Origin: Gilliamella sp. wkB108
Lineage (GTDB): Bacteria; Pseudomonadota; Gammaproteobacteria; Enterobacterales; Orbaceae
Assembly (NCBI RefSeq): GCF_001690195.1
Contig: NZ_LZGM01000049.1
Coordinates: 124,001-188,000, forward strand
Direction of reading: 5' to 3'
Length of the DNA: 64,000 nt
Shown: in pieces, positions 1 through 64,000 of the stretch
Layout of the letters: each line of letters opens with the position of its first letter
Numbering within the stretch: the first letter of the stretch is position 1
Position numbers and translations under genes: made by a program
Notes under the pieces: generated by a model
What the model was told of the DNA's origin: nothing
Databases searched by the model: none
Seen by the model: the letters and a program-made list of their open reading frames with translations, nothing else

Positions 1-131
1 TGATTGCTTGTAGTGAAAACGCACTACCACAAGTGCAAGCAACCATTGAACGTTCACAAGGAAATCAAGGCTTTATTATCGGTAAAATAGCACGTTCAAA
101 TGTGATTGGTGAAGTTTTAGTTAATAGTTAA
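1..131 (+). CDS. 3' end of probable selenide, water dikinase (SelD)
   Basis: Only the last 42 codons are in the window; the reading frame is open from the left edge (codons from base 3) to a TAA at 129-131. The tail reads LIACSENALPQ...GFIIGKIARSN, the pattern of the C-terminal domain of the AIR-synthase family (SelD, PurM, HypE), which ends in an I-G-x-[IV] motif. SelD makes selenophosphate, the selenium donor for selenocysteine synthesis. selB starts 48 bases downstream on the same strand, which makes SelD the best guess. The fragment alone cannot exclude another member of the family. Confidence 0.5.
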   Translation, partial: IACSENALPQVQATIERSQGNQGFIIGKIARSNVIGEVLVNS

Positions 132-179
132 TTGTTGATGTGGGAATAAAGATCAATAAATGTTGGTAAAGGAGATTGT

Positions 180-1967
180 ATGAATGCAGTTATTGGAACA
201 GCGGGGCATGTTGATCATGGTAAATCATCTTTAATTGAAGCCCTCACTGGCATTCATCCTTCTCATTTACCACAAGAAATTGCTCGCGCCATGACCATAG
301 ATCTTGGTTTTGCCTATTTTACCACTCAAGATCAGCAAAAAATCGGTATTATCGATGTTCCCGGCCATGAGCGTTTTATTCGTAATATGGTCAAAGCTGT
401 ATGGGGGCTAGACTTAGTATTATTTGTGGTTGCAGCTGATGATGGTTGGGCTACCTTATCAACCGAACATCTGCGCGTTATTGCAGCAATGGACATCAAA
501 TCCTGTATTTTAGTTATCACTAAAGCTGATCTCGCCGATGAACAACGCCTTAGAGAAGTTGAAAATGAGGCTTTAGAGCATTTTATAACTGAAATGGATA
601 TGATCCCTGATGTCGTCTCTGTAAGTAGTTATACCGGTAAAGGTATTGACACCTTAAAGCAATTGATTATTGATAAAATTAATCATTTACCAAAAAGAGA
701 AGATTTAGATAATCAAGCTCATCTTTATGTCGATCGTGTTTTCTCAGTCAACGGCATAGGAACAACCGTTACCGGAACCCTGCGAGGTGGAGAAATTAAC
801 GTAGGCGATGTGTTAACGCTATTTCCCGGAGAACATGCAGTAAAAGTTCGTTCCCTACAAAGTTATCATTCCCAACTTAACAATGCCAAACCCTATAGTC
901 GAACAGCTATAGGTTTAAAACAGCTCAACCGAAAGTTAGTTACCAAAGGAAGCTGCCTAGTTGCCAATCCACAAGCTATTACTATCAGTACGGATTGGAT
1001 TGTGCAATTAAACCCCAATTTTAGTAGCTCACTAAAAAAACAAAGTATTGTTGAGGTGGCTTTAGGCACAGCTCATGTATTAGCTAAATGTTATGTTTAC
1101 GCTGAAGGAAAGCTGGCACGACTCCAACTGGTAGAAACTATACCCGCCTTTTGGGGACAGCCATTATTGTTGATTCAACATGGTGGTAGCCATATTATTG
1201 GCGCAGGACGTGTAGTTTGGCTACAAAGCATAGATAGTAAAAAACGCAACCAATTGCAAACTATTCTCACACAGCTTTCAATTAATAGTGCGAATATGCT
1301 TGATGCACAAATTATGTTACAACTGGCTCTCAATGGGTATAGCCAACAAAAAGCAGGTGTAACGCCACCACAAGGAACCCTCAACTTTGGTACTTGGTGG
1401 ATCACACCTGAAACCAAAACTTCACTAAAACAGCAATGTGATAATTACTTAAATAGTGTCGTGCATACCGTTTCAGTGGATGAATTAGCTCGAATAACCG
1501 AATATCCAATTACCTTAATTGAACTGGTTGTACACGAAGCCTGCCAAACTAAACAATGGCAAAAAATTGATGGTAACATCACTACGATAAGTCAGTTACA
1601 AGACAACCAATTACCCGCAAATCAACAGCAACTACTTGACGATATTACACAGGCTGGTGAACAAGGTTATGATTCAGCTAAAACTACCATTGTTGGTGTA
1701 CGCCGTTTATTGCGCACTTTAACTGAAAAACAGCTCATTGTACCTACTGAAAATGATCTGTTTTTTACACAAGAAATCTATCAAAATATTGTTCGCAAAA
1801 TTATGTTGGGTCGTAAATTATCACAACGATTTTCTGTCGCTGATGCACGCGATTGTACCGGATTATCACGCAAGCAACTTATCCCATTACTCAATCGCTT
1901 AGAGCGTGATGGTTGGGTTAAACGGGTTGATAATGAACGAGAAGTAATAAAAGAGTTTTTAGCTTAA
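180..1967 (+). CDS. selB: SelB, selenocysteinyl-tRNA-specific translation elongation factor
   Basis: 595 residues against about 614 in E. coli. SelB is a GTPase that carries Sec-tRNA(Sec) to the ribosome at UGA codons followed by a SECIS hairpin. The G domain is clear: P-loop GHVDHGKS at residues 9-16, switch-II DVPGH at 59-63 and TKAD near residue 120. EF-Tu-like barrels follow, and the last 200 or so residues fit the winged-helix domains that bind SECIS RNA. The ATG at 180 has an AAAGGAG ribosome site about 8 bases upstream. One oddity: the switch-I stretch, usually RG[ML]TIDLG, reads RAMTIDLG and the preceding EEK-type segment is QEIA. The tRNA gene selC lies 4.7 kb downstream, so the decoding machinery is partly clustered. 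Confidence 0.95.
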   Translation: MNAVIGTAGHVDHGKSSLIEALTGIHPSHLPQEIARAMTIDLGFAYFTTQDQQKIGIIDVPGHERFIRNMVKAVWGLDLVLFVVAADDGWATLSTEHLRVIAAMDIKSCILVITKADLADEQRLREVENEALEHFITEMDMIPDVVSVSSYTGKGIDTLKQLIIDKINHLPKREDLDNQAHLYVDRVFSVNGIGTTVTGTLRGGEINVGDVLTLFPGEHAVKVRSLQSYHSQLNNAKPYSRTAIGLKQLNRKLVTKGSCLVANPQAITISTDWIVQLNPNFSSSLKKQSIVEVALGTAHVLAKCYVYAEGKLARLQLVETIPAFWGQPLLLIQHGGSHIIGAGRVVWLQSIDSKKRNQLQTILTQLSINSANMLDAQIMLQLALNGYSQQKAGVTPPQGTLNFGTWWITPETKTSLKQQCDNYLNSVVHTVSVDELARITEYPITLIELVVHEACQTKQWQKIDGNITTISQLQDNQLPANQQQLLDDITQAGEQGYDSAKTTIVGVRRLLRTLTEKQLIVPTENDLFFTQEIYQNIVRKIMLGRKLSQRFSVADARDCTGLSRKQLIPLLNRLERDGWVKRVDNEREVIKEFLA

Positions 1968-1999
1968 AAACTGCATCAAATTAGGATCACCAATATTTA

Positions 2000-2878
2000 T
2001 TACAACATAACACAATTAACAATATCTCGAATAATTTGGGTGAGTTCTTCGTTTGCAGTCGGTTTCCAGATCACCACCATGCATAACATTACACCTTTAT
2101 CGCCAAGCTCAGTTGTTAAACGCCTGACCTCTTTATAAGGCTGCTCAAATAGGTGTGTTGGTAAAAAACTCCATCCTCTTTTCTGATTTAACTGTTCTTT
2201 CAAAAGTTCAATATTAGTAATATGTTGTACTGCATCAGATATTTGAATGATTTTCTTTAAATGATTTGGAACTTCAATCAATGGAATAAGCTGATTAAAA
2301 GAAGCGAGCGTGGATAAAGAGAGAGGCGATTTTGAATTGATAAAAAAATCTTTATGAGCATAGATACCTAGCTCAATCATGCCAATGGCGTACCACTTAA
2401 AATCAGCACTAATAATACGATTGGCTGCCGGATAAATACCAATATCCACAACCTCTTCTAGTAACATTCTCTCAGCTTGACATCGCTCAACATTCAATAA
2501 ATTAAGTTTAATATGGCGTTGTTCAAAATAATCAATTAACTGTTCCATAAACAATAATGGAATAAAACAGTCATAACAAATAGTCAACGTTTGCTTAAGC
2601 CTCGTTGGCATTTGCATGGCTAACTGATCGAACAAATTAGCCTCATGAAGAAATAGACGAGCCTTAGTATAAAGTTGCTGTCCTTCAGTCGTCAGTTTAA
2701 TTGGACGCTTACTTCGATCAAATAATGAATAGCCCAAGTTAATTTCAAGAGAATCGATTAATTCACTCACAGTAGTACGACTTTTTTGCAGTTTTTGTGA
2801 GGCAAAGGAGATGTTTCCTGTTTCGCAAACACAAGCAAAAGCTTCAATTTGCGCTAGAGTAAAATGAACTGTAGACAT
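2000..2878 (-). CDS. LysR-family transcriptional regulator
   Basis: 292 residues. The N-terminus has the LysR winged helix-turn-helix (FTLAQIEAFACVCETGNIS, then a second helix with SRTTVSELIDSLE, residues about 5-65). The rest fits the periplasmic-binding-protein-like effector domain. It is convergent with selB and divergent from the exported serine hydrolase that starts at 3011; the 132-bp gap between them is the likely shared control region, the arrangement typical of LysR regulators and their targets. The effector is unknown. The helix-turn-helix is slightly unusual in having SRTTVS where many family members have xQPAVS. Confidence 0.88.
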   Translation of the reverse strand: MSTVHFTLAQIEAFACVCETGNISFASQKLQKSRTTVSELIDSLEINLGYSLFDRSKRPIKLTTEGQQLYTKARLFLHEANLFDQLAMQMPTRLKQTLTICYDCFIPLLFMEQLIDYFEQRHIKLNLLNVERCQAERMLLEEVVDIGIYPAANRIISADFKWYAIGMIELGIYAHKDFFINSKSPLSLSTLASFNQLIPLIEVPNHLKKIIQISDAVQHITNIELLKEQLNQKRGWSFLPTHLFEQPYKEVRRLTTELGDKGVMLCMVVIWKPTANEELTQIIRDIVNCVML

Positions 2879-3010
2879 GTCAACCTCTCCTACTAATGAC
2901 GGTTTACCCTACAGTAACCGATTTTAACAAAATAGTAATCTTTTTTAGAATAATTTAATAACTCATAAATTGAGTTTAGTTAGTAAAAGAGTATTTAAAG
3001 GAGAGTCACA

Positions 3011-4321
3011 ATGAAAATAAAAGTAGCTTTACTTGCTACCTGTATCGCAATCGCTTTACCAGCAAGTGCAGAAATGGTTGACTACAGCAAACCTATGGTT
3101 AACGCTTGTAATGTTGCCGGATTAACTTGTCCGGATAATGTAGATAAAACAATCCCAGCGGTTAAAGACATGTTGAAATGGGATCAGCAAGACCGTGTAA
3201 TCGGTTTTCGTAATGATTATCGCTCATACACAGGAGATGTCTTTAAAGCAGGTACTGGCAATCCAATTCCACGAGATTTAAAAGATTTATCCGATGTTAG
3301 CTATGATTATCAAAACCACACTTACAACCTTAATGACTATCTGAAACGTAATGATGTCGTGGGTATGCTGATTATTAAAAATGGTAAGGTTGTGTGGGAG
3401 TATTTAGGCAAAGGGAATGATAAAACTACACTCTGGACATCTCGTTCAGTGGGCAAATCAGTTGTTTCAACACTAGTTGGTATCGCTTTAAAAGAGGGTA
3501 AAATTAAGTCATTAGATGATTTAGTGGTTAAATACAACCCTGATGTTAAAGGTACTGTATGGGAAAAGGTCACAATTAAACAGTTATTACAGCATACTTC
3601 GGGTGTTGAATGGGGTGAAGATTACACCCAACCTAAATCAGACTTTGACCAATTGACACAATGTGAAGCACAAAAAGCAACCTACAATTGTGTCAATAAA
3701 CTGGTTAAATCACCTACGCGTAAAGCCTATGCTAAACCGGGCGAAGCTTGGGCTTATTCATCCGGTGGTGCATGGTTACTTGGTGATACCTTAGAAAAAG
3801 CAACTGGTGTCTCAACCGCAACTTATTTACAAGAAAAAATTTGGCAACCTTATGCAATGGTAAGAGACGGTGTCTGGCATAGCTATGTGCTAGGAAAACA
3901 TGATACCGGCGCTCATGGCTTTAATGCAACGCTGGAAGATTGGGGTAAATTCGGTCTATTTATAGCCAATAACGGCGTATTACCGAATGGAACCCAAATA
4001 TTACCTGATAATTGGGTGAAAGAAGCAAGAACATGGAATCAAGCTAAAAACTCTGTCACCGCTAAACATCCTGAAGGTAGTTATGGCTATGAGTGGTGGA
4101 ATAATAGTATTCCAGATAGTTATCAAGGAAAATATACCAACAAATTAAAATCCACTGATACACAATGGGCATTAGGTATTTTTGGGCAAATTATCATGGT
4201 AAATCAGCCAGAAAATCTTGTTATTGTTCAATGGTCAACTTGGCCCGAAGCGGAACCATCTTTTGATGCTCAACCGCTTGAAGCGGCATTAATGTTTAAT
4301 GCCATTGCCGATAAATTATAG
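3011..4321 (+). CDS. Exported serine hydrolase of the beta-lactamase (class C / 6-aminohexanoate hydrolase) fold
   Basis: 436 residues with a classical signal peptide (charged MKIK, hydrophobic core, ASA cleavage near residue 20), so the product is expected in the periplasm. Active-site motifs of the serine beta-lactamase / penicillin-binding fold are present: S-x-x-K as SVGK at 146-149 and Y-S-S at 249-251. The segment GFNATLEDWGKFGLF and the C-terminal layout resemble family proteins annotated as 6-aminohexanoate-dimer hydrolases or esterases rather than AmpC. A clean GGAG ribosome site lies before the ATG. The divergent LysR gene recalls ampR-ampC, but sequence alone does not show beta-lactam hydrolysis; an esterase or amidase is at least as likely. 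Confidence 0.85.
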   Translation: MKIKVALLATCIAIALPASAEMVDYSKPMVNACNVAGLTCPDNVDKTIPAVKDMLKWDQQDRVIGFRNDYRSYTGDVFKAGTGNPIPRDLKDLSDVSYDYQNHTYNLNDYLKRNDVVGMLIIKNGKVVWEYLGKGNDKTTLWTSRSVGKSVVSTLVGIALKEGKIKSLDDLVVKYNPDVKGTVWEKVTIKQLLQHTSGVEWGEDYTQPKSDFDQLTQCEAQKATYNCVNKLVKSPTRKAYAKPGEAWAYSSGGAWLLGDTLEKATGVSTATYLQEKIWQPYAMVRDGVWHSYVLGKHDTGAHGFNATLEDWGKFGLFIANNGVLPNGTQILPDNWVKEARTWNQAKNSVTAKHPEGSYGYEWWNNSIPDSYQGKYTNKLKSTDTQWALGIFGQIIMVNQPENLVIVQWSTWPEAEPSFDAQPLEAALMFNAIADKL

Positions 4322-4391
4322 TTAAGCTAAAAGCTGTTGGTGTGATCTGATAACCGGATTATATGCTTTCAATAAATAAAAACCTTTCTCG

Positions 4392-4424
4392 AAACTTTCT
4401 ACTTAATTATTAAGTAGAGAGTTT
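4392..4424 (+). terminator. Hairpin downstream of the serine hydrolase gene
   Basis: A 15-base stem with a single T-G wobble (arms beginning AAACTTTCTACTTAA) and a TTA loop lies 70 bases after the stop codon. The right arm ends in TTT, so it can act as a weak intrinsic terminator. Confidence 0.6.
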
Positions 4425-5076
4425 CTAACCAACTTATCACCCTCATTAATACGCCTTTTATGCCGATTTTATCTTAATTACCCTATGGATAAATATAAAC
4501 ATTTTGGATAATGTGCAGAAACTCTACAAAATTTATGTCACTTATTAGCAAGCGCTATCATGGAGATATTCACACTAATAACTCAAATTAAAATCGTTAG
4601 TCTTAGCACATTGTGGATATCGAATTGATTCCTTTTAATATATCAGTATCGAAACAGAAAGTCGGCGTTATTAAGATAACTAATTGATTAATAGAGCTTA
4701 ATAGGATTTAATAGACGGGAAGTTTAATTGGTATGGCGGAAGAGGCAGAGAAAACGAAAATTCCCAACCAACTTCAACTTATTTATTTTATGCAAATTAT
4801 TCATAATTCGCCTTATCTATAAATCTCTGTTCTACCTTTAGGTCTACCTTTTGAAAATGAATTGTTTTGAACTGGTATGGATTAAAGTAATAGGATGTTC
4901 AAGCAAAATCAACCTGAGTTCTGAGTGTCACAAATTATTTATTTGCTGACTATTTTAGCTTCTTTTTTGGTGGAATTAGTTGCCTTGTCATGGAGCATCA
5001 TCCTTGATGGTTTATTATACCGCTACGAATGCCTACAAGAAAAGTATACCGTTGCAACTATGACAAAGTTAAAATA
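4425..5076. other. Gene-free stretch, outer flank and left part of the selC island
   Basis: No credible coding region on either strand. The only recognised element is the 16-bp copy of the selC 3' end at 4733-4748. The DNA to its right, up to the toxin-antitoxin pair, looks like decayed island DNA with stop codons in all frames. Confidence 0.5.
4733..4748 (+). repeat. Distal att site: direct repeat of the selC 3' end
   Basis: The 16 bases ATGGCGGAAGAGGCAG are identical and in the same orientation to 6679-6694, the last bases of the selenocysteine tRNA gene. Tyrosine integrases that target tRNA genes leave such a duplicate of the 3' end at the far side of the inserted element. Together the repeats bracket 1.95 kb containing the integrase remnant and parDE. 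Confidence 0.75.
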
Positions 5077-5102
5077 ATAACACCCATTACTGAGCGTTAT
5101 TA
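5077..5102 (-). terminator. Terminator of the parDE operon
   Basis: On the minus strand AATAACGCTCA pairs with TGGGTGTTATT through two G-U wobbles. On the plus strand the same positions would be A-C mismatches, so the structure is favoured in minus-strand RNA. It is followed by the T-rich ATTTTAAC and starts 3 bases after the toxin stop codon. Confidence 0.6.
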
Positions 5103-5104
5103 TA

Positions 5105-5419
5105 TTAAGATTCAAACATCCATGATGGAATTTGTCGACTACTATGCAAAACACGGTAGATATGAATGTATTCGGCTTTCTCAATGTAAAAAATAATATA
5201 AGGAAAATCTGTGAGCGCCCAAGTTTTTAAATTGGGTATATTTAACTCATAGGCAAAGCGGTTTGAGCCAATAGCTGGATGGTCACTGATATTACCGTAT
5301 GATTTCATGAGTTCATGATAAAACTTGTTACCTAATACTTTAGATTTTTCCCTATAATAATCGATAGCCTGTTCAACATCTTGTTCGGCTTTTATTTGAT
5401 AGATAAGCGTTTTTGCCAT
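5105..5419 (-). CDS. parE: ParE/RelE-family toxin
   Basis: 104 residues, the usual size of the family. It shows the ParE/RelE toxin pattern: an N-terminal basic strand, a helical hairpin (AEQDVEQAIDYYREKS), then NRFAYELNIPNLKTWAL and a terminal HIYRVLHSSR strand. Known members inhibit gyrase (ParE) or cleave mRNA (RelE); sequence favours the ParE side because the partner is ParD-like. It starts 8 bases after the antitoxin stop, so translation is probably coupled, and it lies inside the selC-integrated remnant, where it may have acted as a maintenance module. Confidence 0.82.
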   Translation of the reverse strand: MAKTLIYQIKAEQDVEQAIDYYREKSKVLGNKFYHELMKSYGNISDHPAIGSNRFAYELNIPNLKTWALTDFPYIIFYIEKAEYIHIYRVLHSSRQIPSWMFES

Positions 5420-5427
5420 TATCTAGC

Positions 5428-5655
5428 CTATTCTTCTATTCTGCGTTTTAATGAAGCAAAATAGTCTTCATCAATGACTGAACCTGTTGGTGAATTGATC
5501 CCTTCCATAATTAAATCTCTCAATTTTTCACGCTCAAGATCTTTACGGATGAGTTCTTTTACATATTCACTATGAGTACTATAAAGGCCTTTTTTAACTT
5601 TTTGCTCAACGTGAACACGTAGTGATTCAGGTATTGAAATATTCATTGTACTCAT
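5428..5655 (-). CDS. parD: ParD-family antitoxin
   Basis: 75 residues from the start chosen here. The N-terminus MSTMNISIPESLRVHVEQKV is the ribbon-helix-helix DNA-binding segment of ParD/CopG proteins; the charged C-terminal half, ending in FASLKRRIEE, is the toxin-binding tail. A longer frame opens at 5694, but the ATG at 5655 has an AGAGAGG ribosome site 8 bases upstream, and the longer start would place coding sequence over the palindrome at 5678-5694. It neutralises ParE and, by analogy with the family, represses its own operon. Confidence 0.82.
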   Translation of the reverse strand: MSTMNISIPESLRVHVEQKVKKGLYSTHSEYVKELIRKDLEREKLRDLIMEGINSPTGSVIDEDYFASLKRRIEE

Positions 5656-5677
5656 TTTAGATACCTCTCTAATGATT

Positions 5678-5710
5678 TTGGCAAAAATTGCCAATCATGA
5701 TTAAAATCAT
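5678..5710 (-). promoter_or_regulatory. Palindromic operator candidates upstream of parDE
   Basis: Two inverted repeats lie side by side just upstream of the parD start: TTGGCAA-AAA-TTGCCAA (5678-5694, perfect 7-bp arms) and ATGATT-AA-AATCAT (5697-5710, perfect 6-bp arms). Ribbon-helix-helix antitoxins bind such palindromes to autoregulate. Binding here is inferred. Confidence 0.55.
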
Positions 5711-5758
5711 AATATATTTTGAATATAAAAACTATTTATTTATGGCTTATAAATAAAA

Positions 5759-6296
5759 GCAGAATATGATGCGAATTATATAGATGCCCATAAATCTGGT
5801 TGGAATAACAAAAACATGCAAAAAAGTGGCAATCTACACTCAGTCATTATGCTTTAACTATTATTGAAAAATTAACTGTATTAAGCATGGATACAAAATT
5901 AGTTTCATAACTATTATGAACACATTTGGTATACCAAAACTGAAACAGCTAGCCGTTCATGTGGTCGTATTGAAGCAATAACATTAATAAAAAATATTTC
6001 CCAATTATCCAATAGTAAATATATTTACTCGGTTCCACGTAATAAACAATTATCTAATATGTCATCAACAGGCACACTAAGATGTATGAATTTTGTTCAT
6101 ATTACTCAACATGGTTTCCGTTCATCTTTCGAGATTGAACAGGAGAAACGACTCATTACTTAAGAGAGATAATAGATCATGCGTTAGCACATCAGTTAGC
6201 TGTTAAAACTGATTCTGCTTACCAACGCGGTGATTTACTTGAAAAACGTTCAAACCTGATGGCTGATTGGCTGCAATTTTGCAAAGGTAGTTGATA
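5759..6296 (+). pseudogene. P4-type tyrosine integrase remnant
   Basis: Several frames must be joined to read it. In order: AEYDANYIDAHKSGWNNKN (from 5759), after a frameshift KWQSTLSHYALTIIEKLT, then WYTKTETASRSCGRIEAIT near 5950, SNMSSTGTLRCM near 6055, TQHGFRSSFEIEQEK near 6110-6150, and DHALAHQLAVK...AYQRGDLLEKRSNLMADWLQFCKGS up to the TGA at about 6294. These match the core-binding and catalytic parts of P4/DUF4102 integrases, including the H-G-F-R box and the conserved tail. The catalytic Arg region between about 5990 and 6050 is largely lost and the N-terminal domain is missing, so the protein is dead. Its position next to selC, pointing at the tRNA 3' end, is the normal one for this class. 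Confidence 0.85.
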
Positions 6297-6678
6297 TGCC
6301 AATACGATTGATATTTTTGCTCAATAATCGAGTACTATTTATTTCACTTAAACTTGGGGATTGTTACCTAATGTTATCTTAATTTGATTTACTCTAGGTA
6401 AGAATGAATTTGTTGATATTATCAATATAACATAATGTTATGGAATAAAAGTCATTAGGAGTATAAGCCCATGTGAAGAAATAATACTAGACTAACGTCC
6501 AATTAAAAGAAAAAATTGAGCTAAGTTCAATGTTGATTCAGAAAAACCTACTGCATACAAATTAGACAATTACTATAGCCATTTGATAATCATTAATAAT
6601 TTCAAAATGAGTAAAAAGATGGATAGAGGCTTAATGTTATTAAAAACTTCATATTTTCAAATAGGTTAAATTGAAAAA
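6297..6678. other. Gene-free stretch between integrase remnant and selC
   Basis: No supported gene. The stretch is AT-rich with stop codons in every frame and probably holds island DNA between the integrase end and the attachment core. Confidence 0.4.
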
Positions 6679-6694
6679 ATGGCGGAAGAGGCAG
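6679..6694 (+). repeat. Proximal att site at the 3' end of selC
   Basis: ATGGCGGAAGAGGCAG covers the tRNA 3' terminus (CCA on the minus strand at 6680-6682) and is identical to 4733-4748. It marks the tRNA-side junction of the decayed element. Confidence 0.75.
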
Positions 6695-6770
6695 GAATCG
6701 AACCTACCCCAGCCGATAGGCTGACAACGGTTTTGAAGACCGCGAAGACCACCAGATCTCATCAACTTCC
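6680..6770 (-). tRNA. selC: tRNA-Sec (anticodon TCA), selenocysteine tRNA
   Basis: Read on the minus strand the gene is 91 bases and ends in an encoded CCA. The anticodon loop CTTCAAA holds TCA between CGGT/ACCG stems. The D arm is extended (AGATC-TGGT-GGTCT plus a wobble pair), the variable arm is long (CAGCC-TATC-GGCTG) and the T arm is GTAGG-TTCGATT-CCTGC; these are the marks of bacterial tRNA-Sec. The oddity is the acceptor stem: GGAAGTTG faces CCTCTTCC, so pairs 6 and 7 are T-T and T-C mismatches in what should be an 8-bp helix. The 3' half is the stretch shared with the distal att site. Function with SelB is likely but the weakened stem deserves a check. Confidence 0.92.
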
Positions 6771-6877
6771 ATAACAATAAGTTCATTAATAATAACATAG
6801 ACTAGCCCAAGATTGTCAATTGAATTAACGAATGAGTCTTAGCTAGTTTTTTGGGATATAAATTATATCGTGAGAAG

Positions 6878-7654
6878 CTATTTCTCAGCACAAATCATAA
6901 ACATTGGGGTGGAGTGATAATTAAGTAATTCATCTTTATCCCACACTTGTTTTGAGATATCTGTCTCAAGATAAATCTTACTAAATCCTAAATCAATTAA
7001 GGTTTGCATATCCCATTGTGGTCTTAATACCTGACTTAATGGTAACAATTTAGCAATCCGTTCCATTTCTGTCGTATCTGTTTGTAAATAATGGTCTACA
7101 ATACCTTGGCTAAGCGCATTATGACGATCCGCCTGATAGGCTAAATAACGATGATGATCATATAAAAAAAGATACCAATTAGCATCAAAGTTTAATAATC
7201 TTCCCCCTTTATTTAACACTCTTAACCATTCTTTGTAACCATTTAATGGTTTCTCCAAACCCCAAGTTACATTTCGCATGACCACTAAATCAAAGCTATC
7301 ATCAGCAAAAGGAAGTGAATGAACATCAGATAAAACAAAGTCGATTTTTACTTGATAATTATCCGCATTTTTTTCAGCTTGATCTAACATTGCCTGAGTT
7401 ACATCTACCGCTGTTACATCATGACCAGCTAATGCTAAAGTAATCGCCATAAAACCCGGCCCGGTTCCCAAATCTAATATTTTTAAAACCTCTTTTTTGG
7501 GGGCATGTGACAAAATCAGTTTTTGCCAAATAGACCTTTTTTGCGTGGCAAGTTCATCCTGATTGGTTTGACTGTAACCTTTTGCTCGTTTACTCCAATA
7601 AGCTACAATAGCTAATACTAGATCTTCGTTTTGATGATTATCTATTATTGGCAC
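6878..7654 (-). CDS. Class I SAM-dependent methyltransferase
   Basis: 258 residues. Motif I of the Rossmann methyltransferase fold is clear (VLKILDLGTGPGFMAI near residues 57-72), followed by the acidic residue of motif II (VTAVDVT) and the motif-IV region DVHSLPFADDSFDLVVMRN, as in the Methyltransf_11/25 families. The substrate cannot be read from sequence; relatives act on small molecules or quinone precursors. It stands alone between selC and the repeat array, with no operon partner. Confidence 0.85.
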   Translation of the reverse strand: MPIIDNHQNEDLVLAIVAYWSKRAKGYSQTNQDELATQKRSIWQKLILSHAPKKEVLKILDLGTGPGFMAITLALAGHDVTAVDVTQAMLDQAEKNADNYQVKIDFVLSDVHSLPFADDSFDLVVMRNVTWGLEKPLNGYKEWLRVLNKGGRLLNFDANWYLFLYDHHRYLAYQADRHNALSQGIVDHYLQTDTTEMERIAKLLPLSQVLRPQWDMQTLIDLGFSKIYLETDISKQVWDKDELLNYHSTPMFMICAEK

Positions 7655-7840
7655 TCACTTTCTCCCCATATTTTTTATTTATAATTATCAAGATGATTGA
7701 TCGGTTTTATTTACACCTGATTTTGTCGATGAATACAACTGACATTTTTTATCCACAAAATAAAACGTCATTATAACATTAGCTTACATGAACGTGATAT
7801 TAAGCTGTTAAGTGAAAAAATAAATAACCGTTTAATATGA

Positions 7841-8376
7841 ACCAACCCTGTTATAACTCAGTTAGTCGCTAGATGTTGCATTAAAAGAAAAATGAAACGG
7901 TATAGACTCCTGAATATTTTTTACAAAATATGTAGCTGATTATATACAAACCAACCCGTTATAACTCAGTTAGTCGCTAGATGTAGTATCAAAAGAGAAA
8001 TAAAACGGTATAGACTCCTGAATATTTTTTACAAAAAATGTATCAGATTCTATATAAACCCACCCTGTTATAACTCAGTTAGTCGCTAGATGTTGCATTA
8101 AAAGAGAAATGAAACGGTATAGACTCCTGAATATTTTTTACAAAAAATGTATCAGATTCTATATAAACCAACCCTGTTATAACTCAGTTAGTCGCTAGAT
8201 GTTGCATTAAAAGAGAAATGAAACGGTATAGACTCCTGAATATTTTTTACAAAATATGTATCAATTTCTATATAAACCAACCCTGTTATAACTCAGTTAG
8301 TCGCTAGATGTAGCGTCAAAAGAGAAATGAAACGGTATAGACTCCTGAACATTTTTTACAAAAATGAAGAGTAATT
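7841..8376. repeat. Tandem array of five units of about 109 bp
   Basis: Units start at 7841, 7950, 8058, 8167 and 8276, each beginning ACCAACCCTGTTATAAC or a one-base variant (ACCCACCC in the third). Copies are nearly identical, with a few substitutions and single-base indels; a degenerate trace of the unit start appears near 8378-8420. Each unit holds GTTAGTCGCTAGATG and, on the minus strand, TTGTAAAAAATATTCAGG followed by AGTCTATACCGTTTCA, the core shared with elements at about 11.3, 15.7, 42.8 and 54.6-55.5 kb. Some units could encode a 29-residue peptide starting MKRYRLLNIFYKK, but the second unit has lost the ATG and the fifth is truncated. The array lies downstream of the permease gene and upstream of the methyltransferase. 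Confidence 0.92.
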
Positions 8377-8480
8377 ATTGTTATAACTGGCAAATATTAT
8401 AGGCGAGTCGCTAGCTGTTAATTCAAGAAAATAAGCATTAAATGGCAGGGATCTCTGTACTGATGACTAAATTCGATGCT

Positions 8481-8500
8481 CCGCCAACTTGTGTTGGCGG
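8481..8500 (-). terminator. GC-rich hairpin after the permease gene
   Basis: CCGCCAAC-TTGT-GTTGGCGG is a perfect 8-bp stem with a 4-base loop, 25 bases past the permease stop codon. No T-run follows on either strand, so it may stabilise the mRNA end or be a lone REP-like element rather than a classical terminator. Confidence 0.45.
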
Positions 8501-8524
8501 TAACCATGCATTAAAACGGTTAAT

Positions 8525-9973
8525 TTATTTACTTATAATAGTGCCATAGCCCATTAATAAGGCAATAACCGCTATAACACCAATAGCAATTGTATATTTA
8601 GTTTTAACTTTGTATTTTTTAACTTCACCAAGTGCAAGCTCTACACCTTTGTTTTTCTTGTCATAATAAAAATACATTGGCAAACCAATTAAAGTGAGAA
8701 TTATTGAGGCAATACCATTAATAGTTTGATTAATAAGCATGCCGTAAATCACATAAACTGAACCTAAAATAGCAATAATTGGAATAATAGGATAACCAAT
8801 TACTTTATAAGAACGAGGAATATTAGGATATTTTTTTCGCGCAATAATCACGCCAATAAAGGTTAATAGATAAAATACCCAAATAGAAAACATCGAAATT
8901 TCGGATAAACGATCAGCATCAAGTAAGGCTGAGTATAAGAAAGAAAATACAACCAAAATAATAATCGCATTAACAGGCGAACGACTATCATCATCAATCG
9001 TACTTAAATAGCGGGCGCCAATAATTGTTCCTCGTTCACCCATACTAAAAATGGTGCGTGATAAAGTCATAATATAGCCATTAATACCCCCCAAAATAGA
9101 GACCATAATGCCAACTGCGACTAAATTACCACCTAAATGACCAAACATTTGTTGAGATGCAACCGCTGAGGCATCATGTCCAAGTGAAACCATTTCTTTA
9201 ACAGGGAAAATTTTAAACAACGCAATATTAATACATGCATACACGATCACTAAAAAGATAATACCCAAAATAATTGCTTTCGGTAATATTTTAGCTGGAT
9301 TACGAATTTCACCCGCTACAGAGGCTACTTGCGCCCACCCGTCATAAGCAAACAGTGTGGCTAAAATAGCAACAGCAAACGGCGCTGAACTTTCAATCCC
9401 TTGCCCACTCGCGCTAAATAATGCCACTTGCCCATTACCTTTCCATAATCCAAATATTGCCAATAATAGTATAGGGATAAGTTTACACACAGTGGCGATA
9501 GTTTGCAGATACCCTGCCTGTTTTACACCAATAGCATTAACAAATGCGATAAAACCTAATACACCAGCACTAACCGCCATTCGATAAGCGCCATCAATTT
9601 GGAATAATAAACAAAATACCGAACTAAAATACCCAACTAGCGCCCCAACTAAAGAAGGTGCAAATAGAACCGTAATCATCCAGCCATACAGGTGAGAAAC
9701 TTTAGCGCCATAAATCTTTTCAAGATAAACAAGGAGTCCGCCTGTTCGTGGAAACATTACGCCTAACTCACAAAGCGTTAAGCCTCCACAAATTGAAAAA
9801 ACGCCACCAATAATCCATGCTAATAAAGCATAATGATAGTCACCTGCAACTTCTAATACTGCCGGTGGTTTCATAAATGCACCTGCACCTAAAACCATTC
9901 CAACAACGAGTGATAATGCTGAAACTAGACCAAGATCTTTTCGCAATTTATTTTCTAAATTGTGATCTGACAT
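8525..9973 (-). CDS. APC-superfamily amino acid permease
   Basis: 482 residues with about 12 hydrophobic segments, the size of the LAT branch of the amino acid-polyamine-organocation superfamily. The N-terminus LGLVSALSLVVGMVLGAGAF carries the G-x-G-x-G type substrate-binding motif of helix 1, and FAYDGWAQVASVAGEIRNP is the conserved helix 6 and following loop. Relatives include serine/threonine exchangers such as SteT; the substrate here is not shown. The ATG is preceded by an AAAGGGG ribosome site. No partner gene is adjacent. Confidence 0.88.
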   Translation of the reverse strand: MSDHNLENKLRKDLGLVSALSLVVGMVLGAGAFMKPPAVLEVAGDYHYALLAWIIGGVFSICGGLTLCELGVMFPRTGGLLVYLEKIYGAKVSHLYGWMITVLFAPSLVGALVGYFSSVFCLLFQIDGAYRMAVSAGVLGFIAFVNAIGVKQAGYLQTIATVCKLIPILLLAIFGLWKGNGQVALFSASGQGIESSAPFAVAILATLFAYDGWAQVASVAGEIRNPAKILPKAIILGIIFLVIVYACINIALFKIFPVKEMVSLGHDASAVASQQMFGHLGGNLVAVGIMVSILGGINGYIMTLSRTIFSMGERGTIIGARYLSTIDDDSRSPVNAIIILVVFSFLYSALLDADRLSEISMFSIWVFYLLTFIGVIIARKKYPNIPRSYKVIGYPIIPIIAILGSVYVIYGMLINQTINGIASIILTLIGLPMYFYYDKKNKGVELALGEVKKYKVKTKYTIAIGVIAVIALLMGYGTIISK

Positions 9974-10125
9974 TAAAATGCCCCTTTGAAATATTTAATA
10001 TAATTTTGTAAATTCTGCCTATAATAGGACTTTATGAATAAAATACAAGAAACATTGCGATAAGATAAGTAAAACACATTAAAAATCAAAACAATATAGA
10101 TTTAACTTAAATTTAATCAGACAAA

Positions 10126-10148
10126 AAAACCAGCACTAAGCTGGTTTT
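10126..10148 (-). terminator. Rho-independent terminator of adhP
   Basis: AAAACCAGC-ACTAA-GCTGGTTTT, a perfect 9-bp stem. On the minus strand it is followed by a run of T residues, and it starts about 20 bases after the adhP stop codon. Confidence 0.85.
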
Positions 10149-10168
10149 GTGAATAATTAATAAGTTAA

Positions 10169-11203
10169 TTATTTATTTTTTTTCATTTTCATATCAACGA
10201 CCATTCGACCTCGAATTTTACCGGCTTTCATTTCTTCGATCATATCGTTAATATCTTCAAATGGACGTTTTTCAACAATTGGTACAACTTTACCTTCTGC
10301 ACTAAATTGGAACGCTTCTGCAAGATCTTCACGCGTACCAACAAGTGAACCTAAAACTTGGATACCGTCTAACACAGTTCGTGGAATGCTTAGATCCATT
10401 GTTTCAGAAGGTAAACCTAATGCAACCACACGACCTAATGGGCGTACTGAATCAATTGCTTGATTAAAACCTGTTTTCGTCACTGATGTAACCACTGCAC
10501 CATGAACACCGCCACCAGTATGCTCTTTAATATATGCACCAACATCAGCAACTTTTTTAGGATTTATCACTAAATCAGCACCTAATTGTTTACACAATTC
10601 TAATTGGCTATCGCTATTACTGATCGCAACGACTTTATTGTTAAATACTTTTTTACCATATTCAACCGCCAAAGTACCAAGACCGCCAATACCAAAGACC
10701 GCAAGCCATTGTCCCGGTTTAGTATTTGCTACTTTTATGCCTTTATAAGTTGTTACACCGGCGCAAGTCACACTGGTTGCTTGTGCTGGATCAAGACCTT
10801 CTGGTACTTTAACCGCATAATCGGCTTTAACGATGCATTGTTCAGCCATACCACCATCAACACTATAACCTGAATTCAAGGCATTACGGCAAAATGTTTC
10901 ATTACCAGAAATACAGAACTCACATGTACCACAACCAGCATGGAACCAAGCAATACTAACTCTATCACCTACTTTCAGACTTTTCACGTCAGGAGCAATT
11001 TTAGTTACAATACCTACACCTTCATGACCAATAACACGTCCTGGTTTTTTACCAAAGTCACCAGCAGCGACATGAAGATCGGTATGACAAAGCCCACAAT
11101 ACTCGACATCAACCAATGCTTCTCCAGCCTCTAGAGGGCGAAGCGCAATATCTTTGATTTCAACTTGTCCATCGCATTCTTGTTTAACAACAGCAGCTTT
11201 CAT
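10169..11203 (-). CDS. adhP: Zinc-dependent alcohol dehydrogenase AdhP
   Basis: 344 residues, collinear with E. coli AdhP (336). It interconverts ethanol and acetaldehyde with NAD(H). The catalytic zinc ligands are visible as CGLCHTDLH (Cys39) and GHE (His60, Glu61). The structural zinc lobe has Cys91, Cys94, Cys97 and Cys105. The coenzyme domain has [17 protein letters not shown], with the G-x-G-x-x-G fingerprint. It is propanol-preferring in E. coli. A ribosome site, GGAG, precedes the ATG. It appears to be a single-gene unit with its own terminator; one copy of the dispersed repeat core lies upstream at about 11.33 kb. Confidence 0.93.
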
Positions 11204-11327
11204 TTTTCTCTCCTAGATAATATTAAAGTTAAAACATAACTGTTGTTATTTTAGCCTAATTATTTTTATAAAATATGAGTAATTTCACAATTTTATGAAA
11301 AAAATTGATTTTCTTTGAATTTTGATT

Positions 11328-11364
11328 GAAACGCATAGCTAACCTGAAACTTTTTAACAAAAAA
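11328..11364 (-). repeat. Single copy of the dispersed repeat core
   Basis: On the minus strand this reads TTTTTTGTTAAAAAG then TTTCAGGTTAGCTATGCG and TTTC. It matches the core in the two tandem arrays and at about 15.73 and 42.83 kb, and sits in the 342-bp gap between adhP and the MFS gene. Nothing else is recognised in that gap except the terminator at 11453-11480. Confidence 0.7.
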
Positions 11365-11452
11365 TGGTCGATTTTTTAACTAATTGATTCGCTATCGAGG
11401 TAAACAAGAATTTTACGAAGAACAATACAATAGTAAAAAAAGATTAATAAAA

Positions 11453-11480
11453 AAGGAACAACGCAAAACTGTTGTTCCTT
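11453..11480 (-). terminator. Rho-independent terminator of the MFS gene
   Basis: AAGGAACAAC-8-base loop-GTTGTTCCTT, a perfect 10-bp stem followed on the minus strand by TTTTTTATT, 65 bases past the MFS stop codon. Confidence 0.88.
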
Positions 11481-11545
11481 ATATTGTTATTATCTTTTAG
11501 TTAATAAGGTTGACACGATAATTTGACTATCTGTATCAAAATTGA

Positions 11546-12865
11546 TTATGAGATATCTTTAGCAACGTATCGTTGACTATTGTTATTAATTAACAAAAAT
11601 AATCCAATAAATGCACCTAAAACAAATAATGTCACGACATAAAACGCTGGTGCCATTTTACTGACAAAATCATCAAACAACGAGATCAGTAGTGGCGTTA
11701 ATCCACCAGCAATTGCATATGCCATATTAAATGAAAATGACACACCACTATAACGGATCTCTGTTGGGAATACCTTCACCATAAAGTAAGCAAAAGAACC
11801 AACAACACCCACACCCAATCCAGCCAAAGGATAGGTAATAAAGAGAAGATAAGGATTACTTAAAGATAAATAGAAAATAGCAATCATAATTGCAGCAATG
11901 CCACAACCTATAGCCAGAACTTTACCCATCGCAAATCTATCCATCATCATACCGTAAAAGGTACAACTAATAATAAGACCAATAATGGCTAAGATGTTTC
12001 CTTGTAAAGCATCAAGGGCAGAAAAGCCAAACTGTTTTTGTAACAAGATTGGTGTCATTAACATAATAACCATGATACCGGCAGATAATACCCACGTAAG
12101 TAACATCGATAATATAGTTTGTGGCAAATATTGAGTGATTACCGTAACTACAGGCAATTTTTTAGAAAGCTCTTGCTGTTTACGTTTTTGTATAGCCAAA
12201 AAAATTGGCGTCTCTTTTAACCAACGGCGTAAATACATCGCAATCAAACCAAAAATACCACCAATGATAAAAGGGAGCCGCCAACCCCAATCAATCATTT
12301 GCTGAGGTGTAACGTTTTTATTGATAACGGTTGAAACTAATGAACCAAGTAAAATCCCTAAACTTAAACCACTGGTTAGAATCCCACAAGCCAAACCAAT
12401 TTTGTTTTTTGGTACATGTTCGGCAACAAAAGTCCATGCGCCCGGAACTTCTCCTCCTACGGCTAAGCCTTGACACAATCGCATAACTAAAAGCAATAAT
12501 GGCGCAAAAATACCAATAGCACTATAAGTAGGTAAGCAACCGATAAAAAGTGTTGGTAATGCCATAAGCAAAATACTCAGTGTAAACATGCGTTTGCGAC
12601 CAAATAAATCACCAAAATGCGCCATGACAATACCACCAAATGGACGAATCAAATAACCAGCAGCAAAAATACCAAATGTTTGTACTTGGCTTAACCATGC
12701 TGGCATATCATTGGGAAAAAACAGATGACTAATAGTCATTGAAAAAAAGACAAAAATAATAAAATCATAAAACTCTAATGCACCGCCTAAAGCCGAAAGC
12801 GCTAGTGTTTTATAATCTTGATTGTTTAAACTGGTTGAAGGTGACAATGTTTCTGAGTTTGACAT
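11546..12865 (-). CDS. MFS transporter, metabolite:H+ symporter (MHS) type
   Basis: 439 residues with about 12 membrane segments. The family signature between helices 2 and 3 is visible as GGIVMAHFGDLFGRKRMF, and RLCQGLAVGGEVPGAWTF is the typical helix 4-5 region of the MHS branch (ProP, ShiA, KgtP, YdfJ). It most resembles E. coli YdfJ-type inner-membrane metabolite carriers; the substrate is unknown, though members carry organic acids or compatible solutes. It is divergent from lacD across a 290-bp AT-rich gap that probably holds both promoters. Confidence 0.85.
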   Translation of the reverse strand: MSNSETLSPSTSLNNQDYKTLALSALGGALEFYDFIIFVFFSMTISHLFFPNDMPAWLSQVQTFGIFAAGYLIRPFGGIVMAHFGDLFGRKRMFTLSILLMALPTLFIGCLPTYSAIGIFAPLLLLVMRLCQGLAVGGEVPGAWTFVAEHVPKNKIGLACGILTSGLSLGILLGSLVSTVINKNVTPQQMIDWGWRLPFIIGGIFGLIAMYLRRWLKETPIFLAIQKRKQQELSKKLPVVTVITQYLPQTILSMLLTWVLSAGIMVIMLMTPILLQKQFGFSALDALQGNILAIIGLIISCTFYGMMMDRFAMGKVLAIGCGIAAIMIAIFYLSLSNPYLLFITYPLAGLGVGVVGSFAYFMVKVFPTEIRYSGVSFSFNMAYAIAGGLTPLLISLFDDFVSKMAPAFYVVTLFVLGAFIGLFLLINNNSQRYVAKDIS

Positions 12866-13155
12866 GATTATCCTTGTAAATTTTTGTTTACATATAGTCT
12901 CGTATTGTGTACTAATATACCTGAACCCTATTTTTTTTAAAAGTAATTATCAGCCTTTATTAGTATTCTAATTTCATTACATAAAAATTAAATAAACTTA
13001 AAATAAATAAATAACTTTCAGTGTGTTAACAATAATCAAAAAGGTTCAATAATTAAAAAAATATTTAAATTTAAAACTAGCACAAATGAATAATAAATGG
13101 TCATATAAAAAAAATACAATGAAGGTATTTTCTAATTAATATGGAGAGCTATAAA

Positions 13156-14196
13156 ATGGCTATAAAACGTATTTCTCGTGGCAAGTTTACACGTATGCAA
13201 CAATTGTCAAACCAAGATGGCGTAATTGCGGCTCTGGCAATTGATCAGCGTGGCTCAATGGTCAAGATGATGGAATCGGCTGTTGGCAAAGATCGTTATC
13301 ACGTCGATATGGTCTATGAGTTTAAAGAGCTAGTTTCACAAGAGTTAACAAAATATGTTAGTGCAATTTTATTAGACGAACAATATGGCTTTAAAGGTAT
13401 GGCAAAAAAGAATAAAAATGCCGGTTTAATAATGTCATATGAAAAAACGGGGTATGACGCCAGTACTCCAGGTCGATTACCAGATATATTACCAGAAGAC
13501 TCTCTACAACGTTTATTGAAAAAAGGCGCCGATGCAGCCAAAGTCCTTGTTTACTATAATCCAGATGATCCTCAAGATATTTTAGATAAAAAACACGCCT
13601 TTTTAGAACGCTTAGGTAACGAAGCAAGAGCTGCTGATATTCCTGTTTTTGTTGAACCAATTGTCTATGATAATGTGATTACTGATGATAAAAGTCCTGA
13701 ATTCGCTAAAATTAAACCGCAGAAAGTCATTAATACTATTAAAGAATTTACCAAAGATCAGTATTACATCGATGTATTAAAAGTTGAAGTTCCTGTGCTA
13801 TTTAAAAACGTAGAAGGCTTTAACGACAATAATGTTGTTGTTTATTCTCAAAAACAAGCGGCTGATTACTTTAAACAAGCAAGTGATGTTGCTACTCGTC
13901 CTTTCATTTATTTAAGTGCCGGTGTACCGACTAAAACCTTCCATGAAGAGTTGATTTTTGCAGGCGATAATGGCGCTAAATATAGTGGTATTTTAGGTGG
14001 TCGTGCGACTTGGTTTGAAGGTGTAGCTGCCTATGCTAAAGACGGTAAAGAGGGCTTACGACGTTGGTTAGATTCTACTGGTCGTGAAAACGTTGAACAC
14101 CTAAATAAGATCTTAAAACAATATGCAACCCCATGGTATGATATTTATGGCGGTCTTAATAATATTGAAGTTATTGATCTCACTTTAGGTAATTAA
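13156..14196 (+). CDS. lacD: Class I tagatose-1,6-bisphosphate aldolase LacD
   Basis: 346 residues from the start chosen. LacD cleaves tagatose 1,6-bisphosphate to dihydroxyacetone phosphate and glyceraldehyde 3-phosphate through a Schiff-base lysine, here most likely in YIDVLKVEVPVLF. GVIAALAIDQRGSM is the characteristic N-terminal motif. The frame opens at 13141, but those first bases (ATGGAGAGC) contain the GGAG ribosome site for the ATG at 13156, so the shorter start MAIKRISRG is preferred. LacD is best known from Gram-positive tagatose pathways; no lacA, lacB or lacC gene is adjacent, so its substrate may come from a galactitol or tagatose route encoded elsewhere. Confidence 0.9.
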   Translation: MAIKRISRGKFTRMQQLSNQDGVIAALAIDQRGSMVKMMESAVGKDRYHVDMVYEFKELVSQELTKYVSAILLDEQYGFKGMAKKNKNAGLIMSYEKTGYDASTPGRLPDILPEDSLQRLLKKGADAAKVLVYYNPDDPQDILDKKHAFLERLGNEARAADIPVFVEPIVYDNVITDDKSPEFAKIKPQKVINTIKEFTKDQYYIDVLKVEVPVLFKNVEGFNDNNVVVYSQKQAADYFKQASDVATRPFIYLSAGVPTKTFHEELIFAGDNGAKYSGILGGRATWFEGVAAYAKDGKEGLRRWLDSTGRENVEHLNKILKQYATPWYDIYGGLNNIEVIDLTLGN

Positions 14197-14293
14197 TTCA
14201 ATCAATATTTTTGTGTTTGAATAAAACTAAATTGTAATAAATTTATACGAGAGAACAGGGTTTACTCCTATTTTCCCACTCTCTCTACCAACA

Positions 14294-14319
14294 GTCCCGT
14301 CGACAGGTGTCGACGGGAC
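14294..14319 (+). terminator. Strong GC-rich hairpin after lacD
   Basis: GTCCCGTCGAC-AGGT-GTCGACGGGAC, a perfect 11-bp stem in otherwise AT-rich DNA, followed by TTTATA on the plus strand. It lies between lacD and the convergent grxB and most likely ends lacD. Confidence 0.8.
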
Positions 14320-14355
14320 TTTATACCTCAAAACAAGCAATTCAGTTTTTATATG

Positions 14356-15006
14356 CTATATTGCCCTTTCAAAAAACAGATCAACCTGACTTAGCTTTGA
14401 CATTGATTGTAGGTAAGATCTAATTTTATCTGGAAAATTGAGTTCCTTAACACACGTCAAATTACGCAATACAGGAAATAGACAGATATCATCTAAAGAC
14501 AAACTACCATTACAAGCATCAGGGGAAATGATAAAAGGTTCGAGTCTATCCAAAATATTTGAGACAGCGGAAACCAGTGTATCGGTTTGCGCCATACAAT
14601 CAGCAAATGCGCCCATTTTATTGCTTTTACTTGCAACAAAATCATTGATCGCGCTTTGCGTTGCAAATTCAGCAAAACCCATTTTTATATAACGTGGACA
14701 CTCTAAACGGTAATCATACTGTTGGAACTGTTTAATTAATTCGGCAATTTCAGGCGATCTAACCCCAGTTAAAATAGGTTTTCCACCATAATTATGGTCG
14801 ATATAATCAACAATATCTAAGCTTTCTAGTAAATAGCTACCATCATCTTTTTGTAAAATCGGTACCATTTTTTCGCCAATCATACGCTCAGGCGTTTTAA
14901 AATCATCACTTAATAATACATGCAATTCAACCGGCACCTTTTTAAGGCCGAAGATCATTCTAGCTCTTGCACAAAAAGGACAGTGTTCATAAATATATAG
15001 TTTCAT
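14356..15006 (-). CDS. grxB: Glutaredoxin 2 (GrxB)
   Basis: 216 residues, collinear with E. coli GrxB (215). It has the GST-like two-domain architecture: an N-terminal thioredoxin-fold domain with the redox motif CPFC at residues 9-12 (MKLYIYEHCPFCARARMIFG) and a helical C-terminal domain. It reduces protein disulfides and mixed glutathione disulfides in the cytoplasm. Its ATG overlaps the stop codon of the upstream membrane-protein gene (ATGA at 15003-15006), which indicates translational coupling and one transcript. Confidence 0.93.
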   Translation of the reverse strand: MKLYIYEHCPFCARARMIFGLKKVPVELHVLLSDDFKTPERMIGEKMVPILQKDDGSYLLESLDIVDYIDHNYGGKPILTGVRSPEIAELIKQFQQYDYRLECPRYIKMGFAEFATQSAINDFVASKSNKMGAFADCMAQTDTLVSAVSNILDRLEPFIISPDACNGSLSLDDICLFPVLRNLTCVKELNFPDKIRSYLQSMSKLSQVDLFFERAI

Positions 15007-15638
15007 TTTCGTTTCCTTAAGCGTTCAATAACCCATAAAAGAAAAACTAATCCCAGAAATAATCCGACAACCATACTTACTGCTAATAATGCTTTTGGAT
15101 AACCGATTCGCGTGACATTTATAAAAGGATACGGATACTGATTAGTAAAGTAACCCCGAACAAAAATATAAACGCCATAGGTCAGCATTGATAATAATGA
15201 ACCGATTATTACGTTAAAATTGATTCGTCGAAATGGTCCCCAAATTAACCAACTTAAAATGCCTAAAATCGGTAACACAACATGTAAACTCTCATTGGTA
15301 AACGTTAATATTGCATTAGGCGGTCTATGAATCGCTCGTAATATGAAGTTGTAAACTAGTGCCGTGATAATCACACCAACCAGACCATTTAAACGAATCA
15401 CTTTAAAACTAAATCGATTACAATTAGGTTTAAAAACCAGCCACAAACAACTGAGTGCTAACATAAAATTAGATAAGACTGTAAAAAAGCTATAATAAAA
15501 AACCAATCGACCAATGGGCGTTGCCGGTTGCCAAGGACGAAGTTGCACATGCCAGTAAATATAACTCTCAATACCAATAACAGTAATAGCCAATACAGCA
15601 ATAAAAAGATTAATACTTCGATTTAACATAACAAACAT
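15003..15638 (-). CDS. Pr6Pr-family integral membrane protein
   Basis: 211 residues with six predicted membrane segments (NLFIAVLAITVIGIESYIYW, LVFYYSFFTVLSNFMLALSC and so on), matching the six-transmembrane Pr6Pr family. The conserved FFTVLSN stretch and basic C-terminus are typical. The biochemical role of this family in bacteria is not established. It is coupled to grxB by a 4-base overlap. A second possible start is the Met at residue 4; no strong ribosome site separates the two. Confidence 0.75.
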   Translation of the reverse strand: MFVMLNRSINLFIAVLAITVIGIESYIYWHVQLRPWQPATPIGRLVFYYSFFTVLSNFMLALSCLWLVFKPNCNRFSFKVIRLNGLVGVIITALVYNFILRAIHRPPNAILTFTNESLHVVLPILGILSWLIWGPFRRINFNVIIGSLLSMLTYGVYIFVRGYFTNQYPYPFINVTRIGYPKALLAVSMVVGLFLGLVFLLWVIERLRKRK

Positions 15639-15726
15639 TTGATAAATGAACTAATAGCATAGTATATCTTGAACAAGATAAAAAATACAAAATAGATTAA
15701 TAAGTTATTCTATTAGTGTTTAAACT

Positions 15727-15771
15727 ATCTTGTAAAAAGATTTCAGGTTAACTATACGTTTTAGTATAAAA
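15727..15771 (+). repeat. Single copy of the dispersed repeat core
   Basis: ATCTTGTAAAAAGA, then TTTCAGGTTAACTATACG, then TTTTAGTATAAAA. The first part also matches the copy at 42828. Within it TATAC and GTATA form an inverted repeat around GTTTTA. It lies in the 284-bp gap between the Pr6Pr gene and xerD. Confidence 0.75.
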
Positions 15772-15922
15772 GAGGGAAATTCTGATATTTTGCTGACGAT
15801 AAATCTAAATAAACAAAAATAAGTAAGTTAATAATAAACCTTTTATTAAATTAACAATGACTGTTACTTATAGCTACTTGGTATATAATACCTAGCATTT
15901 TTTAGTATTGAGATAACTTTTG

Positions 15923-16837
15923 ATGTCAGAAAAAAATAGGTCATCACCTGATAAAATGCTGATTGAACAATTTCTGGATGCATTGTGGTTAGAACGCAAT
16001 TTGGCGGAAAATACCATCGTCTCTTATAAGCTCGATCTGTTGGCATTAAGTCAGTTCTTACAATCACAGAAAGTCACTTTACTTACCGCCCAAACATTGC
16101 ACTTACAAGATTTTTTAATGCAACGGGTAACTAATGGTTATAAAGCGAGTAGCTCTGCACGATTGCTTAGTGCGACGAAACGTTTTTTCCAATATTTATA
16201 TCAAGAAAATTATCGTACCGATGATCCTTCTGCTGTGTTATCATCACCCAAATTACCCAAAAAATTACCGAAAGATTTAACAGAATCACAAGTTGAAGCT
16301 TTACTTGAATCGCCAAGTACTGACGATCCTATTGAGTTACGTGATAAAGCGATGTTAGAGGTACTTTATGCAACAGGATTGCGAGTATCTGAACTGGTTA
16401 ATCTGGAAATTAGTGATGTCAGTTTACGTCAAGGTGTAGTTAGAGTAATCGGTAAAGGTAACAAAGAACGTCTTGTTCCGTTAGGTGAAGAAGCGGTTTA
16501 TTGGCTCGAATACTATTTTAAATATGGTCGTAATGATCTTTTAAAAAATGGACCAATTGATATACTATTTCCTAGTCGATTAGGAAAAAAAATGACGCGA
16601 CAGACATTCTGGCATCGAATAAAATATTATGCCATACTAACAGGCATTAATATTGAAGCCCTTTCACCTCATGTTCTACGTCATGCTTTTGCAACCCATC
16701 TGCTTAATCATGGTGCGGATTTGCGCGTTGTGCAGATGTTATTGGGTCACAGTAGTCTATCTACTACTCAGATTTATACACATGTTGCCACAGAAAGGTT
16801 AAAACAGTTACATCGTAAACATCATCCTCGAGCATAA
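15923..16837 (+). CDS. xerD: Tyrosine recombinase XerD
   Basis: 304 residues from the ATG at 15923 (a TTG just before it is less likely); E. coli XerD has 298. With XerC it resolves chromosome dimers at dif under FtsK control. Catalytic residues are visible: Arg in LYATGLRVSELVNL, Lys in VIGKGNKERLVPLG, H-x-x-R in SPHVLRHAFATHLL, His in LLGHSSLSTTQIYTHV and the Tyr of that same segment. The N-terminal SAM-like core-binding domain covers the first 100 residues or so. It opens the xerD-dsbC-recJ cluster, 26 bases before dsbC, as in E. coli. Confidence 0.96.
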   Translation: MSEKNRSSPDKMLIEQFLDALWLERNLAENTIVSYKLDLLALSQFLQSQKVTLLTAQTLHLQDFLMQRVTNGYKASSSARLLSATKRFFQYLYQENYRTDDPSAVLSSPKLPKKLPKDLTESQVEALLESPSTDDPIELRDKAMLEVLYATGLRVSELVNLEISDVSLRQGVVRVIGKGNKERLVPLGEEAVYWLEYYFKYGRNDLLKNGPIDILFPSRLGKKMTRQTFWHRIKYYAILTGINIEALSPHVLRHAFATHLLNHGADLRVVQMLLGHSSLSTTQIYTHVATERLKQLHRKHHPRA

Positions 16838-16863
16838 AGCTCATATCAATTAAGGATAAATGA

Positions 16864-17562
16864 ATGAAAAAATTACTATTGGGTTTAGCATTAATTTCAA
16901 CATCTGTACTAGCAGGTAATAATGACATTACCAAAACACTGGGAAAGTTAGGATATGATGCGAAAGATATAAAAATTTATAATATTCCGGTAGATGGCTT
17001 AAAAAAAGTCATCACACCTGAAGGCCTTATTTATGTTTCCAATGATGGTAAATATGTAACACAAGGTCCAATTTATAGTATCGAGAGTGGGGAACCGGTA
17101 AATATTGCCAATAAAGAAAATGCTAAATTAATAAAAACAATTGATAAAGATGCGATTGTTTATAAAGCCAAGAAAGAAAAATATGTCATTTCTGTATTTA
17201 CCGACTATACTTGTCACTACTGTAAGTTACTCCATGAAAATATTAACCAATATTTAGATGCGGGCATCTCGGTACACTATTTTGCCTTCCCTCGCGCAGG
17301 TGTTGATAGTGACGTAGGTAAAAATATGCAATCTATTTGGAGCGTAACTGACCGCAAAACTGCTTTTGATAATGCCTATAAAGGTAATACTATTGCTAAA
17401 GCTAACAGCATGGTACCTTATGTCAGTCAACAATTTAACATAGGTAAACAACTCGGTATTAGTGGTACACCAGCTATTGTTTTATCTAGTGGACAACTTA
17501 TTTCTGGTTATGTCCCCGCAGACAAATTACTTGAAATTTTAGATAAAAAAGCAGCTCAATAG
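16864..17562 (+). CDS. dsbC: Periplasmic disulfide isomerase DsbC
   Basis: 232 residues with a signal peptide (MKKLLLGLALISTSVLAGN, cleavage about residue 18). It has an N-terminal dimerisation domain and a thioredoxin domain with the active site C-H-Y-C at 117-120 in FTDYTCHYCKLLHE. The cis-Pro loop is GISGTPAIVL. DsbC corrects wrong disulfides and is kept reduced by DsbD. The second, structural cysteine pair of E. coli DsbC is not evident: the residues between the active site and the cis-Pro loop carry no Cys. The gene order xerD-dsbC-recJ is conserved. Confidence 0.93.
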   Translation: MKKLLLGLALISTSVLAGNNDITKTLGKLGYDAKDIKIYNIPVDGLKKVITPEGLIYVSNDGKYVTQGPIYSIESGEPVNIANKENAKLIKTIDKDAIVYKAKKEKYVISVFTDYTCHYCKLLHENINQYLDAGISVHYFAFPRAGVDSDVGKNMQSIWSVTDRKTAFDNAYKGNTIAKANSMVPYVSQQFNIGKQLGISGTPAIVLSSGQLISGYVPADKLLEILDKKAAQ

Positions 17563-17606
17563 TTGCAAATAAATCAATCAAAAATCAAATTCAAACTTAA
17601 AAATAT

Positions 17607-17630
17607 ATGTTAGCGCCTATGCGCTAACAT
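17607..17630 (+). terminator. Perfect hairpin between dsbC and recJ
   Basis: ATGTTAGCGC-CTAT-GCGCTAACAT, 10-bp stem with a 4-base loop, ending 7 bases before the recJ ATG and followed by TTTAACAT. It could attenuate dsbC transcripts or control recJ translation. Confidence 0.6.
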
Positions 17631-17637
17631 TTAACAT

Positions 17638-19374
17638 ATGAATAAAAATAAATTAGTACATCGCAAGTTACCAGAATCTTTACCTGAGTTTTCAAAAGAC
17701 ATTCCGTTATTACTGCAACGAATTTATGCTTTGCGTGGTATTACATCCATGCAGCAGCTAGATTATGGTACCCGCAATTTACATAATTACGATACACTAA
17801 ATGGTACTGAACGTGCGGTTGAAATTTTGTACTCAGCCATGAAAAATGAGCAACGTATTGTCATTGTTGGCGATTTCGATACTGACGGTGCGACCAGTAC
17901 AGCACTAGCTGTCAAGGCGTTGCGAAAAATGGGGTGTCATTTTGTCGATTATATTATTCCAGATCGGTTCGAAGACGGTTATGGTTTAAGTATTGCTGTG
18001 GTCAAAAAAGCGCTGTTACAAAAAGCAGATTTAATTATTACCGTTGATAATGGTATCTCAGCGGTTGAAGCGGTTGAGTTTGCAAAACAGGCTAATTTAA
18101 TGGTAATCATTACTGATCACCATTTATGTCCAGAGCAGTTGCCTCAAGCTGATGCAATAATCAATCCTAATTTACCAGATTGCACTTTTCCATCTAAGCA
18201 TCTAGCTGGTGTTGGTGTGACATTCTATTTTATGCTGGCACTACGGGCAAAATTAAGACAAGAAAACTGGTTTGTAGACAACAAAATAGCAGAATATAAC
18301 ATTGCTAATTTATTAGATTTGGTTGCATTAGGAACAATAGCTGATGTCGTTAAACTTGATCATAATAACCGAATCTTAGTGCATCAAGGTGTCAACCGTA
18401 TTCGCTCAGGTTATTGCTGTGACGGGATAAAAGCACTGTTACAAATTGCTAAAAAAGATCCTGCTTCTTTTTCATCGACCGATTTGGCATTTTATATTGC
18501 TCCAAGATTAAATGCTGCGGGAAGAATGGATAATATGTCTCTTGGTGTTGAATTATTGCTATGTGACAATTACGATCAAGCGCTCAAACAAGCAACCGAT
18601 CTTGATACATTAAATAGTGATCGTAAATTAATTGAACAGACTATGCATAAAGAAGCATTATCATTTATTCAAGAAATTAAAAAAGAAAAAACCACTATTC
18701 CTAATTTGCTGGTGGTTCATCATCCGCAATGGCATCAAGGTATTATTGGTATTTTATCTGCTCGTTTAAAAGATAAATATTATCGACCTGTCATCTCATT
18801 TGCTTCTACACAAGATGGTTTTTTAAAAGGATCTGGGCGATCAATTTTAGGGGTTCACCTACGCGACCTATTAGATGAATTAAATCAACTTCACCCTGAT
18901 TTAATAGAGAGTTTTGGTGGTCATGCTATGGCGGTAGGCTTAACCATTCGTGAAGAGAATTTGGCACTTTTTACTAGTTACTGTGAAGCATTACTAAATG
19001 AACGGTTAACCAATGATTTATTTGAACAGATCATAGAAACCGATGGTGAAATAGAAAACCAAGATTTTACTTATACCATAGCGAAACAGTTAAAAGAATC
19101 CGGACCTTGGGGAGAAGGATTTTCTGAACCAATTTTTGATGGTGAATTTATTATTCATCAACAAAAATTGTTTGCTCAAAAACACCTCAGATTAGTATTA
19201 GAGCCTAAAAATGGTGGTTCCCTCATTGAAGGTGTATATTTTAATGTCAATTTACTTGAGTGGCCGGATCAATCAATAAAAAAAGTGAAATTAGTTTATC
19301 ATTTAGATGTTGATGAATTTAGAGGTAACCAAGTTGCAAGATTAATGATTAGGCATTTATGGCCTATCGCATAA
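17638..19374 (+). CDS. recJ: Single-strand 5'-3' exonuclease RecJ
   Basis: 578 residues (E. coli 577). DHH-superfamily motifs are present: motif I VGDFDTDGATSTALA (Asp79, Asp81, Asp83), motif III ITDHH (160-162), and the DHHA1 box SFGGHAMAVGL. The C-terminal OB-like domain follows. RecJ acts in RecFOR recombination, base excision repair and methyl-directed mismatch repair, where mutH (51.8 kb) also acts. The first aspartate motif reads DFDTDGA rather than DYDADGA, a conservative change. No Shine-Dalgarno sequence is visible before the ATG; a perfect hairpin lies there instead. Confidence 0.95.
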   Translation: MNKNKLVHRKLPESLPEFSKDIPLLLQRIYALRGITSMQQLDYGTRNLHNYDTLNGTERAVEILYSAMKNEQRIVIVGDFDTDGATSTALAVKALRKMGCHFVDYIIPDRFEDGYGLSIAVVKKALLQKADLIITVDNGISAVEAVEFAKQANLMVIITDHHLCPEQLPQADAIINPNLPDCTFPSKHLAGVGVTFYFMLALRAKLRQENWFVDNKIAEYNIANLLDLVALGTIADVVKLDHNNRILVHQGVNRIRSGYCCDGIKALLQIAKKDPASFSSTDLAFYIAPRLNAAGRMDNMSLGVELLLCDNYDQALKQATDLDTLNSDRKLIEQTMHKEALSFIQEIKKEKTTIPNLLVVHHPQWHQGIIGILSARLKDKYYRPVISFASTQDGFLKGSGRSILGVHLRDLLDELNQLHPDLIESFGGHAMAVGLTIREENLALFTSYCEALLNERLTNDLFEQIIETDGEIENQDFTYTIAKQLKESGPWGEGFSEPIFDGEFIIHQQKLFAQKHLRLVLEPKNGGSLIEGVYFNVNLLEWPDQSIKKVKLVYHLDVDEFRGNQVARLMIRHLWPIA

Positions 19375-19490
19375 GCAATCAAAATTGATTATAATTACCA
19401 AGATTTCTAAAATTAAATCAAGTTCTGCCGTTCAAAATAATACTGGTAGTAAAATTCATCAATAAATTCATACAAAATTAAGGATTTAAA

Positions 19491-20885
19491 ATGCATATTC
19501 ATATTCTCGGAATTTGCGGCACATTTATGGCAGGAATTGCATTAATCGCTCGTTCATTAGGCCACAAAGTAACAGGTTCAGATAAAAACGTTTACCCACC
19601 TATGAGTACACTTTTACAAAAAGAAAAAGTAGACATCATTGAAGGGTACGATCCTAAACAACTTACTCCAACACCTGATTTAGTGATCATTGGTAATGCT
19701 CTGTCACGAGGTAATCCATGTGTTGAGTACATACTTGATAATAATATTCCTTATATCTCTGCACCTCAGTGGTTACATGATAATGTCTTGCGAGATCGTT
19801 GGGTCATCGCCGTTGCCGGTACACATGGTAAAACAACCACTGCTGGCATGATCAACTGGATTTTAGAACAACAAGGCTACCAACAAGGCTTTGTCATTGG
19901 TGGTGTACCGGGTAATTTTGAAGTTTCAGCACGATTAGGAGAAGGTAATTTCTTTGTTATCGAAGCCGATGAGTATGATTGCTCATTTTTTGACAAACGA
20001 TCTAAATTCATGCACTACTGTCCTAAAACATTGGTGATGAATAATTTAGAATTTGATCATGCAGATATTTTTGATGATCTTAGTTCAATTCAAAAACAGT
20101 TTCACCATTTAATACGTTTAGTACCAAGTAAAGGGCTTATTATTTCTCCACAAGAAGATGTGAACTTAAAACAAGTTTTAGCTAAAGGTTGTTGGAGTAA
20201 TCAATCATTTACAGAGTCTGAAACAGGCTGGCAAGCACAACGTATCTCAAATGATGCCAGTCATTTTGCAGTCTATTTAAATAGCCAAAAAGTAGGCGAA
20301 GTTCATTACTCATTAGTTGGTGAACATAATATGCATAACGCATTAATGGCAATAGCGGCTGCGCATAACGTAGGCATTGAACCAACGGATGCTTGTTCAG
20401 CACTTAGCACTTTTATCAATGCCAAACGACGTCTCGAACTTTATGGCAAAGTAAATGATATCGAAATTTATGATGATTTTGCTCATCACCCGACAGCGAT
20501 TTTGGCAACATTGGAAGCATTACGCAGTAAAATTGGCGCAAATCGCCGCATTTTAGCTGTACTTGAGCCTCGCTCAAATACCATGAAATTAGGTATCTCA
20601 AAAGATGAACTTGCGCCATCTTTAGGTCGTGCCGATGAAGTATTCATCTTCCAACCTGAACAATTACCTTGGTTAGTCGCGGATGTGGTTGATGCTTGCA
20701 TTCAACCTGCTTACTGGTCAGGCGATATTGATTTGTTAGTTGAGCTGATCACCAAATCAGTTAAACCAACCGATGCTATTTTAATTATGAGTAACGGTGG
20801 TTTTAGTGGTATTCATAAAAAGATTTTAGAGAGCTTAGAAAAGCAGCAATTAAAAGAGCAGGAAGATGAGCTTCCACTCATCTAA
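19491..20885 (+). CDS. mpl: UDP-N-acetylmuramate:L-Ala-gamma-D-Glu-meso-DAP ligase Mpl
   Basis: 464 residues, closely matching E. coli Mpl (457). It recycles the murein tripeptide by ligating it to UDP-MurNAc. The Mur-ligase domains are visible: the N-terminal Rossmann part (HILGICGTFMAGIALIARSL), the ATP-binding P-loop AGTHGKTTTAGM near residue 107, EADEYDCSFFDKRSKF, and the C-terminal domain with DDFAHHPTAI. An AAGGA ribosome site precedes the ATG. The 21 residues after SNGGFSGIHKKI are variable. It is followed in the same direction by nnr. Confidence 0.96.
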   Translation: MHIHILGICGTFMAGIALIARSLGHKVTGSDKNVYPPMSTLLQKEKVDIIEGYDPKQLTPTPDLVIIGNALSRGNPCVEYILDNNIPYISAPQWLHDNVLRDRWVIAVAGTHGKTTTAGMINWILEQQGYQQGFVIGGVPGNFEVSARLGEGNFFVIEADEYDCSFFDKRSKFMHYCPKTLVMNNLEFDHADIFDDLSSIQKQFHHLIRLVPSKGLIISPQEDVNLKQVLAKGCWSNQSFTESETGWQAQRISNDASHFAVYLNSQKVGEVHYSLVGEHNMHNALMAIAAAHNVGIEPTDACSALSTFINAKRRLELYGKVNDIEIYDDFAHHPTAILATLEALRSKIGANRRILAVLEPRSNTMKLGISKDELAPSLGRADEVFIFQPEQLPWLVADVVDACIQPAYWSGDIDLLVELITKSVKPTDAILIMSNGGFSGIHKKILESLEKQQLKEQEDELPLI

Positions 20886-20955
20886 ATATCACACTAACAT
20901 GTGATTGTATGATTTTGCCACATAAGTGGCAGATCATATTAAGTAGGAGGTTGTT

Positions 20956-22452
20956 ATGCAGTACTTAGTTACCTCATCTGAAATGAAGCATTTTGATACA
21001 CAAACTTCGCAAACAATTGGCTTACCTTCATTAGTATTAATGGAACGAGCTGCCTTAGCCGTAGTTGAACAACTCAAAAAAGGTCAATTTAATTTGCATA
21101 AAGTGGCTGTTGTTTGTGGTTATGGTAACAATGGCGGGGACGGTATTGCCATTGCGCGATTACTCAAATTACAACATATTAATGTTATCATCTATTTAGT
21201 TGGCGATCCTAATCTCGCTTCACCAGAGACCAGACAACAAATCAACATTGCCCAACATTACAATATTACTACTATCACACAATCCCCTAAAACCTTGGTT
21301 AACTATACAACCATTGTTGATGCGCTTTTTGGCATTGGTCTAAATCGCAATATAACCGGTGATTTGCTGCAGATTATTAAGCTAATTAATCAAAGTAATG
21401 CCGATATCCTCGCTGTTGATATTCCATCAGGGATCTGTGCTGATACCGGAAAAATACTTGGCGCTGCAGTAAAAGCCAAACAAACCGTCACGTTTGCTTA
21501 CCAAAAAATCGGTTTTACACTCTATCCGGGACATGAATTTGCCGGAGAAATAATCATTGCTGATATCGGCATTTATGCTGATAAAAAGCCAGAACACTAT
21601 ACCTATAATCATCATGACTTAGCCCGTCTGCTACCTGATAGACAAAATTACAGCAATAAAGGCAGTTTTGGCAAAGTACTAGTGATTGCCGGTTCGCAAA
21701 ATATGTGCGGTGCAGCTTATTTATCGGCTAAAGCAGCCTATAAAGTTGGAGCCGGGTTAGTACGTATTTACACACCTGAATGTAATCGTGATGTATTGTT
21801 AAGTCAATTGCCAGAAGTACTATTAACGCCATATATTCCAAACCAAATCGACTCAGACCAACTTAAACAATTAATTAATTGGGCTTCGGTCATTGTAATA
21901 GGTCCGGGTATGGGCATATCAACTGACACTCATAAGATTTTATCTTGTGTATTAGCAAGTGCTAACATACCTATTATTATTGATGCCGATGCACTTAATA
22001 CGTTAGCAAACGATATAGATTTACTCAAACAAGCACACACCACCATTATTATCACACCACATTTGGGTGAAATGGCGAGATTAACTCTGCAATCGATTGA
22101 TACTATCAAAAATAATTTAGTTGCAACTGCCAAAGCGTTTGCTGAAAAAAATCAGGTAATTTGTGTATTAAAAGATGCTAAAACCATTGTGGCAACGCCA
22201 CAAAAGCCAACCTATATTAATCAATCAGGCAATAACGGTATGGCGACAGGCGGAACGGGTGATGTGTTAACCGGTATTATAGCGGGATTAATTGCTCAGC
22301 ATTTACCTGCCACACAAGCTGCCCCAGTAAGTGTTTACTTGCATGGTTTGATTGGTGATGCTGTGGCTAAAAAATTAGGTAAACACAGTATGTTAGCCAG
22401 TGATATTATCGACGGAATTAGTGACATATTAAATAATCAAACCCTATCATGA
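20956..22452 (+). CDS. nnr: Bifunctional NAD(P)H-hydrate epimerase / ADP-dependent dehydratase
   Basis: 498 residues (E. coli Nnr/YjeF about 515). The N-terminal YjeF_N epimerase domain (residues 1-220 or so) has VVCGYGNNGGDGIAIARLL and LAVDIPSGI. The C-terminal ribokinase-like dehydratase domain has KVLVIAGSQNMCGAAYL and the nucleotide loop GNNGMATGGTGDVLTGIIAG. The enzyme repairs hydrated NADH and NADPH. A strong TAGGAGG ribosome site lies before the ATG. In E. coli the next gene is tsaE; here the next gene is the convergent serine dehydratase instead. Confidence 0.95.
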   Translation: MQYLVTSSEMKHFDTQTSQTIGLPSLVLMERAALAVVEQLKKGQFNLHKVAVVCGYGNNGGDGIAIARLLKLQHINVIIYLVGDPNLASPETRQQINIAQHYNITTITQSPKTLVNYTTIVDALFGIGLNRNITGDLLQIIKLINQSNADILAVDIPSGICADTGKILGAAVKAKQTVTFAYQKIGFTLYPGHEFAGEIIIADIGIYADKKPEHYTYNHHDLARLLPDRQNYSNKGSFGKVLVIAGSQNMCGAAYLSAKAAYKVGAGLVRIYTPECNRDVLLSQLPEVLLTPYIPNQIDSDQLKQLINWASVIVIGPGMGISTDTHKILSCVLASANIPIIIDADALNTLANDIDLLKQAHTTIIITPHLGEMARLTLQSIDTIKNNLVATAKAFAEKNQVICVLKDAKTIVATPQKPTYINQSGNNGMATGGTGDVLTGIIAGLIAQHLPATQAAPVSVYLHGLIGDAVAKKLGKHSMLASDIIDGISDILNNQTLS

Positions 22453-22659
22453 TATGACTACTATATCTCGGACTCGCAATTAACTATTTTTCTATTATTG
22501 CAGACAGGGTTTGCTGTTTTAATGACGTTAACTAAAATATATCGGATAGCGGTTCATGCGCATAAAATTTCTTTTCACTATTTATTGGCAAAATAACCCG
22601 TCATTCCGTTATCTTTTTTGCTACTCACTTTGCTATTGAATGACTCCAAGCTTAATTTG

Positions 22660-22707
22660 GTATAAAAATGTAGCATAAAGATAACGCTTTATAAGCTACA
22701 TTTATAC
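22660..22707. terminator. Long hairpin between nnr and the serine dehydratase gene
   Basis: GTATAAAAATGTAGC pairs with GCTACATTTATAC with one bulge, and inside it ATAAAG pairs with CTTTAT. The right arm abuts the stop codon of the minus-strand gene, so it can serve both converging transcripts. Confidence 0.6.
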
Positions 22708-24066
22708 TTAACTACAATGCACAGTGATCGCTAGACCTCCTCGAGAAGTTTCACGATATTTAGCATTCATATCTTTACCTGTTTCATACATGGTTTTAAT
22801 CACTTTATCAAGTGAAACAATTGCAGCACTGGTTCTCCTTAATGCCATTCGCGTTGCATTAATGGCTTTTACCGCAGCGATCGCATTACGTTCAATGCAA
22901 GGAACTTGCACTTGCCCGTCAACAGGATCACAGGTCAAACCTAAATTATGTTCCATTGCAATTTCAGCTGCCATACAAACTTGTTCTGGACTTCCCCCTA
23001 ATAGCTCGGCTAAACCAGCTGCTGCCATTGAACAAGCAACGCCAACCTCTCCTTGACATCCAACTTCCGCACCTGAAATAGAAGCATTATTCTGATACAG
23101 CAATCCAATGGCACCACAGGTTAAGAAAAATCGAATATAAATATCTGGCGTAACCGGATCGATAAATTTGTCATAATATGCAAGTACAGCAGGAATAATG
23201 CCACAAGCGCCATTAGTTGGTGCAGTAACAACGCGTCCACCTGCTGCATTTTCTTCACTGACGGCAAATGCAAACATATTAATCCAATCAATAATAATCA
23301 TCGGATCATTATTATTTTTACTGGTTGATAACTGACGATAAAGCGCATTAGCTCGACGAGGTACTTTTAATGCTCCCGGTAATAATCCTTCCGTGTGCAT
23401 ACCACGTTTAATACAATCTAACATCGTTTGTCCAACAGTAGTGAAATAGCTTTCAATCTCATCATGACTATGTAGTTGTAGTTCATTTTTCAACATAATG
23501 CTGGAAATTGACAAGGAATTGTCATCACAATAATGCAATAATTGTTCAGCAGATGTAAAAGGATATGGTAATTTTACTGAGCTTTGTTCTGCTTGTCCAA
23601 ACAAGGCTTCATCAACAATTTTACCCCCACCTACCGAATAATATGTTTGACTCAAAAGCACTTTTTCATTTTGATAAGCTGTCAATTTCATACCATTTTC
23701 ATGCAAAGGTAAAAATGAAGAATGAAAAACCATGCTATCTTGGTCAAAATCAACAAAATATCGACCATTGTAAATAGATAACTGGTGGCTCTGATTCAAA
23801 TTCTCAATCACTGCTGGGATCTGATCAATATTAACGGTATCTGGCTTTTCGCCGGTAAGACCCATAATAATTGCAATATCGGTATGATGTCCTTTACCTG
23901 TAAGTGATAAAGAACCATAAATATCAGCAACAATTTTCGTTACTGACGACATTTTTTTATCTTGAATAAGTTGATCGACAAAAGCCTTACCGGCTTTCAT
24001 TGGTCCAACCGTATGCGAACTTGAAGGACCAATACCTATTTTAAATATGTCAAAAACCGAACCCAT
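22708..24066 (-). CDS. sdaA: Iron-sulfur L-serine dehydratase
   Basis: 452 residues, collinear with E. coli SdaA and SdaB (454-455). It deaminates L-serine to pyruvate using a 4Fe-4S cluster. The N-terminal beta domain contains [19 protein letters not shown]; the alpha domain carries [29 protein letters not shown] and [10 protein letters not shown], whose cysteines fit the cluster ligands. The name sdaA is a choice; the sequence does not separate SdaA from SdaB firmly. It is a single gene, convergent with nnr. serA (44.7 kb) works in the opposite direction of serine metabolism. Confidence 0.93.
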
Positions 24067-24178
24067 GTATTTCCTTTAAACTTATCTATTTTATTTTGTA
24101 TGATAATGAACAAAATTGTATGAATAACGGAGGGTATATTATGGTGCTACGCAGGCAGAATCAAGCTTTGAATATAGG

Positions 24179-24568
24179 TTAATCCAGAACCGAATCATAA
24201 TAACAGATAATCCCAGTGTCCAAATCCTGAATTTCTAATTCGCCACCAGTCAAAATCTCACCCATTGAAAAAAAACTTGGTTTTTCTTTCAACGTTACTT
24301 TACCTATAAGTTTATCATCTATATACATTAATCCGTCTTTATTAATCGTACTATCACCGGGTTCTAGCAACCCTCCACCACAAGGACACTCTTTATCCTT
24401 ATAATTCGGATAGTCATCTTTATTACAGCCATCACCTCGCCAAACAATATCTGAAATCTCATCATAACTGAGATCCATTAAATAATATTTGGCGATTTTA
24501 ACTGGATAATACAGTAAGACCAAAGCAAATATAACATACAGTAGGTGATCAAATTTTAGTTTCTTCAT
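24179..24568 (-). CDS. Small membrane-anchored protein of unknown function
   Basis: 129 residues not recognised as any family. The N-terminus MKKLKFDHLLYVIFALVLLYY is a signal anchor or single membrane helix. The rest is polar with a Cys cluster (GDGCNKDD...CPCGGG) and a C-terminal strand-rich part (GGELEIQDLDTGIICYYD), so an extracytoplasmic domain with disulfides is plausible. An AAGG-type ribosome site lies near the ATG. It stands alone between the serine dehydratase and proS. It has the codon use and AT bias of its neighbours and looks like a true gene. Confidence 0.6.
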   Translation of the reverse strand: MKKLKFDHLLYVIFALVLLYYPVKIAKYYLMDLSYDEISDIVWRGDGCNKDDYPNYKDKECPCGGGLLEPGDSTINKDGLMYIDDKLIGKVTLKEKPSFFSMGEILTGGELEIQDLDTGIICYYDSVLD

Positions 24569-24727
24569 GATTGTATGATTTTCCTTTTCCCTGTTGCTAA
24601 TTTACAATTAATCTTTCAAGATCACAATAATTACCAATAAAATTACTTTAGTGTTGAGCTTGGTACTGCTAAACTAATCAACATTTTTATTATATAAATA
24701 AGTTTATTATTTTTTCGGGATAAATTC

Positions 24728-26449
24728 ATGCGAACCAGTAAATATCTTCTTTCTACTTTAAAAGAAACCCCAGCTGATGCTGAGGTGGTAAGTCACCAAT
24801 TAATGTTACGTGCCGGGATGATCCGCAAAGTTGCAGCCGGTTTATATACTTGGCTTCCTACCGGTTATCGGGTACTAAAAAAAGTTGAAAATATTGTACG
24901 TGAAGAGATGAATAGAGCCGGTGCCATTGAAATCTTAATGCCGGTTGTTCAACCAGCGGATATCTGGCAAGAAAGTGGGCGTTGGGAACAATATGGTCCA
25001 GAGCTATTACGAATAAAAGACCGCGGTGACCGTGATTTTGTTTTAGGCCCTACGCATGAAGAAGTGATCACCGACTTACTCCGTAATGAAGTAAGCTCTT
25101 ATAAACAATTACCGCTTAATATCTATCAAATTCAAACTAAATTCCGTGATGAAGTCCGTCCACGTTTTGGTGTGATGCGTTCCCGTGAATTTATTATGAA
25201 AGATGCATATTCTTTTCATACTTCACAAGCTTCTTTACAAGAAACCTATGACGATATGTATCAAGCCTATAGTGCAATTTTTACGCGTGCAGGCTTAAAT
25301 TTTAGAGCTGTTCGTGCAGATACCGGGTCAATTGGTGGAAATTGGTCACATGAATTCCAAGTATTAGCTGATAGTGGTGAAGATGATATCGTCTTTTCAA
25401 CTGAATCTGATTATGCTGCCAATATTGAAATGGCTCAAGCATTAGCTCCAACGAAAGAACGTTTAGCTCCAACTAAAGCAATGGAGTTAGTTGCTACCCC
25501 AAATGCAAAAACAATTGATGAATTAGTTGAACAATTCAATTTACCGATTGAAAAAACCGTTAAGACCTTAATGGTTAAAGCAAGTAAAGAGAGTGGTCAT
25601 CAATTAGTTGCTCTATTAGTTCGTGGTGATCACAGTCTAAATGAAATTAAAGCCGAAAAAATTGATATCGTTGCTTCACCACTTGAATTTGCAACCGAAG
25701 AAGAGATTCGATCGCTAGTTAATGCTGGTCCAGGATCATTAGGTCCAGTTAATTTAGATATGCCAATTATTATTGATCGCGATGTAGCTGTAATGAGCGA
25801 CTTTAGTGCTGGCGCCAATATTGATCATAAACACTATTTTAACATCAATTGGCAACGTGATGTTACCCTACCTCGTATTGAAGATATTCGCAATGTAGTT
25901 GAAGGCGATATCAGCCCTGATGGCAAAGGGACATTACAAATAAAACGAGGCATTGAAGTAGGTCATATCTTCCAACTAGGTACTAAATACTCAGAAGCGA
26001 TGAAAGCGACAGTGCAAGGCGAAGATGGCCAAAACCATGTCATGATTATGGGATGCTATGGCATTGGTGTAAGCCGAATTGTGGCAGCAGCAATTGAGCA
26101 ATGCCATGACGAACGAGGCATTGTCTGGCCGGAAGCTATCGCGCCATTTAGCGTAGTAATTATACCAATGAATATGCATAAATCCGGAAAAGTACAAGCT
26201 ACCGCCGAAAAAATCTATGCGGAGTTACAACAAGCCGGTATTGAAGTATTATTTGATGATCGTAAGGAGCGACCAGGGGTAATGTTTGCTGATGCGGAAC
26301 TTATTGGCATTCCACATACAATTGTGATTGGCGAGCGTAATCTTGATAATGGCGAAGTTGAATATAAACACCGAGCCAAAGGTGAGAAAGAGATGGTAAA
26401 ACTTGATGATATTATTAAATTGATTAAAAATCGCTGTAATGTTAAGTAA
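24728..26449 (+). CDS. proS: Prolyl-tRNA synthetase ProS
   Basis: 573 residues (E. coli 572). Class II synthetase motifs are present: motif 1 in [19 protein letters not shown] and following, motif 2 [20 protein letters not shown], and motif 3 [14 protein letters not shown]. The INS editing domain, which removes Ala-tRNA(Pro), occupies roughly residues 225-405. The C-terminal anticodon-binding domain begins near residue 470 ([11 protein letters not shown]). ybaK at 40 kb encodes the complementary Cys-tRNA(Pro) editing enzyme. It is followed in the same direction by a phosphatase gene 29 bases downstream. Confidence 0.97.
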
Positions 26450-26478
26450 AAATTAAGAGTTCAATCATTAATCGCAAA

Positions 26479-27069
26479 ATGAAAAACAAAACACAACAAT
26501 GGAAGCCTTGTTACTATGACATAATAGCTAAAATTGCTAGCTTTTTATTGTTGTGTTCGTTATTACTTCTTATCAATAGTTGCCAATCACGAATTAATCC
26601 AAATATGAATAATATGTTACCCAATAATTTCCATAAAATTTCAAGTGATGTATTTAGATCAGAACAGCCTTCAATAAAACAGATGCAATATCTGGATAAA
26701 TTAGGATTCAAAACTGTGATTAATTTACGATTATGGCACAGTGATCAAGATGAAATTAACAACACGGGAATTTCAGAAGTTTGGATTAAATTACGAGCTG
26801 GGAATATCACCGACGAAAAAATGATAGAAATACTTCAGGCTATCGATAAATCACCCAAACCAATATTGATTCATTGTTGGCACGGTAGTGATCGTACGGG
26901 GGTGATTGTTGCCATGTATCGTTTAGTTTTTCAAAACTGGACTAAAGAACAAGCAATTAATGAGTTAATGCAACCTAAATTCGGTCATCACTATAATGTC
27001 TACCCTAATATTGTGAAGTATATTGAAAATGTTGATATTGAAAAAATGCGATTAGCTGTAATTCAATAG
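26479..27069 (+). CDS. Membrane-anchored dual-specificity / tyrosine phosphatase-like protein
   Basis: 196 residues. The catalytic loop HCWHGSDRTG (Cys133, Arg139) is the H-C-x5-R signature of the protein tyrosine phosphatase superfamily, preceded by FRSEQPSIKQMQYLDKLGF and VINLR, typical of bacterial and plant DSP-like phosphatases. The N-terminus has a hydrophobic stretch ending LLINSC (Cys35), a possible lipobox, so the protein may be a lipoprotein or be anchored by a membrane helix. Possible substrates include phosphoproteins or inositol phosphates; none is indicated. It follows proS closely and may be co-transcribed. Confidence 0.8.
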   Translation: MKNKTQQWKPCYYDIIAKIASFLLLCSLLLLINSCQSRINPNMNNMLPNNFHKISSDVFRSEQPSIKQMQYLDKLGFKTVINLRLWHSDQDEINNTGISEVWIKLRAGNITDEKMIEILQAIDKSPKPILIHCWHGSDRTGVIVAMYRLVFQNWTKEQAINELMQPKFGHHYNVYPNIVKYIENVDIEKMRLAVIQ

Positions 27070-27238
27070 TTGATTTTTATCAATAATCTGTCTCTATCAC
27101 CCCCTATTTTTTATCAAAAAATGTCACGAACTTCATTAACAACTTATTTTGAAGAATTTAATGATAAATTCAAAGTGATCATGTCTGTTTTTTAAGCTAA
27201 AATAATTTCACCTGAATCAGAGATCTATATTGGTTAGA

Positions 27239-28693
27239 ATGATGTTAAAAAAAACCGTCGCACTTATACTGTCTACTTCCTTATTCATGCAAAACGCATC
27301 TTTAGTTTATGCTAATAACATAACCCTTCCTGATATTGGAACCGCTGCCGCTTCAACATTAAGTATTGGGCAAGAAATGGAAATGGGTGATTACTATATG
27401 CGGGTATTACGAAACAGCGCACCAATAGTCGATGATCCTGTTTTAAAGCAATATATCAATGATTTGGGTAAAAAGTTAGTTTCAAAATCTGAATCGGTAC
27501 AAATGCCTTTTCATTTCTATATCATGAGAAGTGATATACTCAATGCGTTTGCTTTTTTTGGTGGTAATGTTGTTATCCATTCGAAACTTATATTAGATAC
27601 AGATAATGAAAGTCAATTAGCTTCAGTTATGGCGCACGAAATTGGTCATGTTACCCAGCGCCATTTAGCCAGAGCAATTGAAGCTCAAAATCAAAATAGC
27701 CCCTATGTATGGGGAGGAATATTAGGATCAATACTACTTTCTTTAGCCGTTCCTGAAGCGGCAATACCAAGTATTACAGGTGTAATGGCCGGTTCAGCAC
27801 AAAGTCAGATTAGTTTTACCCAAAGTAACGAGCAAGAAGCAGATCGCGTTGGCTTACGAACGTTAGCAAAAGCCGGATTTAATCCTTATGCCTCCGTTGA
27901 GTTTATGCAAAAATTAGCTGACCAAACACGTTTTATGAGCAAACCGCCTGAAATTTTACTTACGCACCCTTTGCCGAATAGTCGTTTGACGGATATGCGT
28001 AATCGCTCAATGCAGTACTCGAAAAAGGATCTTACTCCTTCGCTAGATTATTATTTGGCTAAAGCACGGTTAGCCGTTTTGTTAGATAGGAATAAAAATA
28101 CTGGTAAACTTTTAATTGAAGATTACAAAAAACTCAATAATGAACAAGCTAAAGTTGCCCTTGTGTACTGCGGTGCGCTTGCCGATTACCGAACAGGTGA
28201 ATATCAAAAAGCCAAGCAACAACTACAACCGTTATTAGATAATGATCCCAATAATATTTGGTATATTGATTTAATGACAGATATCGACTTGGAACTCAAT
28301 AATAATGCTGCCGCAATTAGTCGGTTACAAACAGCATTGAAAAAAGCCCCTAACAGTTCAGCTTTACAATTGAATTTAGCGAATGCCTATGTAAAAAATA
28401 ATAATTATCAACAAGCAGTTAGCCTGCTACATCGCTATACCTTCGATAATAATGATGATGTGAATGGTTGGGACTTACTGATAAAAGCCTATGGAGGACT
28501 TCATTCAAGGGCTCAAGAAATGAGTGCCAATGCTGAATTATTAGCATTACAAGGACAGTTCAAACAGGCTATCCAATTATTACAAAATGCGAAAGGCCAA
28601 ACTAAAGGCAATCAAACAATGATATCTAAGCTTGATGCCAGAATCAGTCAATTACAACAATTACAAAAACGCTATGCTACCTATCAGCGATAA
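27239..28693 (+). CDS. bepA: Beta-barrel assembly-enhancing protease BepA (M48, TPR)
   Basis: About 484 residues, matching E. coli BepA/YfgC (487). A signal peptide (LKKTVALILSTSLFMQNASLVYA) sends it to the periplasm. The M48 zinc site HEIGH is followed by QSNEQEADRVGL with the third ligand. The C-terminal third holds tetratricopeptide repeats (for example ALQLNLANAYVKNNNYQQAV). BepA promotes or degrades stalled LptD and assists BAM. The start is uncertain: TTG at 27230, or ATG at 27239 or 27242; the ATG at 27239 is used here because no ribosome site decides. Confidence 0.94.
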   Translation: MMLKKTVALILSTSLFMQNASLVYANNITLPDIGTAAASTLSIGQEMEMGDYYMRVLRNSAPIVDDPVLKQYINDLGKKLVSKSESVQMPFHFYIMRSDILNAFAFFGGNVVIHSKLILDTDNESQLASVMAHEIGHVTQRHLARAIEAQNQNSPYVWGGILGSILLSLAVPEAAIPSITGVMAGSAQSQISFTQSNEQEADRVGLRTLAKAGFNPYASVEFMQKLADQTRFMSKPPEILLTHPLPNSRLTDMRNRSMQYSKKDLTPSLDYYLAKARLAVLLDRNKNTGKLLIEDYKKLNNEQAKVALVYCGALADYRTGEYQKAKQQLQPLLDNDPNNIWYIDLMTDIDLELNNNAAAISRLQTALKKAPNSSALQLNLANAYVKNNNYQQAVSLLHRYTFDNNDDVNGWDLLIKAYGGLHSRAQEMSANAELLALQGQFKQAIQLLQNAKGQTKGNQTMISKLDARISQLQQLQKRYATYQR

Positions 28694-28705
28694 TGATTAC
28701 GTTGT

Positions 28706-28753
28706 TTATCTTTTCTCGGCAAGTGAATAAGATTGTCTTTGCCGAGAAGATAA
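28706..28753. terminator. Bidirectional terminator between bepA and the phosphatase gene
   Basis: TTATCTTTTCTCGGCAA pairs with TTGCCGAGAAGATAA apart from a 2-base bulge, with a loop of about 16 bases. It sits between two convergent genes. Confidence 0.75.
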
Positions 28754-28768
28754 TCAATAAGACCTGAA

Positions 28769-29431
28769 TTATTTACTGGTTAAGTGATCGACATTATTGT
28801 AATACTTAAGTGTTAACTTTCCGTCTGGCTGATCATTATCTTGTCGATAATTCACCAAACTGATACTTGTATTTAAGGTGCGAGGAAAATAGTTTTGATC
28901 ACGATGAAAACGCCAATCACCACCATTTAACACACAAAGTAATAACCTTAATACAGTACCATGAGAAACAACCAAAATATTACCTTTATCTTGTGGTGCA
29001 TTTTCAATAACAGTATTCAAACCACGTTTGACACGCTCTAATACTTCTAAATAGTTTTCACCTTTATTTATTGAGGCATCAAATTTAGCAGGATCATTTA
29101 AATAATAAGTAAATTCGGGGATCTCTTTTTTAAGTAATGGTACAGATTTACCTTCCCAAATACCAAAATCCATTTCACATAAATCAGCAAGTTCAAAGGT
29201 AGGAATTGCCATACTATTTTCATTAACAATATAATCTCGAGTCTCTATAGCTCGTTGTTGAGTACTGGAATAGGCTTGCATGAAAGGAACATTTTTTAAA
29301 TATTTACCTGTAATTTCTGCACCCAAAATCCCCTCTTGCGTCAATGGCGAATTTTGTGATCCTTGCATCTGATCTTTAATATTCCATTCAGTTTGACCAT
29401 GTCTAATTAAGTATAAATTAAGATCTTTCAT
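28769..29431 (-). CDS. Histidine phosphatase family protein (phosphoglycerate mutase-like)
   Basis: 220 residues. The R-H-G catalytic motif is at residues 10-12 (LYLIRHGQTEWN), with AYSSTQQRAIETRDYI and the second histidine in ILVVSHGTVLRLLL. This superfamily includes cofactor-dependent phosphoglycerate mutases, GpmB and small phosphatases such as AlpA/CobC types; the sequence is not close enough to GpmB to use that name. It begins 23 bases after the rluC stop codon on the same strand, so rluC and this gene probably form an operon. Confidence 0.85.
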   Translation of the reverse strand: MKDLNLYLIRHGQTEWNIKDQMQGSQNSPLTQEGILGAEITGKYLKNVPFMQAYSSTQQRAIETRDYIVNENSMAIPTFELADLCEMDFGIWEGKSVPLLKKEIPEFTYYLNDPAKFDASINKGENYLEVLERVKRGLNTVIENAPQDKGNILVVSHGTVLRLLLCVLNGGDWRFHRDQNYFPRTLNTSISLVNYRQDNDQPDGKLTLKYYNNVDHLTSK

Positions 29432-29454
29432 TTGTACTGACTACCTTTTTTTAT

Positions 29455-30438
29455 TTAAAATTCTGTTTGTTGATATTTGTTATTTCGAATCTGGGTTAAA
29501 CAAGCTTGTAGTGTCTCATCCATTGGTGCATGTAATTGCATCTCTTGCAAAGTCTTAGGATGAATAAATTTTACATTCGCTGCATGTAAAAAGAGTCGAT
29601 TAAGTTTAGTATTCATTAACTGTGCATCAAACTGACTATCACCATAACGGTCATCAAAAGCTATTGGATGATTAACATATTGAGTATGAACACGAATCTG
29701 ATGTGTTCGACCAGTCACTGGACTGGCTTTGATAAGTGTTGCAAAATGAAATCTCTCTTCAACTTTAAAGCGTGTTTCTGAAAGTTTACCTTCTTTATCT
29801 ACTTTGACAACTCGCTCTCCACTTTTTAGTACATTTTTTAGTAATGGAGCTTGCACCACTTTACATTCAGAAGGCCAATCGCCTTTAACCAGAGCCAAAT
29901 AATTTTTTTGCATCTGTTTTAATCGTAATTGCTCATGTAGTGATTTTAAGGCTGAACGTTTTTTGGCAACTAATAACACCCCTGATGTTTCGCGATCGAT
30001 TCGATGCACTAACTCTAGAAATTTTGCTTCAGGTCTTAATGCCCGTAATCCTTCTATCACACCAAAACTCAGACCACTACCGCCATGCACGGCAATACCA
30101 GAAGGTTTATTAATCGCTAATATGACTTCATCTTCATAAATTATTGCTTTCTCAAGTTCTGCAACTTTATTAAGTTTTGTCGAAATTTCTGGTGTAGTTC
30201 TTTCTGCTATTCGCACAGGTGGAATCCGAATTTGATCTCCTACATTTAATTTATATTCAGGTTTCGCTCGCTTTTTATTAACTCGTACTTCACCTTTTCT
30301 TAATATCCGATAGATCATACTTTTAGGTACACCTTTTAAATGTGTAATCAAAAAGTTATCGATTCGTTGCGTCGCATTTTCCTCGGAAATAGTCACAAAT
30401 GAGACCTGTAATTTTGTTTGTGGTGCGTTTGAGTGCAT
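29455..30438 (-). CDS. rluC: 23S rRNA pseudouridine synthase RluC
   Basis: 327 residues (E. coli 319), very close in sequence. RluC modifies U955, U2504 and U2580 of 23S rRNA. The N-terminal S4 domain reads QRIDNFLITHLKGVPKSMIY and RILRKGEVRVNKKRAKP. The catalytic aspartate lies in the RluA-family motif HRIDRETSGVLLV. GRTHQIRVHTQY is the conserved motif III region. In E. coli rluC stands next to rne; here it is divergent from dsbB, and the histidine phosphatase gene follows. rluA, a second pseudouridine synthase, is only 0.7 kb away. Confidence 0.96.
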   Translation of the reverse strand: MHSNAPQTKLQVSFVTISEENATQRIDNFLITHLKGVPKSMIYRILRKGEVRVNKKRAKPEYKLNVGDQIRIPPVRIAERTTPEISTKLNKVAELEKAIIYEDEVILAINKPSGIAVHGGSGLSFGVIEGLRALRPEAKFLELVHRIDRETSGVLLVAKKRSALKSLHEQLRLKQMQKNYLALVKGDWPSECKVVQAPLLKNVLKSGERVVKVDKEGKLSETRFKVEERFHFATLIKASPVTGRTHQIRVHTQYVNHPIAFDDRYGDSQFDAQLMNTKLNRLFLHAANVKFIHPKTLQEMQLHAPMDETLQACLTQIRNNKYQQTEF

Positions 30439-30584
30439 AAGAGATGATTAATCCGCTATCAATAATTAAAAGTCGTTTACATTATTTCAAAATAAACTAC
30501 ACTACCACTAAATAAACATAGATAGATTATTTTCAATATAATTAAAAGTTAAGATTATAACGGAATATGGAGGAATAAAATAGT

Positions 30585-31118
30585 ATGTTATCACTGCTTA
30601 ATCAATACTCAAAAGGAAGAGGTGCTTGGTTTTTACTCTTTCTTTCAACCGTTATTTTTGAGTCTATCGCATTATATTTTCAACATGTATTAAATCTTGC
30701 ACCCTGTACACTTTGTATCTATCAACGTTGCGCTATTTATGGGATATTGCTAGCTAGCATTATCGGTCTTATCTCCCCTCGTAATCTTGTGATCCGGTTG
30801 ATTGCTATTTTTGTGTGGTTATTTAGTGCATTAAAAGGATTTAACTTATCGACTTTCCATGCTCATCTACAATTTGAACCAAACCTGACAGATACTTGTT
30901 CAATCAATGTTAACTTTCCCTCTTGGTTACCACTCGATAGTTGGTTTCCGAGCATGTTTAAAGCATATGGCTCTTGTTCTGATAAGATATGGACATTTTT
31001 AACCATTGAAATGTCACAATGGATGATTATCATATTTTCTTGTTATTTAATTGTTGGTTTAGCTGTTCTCATTTCACAGCTATTTTCATCAAATAAACAC
31101 TCTCTATGGAGTAACTAG
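30585..31118 (+). CDS. dsbB: Disulfide bond formation protein DsbB
   Basis: 177 residues (E. coli 176) with four membrane helices. The quinone-linked pair is C-T-L-C at 41-44 (APCTLCIYQR) and the second periplasmic pair is Cys105 and Cys131 (TDTCSIN, YGSCSDK). DsbB reoxidises DsbA and passes electrons to ubiquinone or menaquinone. A GGAGG ribosome site precedes the ATG (ATATGGAGGAATAAAATAGT). It is followed by rluA after a hairpin at 31146-31173. Confidence 0.95.
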   Translation: MLSLLNQYSKGRGAWFLLFLSTVIFESIALYFQHVLNLAPCTLCIYQRCAIYGILLASIIGLISPRNLVIRLIAIFVWLFSALKGFNLSTFHAHLQFEPNLTDTCSINVNFPSWLPLDSWFPSMFKAYGSCSDKIWTFLTIEMSQWMIIIFSCYLIVGLAVLISQLFSSNKHSLWSN

Positions 31119-31145
31119 CGTTTTTTGTTGATTTTGTTAAAATAG

Positions 31146-31173
31146 GTGACAATTTTACTTTACAAATTGTCAC
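31146..31173 (+). terminator. Hairpin between dsbB and rluA
   Basis: GTGACAATTT-TACTTTAC-AAATTGTCAC, a perfect 10-bp stem ending 6 bases before the rluA ATG. No T-run follows. It may slow dsbB transcripts or affect rluA initiation, which shows no Shine-Dalgarno sequence. Confidence 0.55.
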
Positions 31174-31179
31174 TTATAA

Positions 31180-31836
31180 ATGCTTTTGGAATATCATCCC
31201 CCTATCGATCCCTGGCTTTCTATTTTATATCAAGATGATCACATAGTTGTTGTTAACAAACAACCGGGAATATTATCTGTTTCAGGTAATAAACCTCAAT
31301 TTATTGATAGCATTATTCATCGGTTACAACAAAAATATCGCTATGTTGAATCTGTACACCGATTAGATATGGCTACAAGTGGCATCATGGTTGCCGCTCT
31401 ATCGAAATTAGCAGATCGCGAAATCAAAAAACAATTTCGGGAAAGAATTCCCAAAAAGCACTATATTGCAGTTGTATTCGGGCATTTAGAAAATGATACC
31501 GGCTCAATTGAACTACCCTTGATTTGTGATTGGCCTAATCGACCTCGACAAATGGTTGACTTGGAAAATGGTAAACATGCTTTAACCGAATATCAAGTGC
31601 TTGCGCGTAATGACGATAATACTACGCGGGTTAAATTGTTACCTTTTACTGGACGCTCTCATCAATTACGGGTACATATGCAAGCTATTGGACATCCTAT
31701 TTTAGGTGATAAATTTTATGCACATCCGGAAGCTTTTTCGATGTCAAAAAGATTGTTATTACATGCACAACTACTTACTTTTAATCACCCCAAAACCGGT
31801 GAAAGTATGACCTTCACTTGTGAACCTGATTTTTAA
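31180..31836 (+). CDS. rluA: Dual-specificity RNA pseudouridine synthase RluA
   Basis: 218 residues (E. coli 219). RluA modifies U746 of 23S rRNA and U32 of several tRNAs. The catalytic motif is SVHRLDMATSGIMV; GRSHQLRVHMQAIGHPILGD is the second conserved box. No S4 domain is present, as expected for RluA. The only in-frame ATG that keeps the conserved N-terminus (YHPPIDPWLSILYQDD) is the one at 31180, even though it lacks a ribosome site. Confidence 0.95.
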   Translation: MLLEYHPPIDPWLSILYQDDHIVVVNKQPGILSVSGNKPQFIDSIIHRLQQKYRYVESVHRLDMATSGIMVAALSKLADREIKKQFRERIPKKHYIAVVFGHLENDTGSIELPLICDWPNRPRQMVDLENGKHALTEYQVLARNDDNTTRVKLLPFTGRSHQLRVHMQAIGHPILGDKFYAHPEAFSMSKRLLLHAQLLTFNHPKTGESMTFTCEPDF

Positions 31837-31916
31837 AAGAGAAGCTAACCTTATGCATGGTAAAGGCTTTTACTGATGTAGGTATTTGACAGAATCATTA
31901 TATTAAGGAAATTAAT

Positions 31917-32513
31917 ATGCAAAAAATTGTATTAGCTACTAATAATCAAGGTAAAGTCAATGAGTTACAAAAATTATTGGCTGATGCAGGCTTTGATATT
32001 TGCGCTCAAAGTGAATTTAATGTGCCTGATGCCGAAGAAACCGGTCTAACTTTTGTTGAGAACGCTATTTTGAAAGCCAGACATACAGCCAAATTAACCG
32101 GTCTTCCTGCCATTGCAGATGATTCTGGTTTAGCGGTTGAAGCGCTCAATGGTGCGCCAGGGATCTATTCAGCTCGTTATGCAGGCGAACATGGCAATGA
32201 TAAAAGTAATAATAAAAAATTGCTGCAAGCGTTAGCCGACATTCCTGAAGAAAAACGTTCAGCTTATTTCTATTGTGCGCTTGTTTTTATGCGTCATGAA
32301 AATGATCCTACCCCTATCATCTGTTTAGGCAAATGGAATGGTATTATCTTACATGAAGAGCAAGGTAATGGCGGTTTTGGTTACGATCCTCTTTTCTATG
32401 TACCCGAACTTGGTTGTACCGCTGCTGAATTAACTAAAGAGCATAAAAGCCAGATCTCTCATAGAGGGCAAGCGCTTAAACAGTTGATAACTAAGCTAAA
32501 AACTGAGTATTAA
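31917..32513 (+). CDS. rdgB: dITP/XTP pyrophosphatase RdgB
   Basis: 198 residues (E. coli 197). It removes non-canonical purine nucleotides (dITP, XTP) from the pool. The N-terminus [19 protein letters not shown] is the substrate-binding motif [ST]-x-N-x-x-K; [20 protein letters not shown] contains the catalytic Asp, and [11 protein letters not shown] is the C-terminal signature. An AAGGA ribosome site precedes the ATG. It stands between rluA and rapZ, all in the same direction with short gaps. Confidence 0.96.
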
Positions 32514-32612
32514 TCCAAATAAAGGCGTTAATACTATTATTTTTAATTGCAATTGTATCTTTAGAAGTAAAAAGTATATACTTAAACAATCATTTATCTT
32601 GGAGTTGATACT

Positions 32613-33461
32613 GTGATTCTAATGATAGTTAGCGGTCGTTCTGGCTCGGGAAAATCAATTGCATTACGCGCACTAGAAGATATGGGATTTTATTGTGTCG
32701 ATAATATCCCGGTAGTTTTGTTACCTCAATTAGCCGATTCATTAAAAGATAATAATACTCCGGTTGCAGTGAGTATTGATATCCGTAATTTGCCTGCCAA
32801 CTTTGATTTTAATCATGATATTTTTCAGCACTTACCTGATTCAATTACACCTGAAGTTATTTTTTTCGATTGTAGCCGTAATACCCTTATACGCCGTTAT
32901 AGTGAAACCAGACGAATACATCCATTAGCTAATCAACAATATTCTTTGACCGAAGCGATCGATCTTGAGGAGAAATACTTAGAGCCACTAAAAGCACATG
33001 CAGATTTAATCATTAATACCGATAATCTTTCTGTCCATGAATTATCAGATATTTTACGATCTCGAATTTTGGGCAAAAAAGAACGTGAATTAACCATCAT
33101 TTTTGAATCTTTTGGCTATAAGCATGGTTTACCTATCGATGCTGATTTTGTCTTTGATGTACGTTTCTTACCTAATCCTCATTGGGAAGTAAGTTTACGT
33201 CCTTTAACCGGATTAGATGAAGCTGTACGAAATTATTTATCTAAATATCAAGAAGTGACAAATTTTATCTATCAAACTGCCAGTTACTTGCAACAGTGGC
33301 TTCCGCTTTTAGAAAAAAATAATCGTAGCTATTTAACCATAGCGATAGGTTGTACCGGTGGTCAACACCGTTCTGTTTTTATTGCTGAACAGTTAGCTGA
33401 ATTTTTTAAAGCACAAAACAAACAAGTACAAATTCGGCATCGAACGTTAGAGAAGAAATAG
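32613..33461 (+). CDS. rapZ: RNase adapter protein RapZ
   Basis: 282 residues (E. coli 284). RapZ binds the sRNAs GlmZ/GlmY and hands GlmZ to RNase E, which controls GlmS synthesis. The Walker A motif is GRSGSGKS (8-15), the Walker B-like region [11 protein letters not shown] follows, and the C-terminal RNA-binding domain has [19 protein letters not shown]. The start is GTG at 32613, eight bases after TTGGAG. In E. coli rapZ lies in the rpoN operon; here it follows rdgB and no rpoN or ptsN gene is in view. Confidence 0.95.
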
Positions 33462-33464
33462 TTG

Positions 33465-34280
33465 TTATTCTTCAGTAGGATAGCAGGACAATATATCTTC
33501 CATCCAGCTACTGTATTTCTCAATAAGATCTTTTAATGTGATTTGTTGTTCTGCTGGTAATGATGAAGGATTTATCAAATGACTGACTTTGATTAATTCT
33601 ACATCATCAGGTAAATTGGCTAACTTCATTGTCAAAACATTGAGCGTTTGTTGGTAAGGATGCCCTATTGCAATAGCATAGCCTTTTTTACGGGCAATGG
33701 CGATGGCCAAATCAATTTGTCTGGCAATCGCACTCTCTTTTCGTTCATAGTCAAGGAATACATCTCGCGTAACTAAAGGAATATTATAAAAACTTGCTGC
33801 TTTTTTAACTTGTGACTTCGCAACTGTTTTACTATCAAGGAAAAACAGAGAATAGTGGCTTAACGCTTTCATAACATGTTGCATTCCATTTAGATTTGAT
33901 GTCATCAAACTCCCCATATGATTATTTATTCCGATAGCATAAGGCACATGTTTGACAGCTTTGGCAATAATATGTTTAACCTTTTGTTCACTCATATAGG
34001 GAAACAAAGTATCTTTCTCTAATGGTTGTTTACTGATTGGCGCCATAGGCATGTGGATCATCACATCATTACCATGATCATGCGCAAATGTGGCAATATT
34101 GGCAGTATTAGAGGAACTAGGTAATACGGCCACCGTAATATTTGGGGATAATAAAATAAATTGTTCTTCTATTTTGGGGTGATAACCAAAATCATCAATT
34201 ACTATTGCTAATTTTGCCGCCCATACAGTTGATATATTTAATAACAAACTAATAATCAATGTTTTAACAACAAACTTCAT
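33465..34280 (-). CDS. yibQ: YibQ, divergent polysaccharide deacetylase family protein
   Basis: 271 residues from the start chosen. A signal peptide (MKFVVKTLIISLLLNISTVWA) precedes a polysaccharide-deacetylase-fold domain: LAIVIDDFGYHP, VMIHMPMAP, INNHMGSLMT. The role of YibQ is unsettled. The frame is open to 34292, but the ATG at 34280 overlaps the envC stop codon in an ATGA arrangement, which favours coupling and the shorter start. The envC-yibQ order is as in E. coli. It is convergent with rapZ, three bases apart. Confidence 0.9.
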   Translation of the reverse strand: MKFVVKTLIISLLLNISTVWAAKLAIVIDDFGYHPKIEEQFILLSPNITVAVLPSSSNTANIATFAHDHGNDVMIHMPMAPISKQPLEKDTLFPYMSEQKVKHIIAKAVKHVPYAIGINNHMGSLMTSNLNGMQHVMKALSHYSLFFLDSKTVAKSQVKKAASFYNIPLVTRDVFLDYERKESAIARQIDLAIAIARKKGYAIAIGHPYQQTLNVLTMKLANLPDDVELIKVSHLINPSSLPAEQQITLKDLIEKYSSWMEDILSCYPTEE

Positions 34281-35488
34281 TGTTTCAACCATCCACTTGG
34301 ATCGAGTGCTTTACCATCACGACGTATTTCAAAATATAATGCCGGTGTATTTTGCCCACCGCTTGAACCAACTAACGCAATCGCTTGTCCACCTTGAACT
34401 TTATCGCCCACATCAACAAGTAAACGTTGATTATAACCATATAAGCTCATATCACCTTTACCATGCTCAAGCGCTACCACAAAACCATAACCTTGTAACC
34501 AACTCGCTAATATAACTCGTCCATCGGTAATCGCTTTAACTTGTACACCATCTTTAGCGTTAATCACCATACCTTTCCAACGTAATTCACCTTGCAACGC
34601 TTCCCCAAAATGATGTGCTACTGTACCGCTTACAGGCCAATTAAGTTGATGTTGAGGCTTACCAATACCACTAATTCGAGCCATTAAAGCCTTTTCATCT
34701 GAATTAAGCGTATAATTATTATTCTTTTGTTTGGCTTCAATATTTTCCGCTTGCTTTTCATCTTCTTCGGCTAAACTTCGACTTTTCTTTTCTGCTTCAA
34801 TAATTTTTTCTTGGAGTTTAGCTTCATTTTCACGAAGTTCAGCTAATTTTTGTTGATTGACCTTCATTGATAATTCAAGAGATGAAATGGTTTTTTGTCG
34901 ATCGTTACGATTTTTTTCAAGTTGTACTTGTTCTTCTTTCTGTTTATTTTTTAATTCTGTCTGAGAGGTTCGCTTTTTTTGTAAAATCTCTTTTTTCTCA
35001 TTTAATTGTAATTGGGTTTCGCGAAGCGCGTTGATTTGTTGTTCTCTAGCGTTATTAATATAGCCATAATAGTTGATGATACGCTCATTACGCTCACTTT
35101 GTTCAGCAGAAAAAAGGAGCGCCATACCTGTATTTTTCCCAAGTTTGAAAGCACTTTCCAGTTGTTTGGCAAGTACACTTCTTTGTTGTTGTTGTTTAAT
35201 TACCAATTCATCAATCTGTTTGACTAAATAATTGATTTCATTATCAAGTTTTTTTAAAGAGAGGTTATTTTTTTCAATGGAGGTAAGTAGTTTAGCTATT
35301 TCCGTTTCTTGGACTTTAAGATCATTCATTAATTGTGTACGTTCTTTTTTCTGTTCTGCTAATCTTTTTTCTTTTTCTAAAATAGAAGAACGTAAAGATT
35401 GTAACTGTTGATTGTCATCAGCATACAAAAAATTAATATTTAATAATCCAATTAAAATGATAACCAGAAATTTTTGATAAATAGACAT
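34277..35488 (-). CDS. envC: Murein hydrolase activator EnvC
   Basis: 403 residues (E. coli 419). A signal peptide is followed by a long coiled coil (residues about 25-265, rich in E, K, Q and L heptads) and a C-terminal LytM/M23 domain (about 285-403, LNWPVSGTVAHHFGE ... LYFEIRRDGKALDPSGWL). EnvC docks on FtsEX and activates AmiA and AmiB at the septum. The M23 domain appears degenerate: the first metal-ligand motif H-x3-D is not present (WKGMVI), as expected for an activator rather than an enzyme. Its stop codon overlaps the yibQ start. Confidence 0.93.
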   Translation of the reverse strand: MSIYQKFLVIILIGLLNINFLYADDNQQLQSLRSSILEKEKRLAEQKKERTQLMNDLKVQETEIAKLLTSIEKNNLSLKKLDNEINYLVKQIDELVIKQQQQRSVLAKQLESAFKLGKNTGMALLFSAEQSERNERIINYYGYINNAREQQINALRETQLQLNEKKEILQKKRTSQTELKNKQKEEQVQLEKNRNDRQKTISSLELSMKVNQQKLAELRENEAKLQEKIIEAEKKSRSLAEEDEKQAENIEAKQKNNNYTLNSDEKALMARISGIGKPQHQLNWPVSGTVAHHFGEALQGELRWKGMVINAKDGVQVKAITDGRVILASWLQGYGFVVALEHGKGDMSLYGYNQRLLVDVGDKVQGGQAIALVGSSGGQNTPALYFEIRRDGKALDPSGWLKQ

Positions 35489-36032
35489 GGTGTTTTATTT
35501 ATACTTTTGGTGTATTACTTAACTACAAAGTTAAACTCCACTATACCGAGAAATAAGTAAAGATGCAAAATGAAAACTAATTGCCATTTATTTGAAGATA
35601 CCATGACTTAATCGATTAAATTAAACGCGAGCTTTGCTTACATAATGAATTAAGCTTAAACAATAAATGACAAATTTTTATATTCTATTTGAGCGAAAAT
35701 TAATCTTGCTGTTGTTAAGCGAGTTCAATGATTTCATTAAGATCAAAACTACTTCTGGTTTCTTGTACAAAAATCAAACTACTTAGTAAAAACCATACAT
35801 CATTAGCTATCATACTAAACATTACTAGTGTGAATGTGTCATATATATTTTTCAAACTTCCGGTTTATGAGTTATTATATCTTTTATTAAACAACTATCT
35901 AATAAGTGTCATCTTAAACTAATATAAGACAACACAATTTTATTAGATATTTCACAATAACTAATAAAAAGTATAAAATATAGCAATTCTTAATCTATCA
36001 CAATAATTCATCTAACACATAAAGATAACATC
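35489..36032. other. 544-bp gene-free stretch between envC and glyQ
   Basis: Divergent intergenic region. A 64-codon frame at 35728-35922 is low-complexity and hydrophobic, has no ribosome site and matches nothing known, so no gene is called. Promoters for envC and glyQ should lie here, but no clear pair of -35 and -10 boxes stands out. Confidence 0.5.
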
Positions 36033-36965
36033 ATGCAAAAGTTTAATGTCAAAACCTTTCAGGGTTTAATCCTTACCTTACAAGATTACTGGGCTAATCA
36101 AGGTTGTACGGTGATCCAACCATTAGATATGGAAGTGGGTGCAGGTACATCTCACCCAATGACTTGTTTACGCGCACTTGGGCCTGAACCCATTAATGCT
36201 GCTTATGTTCAACCATCTCGTCGACCAACCGATGGTCGTTATGGTGAAAACCCGAATCGATTACAACATTATTATCAATTTCAAGTTATCTTAAAACCCT
36301 CACCTGATAACATCCAAGAGCTTTATTTGGGATCACTTAAAGAACTTGGTTTAGATCCAACAATTAACGATATTCGTTTTGTTGAAGACAACTGGGAAAA
36401 CCCGACTCTTGGAGCATGGGGTCTTGGTTGGGAAGTTTGGTTAAATGGTATGGAAGTGACACAATTTACTTATTTTCAACAAGTAGGTGGACTTGAATGT
36501 AAACCAGTAACAGGCGAAATCACATATGGACTAGAACGTCTTGCAATGTATATTCAAGGTGTAGATAGTGTTTATGATCTGATCTGGAGTGATGGCGCTT
36601 TTGGTAAAACCACTTATGGTGATGTATTTCATCAAAATGAAGTTGAACAATCTACTTATAATTTTGAATATGCCAATATTGATTTTTTATTCTATTGTTT
36701 TGAGCAACACGAAAAAGAAGCAAAATTACTACTCGAATTGGAAAAACCACTTCCGCTACCCGCCTATGAACGTATTTTAAAAGCGGCTCACTGTTTTAAT
36801 TTACTTGATGCTCGTAAGGCTATTTCGGTAACAGAAAGACAACGTTATATATTACGTATCAGAGCATTAACTAAAATGGTTGCTGAAGCATACTACGCAT
36901 CACGAGAAGCGCTTGGATTCCCAATGTGCCAAAATTCATGTTCAAACACAATTGCATCTAAGTAG
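36033..36965 (+). CDS. glyQ: Glycyl-tRNA synthetase alpha subunit GlyQ
   Basis: 310 residues (E. coli 303). It is the class II catalytic subunit of the bacterial alpha2-beta2 glycyl-tRNA synthetase. The start [17 protein letters not shown], the motif-2 region [20 protein letters not shown] and motif-3 [11 protein letters not shown] are all present. The C-terminal helices end [18 protein letters not shown]. glyS starts 13 bases after its stop, so the two are co-transcribed. Confidence 0.97.
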
Positions 36966-36978
36966 GAAAATAAACATT

Positions 36979-39054
36979 ATGCAAAAAACATTTTTAGTGG
37001 AAATTGGTACAGAAGAGTTACCTCCAAAATCACTGCGCACGTTAGCTGAGAGCTTTGCAGCTAATTTTATAGATCAACTTGATGGTGCTAACTTAGAACA
37101 TGGTGAAGTACTTTGGTATGCATCTCCACGCCGCTTAGCCTTAAAAGTATTAAATCTTAATGATACACAACCTGATAGCCAAATTGTTAAACGTGGGCCT
37201 GCTGTAAGTGCAGCTTTTGATGCTAATGGTCATCCAACTAAAGCAGCTGAAGGCTGGGCGCGAGGTTGTGGAATTAGCGTTGATCAAGCTGAGCGTATCC
37301 AAACCGATAAAGGTGAATGGTTGTCCTATACCCACAATCAAAAAGGCCAACCAGTGGTTAATCTTTTATGTGATATGGTCAAAGCTGCATTAAATAAATT
37401 ACCTATTCCAAAACCAATGCGATGGGCGGCTCGTCAAGTTGAATTTATCCGACCTAGTCACACTATTACTATGTTATACGGTAGTGAACTTGTTCCCGGT
37501 ACTATTTTAGACATCGAATCAGACCGTATTATCCGAGGACATCGCTTCATGGGGGAACAACAATTCACTATTGATAATGCGGATCAGTATCCGGATATTT
37601 TAGAACAACGTGGTAAAGTGATTGCTGACTACGATAAACGTAAAGCAATAATCAAACAACAAGCAGAGGAAGCTGCAACTAAACTTAATGGTAAAGCTGA
37701 TTTAACAGAGAGTTTGCTTGAAGAAGTCTCCTCATTGGTTGAATGGCCTGTAGTGTTAACCGCAAAATTTGAAGAACGATTTCTGGATGTTCCGGCAGAA
37801 TCGCTTGTTTATACCATGAAAGGCGATCAGAAATATTTCCCAGTTTATGATAAACAAGGCAAATTATTACCTAATTTTATTTTTGTTGCCAATATAGAAT
37901 CAAAAGATCCACAAGTCGTGATCTCTGGTAATGAAAAAGTAGTTCGTCCTCGCCTTGCTGATGCTGAGTTCTTTTATAAAACCGATTTAAAACAACGATT
38001 AGAAGATCGTCTCCCTCGCCTTGCAACAGTTTTATTCCAACAACAACTAGGTACAGTTAAAGATAAAGCTTTACGCATAGAAGCATTATCAGGTTTTATT
38101 GCTGAAAAAATTGGTGCTAACATCGAGCAAGCTAAACGAGCTGGGAAACTAACTAAATGTGATTTAGTTACCAATACTGTTTTTGAATTCCCTGAAACGC
38201 AAGGTATTATTGGACGTCATTTAGCAATCAAAGATGGGGAAGGAATCGAAGTAGCAACGGCTATTGAAGAGCAATATAAACCTCGTTTTTCAGGTGATGA
38301 ACTACCTAGTACTTCGGTATCTTGTGCTGTATCTATTGCAGAGAAGATAGATACACTAGCTGGGATTTTTGGTATTGGTCAATTCCCTAAAGGTGACAAA
38401 GACCCATTTGCTCTTCGCCGTGCAGCTATTGGGATTTTAAGAATTATTGTAGAAAAAAATCTGCCACTTGATCTGGTCGAATTATCTGGTTTTGCCGTCT
38501 CACTCTATGGTGATAAACTGACAAACAAAAATGTCGTGCAAGATATAGTCAGTTTTATGCAAGGTCGTTTTCGAGCTTGGTATCAAGAACAAGGTTTTGC
38601 TATTGATACTATCCAAGCAGTATTGGCACTCAATCCGACTAAACCTGCTGATTTTGACGCTCGTGTCAAAGCGGTTACTCATTTTAGAACATTACCTGAG
38701 TCCTCTTCATTAGCCGAATCCAATAAACGTGTATCAAATATTTTATCCAAAGCTGGGATAACGATACCTGAAAAAATTAATGTTTCATTATTAGAAGCTG
38801 GCGCTGAAGGTGAATTAGCCAAACAAGTGGCTATTTTGACCGATAAACTAGAGCCATATTTCTTAGATGGACGTTATAAAGATGCATTAGTCGAACTATC
38901 ATCCCTTAAAACATCGGTTGATGCTTTTTTTACTTCAGTCATGGTAATGGCTGATGATGAGCAAATTAAACTTAATCGATTAGCGTTACTAAAGAAATTA
39001 CAAAACTTGTTTTTGAAAATTGCTGATATTTCACAATTACAATCGAGTTATTAA
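36979..39054 (+). CDS. glyS: Glycyl-tRNA synthetase beta subunit GlyS
   Basis: 691 residues (E. coli 689). The beta subunit binds tRNA-Gly and is required for aminoacylation. The true N-terminus is [19 protein letters not shown] at 36979; the frame is open further upstream over the end of glyQ, but that extension has no homology or ribosome site. Typical segments follow: [31 protein letters not shown] with the HD-like domain later, and a C-terminal anticodon-binding-like domain ([22 protein letters not shown]). Confidence 0.97.
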
Positions 39055-39118
39055 TTATAAATATATTAAAACTTCGGTAATTAACCATTACTATTAATAA
39101 AAATAAAGGACTAGAAAA

Positions 39119-39943
39119 ATGCAAAAAAAATTATCCTTCCCACTACTTTTTAACCAAACTTATCAGTTTATTTGCAGTAAGCTTTGGCAAGTCATTCTTA
39201 TAAGTGTTATTGTAGGAATAGTATTTACTTTGATTTCTAAATTTTTCTTTACTTATTCTGTAGTAAGTATTTTGCGGTCACAAGTGGTTATGGGATCAAT
39301 GTCATACTCTATTAGCGCGGCCTTCTCAAGTTTGCTTCGCATATTGTTGATCCTTATGGTTATAAATGTAATCTGTCAAACTATCAATATATTAGCCGTT
39401 TCAGTATTATCATCCAATGGTAAATTAGAAAGCAATTCATTAATATCTAAAGCAACTTCAACTTTTTTAAAACTGCTTGGATTTTGTCTTGTTTACTTAT
39501 TAATCATGTTTGTTGTCGCCATATTTTTCATGTTATTTTTATTAGCATTGTCTCCAATATTGCCACCAAAACTACTAACGTTGCTAGTTATAATTAGTGC
39601 TATAGCAATCGTATTGTATATCCAGACTGTTTATGGCTTTTTTATAGGATCAGTCACTGGACCTACTTCAAAAAGTTTCTTCCAAATTTTTACAGAAACT
39701 CATCGAGCAATCAAACAATATTGCCTTGCCGGTTCCCTAATCGTTCTTGGAAACTTTTTTTGTCTTTTACTGATTAACTGGTTATTGTCCGATATCCCAT
39801 ATGGTGAATTTTTAGTATCACCAATCACTAATTTTATTGGTATTTTCGTAATTTACTTTTTTTATCAAGCATATATCACTCTCAATGAAAAAGAACCGGT
39901 ATTAGAAAATACCGATACTACAAATAATCAATTAATTATTTAG
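39119..39943 (+). CDS. YciC-like inner membrane protein (UPF0259)
   Basis: 274 residues with about six hydrophobic segments (WQVILISVIVGIVFTLISKF, LLRILLILMVINVICQTINI and others). Length, membrane layout and the order of segments suit the YciC family (E. coli 247 residues), whose function is not known. Identity is modest by eye. It follows glyS by 64 bases on the same strand with its own AAAGGA ribosome site. A weak hairpin after the gene (39967-39990) may end transcription. Confidence 0.65.
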   Translation: MQKKLSFPLLFNQTYQFICSKLWQVILISVIVGIVFTLISKFFFTYSVVSILRSQVVMGSMSYSISAAFSSLLRILLILMVINVICQTINILAVSVLSSNGKLESNSLISKATSTFLKLLGFCLVYLLIMFVVAIFFMLFLLALSPILPPKLLTLLVIISAIAIVLYIQTVYGFFIGSVTGPTSKSFFQIFTETHRAIKQYCLAGSLIVLGNFFCLLLINWLLSDIPYGEFLVSPITNFIGIFVIYFFYQAYITLNEKEPVLENTDTTNNQLII

Positions 39944-39966
39944 TCAAAAAATCAAAGAGTAAAAAC

Positions 39967-39990
39967 GGTTACCAACTCTGGTTGGTAGCC
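39967..39990 (+). terminator. Hairpin after the yciC-like gene
   Basis: GGTTACCAAC-TCTG-GTTGGTAGCC, a 10-bp stem with one wobble. There is no T-run, so termination is uncertain. Confidence 0.45.
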
Positions 39991-40046
39991 CTCAATAAAA
40001 TGTAGTTATTATCGAATTGATATAATTAAATAGATTGGATATTAGC

Positions 40047-40532
40047 ATGACACCCGCCATTAATTTACTCAAAAAGTTAAAAATCAGATTTAATATTCAT
40101 CAATATGAACATGACCCTAATGAAACACATTATGGACAAGAAGCAGTTAATAAGCTCGACCCAACGTTAGCGATTGTCGCTGGGCAAATATTTAAAACAC
40201 TGATTGTTAGTTTAAACGGAAACAATAAAACATTAGCTGTTTGTGTATTACCCGTCGATTCTCATTTAGATCTAAAAAAAGCAGCTAAAGCATTAGGCTG
40301 TAAAAAATTAGACTTAACTGAACCGAGTTTAGCGCAAAAAATAACCGGATACTTGGTGGGAGGAATTAGTCCATTAGGTCAGAAAAAACAGCTACCTACA
40401 TTAATTGATTTAACTGCAAAGCAGTTCCCTACAATGTTTATTTCAGGAGGGAAACGTGGACTTGAAATTGAAATTGCCCCACAAGACTTATCAACGATAT
40501 TACAAGCTCAATTCGTTGAAATAATATCTTAA
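40047..40532 (+). CDS. ybaK: Cys-tRNA(Pro)/Cys-tRNA(Cys) deacylase YbaK
   Basis: 161 residues from the ATG at 40047; a TTG four codons earlier is less likely because E. coli YbaK also starts MTPA. YbaK hydrolyses mischarged Cys-tRNA(Pro), supplementing the editing of ProS. Conserved segments are [26 protein letters not shown] with the catalytic lysine, [14 protein letters not shown] and [12 protein letters not shown]. It is convergent with hupA. Confidence 0.94.
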
Positions 40533-40621
40533 CCTTTTTAGCAATTAGCAATAAAAATTCGTTTTATTAGTCATGTAGAGATAGAAAATTGATGAAGGAC
40601 GAAGAAAGGGGATATTCTTAA

Positions 40622-40663
40622 ATTATCCAAGGTTATAAGCTTAACCTTATGACCTTGGATAAT
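40622..40663. terminator. Long hairpin between ybaK and hupA
   Basis: An 18-bp stem with one mismatch (arms ATTATCCAAGGTTATAAG and CTTATGACCTTGGATAAT) around a 6-base loop. It lies between convergent genes, 32 bases past the hupA stop codon. No clear T-run is present. Confidence 0.65.
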
Positions 40664-40694
40664 ATCAAGCAAAACAAATTAACAGAGAAAACAA

Positions 40695-40967
40695 TTATTT
40701 AATTGCTTCTTTTAAGCTCTTACCAGATACAAATGCAGGAACTTTGCTTGCTGCGATTTTGATCTCTTTACCAGTTTTAGGGTTACGACCAATACGAGCT
40801 TTACGCTCATTAACTTTGAATGTACCAAAACCAACTAATTGAACTGTTCCACCCGCTTTTAGTGATTCAGTAATAGCAGCTAATGTTGCTTCTAACGCAG
40901 TTTTCGCTGCAACCTTAGTAATATCAGCTTTGCTAGCAATAGCATCTACAAGTTCTGTTTTATTCAT
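40695..40967 (-). CDS. hupA: DNA-binding protein HU-alpha
   Basis: 90 residues from the ATG at 40967, which has an AAGGA ribosome site 8 bases upstream; the longer open frame to 41018 is not used. HU bends and compacts DNA as a dimer. The N-terminus [20 protein letters not shown] and the DNA-arm segment [21 protein letters not shown] match HupA of E. coli almost residue for residue. yjaG and hemE lie just upstream on the same strand, the E. coli order. Confidence 0.96.
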
Positions 40968-41140
40968 GGAAATATCCTTACATAATTGTTTTATAGTTAA
41001 AGTTAACATAATAAGCAAAGTTAAAATCCGACTTTGCCCCTGTAAACAGTTTAGATTACATTAATGTTAAATGTAGTCTATATTTCTCCAATGTTAAAGA
41101 AAAATTTAGTAAAAAGTAAAAAAATAGCCGTTTGATTGAT

Positions 41141-41734
41141 TTAACTGCTCAAAAAAACACCAATATTACTGGTTTTTGCTGATCTTATGTCAGCCTTTAA
41201 TCCTTTAATAAGATCTAACATCTCATTATTTTCATCACGTAATAATCGAAATATTTCCCATTGAAGATCAAATTCATCAATCACATCGGGTAAATTTTGT
41301 TGTTCTTCTTCAGAAAGTAGAACGTTAGCTTTGGTCATTTCAAATTCAGCAATCGTGTTAGCTGAAATACGACTTACTTTGGCTGTATGTTCAGCTATTT
41401 CGCCACTTATATAAGAGTGCAAAAGTTCGCTGAGTGCTTGACAAGCATCTATAGCTGGATAAACCATATAAGGGCTTTCATCACTTACAGATGGAATAAT
41501 TGCTTCTAATTTTTCTAATTGCAAATCAAAATTGATTTTTACATTTTCAACTAACAATGATTCCCAAATTAAATCGAGTATTTTTTTATAACTTTTAGCA
41601 TCTTCTTCATTTTGCTGTTGTTGACAATAAAACACAAAATTAGGATACATTCGTTCACATAAGCAAACCATAAATAAACGTTGTTGCCATACAGGCAATT
41701 TTTCTATTCTTATTTGAATAGGATTTTTAATCAT
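41141..41734 (-). CDS. yjaG: YjaG, DUF416 family protein
   Basis: 197 residues from the ATG at 41734, preceded by AAAGG; this gives [21 protein letters not shown], matching the E. coli YjaG N-terminus. [16 protein letters not shown] and [17 protein letters not shown] are the family's conserved stretches. The function of YjaG is not established. The first 8 bases overlap the end of hemE, so translation is probably coupled. E. coli has nfi between hemE and yjaG; here nothing separates them. Confidence 0.92.
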
Positions 41735-42800
41735 AATGAAACCTTTTAGACTGATGATGTACCGCATGAATAAAATGTTGTACATGTTCAATAGGGATAT
41801 CTTGGTGAATACCATGCCCTAAATTAAAAATATGTCCATTGTGAGAACCAAATTCACTAAGTACTGCTTCAACATTGGATTCAATGGTTAGCTTGTCTGC
41901 ATACAAAACAGATGGATCTAAATTACCTTGCACAGCAACTTGACCTTTATTGTTGATATGACTTAAATCAACAGTCCAATCAACACCAATCGCATCACAT
42001 CCGGTTTGCATAATGCGATCTAACCATAGTCCACCACCTTTGGTAAACAGCGTTACAGGAATATATGACATCACATCTTGGCTTTTAACACCTCGAGTCA
42101 ACTGAGATAAAATCATCTGCATATAATAGAGTGAAAACTCCTGATAACAGTGATGACTTAATGCCCCACCCCAAGTATCAAAAATCATAATTGATTGCGC
42201 CCCAGCCTTGATTTGCGCATTTAGATATAATGCAACATTGTTTGCCAGTTTTTCAAGTAATAGATGTAGCGACGTTGGGTCGCTGTACATCATTTTTTTA
42301 ATTTTAGTAAATGTTTTACTGCTACCACCTTCAATCATATAAGTTGCCAAGGTCCAAGGGCTACCTGAAAAACCAATCAACGGCACTTTGCCCTTTAACT
42401 CTTTTTTAGTAAGACGAATAGCATCCATTACATATTTAAGTGATTGTTCAGGATCTAAAAGAGGTAACTGTTTAATATCATCTAAACAAACAATTGGTTT
42501 GGTAAATTTAGGGCCTTCACCTGTTTCAAAATGTAAACCAAGCCCCATAGCATCAGGAATCGTTAAAATATCCGAGAAAATAATAGCAGCATCAAGTTCA
42601 AACCGATTTAATGGTTGCAAAGTAACCTCACAAGCGAGTTCTGGTGTTTGACACATCGTCATAAAATTACCCGCTTTTGATCTGAGTTGACGATATTCAG
42701 GTAAATACCGCCCAGCTTGACGCATCATCCACACTGGTGTGTAATCTACAGGTAAACACTGTAAAGCTCGCAAATAGCGATCATTTTTTAATTGATTCAT
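41727..42800 (-). CDS. hemE: Uroporphyrinogen decarboxylase HemE
   Basis: 357 residues (E. coli 354). HemE decarboxylates the four acetate groups of uroporphyrinogen III to give coproporphyrinogen III in heme synthesis. The signatures [16 protein letters not shown] near residue 22 and [17 protein letters not shown] near 140 are intact, including the catalytic Asp region [16 protein letters not shown]. The C-terminus ([21 protein letters not shown]) is complete and its stop lies inside the yjaG start region. Confidence 0.97.
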
Positions 42801-42827
42801 ATTATCGGCTCTTTAAGTTAACAACAC

Positions 42828-42872
42828 ATCTTGTAAAGAAGTTTCAGGAAAACCTAACGTTTTAATATAAAA
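42828..42872 (+). repeat. Single copy of the dispersed repeat core
   Basis: ATCTTGTAAAGAAG, then TTTCAGGAAAACCTAACG and TTTTAATATAAAA. The left part matches 15727 almost base for base. It occupies about half of the 89-bp gap between hemE and argP. Confidence 0.65.
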
Positions 42873-42889
42873 TTAGCAAGTTTTATCTA

Positions 42890-43795
42890 TTATTTACGAT
42901 CTTTTGGTTGTGATAATGAACTTTTTGCATAGTGAATCAGTGTTTCAGAAATATTTTGCATTACGCTGCTTTCTGGAGCAAAACGATGCCAATACAGCAT
43001 TCGTCTTTGAAATAATCCTTCTGTAAGATTAATTAACTCGCCTGTTTTTAATTCTTTCTCAACTTGTAACATAGGCAACATACAACAAGCCGATCCTTGT
43101 TTAGCTAGCTGAACAAAAGCTTCTGATGAACTTGTGATATGACATATAACACTACCTGGGGTAAGATTAAAATTTTCTTGTAAAAAAGCTTGATGCATGT
43201 CATCCAAGTGGTCAAAAGCAACCGCTGGCGCTTTTAATAATGATGAGCGAGTCACGCCATTGGGAAAATATTTTTTGGCAAATTCAGGGGAAGCAACAAA
43301 AATATAGTCCAGCGCACCTAATAAATCTGATAGGCAACCCGGCAAAGGATTTGCTTGAATACTAATTGCAGCAACCACCGTACCTAAACGCAATAGCTCT
43401 AAAGTATGCTCTTCATCTTTGACTTGTATATCAAAGCGTAAAATATTTTTATCTAAAACAGGTTTTAGTGCTGGTAACAACCATGTTGCTAAAGAGTCTG
43501 CATTAATAGCAATAGATAATGATAATGGTGTGGCATTTTGCTCATTATCACCCAACCATTGTTGTTCAAGTAATTCAACTTGATGCAATAGTCCTAAGAG
43601 ATGTTCCCCTTGTTTTGTAGCTTTAGGGGGAATAGTTCTGACCAGTAATTGTTGACCGAAAAAGCTCTCTAGTTGCTTTATACGTTGTGATACCGCAGGT
43701 TGTGTAATACACAATTTATCCGCTGCTCTTTCAAATCCCCGTTCTTTTATTACCGCATCTAATGCTTGGAGTGCTCTATAATCTGGACGCTTCAT
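42890..43795 (-). CDS. argP: LysR-family regulator ArgP (IciA)
   Basis: 301 residues (E. coli 297). ArgP activates argO and other genes in response to arginine and lysine. The N-terminal helix-turn-helix is [21 protein letters not shown] at roughly residues 22-42, preceded by [18 protein letters not shown], the ArgP start. The effector domain follows. It is divergent from rpiA with about 200 bases between the start codons, as in enteric bacteria. argA at 53.2 kb is another arginine-linked gene in the window. Confidence 0.94.
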
Positions 43796-44001
43796 AATCT
43801 CTTTTTAATGATTTAATCATTGCTTGGATATTCAAGCCATTTCAATATATCGAAAAGTCATAGCTATATCTAATACTTAATATATTTTTTAAAACCTAAT
43901 GATTTTTGCTTTCCAATTGGTTACTATGCCATATCTACAAAAATTTTGCTTTCAAAATTTTATGTTTAATCAAAAAATATCTTCAAAAACGCGGTGATGT
44001 T

Positions 44002-44658
44002 ATGACACAAGATGAATTAAAAAAAGCGGTGGGTTGGTCAGCATTGAAATATGTCAAACCAGATTCATTAGTCGGAGTAGGGACAGGCTCAACAGCAGCA
44101 CATTTTATTGATGCATTAGCAACCATTAAAGATCAAATTAAAGGAACTGTATCTAGCTCTATAGCTTCAACTCAAAAATTAAAAAGTTACGGTATTCCAG
44201 TACTAGATTGTAATGACGTTGATAGTTTAGATATCTATGTTGATGGTGCTGATGAAATTAATCATCATATGCAAATGATTAAAGGTGGTGGCGCGGCTTT
44301 AACGCGTGAAAAAATTGTTGCAGCATTAGCTAAACAGTTTATTTGTATTGTTGATGAATCAAAAGTCGTTGATGTATTAGGCAAATATCCATTACCGATA
44401 GAAGTGATCCCCATGGCTCGTTCATATGTAGCCCGTGAGCTTTTTAAATTGGGAGGTAAACCAATTTATCGACAAGGTGTCGTAACAGATAATGGTAATG
44501 TTATTCTCGATGTTCACGATCTGGTTATTGCAAAACCTATTGAATTAGAAAACCGAATCAATAATATTGCCGGAGTAGTTACCGTTGGACTATTTGCTAG
44601 CCGAGGAGCTGACATAGCATTAGTTGGTTCTAGCACAGGTGTCAAAGAGATCAAATAA
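44002..44658 (+). CDS. rpiA: Ribose-5-phosphate isomerase A
   Basis: 218 residues (E. coli 219). It interconverts ribose 5-phosphate and ribulose 5-phosphate. The frame is open from 43906, but homology starts at [18 protein letters not shown] (44002), with [13 protein letters not shown], the catalytic region [20 protein letters not shown] and a C-terminal IALVGSSTG-like end. The upstream extension covers the argP-rpiA promoter region and is rejected. serA follows on the same strand 80 bases later. Confidence 0.96.
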
Positions 44659-44738
44659 TATCATTTATGACTTTATCATGATGGTTATTTATCACTATAA
44701 CTACCTGTTTATCTTATTAAAAGAAAAGAGAGGAAATA

Positions 44739-45980
44739 ATGGTTGTTCAGGCTTTAACTAAAGATGAAAACAAATTTTTATTACTTGAAGGCGTTCACGC
44801 TAGTGCCATAGAAACTTTAAAATCAGCCGGTTATACCAATATCGAATATCACAAAGGTGCATTATCGCCTGCTGAACTCAAAGCTGCACTTAAAGATGTC
44901 CGCTTTATAGGCATTCGTTCACGAACACAGTTAACTAAAGAAATTATTGAAGCAGCCCCTAAACTAGCTGGTATTGGTTGTTTTTGTATTGGTACTAACC
45001 AAGTAGATCTCGATGCAGCAACCGTTAAAGGGATCCCTGTTTTTAATGCACCTTTTTCAAATACCCGTTCAGTTGCCGAACTTGTTTTAGCTGAAGCTAT
45101 TTTGTTATTACGCCGTGTTCCCGAAGCTAACGCTAAAGCTCACCAAGGAAAATGGAATAAGATTGCAACCGGCTCTCATGAAGCACGCGGTAAAAATCTT
45201 GGTATTATTGGCTATGGTCATATTGGTAGCCAATTAAGTGTTCTGGCTGAATCATTAGGGATGAATGTTTTCTTTTATGATATTGAAACTAAATTACCAT
45301 TAGGAAATGCAAAACAAGTTTCAACCATGAAAGAATTACTTGCTATGTGTGACATTGTTAGTATGCATGTTCCTGAAAATGCAACCACAATTAAGATGAT
45401 TGGTAAAAATGAAATCGATCTAATGAAAGACGGCTCAATTTTAATTAATGCATCACGTGGGAAGGTTATTGATCTTGATGCTTTAACACAAGCATTACTT
45501 AGTAATAAACTTAGTGGCGCGGCAATTGATGTTTTTCCTAGCGAGCCTGCTAGTAACAGTGATCCGTTTCAATCACCATTATGTGAATTTGATAACGTCA
45601 TTATTACACCACATATTGGTGGCTCAACCACTGAGGCGCAAGAAAATATTGGCATCGAAGTAGCAAGTAAACTTGCTAAATATTCAGATACTGGTGCTAC
45701 ACTTTCTGCCGTTAATTTTCCTGAAGCGTCCTTACCTATTCCAGCTAAGAGTGCATCACGCTTCTTGAATATCCACCATAATCAACCTGGTGTATTAACC
45801 GCTATTAATACATTATTTGCCGAGCAGGGTCTAAATATTTCTGGGCAATATTTACAAACCGATCCTAAAATTGGTTATGTGGTCATTGATATTGATAGTG
45901 TAGAACAAAATAAAGCTGAAGAGTTATTAGTCAAGCTAAAAAATGTACCAGGCACTATCAGAGCCAGATTATTATTTTAA
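44739..45980 (+). CDS. serA: D-3-phosphoglycerate dehydrogenase SerA
   Basis: 413 residues (E. coli 410). First step of serine synthesis, oxidising 3-phosphoglycerate to 3-phosphohydroxypyruvate with NAD. The nucleotide-binding motif is GIIGYGHIGSQLS near residue 157; the catalytic Arg, Glu and His lie in NASRGKVIDLDAL, IDVFPSEP and ITPHIGGST. The C-terminal ACT domain (about 340-413, HNQPGVLTAINTLF) binds serine for feedback inhibition. A GAGAGGAAA ribosome site precedes the ATG. Confidence 0.97.
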   Translation: MVVQALTKDENKFLLLEGVHASAIETLKSAGYTNIEYHKGALSPAELKAALKDVRFIGIRSRTQLTKEIIEAAPKLAGIGCFCIGTNQVDLDAATVKGIPVFNAPFSNTRSVAELVLAEAILLLRRVPEANAKAHQGKWNKIATGSHEARGKNLGIIGYGHIGSQLSVLAESLGMNVFFYDIETKLPLGNAKQVSTMKELLAMCDIVSMHVPENATTIKMIGKNEIDLMKDGSILINASRGKVIDLDALTQALLSNKLSGAAIDVFPSEPASNSDPFQSPLCEFDNVIITPHIGGSTTEAQENIGIEVASKLAKYSDTGATLSAVNFPEASLPIPAKSASRFLNIHHNQPGVLTAINTLFAEQGLNISGQYLQTDPKIGYVVIDIDSVEQNKAEELLVKLKNVPGTIRARLLF

Positions 45981-46156
45981 TATTAATCTAGTTAAAAATG
46001 ATGATTCACTCATTGATACTGAATCAGTGAATAGCTATATTGAGTACGGATCTTAATTTATTAAAGTCGATTCGTACTTAATTTTATTAAGTTCTATCCA
46101 TAAACGGCATGAATGACAACTTAATATAAAAAGTAGCGGTTAAATTTACTTTTTAG

Positions 46157-46936
46157 TTATTTATCTTGCACTTTAACTTTAACAACATTAATCCCTTTTT
46201 GGGTTAATGCTTGATAATATCTATCATCCAAATTCTCATCAGTAATAATAGTATGCACTGCACTTAAATCACACACGACATTAGGACTTCGACGACCAAA
46301 TTTTGATGAGTCAACTAATAAAATTAACTTAGCCGCTGCTTTACTCATTGCAACACTACCATGGTAACTCTCATTAAAAGTAGTAACACCACCGACTAAA
46401 TCAACACCGTCTGCACCCATAAATAGTTTATCAAAAGTGTAAGATTCAAAGGCTGCTATAGCCGAAGCATTATTACTATGGAAAGAAGCTGATTTACGAC
46501 GAAAGGTACCACCGGTTAATATAATTGTTTGATCATTATCATTAGCAACCAACTCATTAACCATATGTAAACTGTTGGTCATGATAGTAAGATTATTAAA
46601 TTTAGCTAGCATGGGGATCATCTGGGCAACTGTACTACCGGCATCAAAAATAATTGAATCACCTTCATGAATCAGTTTTGCCGCCTCTTGTGCTATAGCT
46701 TTTTTGGGCAATGTATTTATATAAGTCTTATGATCAATCGCTCTATCGCCTATTTCTCGATTCAACATCGCCCCACCATAAGTACGCAGAACTAAGCCAC
46801 TTTCATGAAGTTGCGTAAGATCTTTACGGATAGTGGTACCGGTTGTTTTAAAATGCTCAACTAGCTCATCAACACTTACTTGCCCATGATTTTGTAGATA
46901 TTCTAAAATGGCTGTTTGTCTTTGCCTTACTTTCAT
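46157..46936 (-). CDS. srlR: Sorbitol operon repressor SrlR (DeoR family)
   Basis: 259 residues (E. coli 257). N-terminal DeoR helix-turn-helix: [19 protein letters not shown] then [17 protein letters not shown]. The C-terminal sugar-phosphate-binding domain has [22 protein letters not shown]-like and LFMGADGVD segments. It represses the srl operon in the absence of sorbitol 6-phosphate. It is the last gene of the cluster; gutQ, which follows in E. coli, is absent. A sequence resembling half of the srlA operator lies just upstream at 47004-47026, so it may regulate itself. Confidence 0.95.
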
Positions 46937-47003
46937 GATTATATTCCACTGTGATTATTAGCGAACAAAATAACTTTATGTTATAAAATATTATACTTTA
47001 AAA

Positions 47004-47026
47004 TGAAAGAAAATACTTTTCAAAAT
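47004..47026 (-). promoter_or_regulatory. Second SrlR-like operator between gutM and srlR
   Basis: TGAAAGAAAATACTTTTCA is an imperfect palindrome that matches the right arm of the srlA upstream repeat (TGAAAGAAAATATTTCAAAT) over most of its length. It sits about 70 bases upstream of the srlR start, where an autoregulatory site would be expected. Confidence 0.5.
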
Positions 47027-47038
47027 AAAAGTTAAAAA

Positions 47039-47404
47039 TTATTTTTTTGCTGTTAATGCTACGGCTAATGCATTTTGACATGCAAGATCATTAGGAAAAA
47101 TATTTTCTGGAATGATTTCAGCGACAGATAATCCATGCAATTGATTAATCGGTTTGGGTAGAGCAAAGACAGTGATCCCTTTCATTAATATAGAATCAAT
47201 AACTACTTGATTTTCATCTAGTGAAATAGCAATTAATACTCTAGGTTTAAATCGTTTGGTTTGACTACGACCAACCCCCAAATAAGTCCCTTTTTTCATC
47301 GCTAAAAACGCATGATTAAAACGGCGAATTTGAAACCAACTAAATATAATCTGCGTACACCAAGCAATTAAAGCAATTACAATTAATGTGGTAGTTATAT
47401 TCAT
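47039..47404 (-). CDS. gutM: Glucitol operon activator GutM
   Basis: 121 residues from the ATG at 47404 (E. coli 119). The open frame extends four codons further, but those bases (ATGGAGACTAAC) contain the GGAG ribosome site. One N-terminal membrane helix (TTTLIVIALIAWCTQIIFSW) is followed by a cytoplasmic part with RRFNHAFLAMKKGTYLGVGRS and KPINQLHGLS. GutM is a positive regulator of the srl operon. It is separated from srlD by a full terminator (47448-47482), suggesting lower expression than srlAEBD. Confidence 0.92.
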   Translation of the reverse strand: MNITTTLIVIALIAWCTQIIFSWFQIRRFNHAFLAMKKGTYLGVGRSQTKRFKPRVLIAISLDENQVVIDSILMKGITVFALPKPINQLHGLSVAEIIPENIFPNDLACQNALAVALTAKK

Positions 47405-47447
47405 GTTAGTCTCCATTATCGATTTATTTTTAATCTAGCTAAATTAA

Positions 47448-47482
47448 AAAGTGCGAAAATCCCAATTGAATTTTCGCACTTT
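47448..47482 (-). terminator. Intrinsic terminator inside the srl cluster, between srlD and gutM
   Basis: AAAGTGCGAAAAT-9-base loop-ATTTTCGCACTTT, a perfect 13-bp stem; on the minus strand TTTTTAATTT follows. It lies 8 bases after the srlD stop codon. Confidence 0.85.
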
Positions 47483-47489
47483 ATTTAAA

Positions 47490-48269
47490 CTAGAACATTA
47501 CTTGCCCACCAGTAATATTAATTGATTGCCCTGTGCAATAAGAAGCTTTATCACTAGCATAAAATAACAATACATTTAAAACATCTTGATAATCACAACC
47601 ACGTTTAAGCGGTACTTTATCGATATAAACTTGCTCTACTTGGCTTTCTGGAATACCTAATTTTTTCGCATATTGTGGCAATAAAGATTGGAACATTGGT
47701 GATTTTAATAAATTACCAAGCATTAACGAGTTAACCGTAATACCATGATCAGCCAGATCTAATGCCAAAGATTGTGTTAAACCAACCCCACCAAATTTAG
47801 CTGCGCTATATCCTGAATTATGTTTACTGCCAACTTTGCCAGATTTTGAATTAATTTGAATAATTCGACCATGAGTATTATGTTTAATCATCAATTTAGC
47901 AAATTCACGCGCACATAAAAAATAGCCGGTTAGATTTACATTGACAGATAGTTGGAAATCATTCAATGCAAAATTAGTAATTGGTGCTGCTTTAGCGACG
48001 CCTGCACTATATACCAATAAATCAATATGTTTAAACGTATTTTCAACATCATTAGCCAATTTAATCACACTATCTTCACTGGTTGCATCAACTTTAAAAC
48101 CCTTGGCTGTACCTGCACCATGTTTTTGATTTATGGCTTCCGCGACTTTATTGGCATTATCACTGTTCAAATCAGCAACAACAACTTTATATCCAGCATC
48201 AGCAATACCTTTACATAGGAATTCACCTAAAGTTTGTCCACCACCAATAACCACTGCTACTTGTTTCAT
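47490..48269 (-). CDS. srlD: Sorbitol-6-phosphate 2-dehydrogenase SrlD
   Basis: 259 residues from the ATG at 48269, which has an AAGGAACA ribosome site and matches the E. coli start (MNQVAVVIGGGQTLG). Short-chain dehydrogenase that oxidises sorbitol 6-phosphate to fructose 6-phosphate. The nucleotide motif is GGGQTLGEFLC; the catalytic Ser, Tyr and Lys are in INSKSGKVGSKHNSGYSAAK. The C-terminus SYCTGQSINITGGQVMF is the same as in E. coli but for one residue. It follows srlB with 10 bases between. Confidence 0.97.
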   Translation of the reverse strand: MKQVAVVIGGGQTLGEFLCKGIADAGYKVVVADLNSDNANKVAEAINQKHGAGTAKGFKVDATSEDSVIKLANDVENTFKHIDLLVYSAGVAKAAPITNFALNDFQLSVNVNLTGYFLCAREFAKLMIKHNTHGRIIQINSKSGKVGSKHNSGYSAAKFGGVGLTQSLALDLADHGITVNSLMLGNLLKSPMFQSLLPQYAKKLGIPESQVEQVYIDKVPLKRGCDYQDVLNVLLFYASDKASYCTGQSINITGGQVMF

Positions 48270-48279
48270 TTTCTGTTCC

Positions 48280-48648
48280 TTAATCACTTAAAATTTTAAT
48301 TTCATCACCAACAAAAAGTTGAGTTGGTTGCTCACCTTCAACATGAACCGTTCCCGGCAATTCAGCTTGGTGATTACCATCAAACCTTAATGTGATGTGC
48401 CCTAATTCGCGAAAGTTGACATTGGCAACGTCACCAACAGAAGTAATGTTAAATACATGCTTACCTAATTGAAGTGTCTGCCCTATTTGTATCTCATGTT
48501 TTAAATCATCATGACTATGGATAAAACAGTAATCCGCTAAATCTGAAGGCGCACCTTCTTTGAATAAGATCAGCATGCCGTCAGCTAGAGCTTCTTGCGC
48601 AAACTCACCAATTTGATTTATTTTTGAATGATAGATAACGTTTGACAT
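48280..48648 (-). CDS. srlB: PTS glucitol/sorbitol-specific EIIA component SrlB
   Basis: 122 residues from the second of two adjacent ATG codons (E. coli 123); an AAGAAGG ribosome site precedes both. The phospho-acceptor His is probably the one in CFIHSHDDLKHE, and FRELGHITLRFDG and ELPGTVHVEG match the family. It receives phosphate from HPr and passes it to the EIIB domain of SrlE. Confidence 0.95.
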   Translation of the reverse strand: MSNVIYHSKINQIGEFAQEALADGMLILFKEGAPSDLADYCFIHSHDDLKHEIQIGQTLQLGKHVFNITSVGDVANVNFRELGHITLRFDGNHQAELPGTVHVEGEQPTQLFVGDEIKILSD

Positions 48649-48719
48649 CATTAACCTTCTTAATATTTATACTTAATCTAAGCTTTTTACTTTTACTTTA
48701 TGCTTACGAGTGAAATAAG

Positions 48720-48738
48720 AGGGATGCGATGCATCCCT
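48720..48738 (-). terminator. Hairpin between srlE and srlB
   Basis: AGGGATGC-GAT-GCATCCCT, a perfect 8-bp stem 19 bases after the srlE stop codon. It is more likely an mRNA-stabilising or stoichiometry-setting hairpin than a full stop, because srlB and srlD belong to the same operon. Confidence 0.55.
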
Positions 48739-48756
48739 TAATCTTTTTAAAACGAT

Positions 48757-49761
48757 TTATTGATAGATAAATAACGACACAACCCAAGCAATTAACACGG
48801 TTGGCGCACCTGTTAAAAATCGACTAACAAGTACTGATGGAACCCCAACACGAACGGTATCTTGTTTTGCTTCTGCCAGTGATAACCCTACAGGAATAAA
48901 ATCACATGCTGCTTGAGCGTTAATCGCAAATAGCGCTGGCAATGCTAAATGAGGTGGAATATGACCTAGCCCAATTTGCACCCCAACTAAGGTACCAATA
49001 ACTTGTGCAATAACCGCACCTGGTCCTAAGAAAGGAGAAAGTAATGGGAAAGAACAGATCAACGCCAAAATGACCAATCCAATTGGATTATTAGCCAGTG
49101 GCACTAACCCATTAGCAATAAAATCACCTAATCCTGAGGCAATAATTATCCCAATTAATGCTGACACAAAAGCCATAAAAGGTAGGATGGTTTTAAGTAC
49201 AGTATCAATCGTATCGCGACCTGCTTGGAAAAATACCGCTACACCTGATCCCATACCGATACCAATTTTTGCTAATAAACCGTCACTCTGTTCTGTAATT
49301 TTTTTACTGCTATCATAATCTTTAAATTCTGAGGTTTTATTTTCAACAACGGGGTCTGCCTGAACTGATGATGTTTCCTCACTACCCGCCTCTTTTTCAA
49401 TAACTTTGATATTATTAGCTTTCACCGCTGAAACATAAATATCTTCAACAATATATTGCGCTAGAGGACCAGACTTACCTGTGGCATGAATATTCACAGT
49501 CGGTACACGATTTTTAGGATAAATACCACAACGCAATGTACCACCACAGTCAATAACCGCTACACCAATTTCATCTTTCGGTGGCTCTCCTTCTTTAAAG
49601 CCATCAATTGCTTCCCATCCTGTTAATTCGACTAATGTATCTACAATTGCCGGTCTTGTACCTGCTGCAATGTAGACAATTTTTTTGCCTGCAATGATAG
49701 GAAGTTCTAAAGGTCCACCCCAACCAGCTTCACCTCTTTCAATACGAATAAATTTAGCCAT
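48757..49761 (-). CDS. srlE: PTS glucitol/sorbitol-specific EIIBC component SrlE
   Basis: 334 residues (E. coli 319). The N-terminal EIIB domain starts [17 protein letters not shown] and has its phosphorylated cysteine in [16 protein letters not shown]. The C-terminal half (from about residue 175) is membrane-embedded and has [20 protein letters not shown]. The linker between EIIB and EIIC (about residues 120-150) is longer and more acidic than in E. coli, which explains the extra length. It works with SrlA (EIIC) to import and phosphorylate sorbitol. Confidence 0.96.
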
Positions 49762-49780
49762 TTTGTTTTCCCTTTTATTG

Positions 49781-50329
49781 TTATAGATGAACTTTTCTAT
49801 CTAATTTAATACCCATTTTTCTTTCAAAAATGGCTGTACAAAAGTCAGTGATCCAACCTCTAAAAAAGTTAGTGATTAAACCAACTAAGAAATAGCTCAC
49901 TGCCAGAGGACCTAAAGGTAAACCTAATTTAGTTAAACCAGCTGCGATCCCTAAATAAACAAAAAGTTCACCGGGATTTACGTGTGGGAATAAACCATTC
50001 ATTGAGTGACAACTATAAGAAGAAGCCGCATAATAACTTGGTTTGTAAAACTCAGGCATAAATCGCCCTAAACTTAATGTCATCGGATTACAGAATACAA
50101 AAGTCCCGATTAATGGTAAGAAAAAATAACGTGAAACAGGATTCCCTGCACATGCTTGTGCTAAACGCTCGATACGATCTTGTCCTATGAATTTAATTAA
50201 AGCATTCATCACTACCAGTAATGAAATTAATAATGGTAAAATTGCTGTTACCATTCCCACAAATACTTCGCCACCTTTCTGGAATAAACCGATAAACCAT
50301 TCAGCGCCAAATGAAATAGCATCAATCAT
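49781..50329 (-). CDS. srlA: PTS glucitol/sorbitol-specific EIIC component SrlA
   Basis: 182 residues (E. coli 187), an integral membrane protein starting [40 protein letters not shown] and [20 protein letters not shown] match the EII-glucitol family. It is the first gene of the cluster; srlE follows after 19 bases. The 267-bp region upstream, shared with the divergent dps gene, carries the operator candidate at 50404-50446. Confidence 0.95.
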
Positions 50330-50403
50330 ATTATCTCCTATTGAGTTAAACTTCGGATAAATATTAGCAATTTTAAAAAGTAAAAACTTTTAACTGGATC
50401 ACA

Positions 50404-50446
50404 ATTTGAAATATTTTCTTTTATTGTGAAAGAAAATATTTCAAAT
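50404..50446 (-). promoter_or_regulatory. Probable SrlR operator upstream of srlA: perfect 18-bp inverted repeat
   Basis: ATTTGAAATATTTTCTTT (50404-50421) and AAAGAAAATATTTCAAAT (50429-50446) are exact reverse complements with 7 bases between them. The repeat begins 75 bases upstream of the srlA start. DeoR-family repressors bind inverted repeats near their promoters, and srlR is in this cluster; a related site lies ahead of srlR. A possible half CRP site (ATCACA) lies just left, at about 50398-50403. Confidence 0.65.
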
Positions 50447-50596
50447 AGATATAAAAAAGTAATCAATTAAAAATAATAGATTGTTGATATAGCAGTAATA
50501 GTCAAAAATAGCTGATTTTTATTGGACTTTACTATTTAGTTGGCGTAATTTGATATAGCACAGTTATTTTATTATTCAATTTGAGGAGAAAATATT

Positions 50597-51133
50597 ATGG
50601 CTAAAAGTATGAGTTCTGCAAAAAAATTACAACAATCAGCTATTTTGTTTCCAACTGATTTAGGCGAAAAAGCATCAAAAGACATTTCAGGAGCAATGAA
50701 TTCTGTGCTAGCAGATGTTTTTGCTTTATATCTTAAAACTAAAAATTTCCATTGGCATGTAAGTGGTCCTCATTTCCGTGATTACCATTTAATGTTAGAT
50801 GATCATGGTGAAGAATTGTTTGCTATGACTGATCCTATTGCAGAACGTGTTCGTAAATTAGGTGGAACTACTTTACGTTCAATTGGTCATATTTCTAAAT
50901 TACAAAGTATTTCCGATAATAATGCAGATTTTGTAGAACCTTCAGATATGCTTGCTGAACTTTGCCAAGATAATATTAAACTCACAGCCAGAATGCGTGA
51001 AGCTCACGATATCTGTGACAAATATAACGATACTGCAACAGCAAGTTTAATTGAAGAATGGATTGACCAAACAGAAAGACGTGCATGGTTCTTATTTGAA
51101 ACTGGACGTAAAATGGACTCTTCAGGACATTAA
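50597..51133 (+). CDS. dps: DNA-binding ferritin-like protein Dps
   Basis: 178 residues (E. coli 167). Dps forms a dodecamer that oxidises and stores iron and protects DNA under starvation and peroxide stress. The ferroxidase residues are visible in TKNFHWHVSGPHFRDYHLML and DDHGEELF. The lysine-bearing N-terminus (MAKSMSSAKKLQQS) fits the DNA-binding tail. The start has a TGAGGAGAAAATATT leader with a good ribosome site. It is divergent from srlA, and a terminator follows at 51168. Confidence 0.95.
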   Translation: MAKSMSSAKKLQQSAILFPTDLGEKASKDISGAMNSVLADVFALYLKTKNFHWHVSGPHFRDYHLMLDDHGEELFAMTDPIAERVRKLGGTTLRSIGHISKLQSISDNNADFVEPSDMLAELCQDNIKLTARMREAHDICDKYNDTATASLIEEWIDQTERRAWFLFETGRKMDSSGH

Positions 51134-51167
51134 CTGTTTTCAGTTTTATATCAATAATAATTATCAA

Positions 51168-51189
51168 AAGAGACACTTATGTGTCTCTT
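51168..51189 (+). terminator. Rho-independent terminator of dps
   Basis: AAGAGACAC-TTAT-GTGTCTCTT, a perfect 9-bp stem followed by AATTT, 35 bases after the dps stop codon. Confidence 0.8.
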
Positions 51190-51215
51190 AATTTAATAAT
51201 TAGTGGGGATTGAAG

Positions 51216-51764
51216 ATGAGTAAAAAAATAGCCGTTTTAGTCGGAAGTTTACGTAAAGATTCTTACAATTTAAAAGTTGCAAAAGTTTTTCAAAAAATTG
51301 CACCACCATCACTTTCATTAAATATTATTCAAATTGGTGATTTGCCTTTATATAACGAAGATATCGATAATCAAACACCACCAACCGCATACACCCGTTT
51401 CCGACAAGAAATAGCTGATTGCCAAGGCGTTATATTTGTCACACCTGAATATAATCGTGGCTTACCTGCTGTAATAAAAAATGCTATAGATGTGGGTTCA
51501 CGACCTTACGGGAAAAGTGTCTGGTCAAAAAAACCTGCAGCTATTGTTTCCGTTTCTCCCGGCGCTATTGGTGGATTTGGTGCCAATCATCAGTTACGTC
51601 AATGTTTGGTATTTTTGGATATGCCAACATTACAACAACCTGAAGCTTATTTTGGTGGTGTTAACACTGCTTTTGATGCTAATGGTAATATAACTGAAAA
51701 AAGCAAAGAATTTCTTTCATTAATTATTAATGCTTATGCAAACTGGGTTGAAAAGTTAAGCTAG
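51216..51764 (+). CDS. NADPH-dependent FMN reductase family protein
   Basis: 182 residues from the ATG at 51216 (a TTG two codons earlier is less likely); GGGGA lies 8-10 bases upstream. Flavodoxin-like fold: KIAVLVGSLRKDSYNLKVAK is the phosphate-binding loop for FMN, and VTPEYNRGLPAVIKNAIDVGS is the conserved dimer and flavin contact region of the NADPH-dependent FMN reductase / quinone reductase family (for example ChrR, AzoR relatives). It reduces FMN, quinones or similar acceptors in the cytoplasm. The exact substrate is not shown. Confidence 0.88.
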   Translation: MSKKIAVLVGSLRKDSYNLKVAKVFQKIAPPSLSLNIIQIGDLPLYNEDIDNQTPPTAYTRFRQEIADCQGVIFVTPEYNRGLPAVIKNAIDVGSRPYGKSVWSKKPAAIVSVSPGAIGGFGANHQLRQCLVFLDMPTLQQPEAYFGGVNTAFDANGNITEKSKEFLSLIINAYANWVEKLS

Positions 51765-51783
51765 TTGATATTTGTTTTTACTA

Positions 51784-51810
51784 TACACAGCCAAGATCAT
51801 GGGCTGTGTA
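51784..51810 (+). terminator. Hairpin after the flavin reductase gene
   Basis: TACACAGCC-9-base loop-GGCTGTGTA, a perfect 9-bp stem 20 bases past the stop codon. Only a weak T-rich tail follows. Confidence 0.65.
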
Positions 51811-51842
51811 GATAACTAATTGATAAGTTTTATATTCCTTAG

Positions 51843-52511
51843 ATGACTGTATTTTTTCCAACTTCTGAACAACAATTATTACATCGGGCCAAATTGGTAG
51901 CCGGTTACACTTTTGGCGAAATAGCAAAATATCTGAATATGCCAATCCCAGATAATTTAAATAAACAAAAAGGCTGGGTTGGCAATTTAATCGAAACTTT
52001 TTTAGGTGCCAATGCTGGTAGTAAAGCTGAGCGTGATTTTGCTAATCTCGGTATTGAACTTAAAACTATTCCTGTTGATAAATATGGTAGACCTTTAGAA
52101 ACCACCTTTGTTAGTGTCACACCTTTAATGGCAAATTACGGTGTGATTTGGGAAACAAGTCATGTTAAATATAAATTAACCAAAGTGCTTTGGATCCCAA
52201 TTGAGGGGGATAGAGCAACACCCCTTGCAAATCGCAAAGTTGGTCATCCGATTTTATGGACACCAACACCTGAGCAAGAACAGCAACTTAAACAAGATTG
52301 GCAAGAGTTAATGGATATGATCGCACTTGGTCAAGTTGAAAAAATAACTGCCCGTTATGGAACCTATCTACAAATTAGACCTAAAGCTGCCAATGGTAAA
52401 GCACTTACCGAAGCTATTGGTGAAAATGGCCAAATTATTTTAACTCGCCCACGAGGCTTCTATTTAAAAAAATCGTTCACAATGCAAATACTACACAATG
52501 GTATTAATTAA
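51843..52511 (+). CDS. mutH: DNA mismatch repair endonuclease MutH
   Basis: 222 residues (E. coli 229). MutH nicks the unmethylated strand at hemimethylated GATC sites in methyl-directed mismatch repair with MutS and MutL. The catalytic D...E-x-K motif is seen as the Asp of [17 protein letters not shown] with ELK immediately after it, and [14 protein letters not shown] is the conserved N-terminal segment. Its presence implies Dam methylation. The ATG has no strong ribosome site (TATTCCTTAG). A terminator overlaps the stop codon. Confidence 0.94.
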
Positions 52512-52539
52512 ACTGCTTTTTTCATAAATCAAAGCAGTT
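52511..52539 (+). terminator. Terminator of mutH
   Basis: AACTGCTTT-TTTCATAAATC region-AAAGCAGTT, a 9-bp stem whose first base is in the mutH stop codon; a T-rich loop and TATTTC follow. Confidence 0.6.
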
Positions 52540-53171
52540 ATTTCAAAAAAACACATATAATTAACTTTAATCATCCTATTAATTAATAATAAATTTCCCT
52601 CACTCCTCTTAGCAAATTCTATCCCTCCAAAGTATTTACCTACGACTTACTTGCCGATCGATGATGAATTAGCTAATCAACTTATTGATTGAATATAAGT
52701 GAATCATACCTTGATGATCCTTATATCTCGATTAATATTGGTAACAATATAAAAACAGCCTCGATTCTTCGGTAGATATAGTTAGCGATGTCGTTTTATT
52801 ACTACAGCAAAACTACCAAAACACTTAAATCGCTCTGTGTTATTTTCTTTCCTTTAATGGGTACTTATAACTATTTTAAGCGTTATAACTTACCTAGTCA
52901 CAACGCTATTTGATAATTCTATTAGCGGTATTAAAAGCCAATTATTGCCATTTTTTCAATGATTGCTAGGTTATATAGCACCTGATCTTGCATTAATTTT
53001 TTACTGTTTTAGATGTAAAAAAAGTAATTTTTGTTGATTCAGATTTTACTGTTGATGACTGATCATCGAATTTGTTTCCGTGGGTTTTACTGACTAGTCA
53101 GACTTTTTGTATAAACATTATCAATATAATCTGATTGATATTGTTAATTGACAAACCATATGACAGTTTAG
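52540..53171. other. Gene-poor stretch between mutH and argA, possibly a decayed gene
   Basis: No intact frame. Short fragments read protein-like in plus-strand frames that change every 60-150 bases, for example YLPTTYLPIDDELANQLID near 52640, DDPYISINIGNNIKTASIL near 52710 and a later piece YIAPDLALIFYCFRCKKSNF near 52970. This suggests an old pseudogene for a protein with membrane and Cys-pair features, but no family is recognised and random AT-rich sequence could do the same. Confidence 0.3.
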
Positions 53172-53196
53172 AAAGTCCGTTTTACTAACGGACTTT
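53172..53196. terminator. Terminator at the end of argA
   Basis: AAAGTCCGTT-TTACT-AACGGACTTT, a perfect 10-bp stem 15 bases past the argA stop codon. It has a T-rich tail on the plus strand (TTATC) and a shorter one on the minus strand. Confidence 0.7.
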
Positions 53197-53210
53197 TATC
53201 GTTCTAAGAT

Positions 53211-54545
53211 TTAAAACAAATCTAACATTAAAATTTTTGAATTGCGTTGATAGTTATAGAGTTGTTTCTTTTTGATAGGTAGATCATCAACTTCAGCAGG
53301 ATTAAAGCCTTTTTCCCTAAACCAATGAATACTGCGTGTTGTTAGGACAAATATCTTCTCCAGCCCGAGATTTCGCGCACTATCGGTCACTTTTTCAATC
53401 AGTAAATCTCCTCGAGATGAATTACGATAATCTGGATGTATTGCAACACAGGCCATTTCGCCCATTTTTTCTTCCGGATAAGGGTAAAGAGCAGCACAAC
53501 CAATGGTCATATTGTCGCGTTCAATTATGGTGAATTTATCAATTTCTATCTCTAACTGTTCACGTGAACGTTTAACTAAAATACCTTGTTCTTCAAGCGG
53601 TCGAATAAGTTCTAAAATGCCACCAATATCGTTAATGGTTGCCGAGCGAATTTGTTCCGAATGTTCCATTGCAACTTGAGTACCAATGCCATCCCGTGAA
53701 AATAATTCCTGTAAAATAGAACCGTCAATTAAATAGCTGACTAAGTGACTTCGTCGTACACCATTTCGGCAAGCTTTAGAAGCTGCACGTAAAAAGCGCG
53801 CTTCGCTCGACAAATGTTTGCCTTGATGTTCTTTATAATTAACATAGTTATCTGCATCAATAGGAAACAGGTCAGTAATGACACGCCCTTGTTCATCAAG
53901 TACCCCCTGCTCTGCACAAAAACTAATTAATTTATCTGCTTTTAACCGAATAGCGACTTCAGCTGCAACATCTTCAGATGATAAATTAAAACTTTCACCG
54001 GTAACGGAAACACCAACTGGACCCAATAATACAATGGAACCACGTTTCAATTGTTCATCAATCGCCTCGTTATTTATACGGCGAATCTTACCAGTATGAC
54101 AATAATCGATACCATCTTCGACTCCAAGTGGCTGCGCTATAACAAAATTACCACTTACCACACTAATATGTGCGCCTTGTAAGGGCGTATTATTTAAGCT
54201 CATTGATAAACTTGCGGTAATATTGAGTTGTAATAAACCAGTAACTTGCTTAACAATATCAAGGGTAGATGCATCGGTGATTCGTGTGTTTTTATAATAT
54301 TTAGGCTCTATATTATTTTTTTTGAGTGATTCATCGATCTGATTTCGTGCGCCATTAACGATAACAAGTTTAATGCCCAGACTATAAAGCAAACCGATGT
54401 CGCTAATAATATTTGAATAATTATTGCTTTTTAACACCGCCCCTGTTAATAAAATAACAAAGGTTTTTCCATGGTGAGCATTTATATAAGGTACTGAATG
54501 TCTTAATCCTTCAACTAGCTCTGTTGTTCTTTCTTTCATTTTCAC
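53211..54545 (-). CDS. argA: N-acetylglutamate synthase ArgA
   Basis: About 444 residues (E. coli 443). First step of arginine synthesis, acetylating glutamate. The N-terminal amino acid kinase-like domain ([30 protein letters not shown]) is the arginine sensor; the C-terminal GNAT domain (about 290-444, [42 protein letters not shown]) is the catalyst. Three starts compete: GTG 54551, GTG 54545 and ATG 54539. The AAAGG site favours GTG 54545; alignment to the E. coli start MVKERKTELVEG allows 54545 or 54539. Two ARG boxes lie immediately upstream. Confidence 0.96.
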
Positions 54546-54556
54546 AGACACCTTTT

Positions 54557-54595
54557 AATGAATATTTATTCATATTTTTTGTATTTTTATTTATT
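54557..54595 (-). promoter_or_regulatory. Paired ARG boxes (ArgR operator) upstream of argA
   Basis: AATGAATATTTATTCATA (54557-54574) fits the 18-bp ArgR consensus wNTGAATwwwwATTCANw at every position. After exactly 3 bases, TTTGTATTTTTATTTATT (54578-54595) fits at 16 of 18. Two boxes 3 bp apart is the classical arrangement for the ArgR hexamer. The first box ends only a few bases before the ribosome site. Confidence 0.85.
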
Positions 54596-54643
54596 TTTAC
54601 ACGAATAGCAAGCATTTTTTAAAAATTTGATAAGGCAGAAATA

Positions 54644-55490
54644 TTTTTATCTTAAATTTAATAATTAGCATGAATATAAAGATGTTTCAGGTTAGCTATA
54701 CGTTTTAGTATAAAATTAAAAAGCGAGCCAATTACAGTCACGCTTTTATTCATTAATTGCTTAATTAACTAAAGCAGTGACATTATTCTTCTCTTAAATT
54801 TGATACCGACGATGAATGTAAAGATGTTTCAGGTTAGCTATACGTTTTAATATAAAAATAAAAAGCGTGCCAATTTCAGTCACGTTTTTATTCATTAATT
54901 GCTAATTAACTAAAGCAGTGACATTATTCTTCTCTTAAATTTGATACCGACGATGTATGTAAAGATGTTTCAGGTCAGATATACGTTTCAATATAAAAAT
55001 AAAAAACGTGCCAATTACAGTCACGCTTTTATTCATTAATTGCTTAATTAACTAAAGCAGTGACATTATTCTTCTCTTAAATTTGATACCGACGATGAAT
55101 GTAAAGATGTTTCAGGTTAGCTATACGTTTTAGTATAAAAATAAAAAGCGTGCCAATTACAGTCACGCTTTTATTCATTAATTGCTTAATTAACTAAAGC
55201 AGTGACATTATTCTTCTCTTAAATTTGATACCGACAATGAATATAAAGATGTTTCAGGTTAGCTATACGTTTTAGTATAAAATTAAAAAACGTGGCAATT
55301 TTAGTCACGCTTTTATCCATTAATTACTTAATTAACTAAAGCAGTGACATTATTCTTCTCTTAAATTTGATACCAACAATTAATGTAAAGATATTTCAGG
55401 TTAGCTATACGTTTCAATATAAAAATAAAAAGCGTGCCAATCATGGTCACGCTTTTTGTCATTAATTGCTTAATTAACTAGTTGTCTTTA
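54644..55490. repeat. Tandem array of six units of about 142 bp
   Basis: The marker GATGTTTCAGG (or close variant) starts at 54681, 54823, 54964, 55106, 55248 and 55390, a period of 141-142 bp. Each unit runs: AATGTAAAGATG, TTTCAGGTTAGCTATACG, TTTTAGTATAAAA, then a hairpin (in unit four AAAAAGCGTG to CACGCTTTTA at 55143-55172), then TTAATTAACTAAAGCAGTG and TTAAATTTGATACC. Hairpin arms vary between units, with wobbles or single mismatches. On the minus strand each unit has GAGAAG then ATGTCACTGCTTTAG, a five-codon frame (MSLL). The array fills most of the gap between the MFS gene and argA; no gene is seen in it. Confidence 0.95.
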
Positions 55491-55585
55491 TTAAAAGTTA
55501 AAAAGTTATTTTGAATATTGCCATTTTTATGCACAACTTTAATTTTTAAATAAATGAACCTTAGCAAAGTTATATGCACTCCAAA

Positions 55586-56785
55586 CTAAATCTTTTTCAT
55601 ATCAATAACTTTAGTAAATCGTAAATAAACAATCAAACCTAATACAGCACTTAAAAAGGCCATAGAAAAGTCAGTTAAAATGGCATAACTAACGTCTATT
55701 TTTGCTAGCTTTGGTACAACTCGTGGAATAATAAAAAAAGATAATCCACTGAGCGTATACATACAGCCTACAGCAAGACCTTTACGTGCAGGAAACATTT
55801 GTTGCATAACCACCAACGTTAATTGTAAAACGCCACCTGCTGCAGTAAATCCCATTCCGATTGCGGTAATAAGACACATTAGCGGAGTAATATTAAAATA
55901 GAAAAGGATCAACACTAATGCCGATAGTGTAGGGAGTATAATGATACAATTAATTGGTTTTAAAAAGCGTTTTACAATATAAGCGGTAACAAATACTGAA
56001 ATAATTGAAGCTGAACTATAGTAGCTAATAAGTTGTTTTGCTTCAATATCACTCATATTAACGCCTTGAGTTGCAATAGCCGGAAGCCACTGCCAGATAA
56101 TGACAAATGTTGCGGTTGTAGTAAATCCCATAATAATGAGTAATATACCTTCAAATTGAAAGTTAGGCTTGCCAATAAAATAATTTTCGGCGTCGACATT
56201 TCCTCTTATGGCCGTATCTTTGTGTGGAAATTGTTTAGGTAATAAACATAAACCATTTATGATTAAATAAGTAGTAAATCCAATAAATGCCCATCCATAC
56301 CATAATTGATTTTTATAAAAAAAAGTAACGATAAATGGTAATATAAGACTACCTATTGAAATAAACGCTTTGATTAGTACACTTGCTGAACCAGCTGATC
56401 CCGGAAAGCATTCGGTTAAAGTAGGCATAGAACCTGTATCTAAAAAAGAGTTACCAGCACCAACCACAATAGCTAAACAAAAAGCAATGTTCACGTCAGT
56501 ACAGAAAGTCATTCCAATAAAGAAAATAGCATAACAAGCCATACCAATATAAATAAAGGGTTTACGCCCAAATTTATCGGATAATAGACCTCCTATGAAC
56601 ATTAATAATATTTTACCAATGCCGATACCGGAAGCGACAAAACCAAGTCCGATTAAATCGGTATTAAGTTGTTTTGATATATCTCCAGAGAATTGCATAA
56701 GAACAATCAATGCCATGCTTTGTATAATATAATTAGCATAAATCGATCCGACAATTCCGTAAGAATTGACTCGTTGAGTATCCAT
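55586..56785 (-). CDS. MFS transporter of unknown substrate
   Basis: 399 residues with 12 predicted membrane segments. The helix 2-3 signature of the major facilitator superfamily reads GGLLSDKFGRKPFIYIGM, and VVGAGNSFLDTGSMPTLTECFPG resembles the sugar/organic-acid branch with a D-x-G-x-x motif in helix 4-5. No specific substrate can be named. The ATG follows a GGAG-type site (GGAGTACAACAAATGG). It stands alone between aroL and the six-unit repeat array, upstream of argA on the same strand. Confidence 0.85.
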   Translation of the reverse strand: MDTQRVNSYGIVGSIYANYIIQSMALIVLMQFSGDISKQLNTDLIGLGFVASGIGIGKILLMFIGGLLSDKFGRKPFIYIGMACYAIFFIGMTFCTDVNIAFCLAIVVGAGNSFLDTGSMPTLTECFPGSAGSASVLIKAFISIGSLILPFIVTFFYKNQLWYGWAFIGFTTYLIINGLCLLPKQFPHKDTAIRGNVDAENYFIGKPNFQFEGILLIIMGFTTTATFVIIWQWLPAIATQGVNMSDIEAKQLISYYSSASIISVFVTAYIVKRFLKPINCIIILPTLSALVLILFYFNITPLMCLITAIGMGFTAAGGVLQLTLVVMQQMFPARKGLAVGCMYTLSGLSFFIIPRVVPKLAKIDVSYAILTDFSMAFLSAVLGLIVYLRFTKVIDMKKI

Positions 56786-57013
56786 TTGTTGTACTCCATA
56801 AATGATAAATTTAAAAACTTAAAATTTTAATTGTATTTAAATATACAAGTTTCAATATTAACCTTAAGGAGATAAAGATAACTTTATCTCTAAATCTCTT
56901 TATTGTTGATGTGAATTTATTTGTAAAAATAAAACCTAACAATAAATAATTTCATAAACAAAGTTATCTTATAATAAATAAGAAATTAATTCCTTTTTAT
57001 TTAGTTAAAAAAA

Positions 57014-57032
57014 TACCACGTTGTACGTGGTA
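57014..57032 (-). terminator. Rho-independent terminator of aroL
   Basis: TACCACGT-TGT-ACGTGGTA, a perfect 8-bp stem followed on the minus strand by TTTTTTTAAC, 36 bases after the aroL stop codon. Confidence 0.88.
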
Positions 57033-57067
57033 AGTTAAAATAGATTTAGATTGAGTCAGGCGTTAGC

Positions 57068-57583
57068 TTAATTGCTATGTAGTAATTCAAGCATTTGCGT
57101 AAGGATTAGATTTTCATCTTGATTTACATCAATAATATGGTGTGCAGCATCATGATATAAGGGTAATCGGTCAGCTAACACTTTTTCCATTTCATCGGCA
57201 ATAGATAAACCTGTTAAAGAGGGTCGCTGTGCTACATTAGGATCTTTCATTAAACGCGCAGCCAGTGTTGATGCAGGTGCAGATAAAAAGAAAACAATGC
57301 CATGTTGTTTCATAAAATCACGGTTTTGCTGGGCTAATACCATTCCACCACCAGTAGCAATCACGCGATTAGATTTAGTTGTATCAACAAGGACTTGGCT
57401 TTCTCTTGCTCTAAAACCTTCCCATCCCTCTTTTTCAACTATTTCAGCAACAGTTCTTTGCGTTGTTTCAAGTAAATGATGATCTGTATCAATGAAAGAA
57501 TATGATAACTTATTAGCGAGCATCTTCCCCATGGTTGTTTTACCAGCAGCACGAGCCCCGACTAAAAAAATGGTTTTATTCAT
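57068..57583 (-). CDS. aroL: Shikimate kinase II (AroL)
   Basis: 171 residues (E. coli 174). It phosphorylates shikimate at O3 with ATP. The P-loop is GARAAGKTT (9-17), DTDHHLLE gives the shikimate-binding Asp, FRARESQVL the Arg, and IATGGGMVL the GGG motif; RPSLTG is the lid region. The residues TVAEIVEKEGWEGFRARE match AroL more closely than AroK. aroE, the enzyme of the preceding step, lies 0.7 kb upstream on the same strand with ydiL between them. Confidence 0.94.
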   Translation of the reverse strand: MNKTIFLVGARAAGKTTMGKMLANKLSYSFIDTDHHLLETTQRTVAEIVEKEGWEGFRARESQVLVDTTKSNRVIATGGGMVLAQQNRDFMKQHGIVFFLSAPASTLAARLMKDPNVAQRPSLTGLSIADEMEKVLADRLPLYHDAAHHIIDVNQDENLILTQMLELLHSN

Positions 57584-57795
57584 GTTTGTTCCTATCAGAT
57601 TTACAGATCGTAAAATATTTTATCTATGCTAGTGATTCACTTTAATTTTTGCAATAAATTTTTTACATAATGTTAAATAAAAAAAACAGTGTTGATTTTT
57701 ATTGAATAAATTTATTCTTTTATCATTATATTGTAAATAAAGATTTACATATCAATTAAGTTACTTGATATAACCTAAGTGCAGTAACTCTATGA

Positions 57796-58149
57796 TTAAC
57801 AAAGTTCTTCTAAACCTCGAAAGTAAAGTTCAGTTGCAATAGATTGATGTAGTCGCCACTGAATAACATCAAGTTTAGGATTCACTTTTTGAAATTCGGC
57901 ATAGGTCATAAAGTAACGAATAGTATTACTACCGACCCGATCATTAATACTACCAATAATGATATTTATTTTTTCTGTGCGAACTTTTTTTAGTTTTTGC
58001 ATCTCACTTGCAACAAATTCTGGTACAGGAGTAATACCTTGTTCCCAATCATGCCATGTTTTTGTATCGGTTTTACCTATATATTCACATGCTTCTGACA
58101 CTTTTAACATAAGAAATCGACGATAGGCTTGTAACTCTAGGTTAGTCAT
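57796..58149 (-). CDS. ydiL: YdiL, DUF1870-family DNA-binding protein
   Basis: 117 residues (E. coli YdiL 118), collinear. N-terminal helix-turn-helix region (LELQAYRRFLMLKVSEACEYIG and TKTWHDWEQGITPVP) resembles the Aca2/YdiL fold. A role as a transcription factor is inferred from the fold; its targets are not established. The gene lies between aroE and aroL, all on the minus strand. Palindromic DNA upstream (58248-58280) is a possible binding site. Confidence 0.85.
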   Translation of the reverse strand: MTNLELQAYRRFLMLKVSEACEYIGKTDTKTWHDWEQGITPVPEFVASEMQKLKKVRTEKINIIIGSINDRVGSNTIRYFMTYAEFQKVNPKLDVIQWRLHQSIATELYFRGLEELC

Positions 58150-58247
58150 AAATGCTCCTTAAATACACTCTTTTTTTGATACATTTTTTAAGCGGATATG
58201 TCAAAATCATTAACGACTTAAAAAAACAACGGTTTTATGTATATTAG

Positions 58248-58280
58248 ATACACATCCAATGTAAGAAATTAGATGTGTAT
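58248..58280 (-). promoter_or_regulatory. Inverted repeat between ydiL and aroE
   Basis: ATACACATC and GATGTGTAT form a perfect 9-bp inverted repeat with a 15-base spacer, 8 bases past the aroE stop codon and 99 bases upstream of ydiL. It may be the aroE terminator (no T-run) or an operator for ydiL. Confidence 0.45.
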
Positions 58281-58287
58281 ATCATAC

Positions 58288-59118
58288 TTATTGTTTAGCT
58301 AAAGCATCAATAACGGCTTGTTTGGCATTATCAGATAGTTCTTTACCTGTCCAAATCTTAAACTGTGCATTAGCTTGACCGATAAACATATCGCGACCAG
58401 AAATTGATTTCCAGCCAGCTTTTTCCGCTTCTTGTCTAAAACGGGTATGATAAGGTGTGTACACTATATCATATGCGACACCTTTTCCTTTAAACCAAGC
58501 TTGCTCGTAAGCGGTTTGATCTTCAAATTTACCTTGCATACCTAATGGTGTTGAATTGATAATAATTTGCGCTTCAACTTTACTTCGATCTTCCCAATCT
58601 ACCACATTAAGATCGAACTCTTTGGCTAATGCTTCAGGTAAATCTGAAACGATATCGGTGACAGTAATGTCGGTATAACCAAGATGTTGTAGACCTACCA
58701 CAGCAGCGCGTGCAGCACCTCCGGCACCCAATAATAAAACTTTATGATAATCGGCAGGTAGTTTTTGTTGCTTAAGCGGTTCCATAAAACCAATAATATC
58801 GGTGTTATCACCACAAAGTTTATCACCATCCCAATAGACTAAATTAGCTGCACCAGCTTTTTTTACATGATCGGTAACATAATCTAAGTAAGGAATAATA
58901 GTTTGTTTATGTGGAATAGTGACACATAAGCCGCGAATATTTAATAATCTTACTGATTTAAAAAGTGTTGCAATTTCTTCTGGTGGTGTTGGGAAAGAAA
59001 CTAATACCGCTGGTATGCCATAATCCTGAAAAGATGTTGTGTGGATAAGTGGACTCAAACTGTGTCCTAGTGGATAACCAATAATGCCGTATATGCTATA
59101 TGGAGTAAACTGACTCAT
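58288..59118 (-). CDS. aroE: Shikimate dehydrogenase AroE-like
   Basis: 276 residues. Reduces 3-dehydroshikimate to shikimate with NADPH. The N-terminal substrate site IIGYPLGHSLSPLIH carries the S-x-S pair and TIPHKQ the catalytic Lys; CGDNTDIIG holds the catalytic Asp. The nucleotide loop is LLLGAGGAARAAVVGLQ. It is not especially close to E. coli AroE (METYAVFGNPIAHSKSP); a paralogue such as YdiB or a divergent AroE is possible, so whether a second copy exists elsewhere matters. A GGAGATAGT ribosome site precedes the ATG. Confidence 0.9.
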   Translation of the reverse strand: MSQFTPYSIYGIIGYPLGHSLSPLIHTTSFQDYGIPAVLVSFPTPPEEIATLFKSVRLLNIRGLCVTIPHKQTIIPYLDYVTDHVKKAGAANLVYWDGDKLCGDNTDIIGFMEPLKQQKLPADYHKVLLLGAGGAARAAVVGLQHLGYTDITVTDIVSDLPEALAKEFDLNVVDWEDRSKVEAQIIINSTPLGMQGKFEDQTAYEQAWFKGKGVAYDIVYTPYHTRFRQEAEKAGWKSISGRDMFIGQANAQFKIWTGKELSDNAKQAVIDALAKQ

Positions 59119-59534
59119 ACTATCTCCTTGAAAGTTAGAAAATCAGACAGAAAAATATCATCCATAATATTAAAGCATATTTCATATTTAATAGATATAT
59201 TGGATAGTTTTTCCAACATCTTAAATGAGCTTACTATTCTGTTTTATTGGAAGTTGTTATTAGATGAAAATAAATTCACCTTTTTTGTGGTGCAATTTTT
59301 AGCATATTGGATATTGAGATGCATAAATTGAATAAATCAATCACATGATGAAGTATAATGTTAGATGCGAATAAGTATACTTGTGTATTTGATTTAAATT
59401 AGTACTATGATGATCTTCTTTCATGGATTTAAACAAGTTGCAATACTCAAGAATTTTAAATAAGAAGCGTACTTTTCTTTTATTTAAAATTACTTCGATA
59501 AAACTTATTTTTTTATCTTGATATAAGATAATAC
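59119..59534. other. Gene-free stretch upstream of the rpmBG promoter
   Basis: AT-rich intergenic DNA between aroE and rpmB. Two short open frames (59128-59331 on plus and 59341-59550 on minus) have no ribosome site or recognisable product and are not called. Confidence 0.45.
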
Positions 59535-59563
59535 TTGAGAATATTTGCATAACAGCGTATACT
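59535..59563 (+). promoter_or_regulatory. Sigma-70 promoter for rpmBG
   Basis: TTGAGA (59535-59540) and TATACT (59558-59563) are separated by exactly 17 bases. Transcription would start near 59570, giving a leader of about 140 bases with a 7-bp hairpin (TGAGAGG to CTTCTCA, 59592-59613) before rpmB. Confidence 0.75.
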
Positions 59564-59708
59564 TCGCTACCTCATTATTATGGGTGTAGTGTGAGAGGTT
59601 AGACTGCTTCTCAAATAGAACTGCAGCAAACTAAAAGCCTGACGAGGTTAATTCCATTAACATATTACGCCCAAGGCTTAAGCATAGAAATTTCGGAGAA
59701 TTATTGAC

Positions 59709-59945
59709 ATGTCACGAGTATGCCAAGTAACAGGAAAAAGTCCTTTAGTAGGGAATAATCGTTCTCATGCGATGAATGCTACTAAACGTCGTTTTCTACC
59801 AAACCTTCAAACTCACCGTTTTTGGGTTGAGAGCGAAAAACGTTTTGTAAAATTGCGTATATCAGCGAAAGGTATGCGTACTATCGATAAAAAGGGTATT
59901 GATGCAGTTTTAGCTGAACTTCGTGCCCGTGGTGAAAAGTACTAA
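59709..59945 (+). CDS. rpmB: 50S ribosomal protein L28
   Basis: 78 residues, the same length as in E. coli. [40 protein letters not shown] and [19 protein letters not shown] are conserved. A CGGAG ribosome site lies before the ATG. The first gene of the rpmB-rpmG pair; rpmG follows after 15 bases. Confidence 0.97.
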
Positions 59946-59960
59946 TAAGGAAACACAATC

Positions 59961-60128
59961 ATGGCTAAAGGTGTACGCGAAAAAATTAGATTAGTTTCTT
60001 CTGCTGGTACAGGTCATTTTTATACCACTAGCAAAAATAAAAGAACTATGCCTGAAAAAATGGAGATCAAAAAATATGATCCTGTTGTTCGTCAGCATGT
60101 GATTTATAAAGAAGCTAAAATTAAATAG
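59961..60128 (+). CDS. rpmG: 50S ribosomal protein L33
   Basis: 55 residues: [20 protein letters not shown], then [20 protein letters not shown], ending KEAKIK. This is the cysteine-free form of L33, as in E. coli. An AAGGAAAC ribosome site lies just upstream. It is co-transcribed with rpmB and ends at a strong terminator. Confidence 0.96.
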
Positions 60129-60151
60129 TTTTCATATACAATATATGACAT

Positions 60152-60177
60152 AAAAAACCGACAATCGTCGGTTTTTT
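60152..60177. terminator. Rho-independent terminator of rpmBG
   Basis: AAAAAACCGAC-AATC-GTCGGTTTTTT, followed by T residues, 24 bases after the rpmG stop codon. It is symmetrical and could work on both strands. Confidence 0.92.
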
Positions 60178-60180
60178 TAT

Positions 60181-60491
60181 ACCTCAATGATAGATAACTG
60201 TTCATAACTATTTTGCACTGCTACAAATCAACTATCTTAATCGCTATCATTAAAGCAAGTTAATTTCCTTAAATTTACCATCATATTAAAGCTCGATTTA
60301 ACTGATTAGTAAAATAACCTACATAATAATCATGAATGAGTATACATAATGATAGCTGATGTTAGTTTCTAGAAAAAAGAGATAATGTGTGAACAAATAC
60401 TTGTGATAGGCAATGAATATACTAAATAATAGTGATAATTAATAAATAACTGTTTTTTAATATCTCTTACCTATTTGTAGGTTTTCTAAAA
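60181..60491. other. Gene-free stretch between the rpmBG and gltP terminators
   Basis: Convergent intergenic region of AT-rich DNA. No gene, promoter or repeat is recognised. Confidence 0.5.
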
Positions 60492-60518
60492 AAAACTACC
60501 CGTCTGGCAGGTAGTTTT
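60492..60518 (-). terminator. Rho-independent terminator of the gltP-type gene
   Basis: AAAACTACC-CGTCTGGCA-GGTAGTTTT, a perfect 9-bp stem, followed by a long T-run on the minus strand and 68 bases past the stop codon. Confidence 0.88.
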
Positions 60519-60585
60519 AGTTGATTCCTGAAATTAATCTTTATTACAAATAGCGTAAACACTTAAATCTAATAAAGCTATTTGG

Positions 60586-61911
60586 TTATTTTAGATAGTG
60601 TTGTTCATAAGCTCTAGCCTTTTTATCATCAAAAAGATGTTCCCAACGTGCAATAACAATTGCAGCTAAAGCATTCCCAACAACATTAACCACTGTTCTA
60701 CCCATATCTAAGATACGTTCAACTCCCATAATATAACCGATTCCTTCGAGTGGAATTCCTACACTGCCAAGCGTAGCTGATAAAACCAAAATTGAAGCGC
60801 CTGGTACTCCGGCAATACCTTTTGATGCTATCATTAAGGTGATCACAATAATAACTTGCTTGGTGATAGTTAAATCCATATGGAAGAGTTGTGCAAGGAA
60901 GATAACAGTAATACTTTGATAAAGTGTTGAGCCATCTAAATTAAATGAATAACCTGTTGGGATAACAAAACTGGTTATAGCTTTAGGTGCGCCATAAGCT
61001 TCCATTTTTTCAATAATCTTAGGTAAAGCTGTTTCCGAACTGGCAGTCGAGAAAGCAATAATGAGTTCTTCTTTTAAGATTTTTAATAAAGTGAAAATAT
61101 TGAATCTACATAATTTACACACTACGCCAAACACCAATATTGTAAAAATAATCATGGCTGAATAAACAGTCAAAATCAGTTTAAACAGTGGTAATAAAGA
61201 TTCAAATCCATATTTAGCCACAGTTACTGTGATAAGCGCAAACACCCCTATCGGCGCATAGCGCATGATCATATTGGTTACTTTGAACATTGTGTCAGAA
61301 ACAACTTTCAAGAAGAATACGAAAGGTTCACGTTGTTTACTCGGTAAGGACATTAGACCTAAACCAAAAAAGACGCAGAAAAAGATTACTGGTAAAATTG
61401 CACCATCAGTCATTGCTTTAAAGATATTAGCTGGGATCATGTCTAAAATCATGACGATCAAACCATGAGGTTTACCGCTTAGCTCTTCACTCGCTTTGGC
61501 ATACTTGCTTATATCTGCCGTTGCAAGTGTTGAAGAATCAATACCTGCACCCGGTGCAAAAATATTGCCCCAGAAAAGACCTAATAAAATTGCAATAGTG
61601 GTAATAATTTCAAAATAGAGTATTGTTTTAAAACCTAAAGTTCCTAATCGTTTTGAACCACCAATACCCGCAATACCTAGTGTTAAGGTACTAAGAATAA
61701 TAGGTAATACGATCATCTTTATTAAACGAATAAAAATATCACCAGCTGGTTGAAATATATTTACTATTGAAAATTGATAATATTCATGTAACGAGTGATC
61801 TGGATCAGATAGTTGAAACAAATAAGCACCGGCAAAAATACCAAGAATTAAAGCAATTAAAATTTGCCATGCTAGATTGGTCAACATTTTTTTCAGTAAA
61901 AATGACATCAA
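60586..61911 (-). CDS. gltP: Dicarboxylate/amino acid:cation symporter, GltP type
   Basis: 441 residues (E. coli GltP 437). Carries glutamate and aspartate with protons across the inner membrane. DAACS-family signatures are present: the serine-rich motif AFSTASSETALPKIIEKM, the helix-7 NMDGT-like motif as SFNLDGSTLYQS, and the helix-8 region VERILDMGRTVVNVVGNALA with the substrate-binding Asp and Arg. About eight membrane helices and two re-entrant hairpins are expected. Two adjacent ATG codons compete for the start. It lies between rpmBG and gyrA on the minus strand. Confidence 0.9.
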   Translation of the reverse strand: MMSFLLKKMLTNLAWQILIALILGIFAGAYLFQLSDPDHSLHEYYQFSIVNIFQPAGDIFIRLIKMIVLPIILSTLTLGIAGIGGSKRLGTLGFKTILYFEIITTIAILLGLFWGNIFAPGAGIDSSTLATADISKYAKASEELSGKPHGLIVMILDMIPANIFKAMTDGAILPVIFFCVFFGLGLMSLPSKQREPFVFFLKVVSDTMFKVTNMIMRYAPIGVFALITVTVAKYGFESLLPLFKLILTVYSAMIIFTILVFGVVCKLCRFNIFTLLKILKEELIIAFSTASSETALPKIIEKMEAYGAPKAITSFVIPTGYSFNLDGSTLYQSITVIFLAQLFHMDLTITKQVIIVITLMIASKGIAGVPGASILVLSATLGSVGIPLEGIGYIMGVERILDMGRTVVNVVGNALAAIVIARWEHLFDDKKARAYEQHYLK

Positions 61912-61942
61912 TTCTATTCCTTATCAAGGTTTTCTAAAATAA

Positions 61943-61973
61943 AAAAGGATTAGTGAGTTTTACTAATCCTTTT
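61943..61973 (-). terminator. Rho-independent terminator of gyrA
   Basis: AAAAGGATTAGT-GAGTTTT-ACTAATCCTTTT, a perfect 12-bp stem with TTTTAT following on the minus strand, 13 bases after the gyrA stop codon. Confidence 0.9.
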
Positions 61974-61986
61974 AGATAATTAAAAA

Positions 61987-64000
61987 CTACTCTTCCGACT
62001 CCTGTGCTGAGTCATTTTGCTCATCATGCTGTGATAATTCCGTTTCTTCTTCATCCTCAGTTTCGGCGATTCGCTGTAATCCAACAACTTTTTCGTTTTC
62101 GGCTGTTCGAATAAGCATCACACCTTGAGTATTTCGTCCTACAATACTTACTTCTGCTACACGAGTACGAACGAGGGTACCTGCATCAGTAATAAGCATA
62201 ATTTGATCGGTTTCATCGACTTGTACCGCACCTACCACAGCACCATTTCTTTCACTAACTTTGATAGAGATCACACCTTTGGTCGCACGTGATTTAGTTG
62301 GATATAATTCTTGTTCGGTGCGTTTGCCATAACCATTTTGCGTTGCAGTTAATATAGCACCATTGCCACGAGGAACGATGAGGGATACAACTTTATCATC
62401 ACTATCAAGTTTAATACCTCGTACACCGGCTGCCGTTCTTCCCATACAACGAACTTTATTTGCCGGGAAACGTACAACCTTACCATTTGCAGAAAATAAC
62501 ATAATATCTTCTGTATTTGAGATCTCACTGACTTCTTCATCTTCGGTTTCAGTTTCATCAATAACTACATCATCATTGAGTTCTTCATCATCTGGTATAA
62601 CTGAAGGGTCGTTACTGGTTAAATCAACGCCAATGAGTTCATCATCATCACGTAAATTAATCGCAATAATACCACCTGTTCTTGGACGGCTAAATTCAAT
62701 TAAGGATGTTTTCTTAACTGTACCTTGCGCAGTAGCCATAAATACGCAATGCTCTTCACCAAACTCCCTAACAGGTAAAATGGCCGTAATGCGTTCATTG
62801 GTTTCTAATGGTAGCAAATTGATAATTGGGCGACCTCGTGAGCCTCGGCTCGCTTCCGGTAGTTGGTAAACTTTCATCCAATATAATCGGCCACGACTTG
62901 AGAAACATAGAATGGTATCGTGCGTATTTGCTACTAATAATTTTTCAACAAAATCTTCTTCTTTAATTTTAGTTGCAGATTTTCCTTTACCACCACGACG
63001 TTGTGCTTCGTAATCTGAAAGTGGTTGATATTTAACGTAACCTTGATGTGAAAGAGTAACAACCACATCTTCTTGTGCAATCAGATCTTCAATATTAATA
63101 TCGGCACTACTTGCAGTTATTTCGGTTCTTCTGGCATCTTGGAATTGATCGCGAACCGCTTCAAGTTCTTCGCGAATAACGGCCATTAATCTTTCTGGAT
63201 TGGCCAGAATATGCAGTAATTCACCAATTTGTACTAATAACTCTTTATATTCATCCAGAATCTTTTCATGCTCAAGACCCGTTAAGCGATGTAAACGAAG
63301 TTCTAAAATGGCCTGTGCTTGCGCATCAGACAAATAATAATGACCATCGCGAATACCAAATTCCGGTGGTAAATCTTCTGGTCTTGCTGCATCATCGCCC
63401 GCTTTTTCTAACATCGCTGCAACATTACCAAGTTGCCATGCTTGAGCGAGTAATTTAGTTTTGGCTTCTGCTGGTGTAGATGCAGCTCGAATTAATTCAA
63501 TAACAGGATCGATATTAGCAAGTGCAATTGCTAATCCTTCTAATACATGCGCTCGTTCACGCGCTTTGCGTAATTCATAAATGGTTCGACGAGTCACCAC
63601 TTCACGTCGGTGAAGTACAAAAGCTTCAATCATATCCCGTAGGTTTAAGAGCTTAGGTTGACCTTGATGCAGAGCCACCATATTAATGCCGAAGGAAACT
63701 TGTAACTGTGTGAGTGAGAAAAGGTTATTTAATACCACTTCACCAACGGCATCTCGTTTGATCTCAATAACAATACGCATGCCGTCTTTGTCAGACTCGT
63801 CACGTAAAGCAGAAATACCTTCTACTTTTTTATCTTTTACTAATTCTGCAATTTTTTCGATCAGTTTTTTCTTATTAACTTGGTATGGAATTTCATTAAC
63901 AATAATCGTTTCTCGTCCACTATGATCATCTACTTCAATGGTGGCTTTAGAACGGATATAAATAATACCACGACCAGTACGATACGCATTTTCAATCCCT
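61987..64000 (-). CDS. gyrA: DNA gyrase subunit A, 3' part
   Basis: The frame runs past the Met at 63780 to the right edge without a stop ([20 protein letters not shown]...[13 protein letters not shown]), so the gene is truncated by the window and 671 codons are visible. The visible part covers the end of the tower domain, the coiled-coil gate ([19 protein letters not shown]) and the C-terminal beta-pinwheel with its GyrA box QRRGGKG. One oddity: where E. coli reads GVDLTS-GEDEVMLFS, this protein has an extra run of about 35 mostly acidic residues between GVDLTS and IMLFSANGK (62511-62625). The tail is also acidic ([16 protein letters not shown]). Confidence 0.97.

Follow-up and report, generated by a model that had tools for sequence, protein, structure and literature searches.

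The QUAD/SIB repeats of E. coli are ~140 bp long, occur both in tandem and dispersed, and carry an antisense frame for an Ibs-type toxin of 18–19 amino acids. REP/BIME elements are short intergenic repeats of some tens of bases, sometimes clustered, that go with RAYT transposases. The matS sites, the SlmA and Noc sites, and Ter are protein sites kept in place along the chromosome, Ter being non-palindromic and polar. ERIC (enterobacterial repetitive intergenic consensus) elements, according to a review (PMC2229807), are 127 bp long, have inverted repeats at both termini, form stable stem-loops, and are flanked by target site duplications. Here, we describe a dispersed core element of ~40 bp in Gilliamella, one copy of which lies in each unit of a tandem array next to argA, in a window (the whole stretch of DNA analysed) of 64,000 nucleotides from Gilliamella sp. 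wkB108. The array repeats resemble QUAD/SIB in being ~140 bp long and tandem plus dispersed, but they have no Rfam match at gathering level and only ~40 bp are conserved between places. Like REP/BIME, the core is short, intergenic, and sometimes clustered; it differs in having no palindrome and, in 34 of the 35 genus genomes, no Y1 transposase. It is kept in place as matS, SlmA, Noc, and Ter sites are, but comes without Tus and without a clear terminus pattern, and its centre varies between species. Dispersed, mainly intergenic, multicopy, and group-limited, it also recalls ERIC/IRU and other MITEs as described in that review (PMC2229807); however, at ~40 bp it falls below the 100–200 bp length range, and it has no inverted termini (by eye) and no supported stem. 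With its many homologous intergenic copies, it belongs to the general kind of dispersed intergenic repeat families. The titles and abstract openings of the Gilliamella papers matched by our searches contain no description of this element, and our search for literature on repetitive extragenic sequences of Orbaceae returned none. We read the element as a putative protein-binding DNA site whose neighbourhood is prone to tandem duplication, and we give this reading roughly even odds (a probability of about 0.5).

The argA-MFS array and its hairpins

TRF places the array at window positions 54642–55480 (no strand assigned; period 142, 5.9 copies, 92% matches, and 0% indels), and a repeat search finds six registers with spacings of 141, 142, 142, 142, and 142, which bears out the regular array of six 142-bp units described in the sequence-only reading; by eye, the array homology begins slightly before the TRF start, near 54630. 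The downstream neighbour is argA (N-acetylglutamate synthase, 53211–54551, − strand), and the MFS transporter gene (55586–56785, − strand) has its 3′ end toward the array, both genes being identified from their translations; the gene order is tandem, MFS and then argA. An argA match at 87–100% identity is present in 33 of the 35 genus genomes and is weak only in G005 and G024. A dyad at 54559–54572 (TGAATATTTATTCA), ~60–70 bp from the array start, is presumably ARG-box-like. Each unit carries one core element on the + strand, at 54675–54714, 54817–54856, 54958–54997, 55100–55139, 55242–55281, and 55384–55423 for units 1 to 6, respectively; the unit 3 copy, with three mismatches to the search motif, has the most among the six.

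Each unit also holds the GCGTG/CACGC terminator-like hairpin with A and T runs that had been described earlier, and the unequal upkeep of this hairpin, also remarked on then, is visible in the minus-strand energies, which range from −7.5 to −16.7 kcal/mol (−7.5, −9.9, −10.1, −12.5, −8.1, and −16.7 kcal/mol for units 1–6). The unit 6 copy (55427–55457, − strand; −16.7 kcal/mol) is an intact bidirectional terminator-like hairpin that adjoins the MFS gene and is the first to be encountered by MFS transcripts; the unit 1 copy (54718–54747, − strand; −7.5 kcal/mol) adjoins argA and is weakened. A shuffle test of the hairpin alone, which covered units 1, 3, 4, and 6, found that units 3, 4, and 6 fold better than shuffles (z −2.57 to −6.06) and that unit 1 has a z of −1.55, with 14 of 200 shuffles equally good. 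An intact stem with a U-tract is present solely in the MFS-proximal unit 6.

The earlier proposal was that these hairpins may act as stacked terminators that shield argA from the MFS gene. The tandem order with MFS first, the hairpin with A and T runs in every unit, and the folding of units 3, 4, and 6 are all in keeping with such a stack. We nevertheless consider it very unlikely as a selected function, because five of the six hairpins are weakened and the one nearest the MFS gene alone is near-perfect; a consensus terminator scan of the array scores a single site (unit 5, + strand) against a shuffle mean of 0.3, and the part conserved genus-wide, at the dispersed places, is the core and not the hairpin. 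One intact and five weaker hairpins are what would be expected if one terminator is needed and five copies are spare, and leaky extra termination by the other five units is possible.

Related genomes also count against the stack. At the place of the array, the argA-MFS intervals of G020 and G023 each contain just one core, which is diverged, and after it a single terminator-like hairpin whose sequence differs (by eye) from that in the window's own genome (G000); the amplification to six units therefore took place in the G000 lineage. G003 likewise has a core at the argA-MFS place, on a contig that ends 280 bp upstream of argA. Please note that our search upstream of argA used the G000 centre at ≤5 mismatches in 30 genomes including G000, and its matches, G000 and G003 only, did not include the G020 and G023 cores, which were found by eye in the first 330 nt; diverged copies elsewhere may be missed in the same way. 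The array represents a tandem amplification, specific to this lineage, of the intergenic segment between the MFS gene and argA; this segment already held one old genus-wide element and the MFS terminator. Upstream of argA in G001 (L160), a possibly degenerate core (AGTTCAGGTTAGATAATGTTTAAA) was seen by eye at the array’s place.

The second proposal, that the units encode small RNAs as QUAD/SIB repeats do, fared no better, and the earlier reading of the array as a whole is partly supported. Rfam gave no hit over the array at gathering level; at E ≤ 1 there were three hits, none of them SIB/QUAD and all far below gathering scores. Whole-unit folding is not better than shuffles (z −0.97 and −0.01), and promoter-like sites in the array number 3 against a shuffle mean of 7.6. 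An Ibs-type frame of 18–19 amino acids with a ribosome site is absent from the units, which hold only a 33-codon frame without a Shine-Dalgarno sequence and a four-codon frame; the GAGAAG-ATG frame (M-S-L-L-stop) pointed out earlier is, by eye, present in the sequence. That the array yields repeated small RNAs, or a tiny type-I-toxin-like peptide from the 33-codon minus-strand frame MNKSVTVIGTLFIFILKRIANLKHLYIHRRYQI, is in our judgment highly improbable. This frame is open in six of six units (31 codons in unit 1) and has a hydrophobic stretch and a basic tail; however, no Shine-Dalgarno sequence precedes it (by eye), the Rfam and folding results given above speak against it, and the codon-position pattern over 116 cores is unlike that of coding DNA. 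Third codon positions there are almost invariant save in one CTN codon (the free position described below), and the other changes fall at first and second positions, for which we rejected a coding reading. The minus frame is open at 83 of 86 core loci because the sequence is conserved, and a start codon is found at only 22 of the 86.

A dispersed core element in Gilliamella

The "dispersed core" of the sequence-only reading proved right, since the window contains eight copies of TTTCAGGTTAGCTATACGTTTTA at ≤3 mismatches, whereas 100 dinucleotide shuffles contain none, and six of the eight are in the array, where every unit holds it with ≤3 changes. The two further copies are single ones, at 15731–15770 (+ strand) and 11320–11359 (− strand); another single copy, with a different centre (AGGAAAACCT), lies at 42832–42871 (+ strand). 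The element is non-palindromic and reads TGTNAARAWGTTTC-N10-TAYGTTTNARTATAAA. When an array unit was used as BLAST query, 55 places were found in G000, most of them sharing only ~40–50 bp. The 23-bp core at ≤3 mismatches gave 129 copies (75 + 54) in G000, with 0 for the reversed-pattern control, and two patterns at ≤3 mismatches put the copy number at 123–129.

Briefly, a profile was made from 116 sites (<5 mismatches to the 23-bp core) in 76 G000 stretches plus the window. It reads TGTAAARAWG-TTTCAGGTTARCTATAYG-TTTNARTATAAA and sums to ~64 bits, a value inflated by how the sites were picked. Conservation stops sharply on both sides of the core, with the exception of a subset that has an IS30-like end or a shared longer repeat downstream. 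One internal position is free (A22 C32 G14 T48 of 116), and the positions flanking it are 98–99% conserved. Most variable positions vary independently of one another (linkage tests over 79 loci, of which 2 of 28 fell below 0.05), so the copies do not form subfamilies. By a simple ORF caller, 115 of the 116 sites are intergenic; their gene context is tandem in 34 and 32 cases, convergent in 27, and divergent in 18, the rest being at contig ends and array copies counted singly, and since the core stands in every gene-orientation context, the neighbouring genes would seem to matter little. The G000 sampling favoured the AGGTTARCTA centre, the first sample having been picked by centre. Another 12 copies at ≤6 mismatches (one of these at 6) turned up in 400 kb of G000 chosen away from the listed sites; most have a different centre, so that "one centre per species" is only a dominant tendency.

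Several identities for the core were tried and rejected. A sigma-70 promoter can be read in the G000 core as TTGTAA-N17-TATAYG, but other species have CCTACG or GGTACG there (by eye), and the promoter scan lies below shuffles. The stem TATAC/GTATA, as an RNA stem or a palindromic REP stem, is paired in 72.3% of cells against 71.6% in shuffles (143 of 500 as high), with covariation not above control. GCTGAATTCAA (≤3 mismatches) stands exactly 13 nt after the core at 25 of the 116 G000 sites and at 14 nt in five more, and it occurs anywhere in 88 of 720 control windows; a cassette reading based on this spacing was dropped, as GCTGAATTCAA reads as an IS30-like end and is rare (by eye) at the sampled G001, G002, and G020 sites. 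The fixed spacing gives the impression that the core is a target of an IS30-like element, and L134 has an IS30-like transposase fragment at 1878–2516 (family by reading). At L113, two cores in opposite orientation lie in a prophage-like region with replication-protein-like and lysis-like frames, again by reading. A viral or plasmid origin was rejected on two negative searches: the 21-letter exact core pattern, which fixes TTTCAG and misses other dialects, was found in 0 viral contigs, and BLAST of the array against phages and plasmids gave no match.

All of the exact-match stretches (26 of 26) come from Gilliamella. With fixed arms and a free 10-bp centre at ≤3 mismatches, 20 of the 35 genus genomes match and the control has 0 hits in 35 of 35; the ten richest genomes by this arm pattern hold 137, 123, 87, 81, 64, 53, 45, 26, 25, and 23 copies. 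These ten look scattered on the argA tree, and a split into rich and poor genomes based on the pattern counts was given up, as profile R1 shows many of the "poor" genomes to be rich. At E ≤ 0.1, R1 has hits in 35 of the 35 genomes, with at least ~109 in many and only 1–8 in nine (G004, G006, G013, G018, G025, G026, G029, G030, and G032). The one hit in G004 (E = 0.092) is at chance level: outside the genus, 1–3 weak profile hits, all with E ≥ 0.0035, occur in 8 of 25 genomes, and the G004 hit does not surpass them. By these searches, the core element is genus-wide, with nine of the 35 genomes poor in it. The best G026 copy lies in a 6-kb stretch that is 98.3% identical to G001 (L302 in G026 and L309 in G001) and holds one core; this stretch was probably transferred, likely in recent time.

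Core sites at orthologous places

A G000 core lies in the same interval for at least 12 of 20 sampled sites of G020, at least 8 of 20 of G002, and at least 5 of 20 of G001, in total at least 25 of 60, and the orientation is the same in 25 of 25; the sampled sites are the best-matching among those listed, and the orthology counts are lower bounds. At least two of three G017 sites are also at G000 core places. The G000 interval orthologous to L278 (G001) has no core, and L274, L293, and L298 are ambiguous.

We compared 26 orthologous pairs, i.e., 24 of the 25 plus two of G017, with three G000 loci entering two pairs each. At the free position, 8 of the 26 pairs are alike, and 21 of the 30 arm positions agree in 24–26 of the 26, an arm identity that is biased upward because both members of each pair had been retrieved with the motif; three further degenerate positions of the arms agree in 12–14 pairs and the centre positions in 10–23. 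Arms kept in place while single positions are randomised indicate selection on the arms in place, since recent copying would not randomise single positions alone. These comparisons establish an element inherited in place and under selection, not a recently moved repeat. That the core is genus-wide and stays at orthologous places was not visible to the sequence-only reading from the window alone.

These results bear directly on another possible history of the core, in which an old non-autonomous repeat of the MITE/REP/ERIC kind moved about in the ancestor of the genus and has since become an inert fossil. Such a history would fit the many similar intergenic copies and their small number in some clades, but we think it unlikely: the profile has no terminal inverted repeats (by eye), and the free position is randomised with its neighbours kept, which points to continued selection. 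A Y1 transposase (PF01797) was found in one of the 35 genus genomes (G009) and not in G000, the E. coli control being positive; the lack of this transposase in 34 of 35 genomes, including G000, means that the core is not a REP/RAYT system and also counts against the fossil. Were the core a fossil after all, one would still have to explain why it has been kept at orthologous places around a single free position.

Tus/Ter was rejected as well, since Tus (PF05472) was found in 0 of the 35 genus genomes, with a positive E. coli control. The core shows a weak replication-strand bias, with 99 of the 155 clusters from four complete genomes co-oriented with replication (p = 7e-4 pooled, in a test that ignores the shared descent of sites between species); the bias does not hold in G001 or G007 alone. 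The replication halves were set by dif and two alternative origins, near a dnaA match or near an hda-like match that we take to be hda. The terminus third is neither clearly enriched in cores nor clearly avoided by them (p 0.33, 0.18, 0.22, and 0.045 in the four genomes). The four complete Gilliamella genomes also have pairs of dif-like sites in opposite orientation, 0.7–1.5 kb apart and roughly opposite the presumed origin (G001:C1:1385218/1386767, the second site with 3 mismatches; G002:C1:184122/184887; G007:C1:2405236/2405902; and G012:C1:1566344/1567153).

Local arrays and a putative binding site

The 76 core stretches plus the window contain ten core arrays of at least three copies, with periods from 117 to 283 bp, and ten arrays of differing unit length suggest that the neighbourhood of the core is prone to tandem duplication. 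For comparison, TRF at a period of ≥40 applied to core-poor DNA (400 kb) found six arrays, of which three are in open frames, one is a tRNA gene run, and the other two are non-coding, with 1.9 and 3.0 copies; this comparison should be read with the knowledge that the core-poor DNA was selected away from the listed sites and that array-bearing loci had more chances of being sampled. G001 and G002 have core arrays of their own (L276, L281, and L300), and L281 of G001 (163 bp × 4) and L110 of G000 (283 bp × 4) are at orthologous places with different amplified units. A second array in the window (7835–8364, − strand; 109 bp × 4.9) has units with a variant core (TTGTAAAAAATATTCAGGAGTCTATACCGTTT); variant-core arrays of 109 bp (or 108 bp) are also found at L071, L083, L094, L107, and L125, and arrays of 166 bp at L078 and L124. 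Within 13 arrays, the core shows 6.8% differences and the spacer 7.3%, the core being lower in 9 of the 13; core and spacer differ about equally, so there is little sign that the extra copies are selected.

The ends of the arrays bring in the strongest rival to the protein-site reading, namely that recombination or duplication takes place at the core itself, as a site-specific recombination site that is either active or a relic, with crossovers or breaks at its edge giving rise to the arrays. The array homology stops within 3 nt of a core edge in 8 of the 13 arrays (at the 3′ edge of the last core in six and at the 5′ edge of the first core in two), and at L124, two direct cores of G000 stand ~2.4 kb apart at a place with a single core in G020. 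We find this explanation doubtful, however. Homologous recombination between cores could yield identical edges; the window array, whose homology extends 33 and 57 nt past the core edges, does not end at a core edge, nor do those at L072, L096, L110, and L135 by the same 3-nt mark; we found no transposase or integrase tied to the core; and the conservation of core places between species means that the core does not move much now.

We return to the protein-site reading. Dispersal, constancy of place and orientation, selection on the arms, and amplification are its observed steps; a protein, its role, and a cause of duplication are what we infer. The element would function at the level of double-stranded DNA and be recognised by a sequence-specific protein that contacts the two conserved arms and tolerates, or adapts to, the changing 10-bp centre. 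Tandem duplication of core-bearing stretches would be favoured either by stalling of replication or transcription at the tightly bound protein or by recombination at the core itself. The arrays would then be tolerated by-products that raise the number of sites and, at argA, also copy a terminator. It should be noted that several points weigh against a protein site. Our searches found no binding protein, those for the Tus and Y1 families in the 35 genus genomes being largely empty; ~64 bits far exceeds what one protein needs to find ~100 sites; and the scant selection on extra array copies and the weak strand bias do not favour it either.

More tentatively, the core may be part of a genus-wide system with ~100 polar 40-bp sites per core-rich genome, two constant arms, a centre that shifts by lineage together with a putative recognition protein, and breakpoints that make the local arrays; we regard this larger picture as possible and would not press it. 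Such a system could be the bacterial equivalent of repeat amplification driven by fork barriers, or else a recombination site of a kind not described before. If the protein-site reading is true, a major symbiont of the bee gut would have a network of DNA-protein contacts spanning its chromosome, with a natural experiment at hand in species that have ~100 sites and sister clades that have almost none. With the arrays, one can also ask why certain intergenic places duplicate again and again. The window also contains a selenocysteine tRNA gene (Rfam RF01852) at 6684–6770 (− strand).
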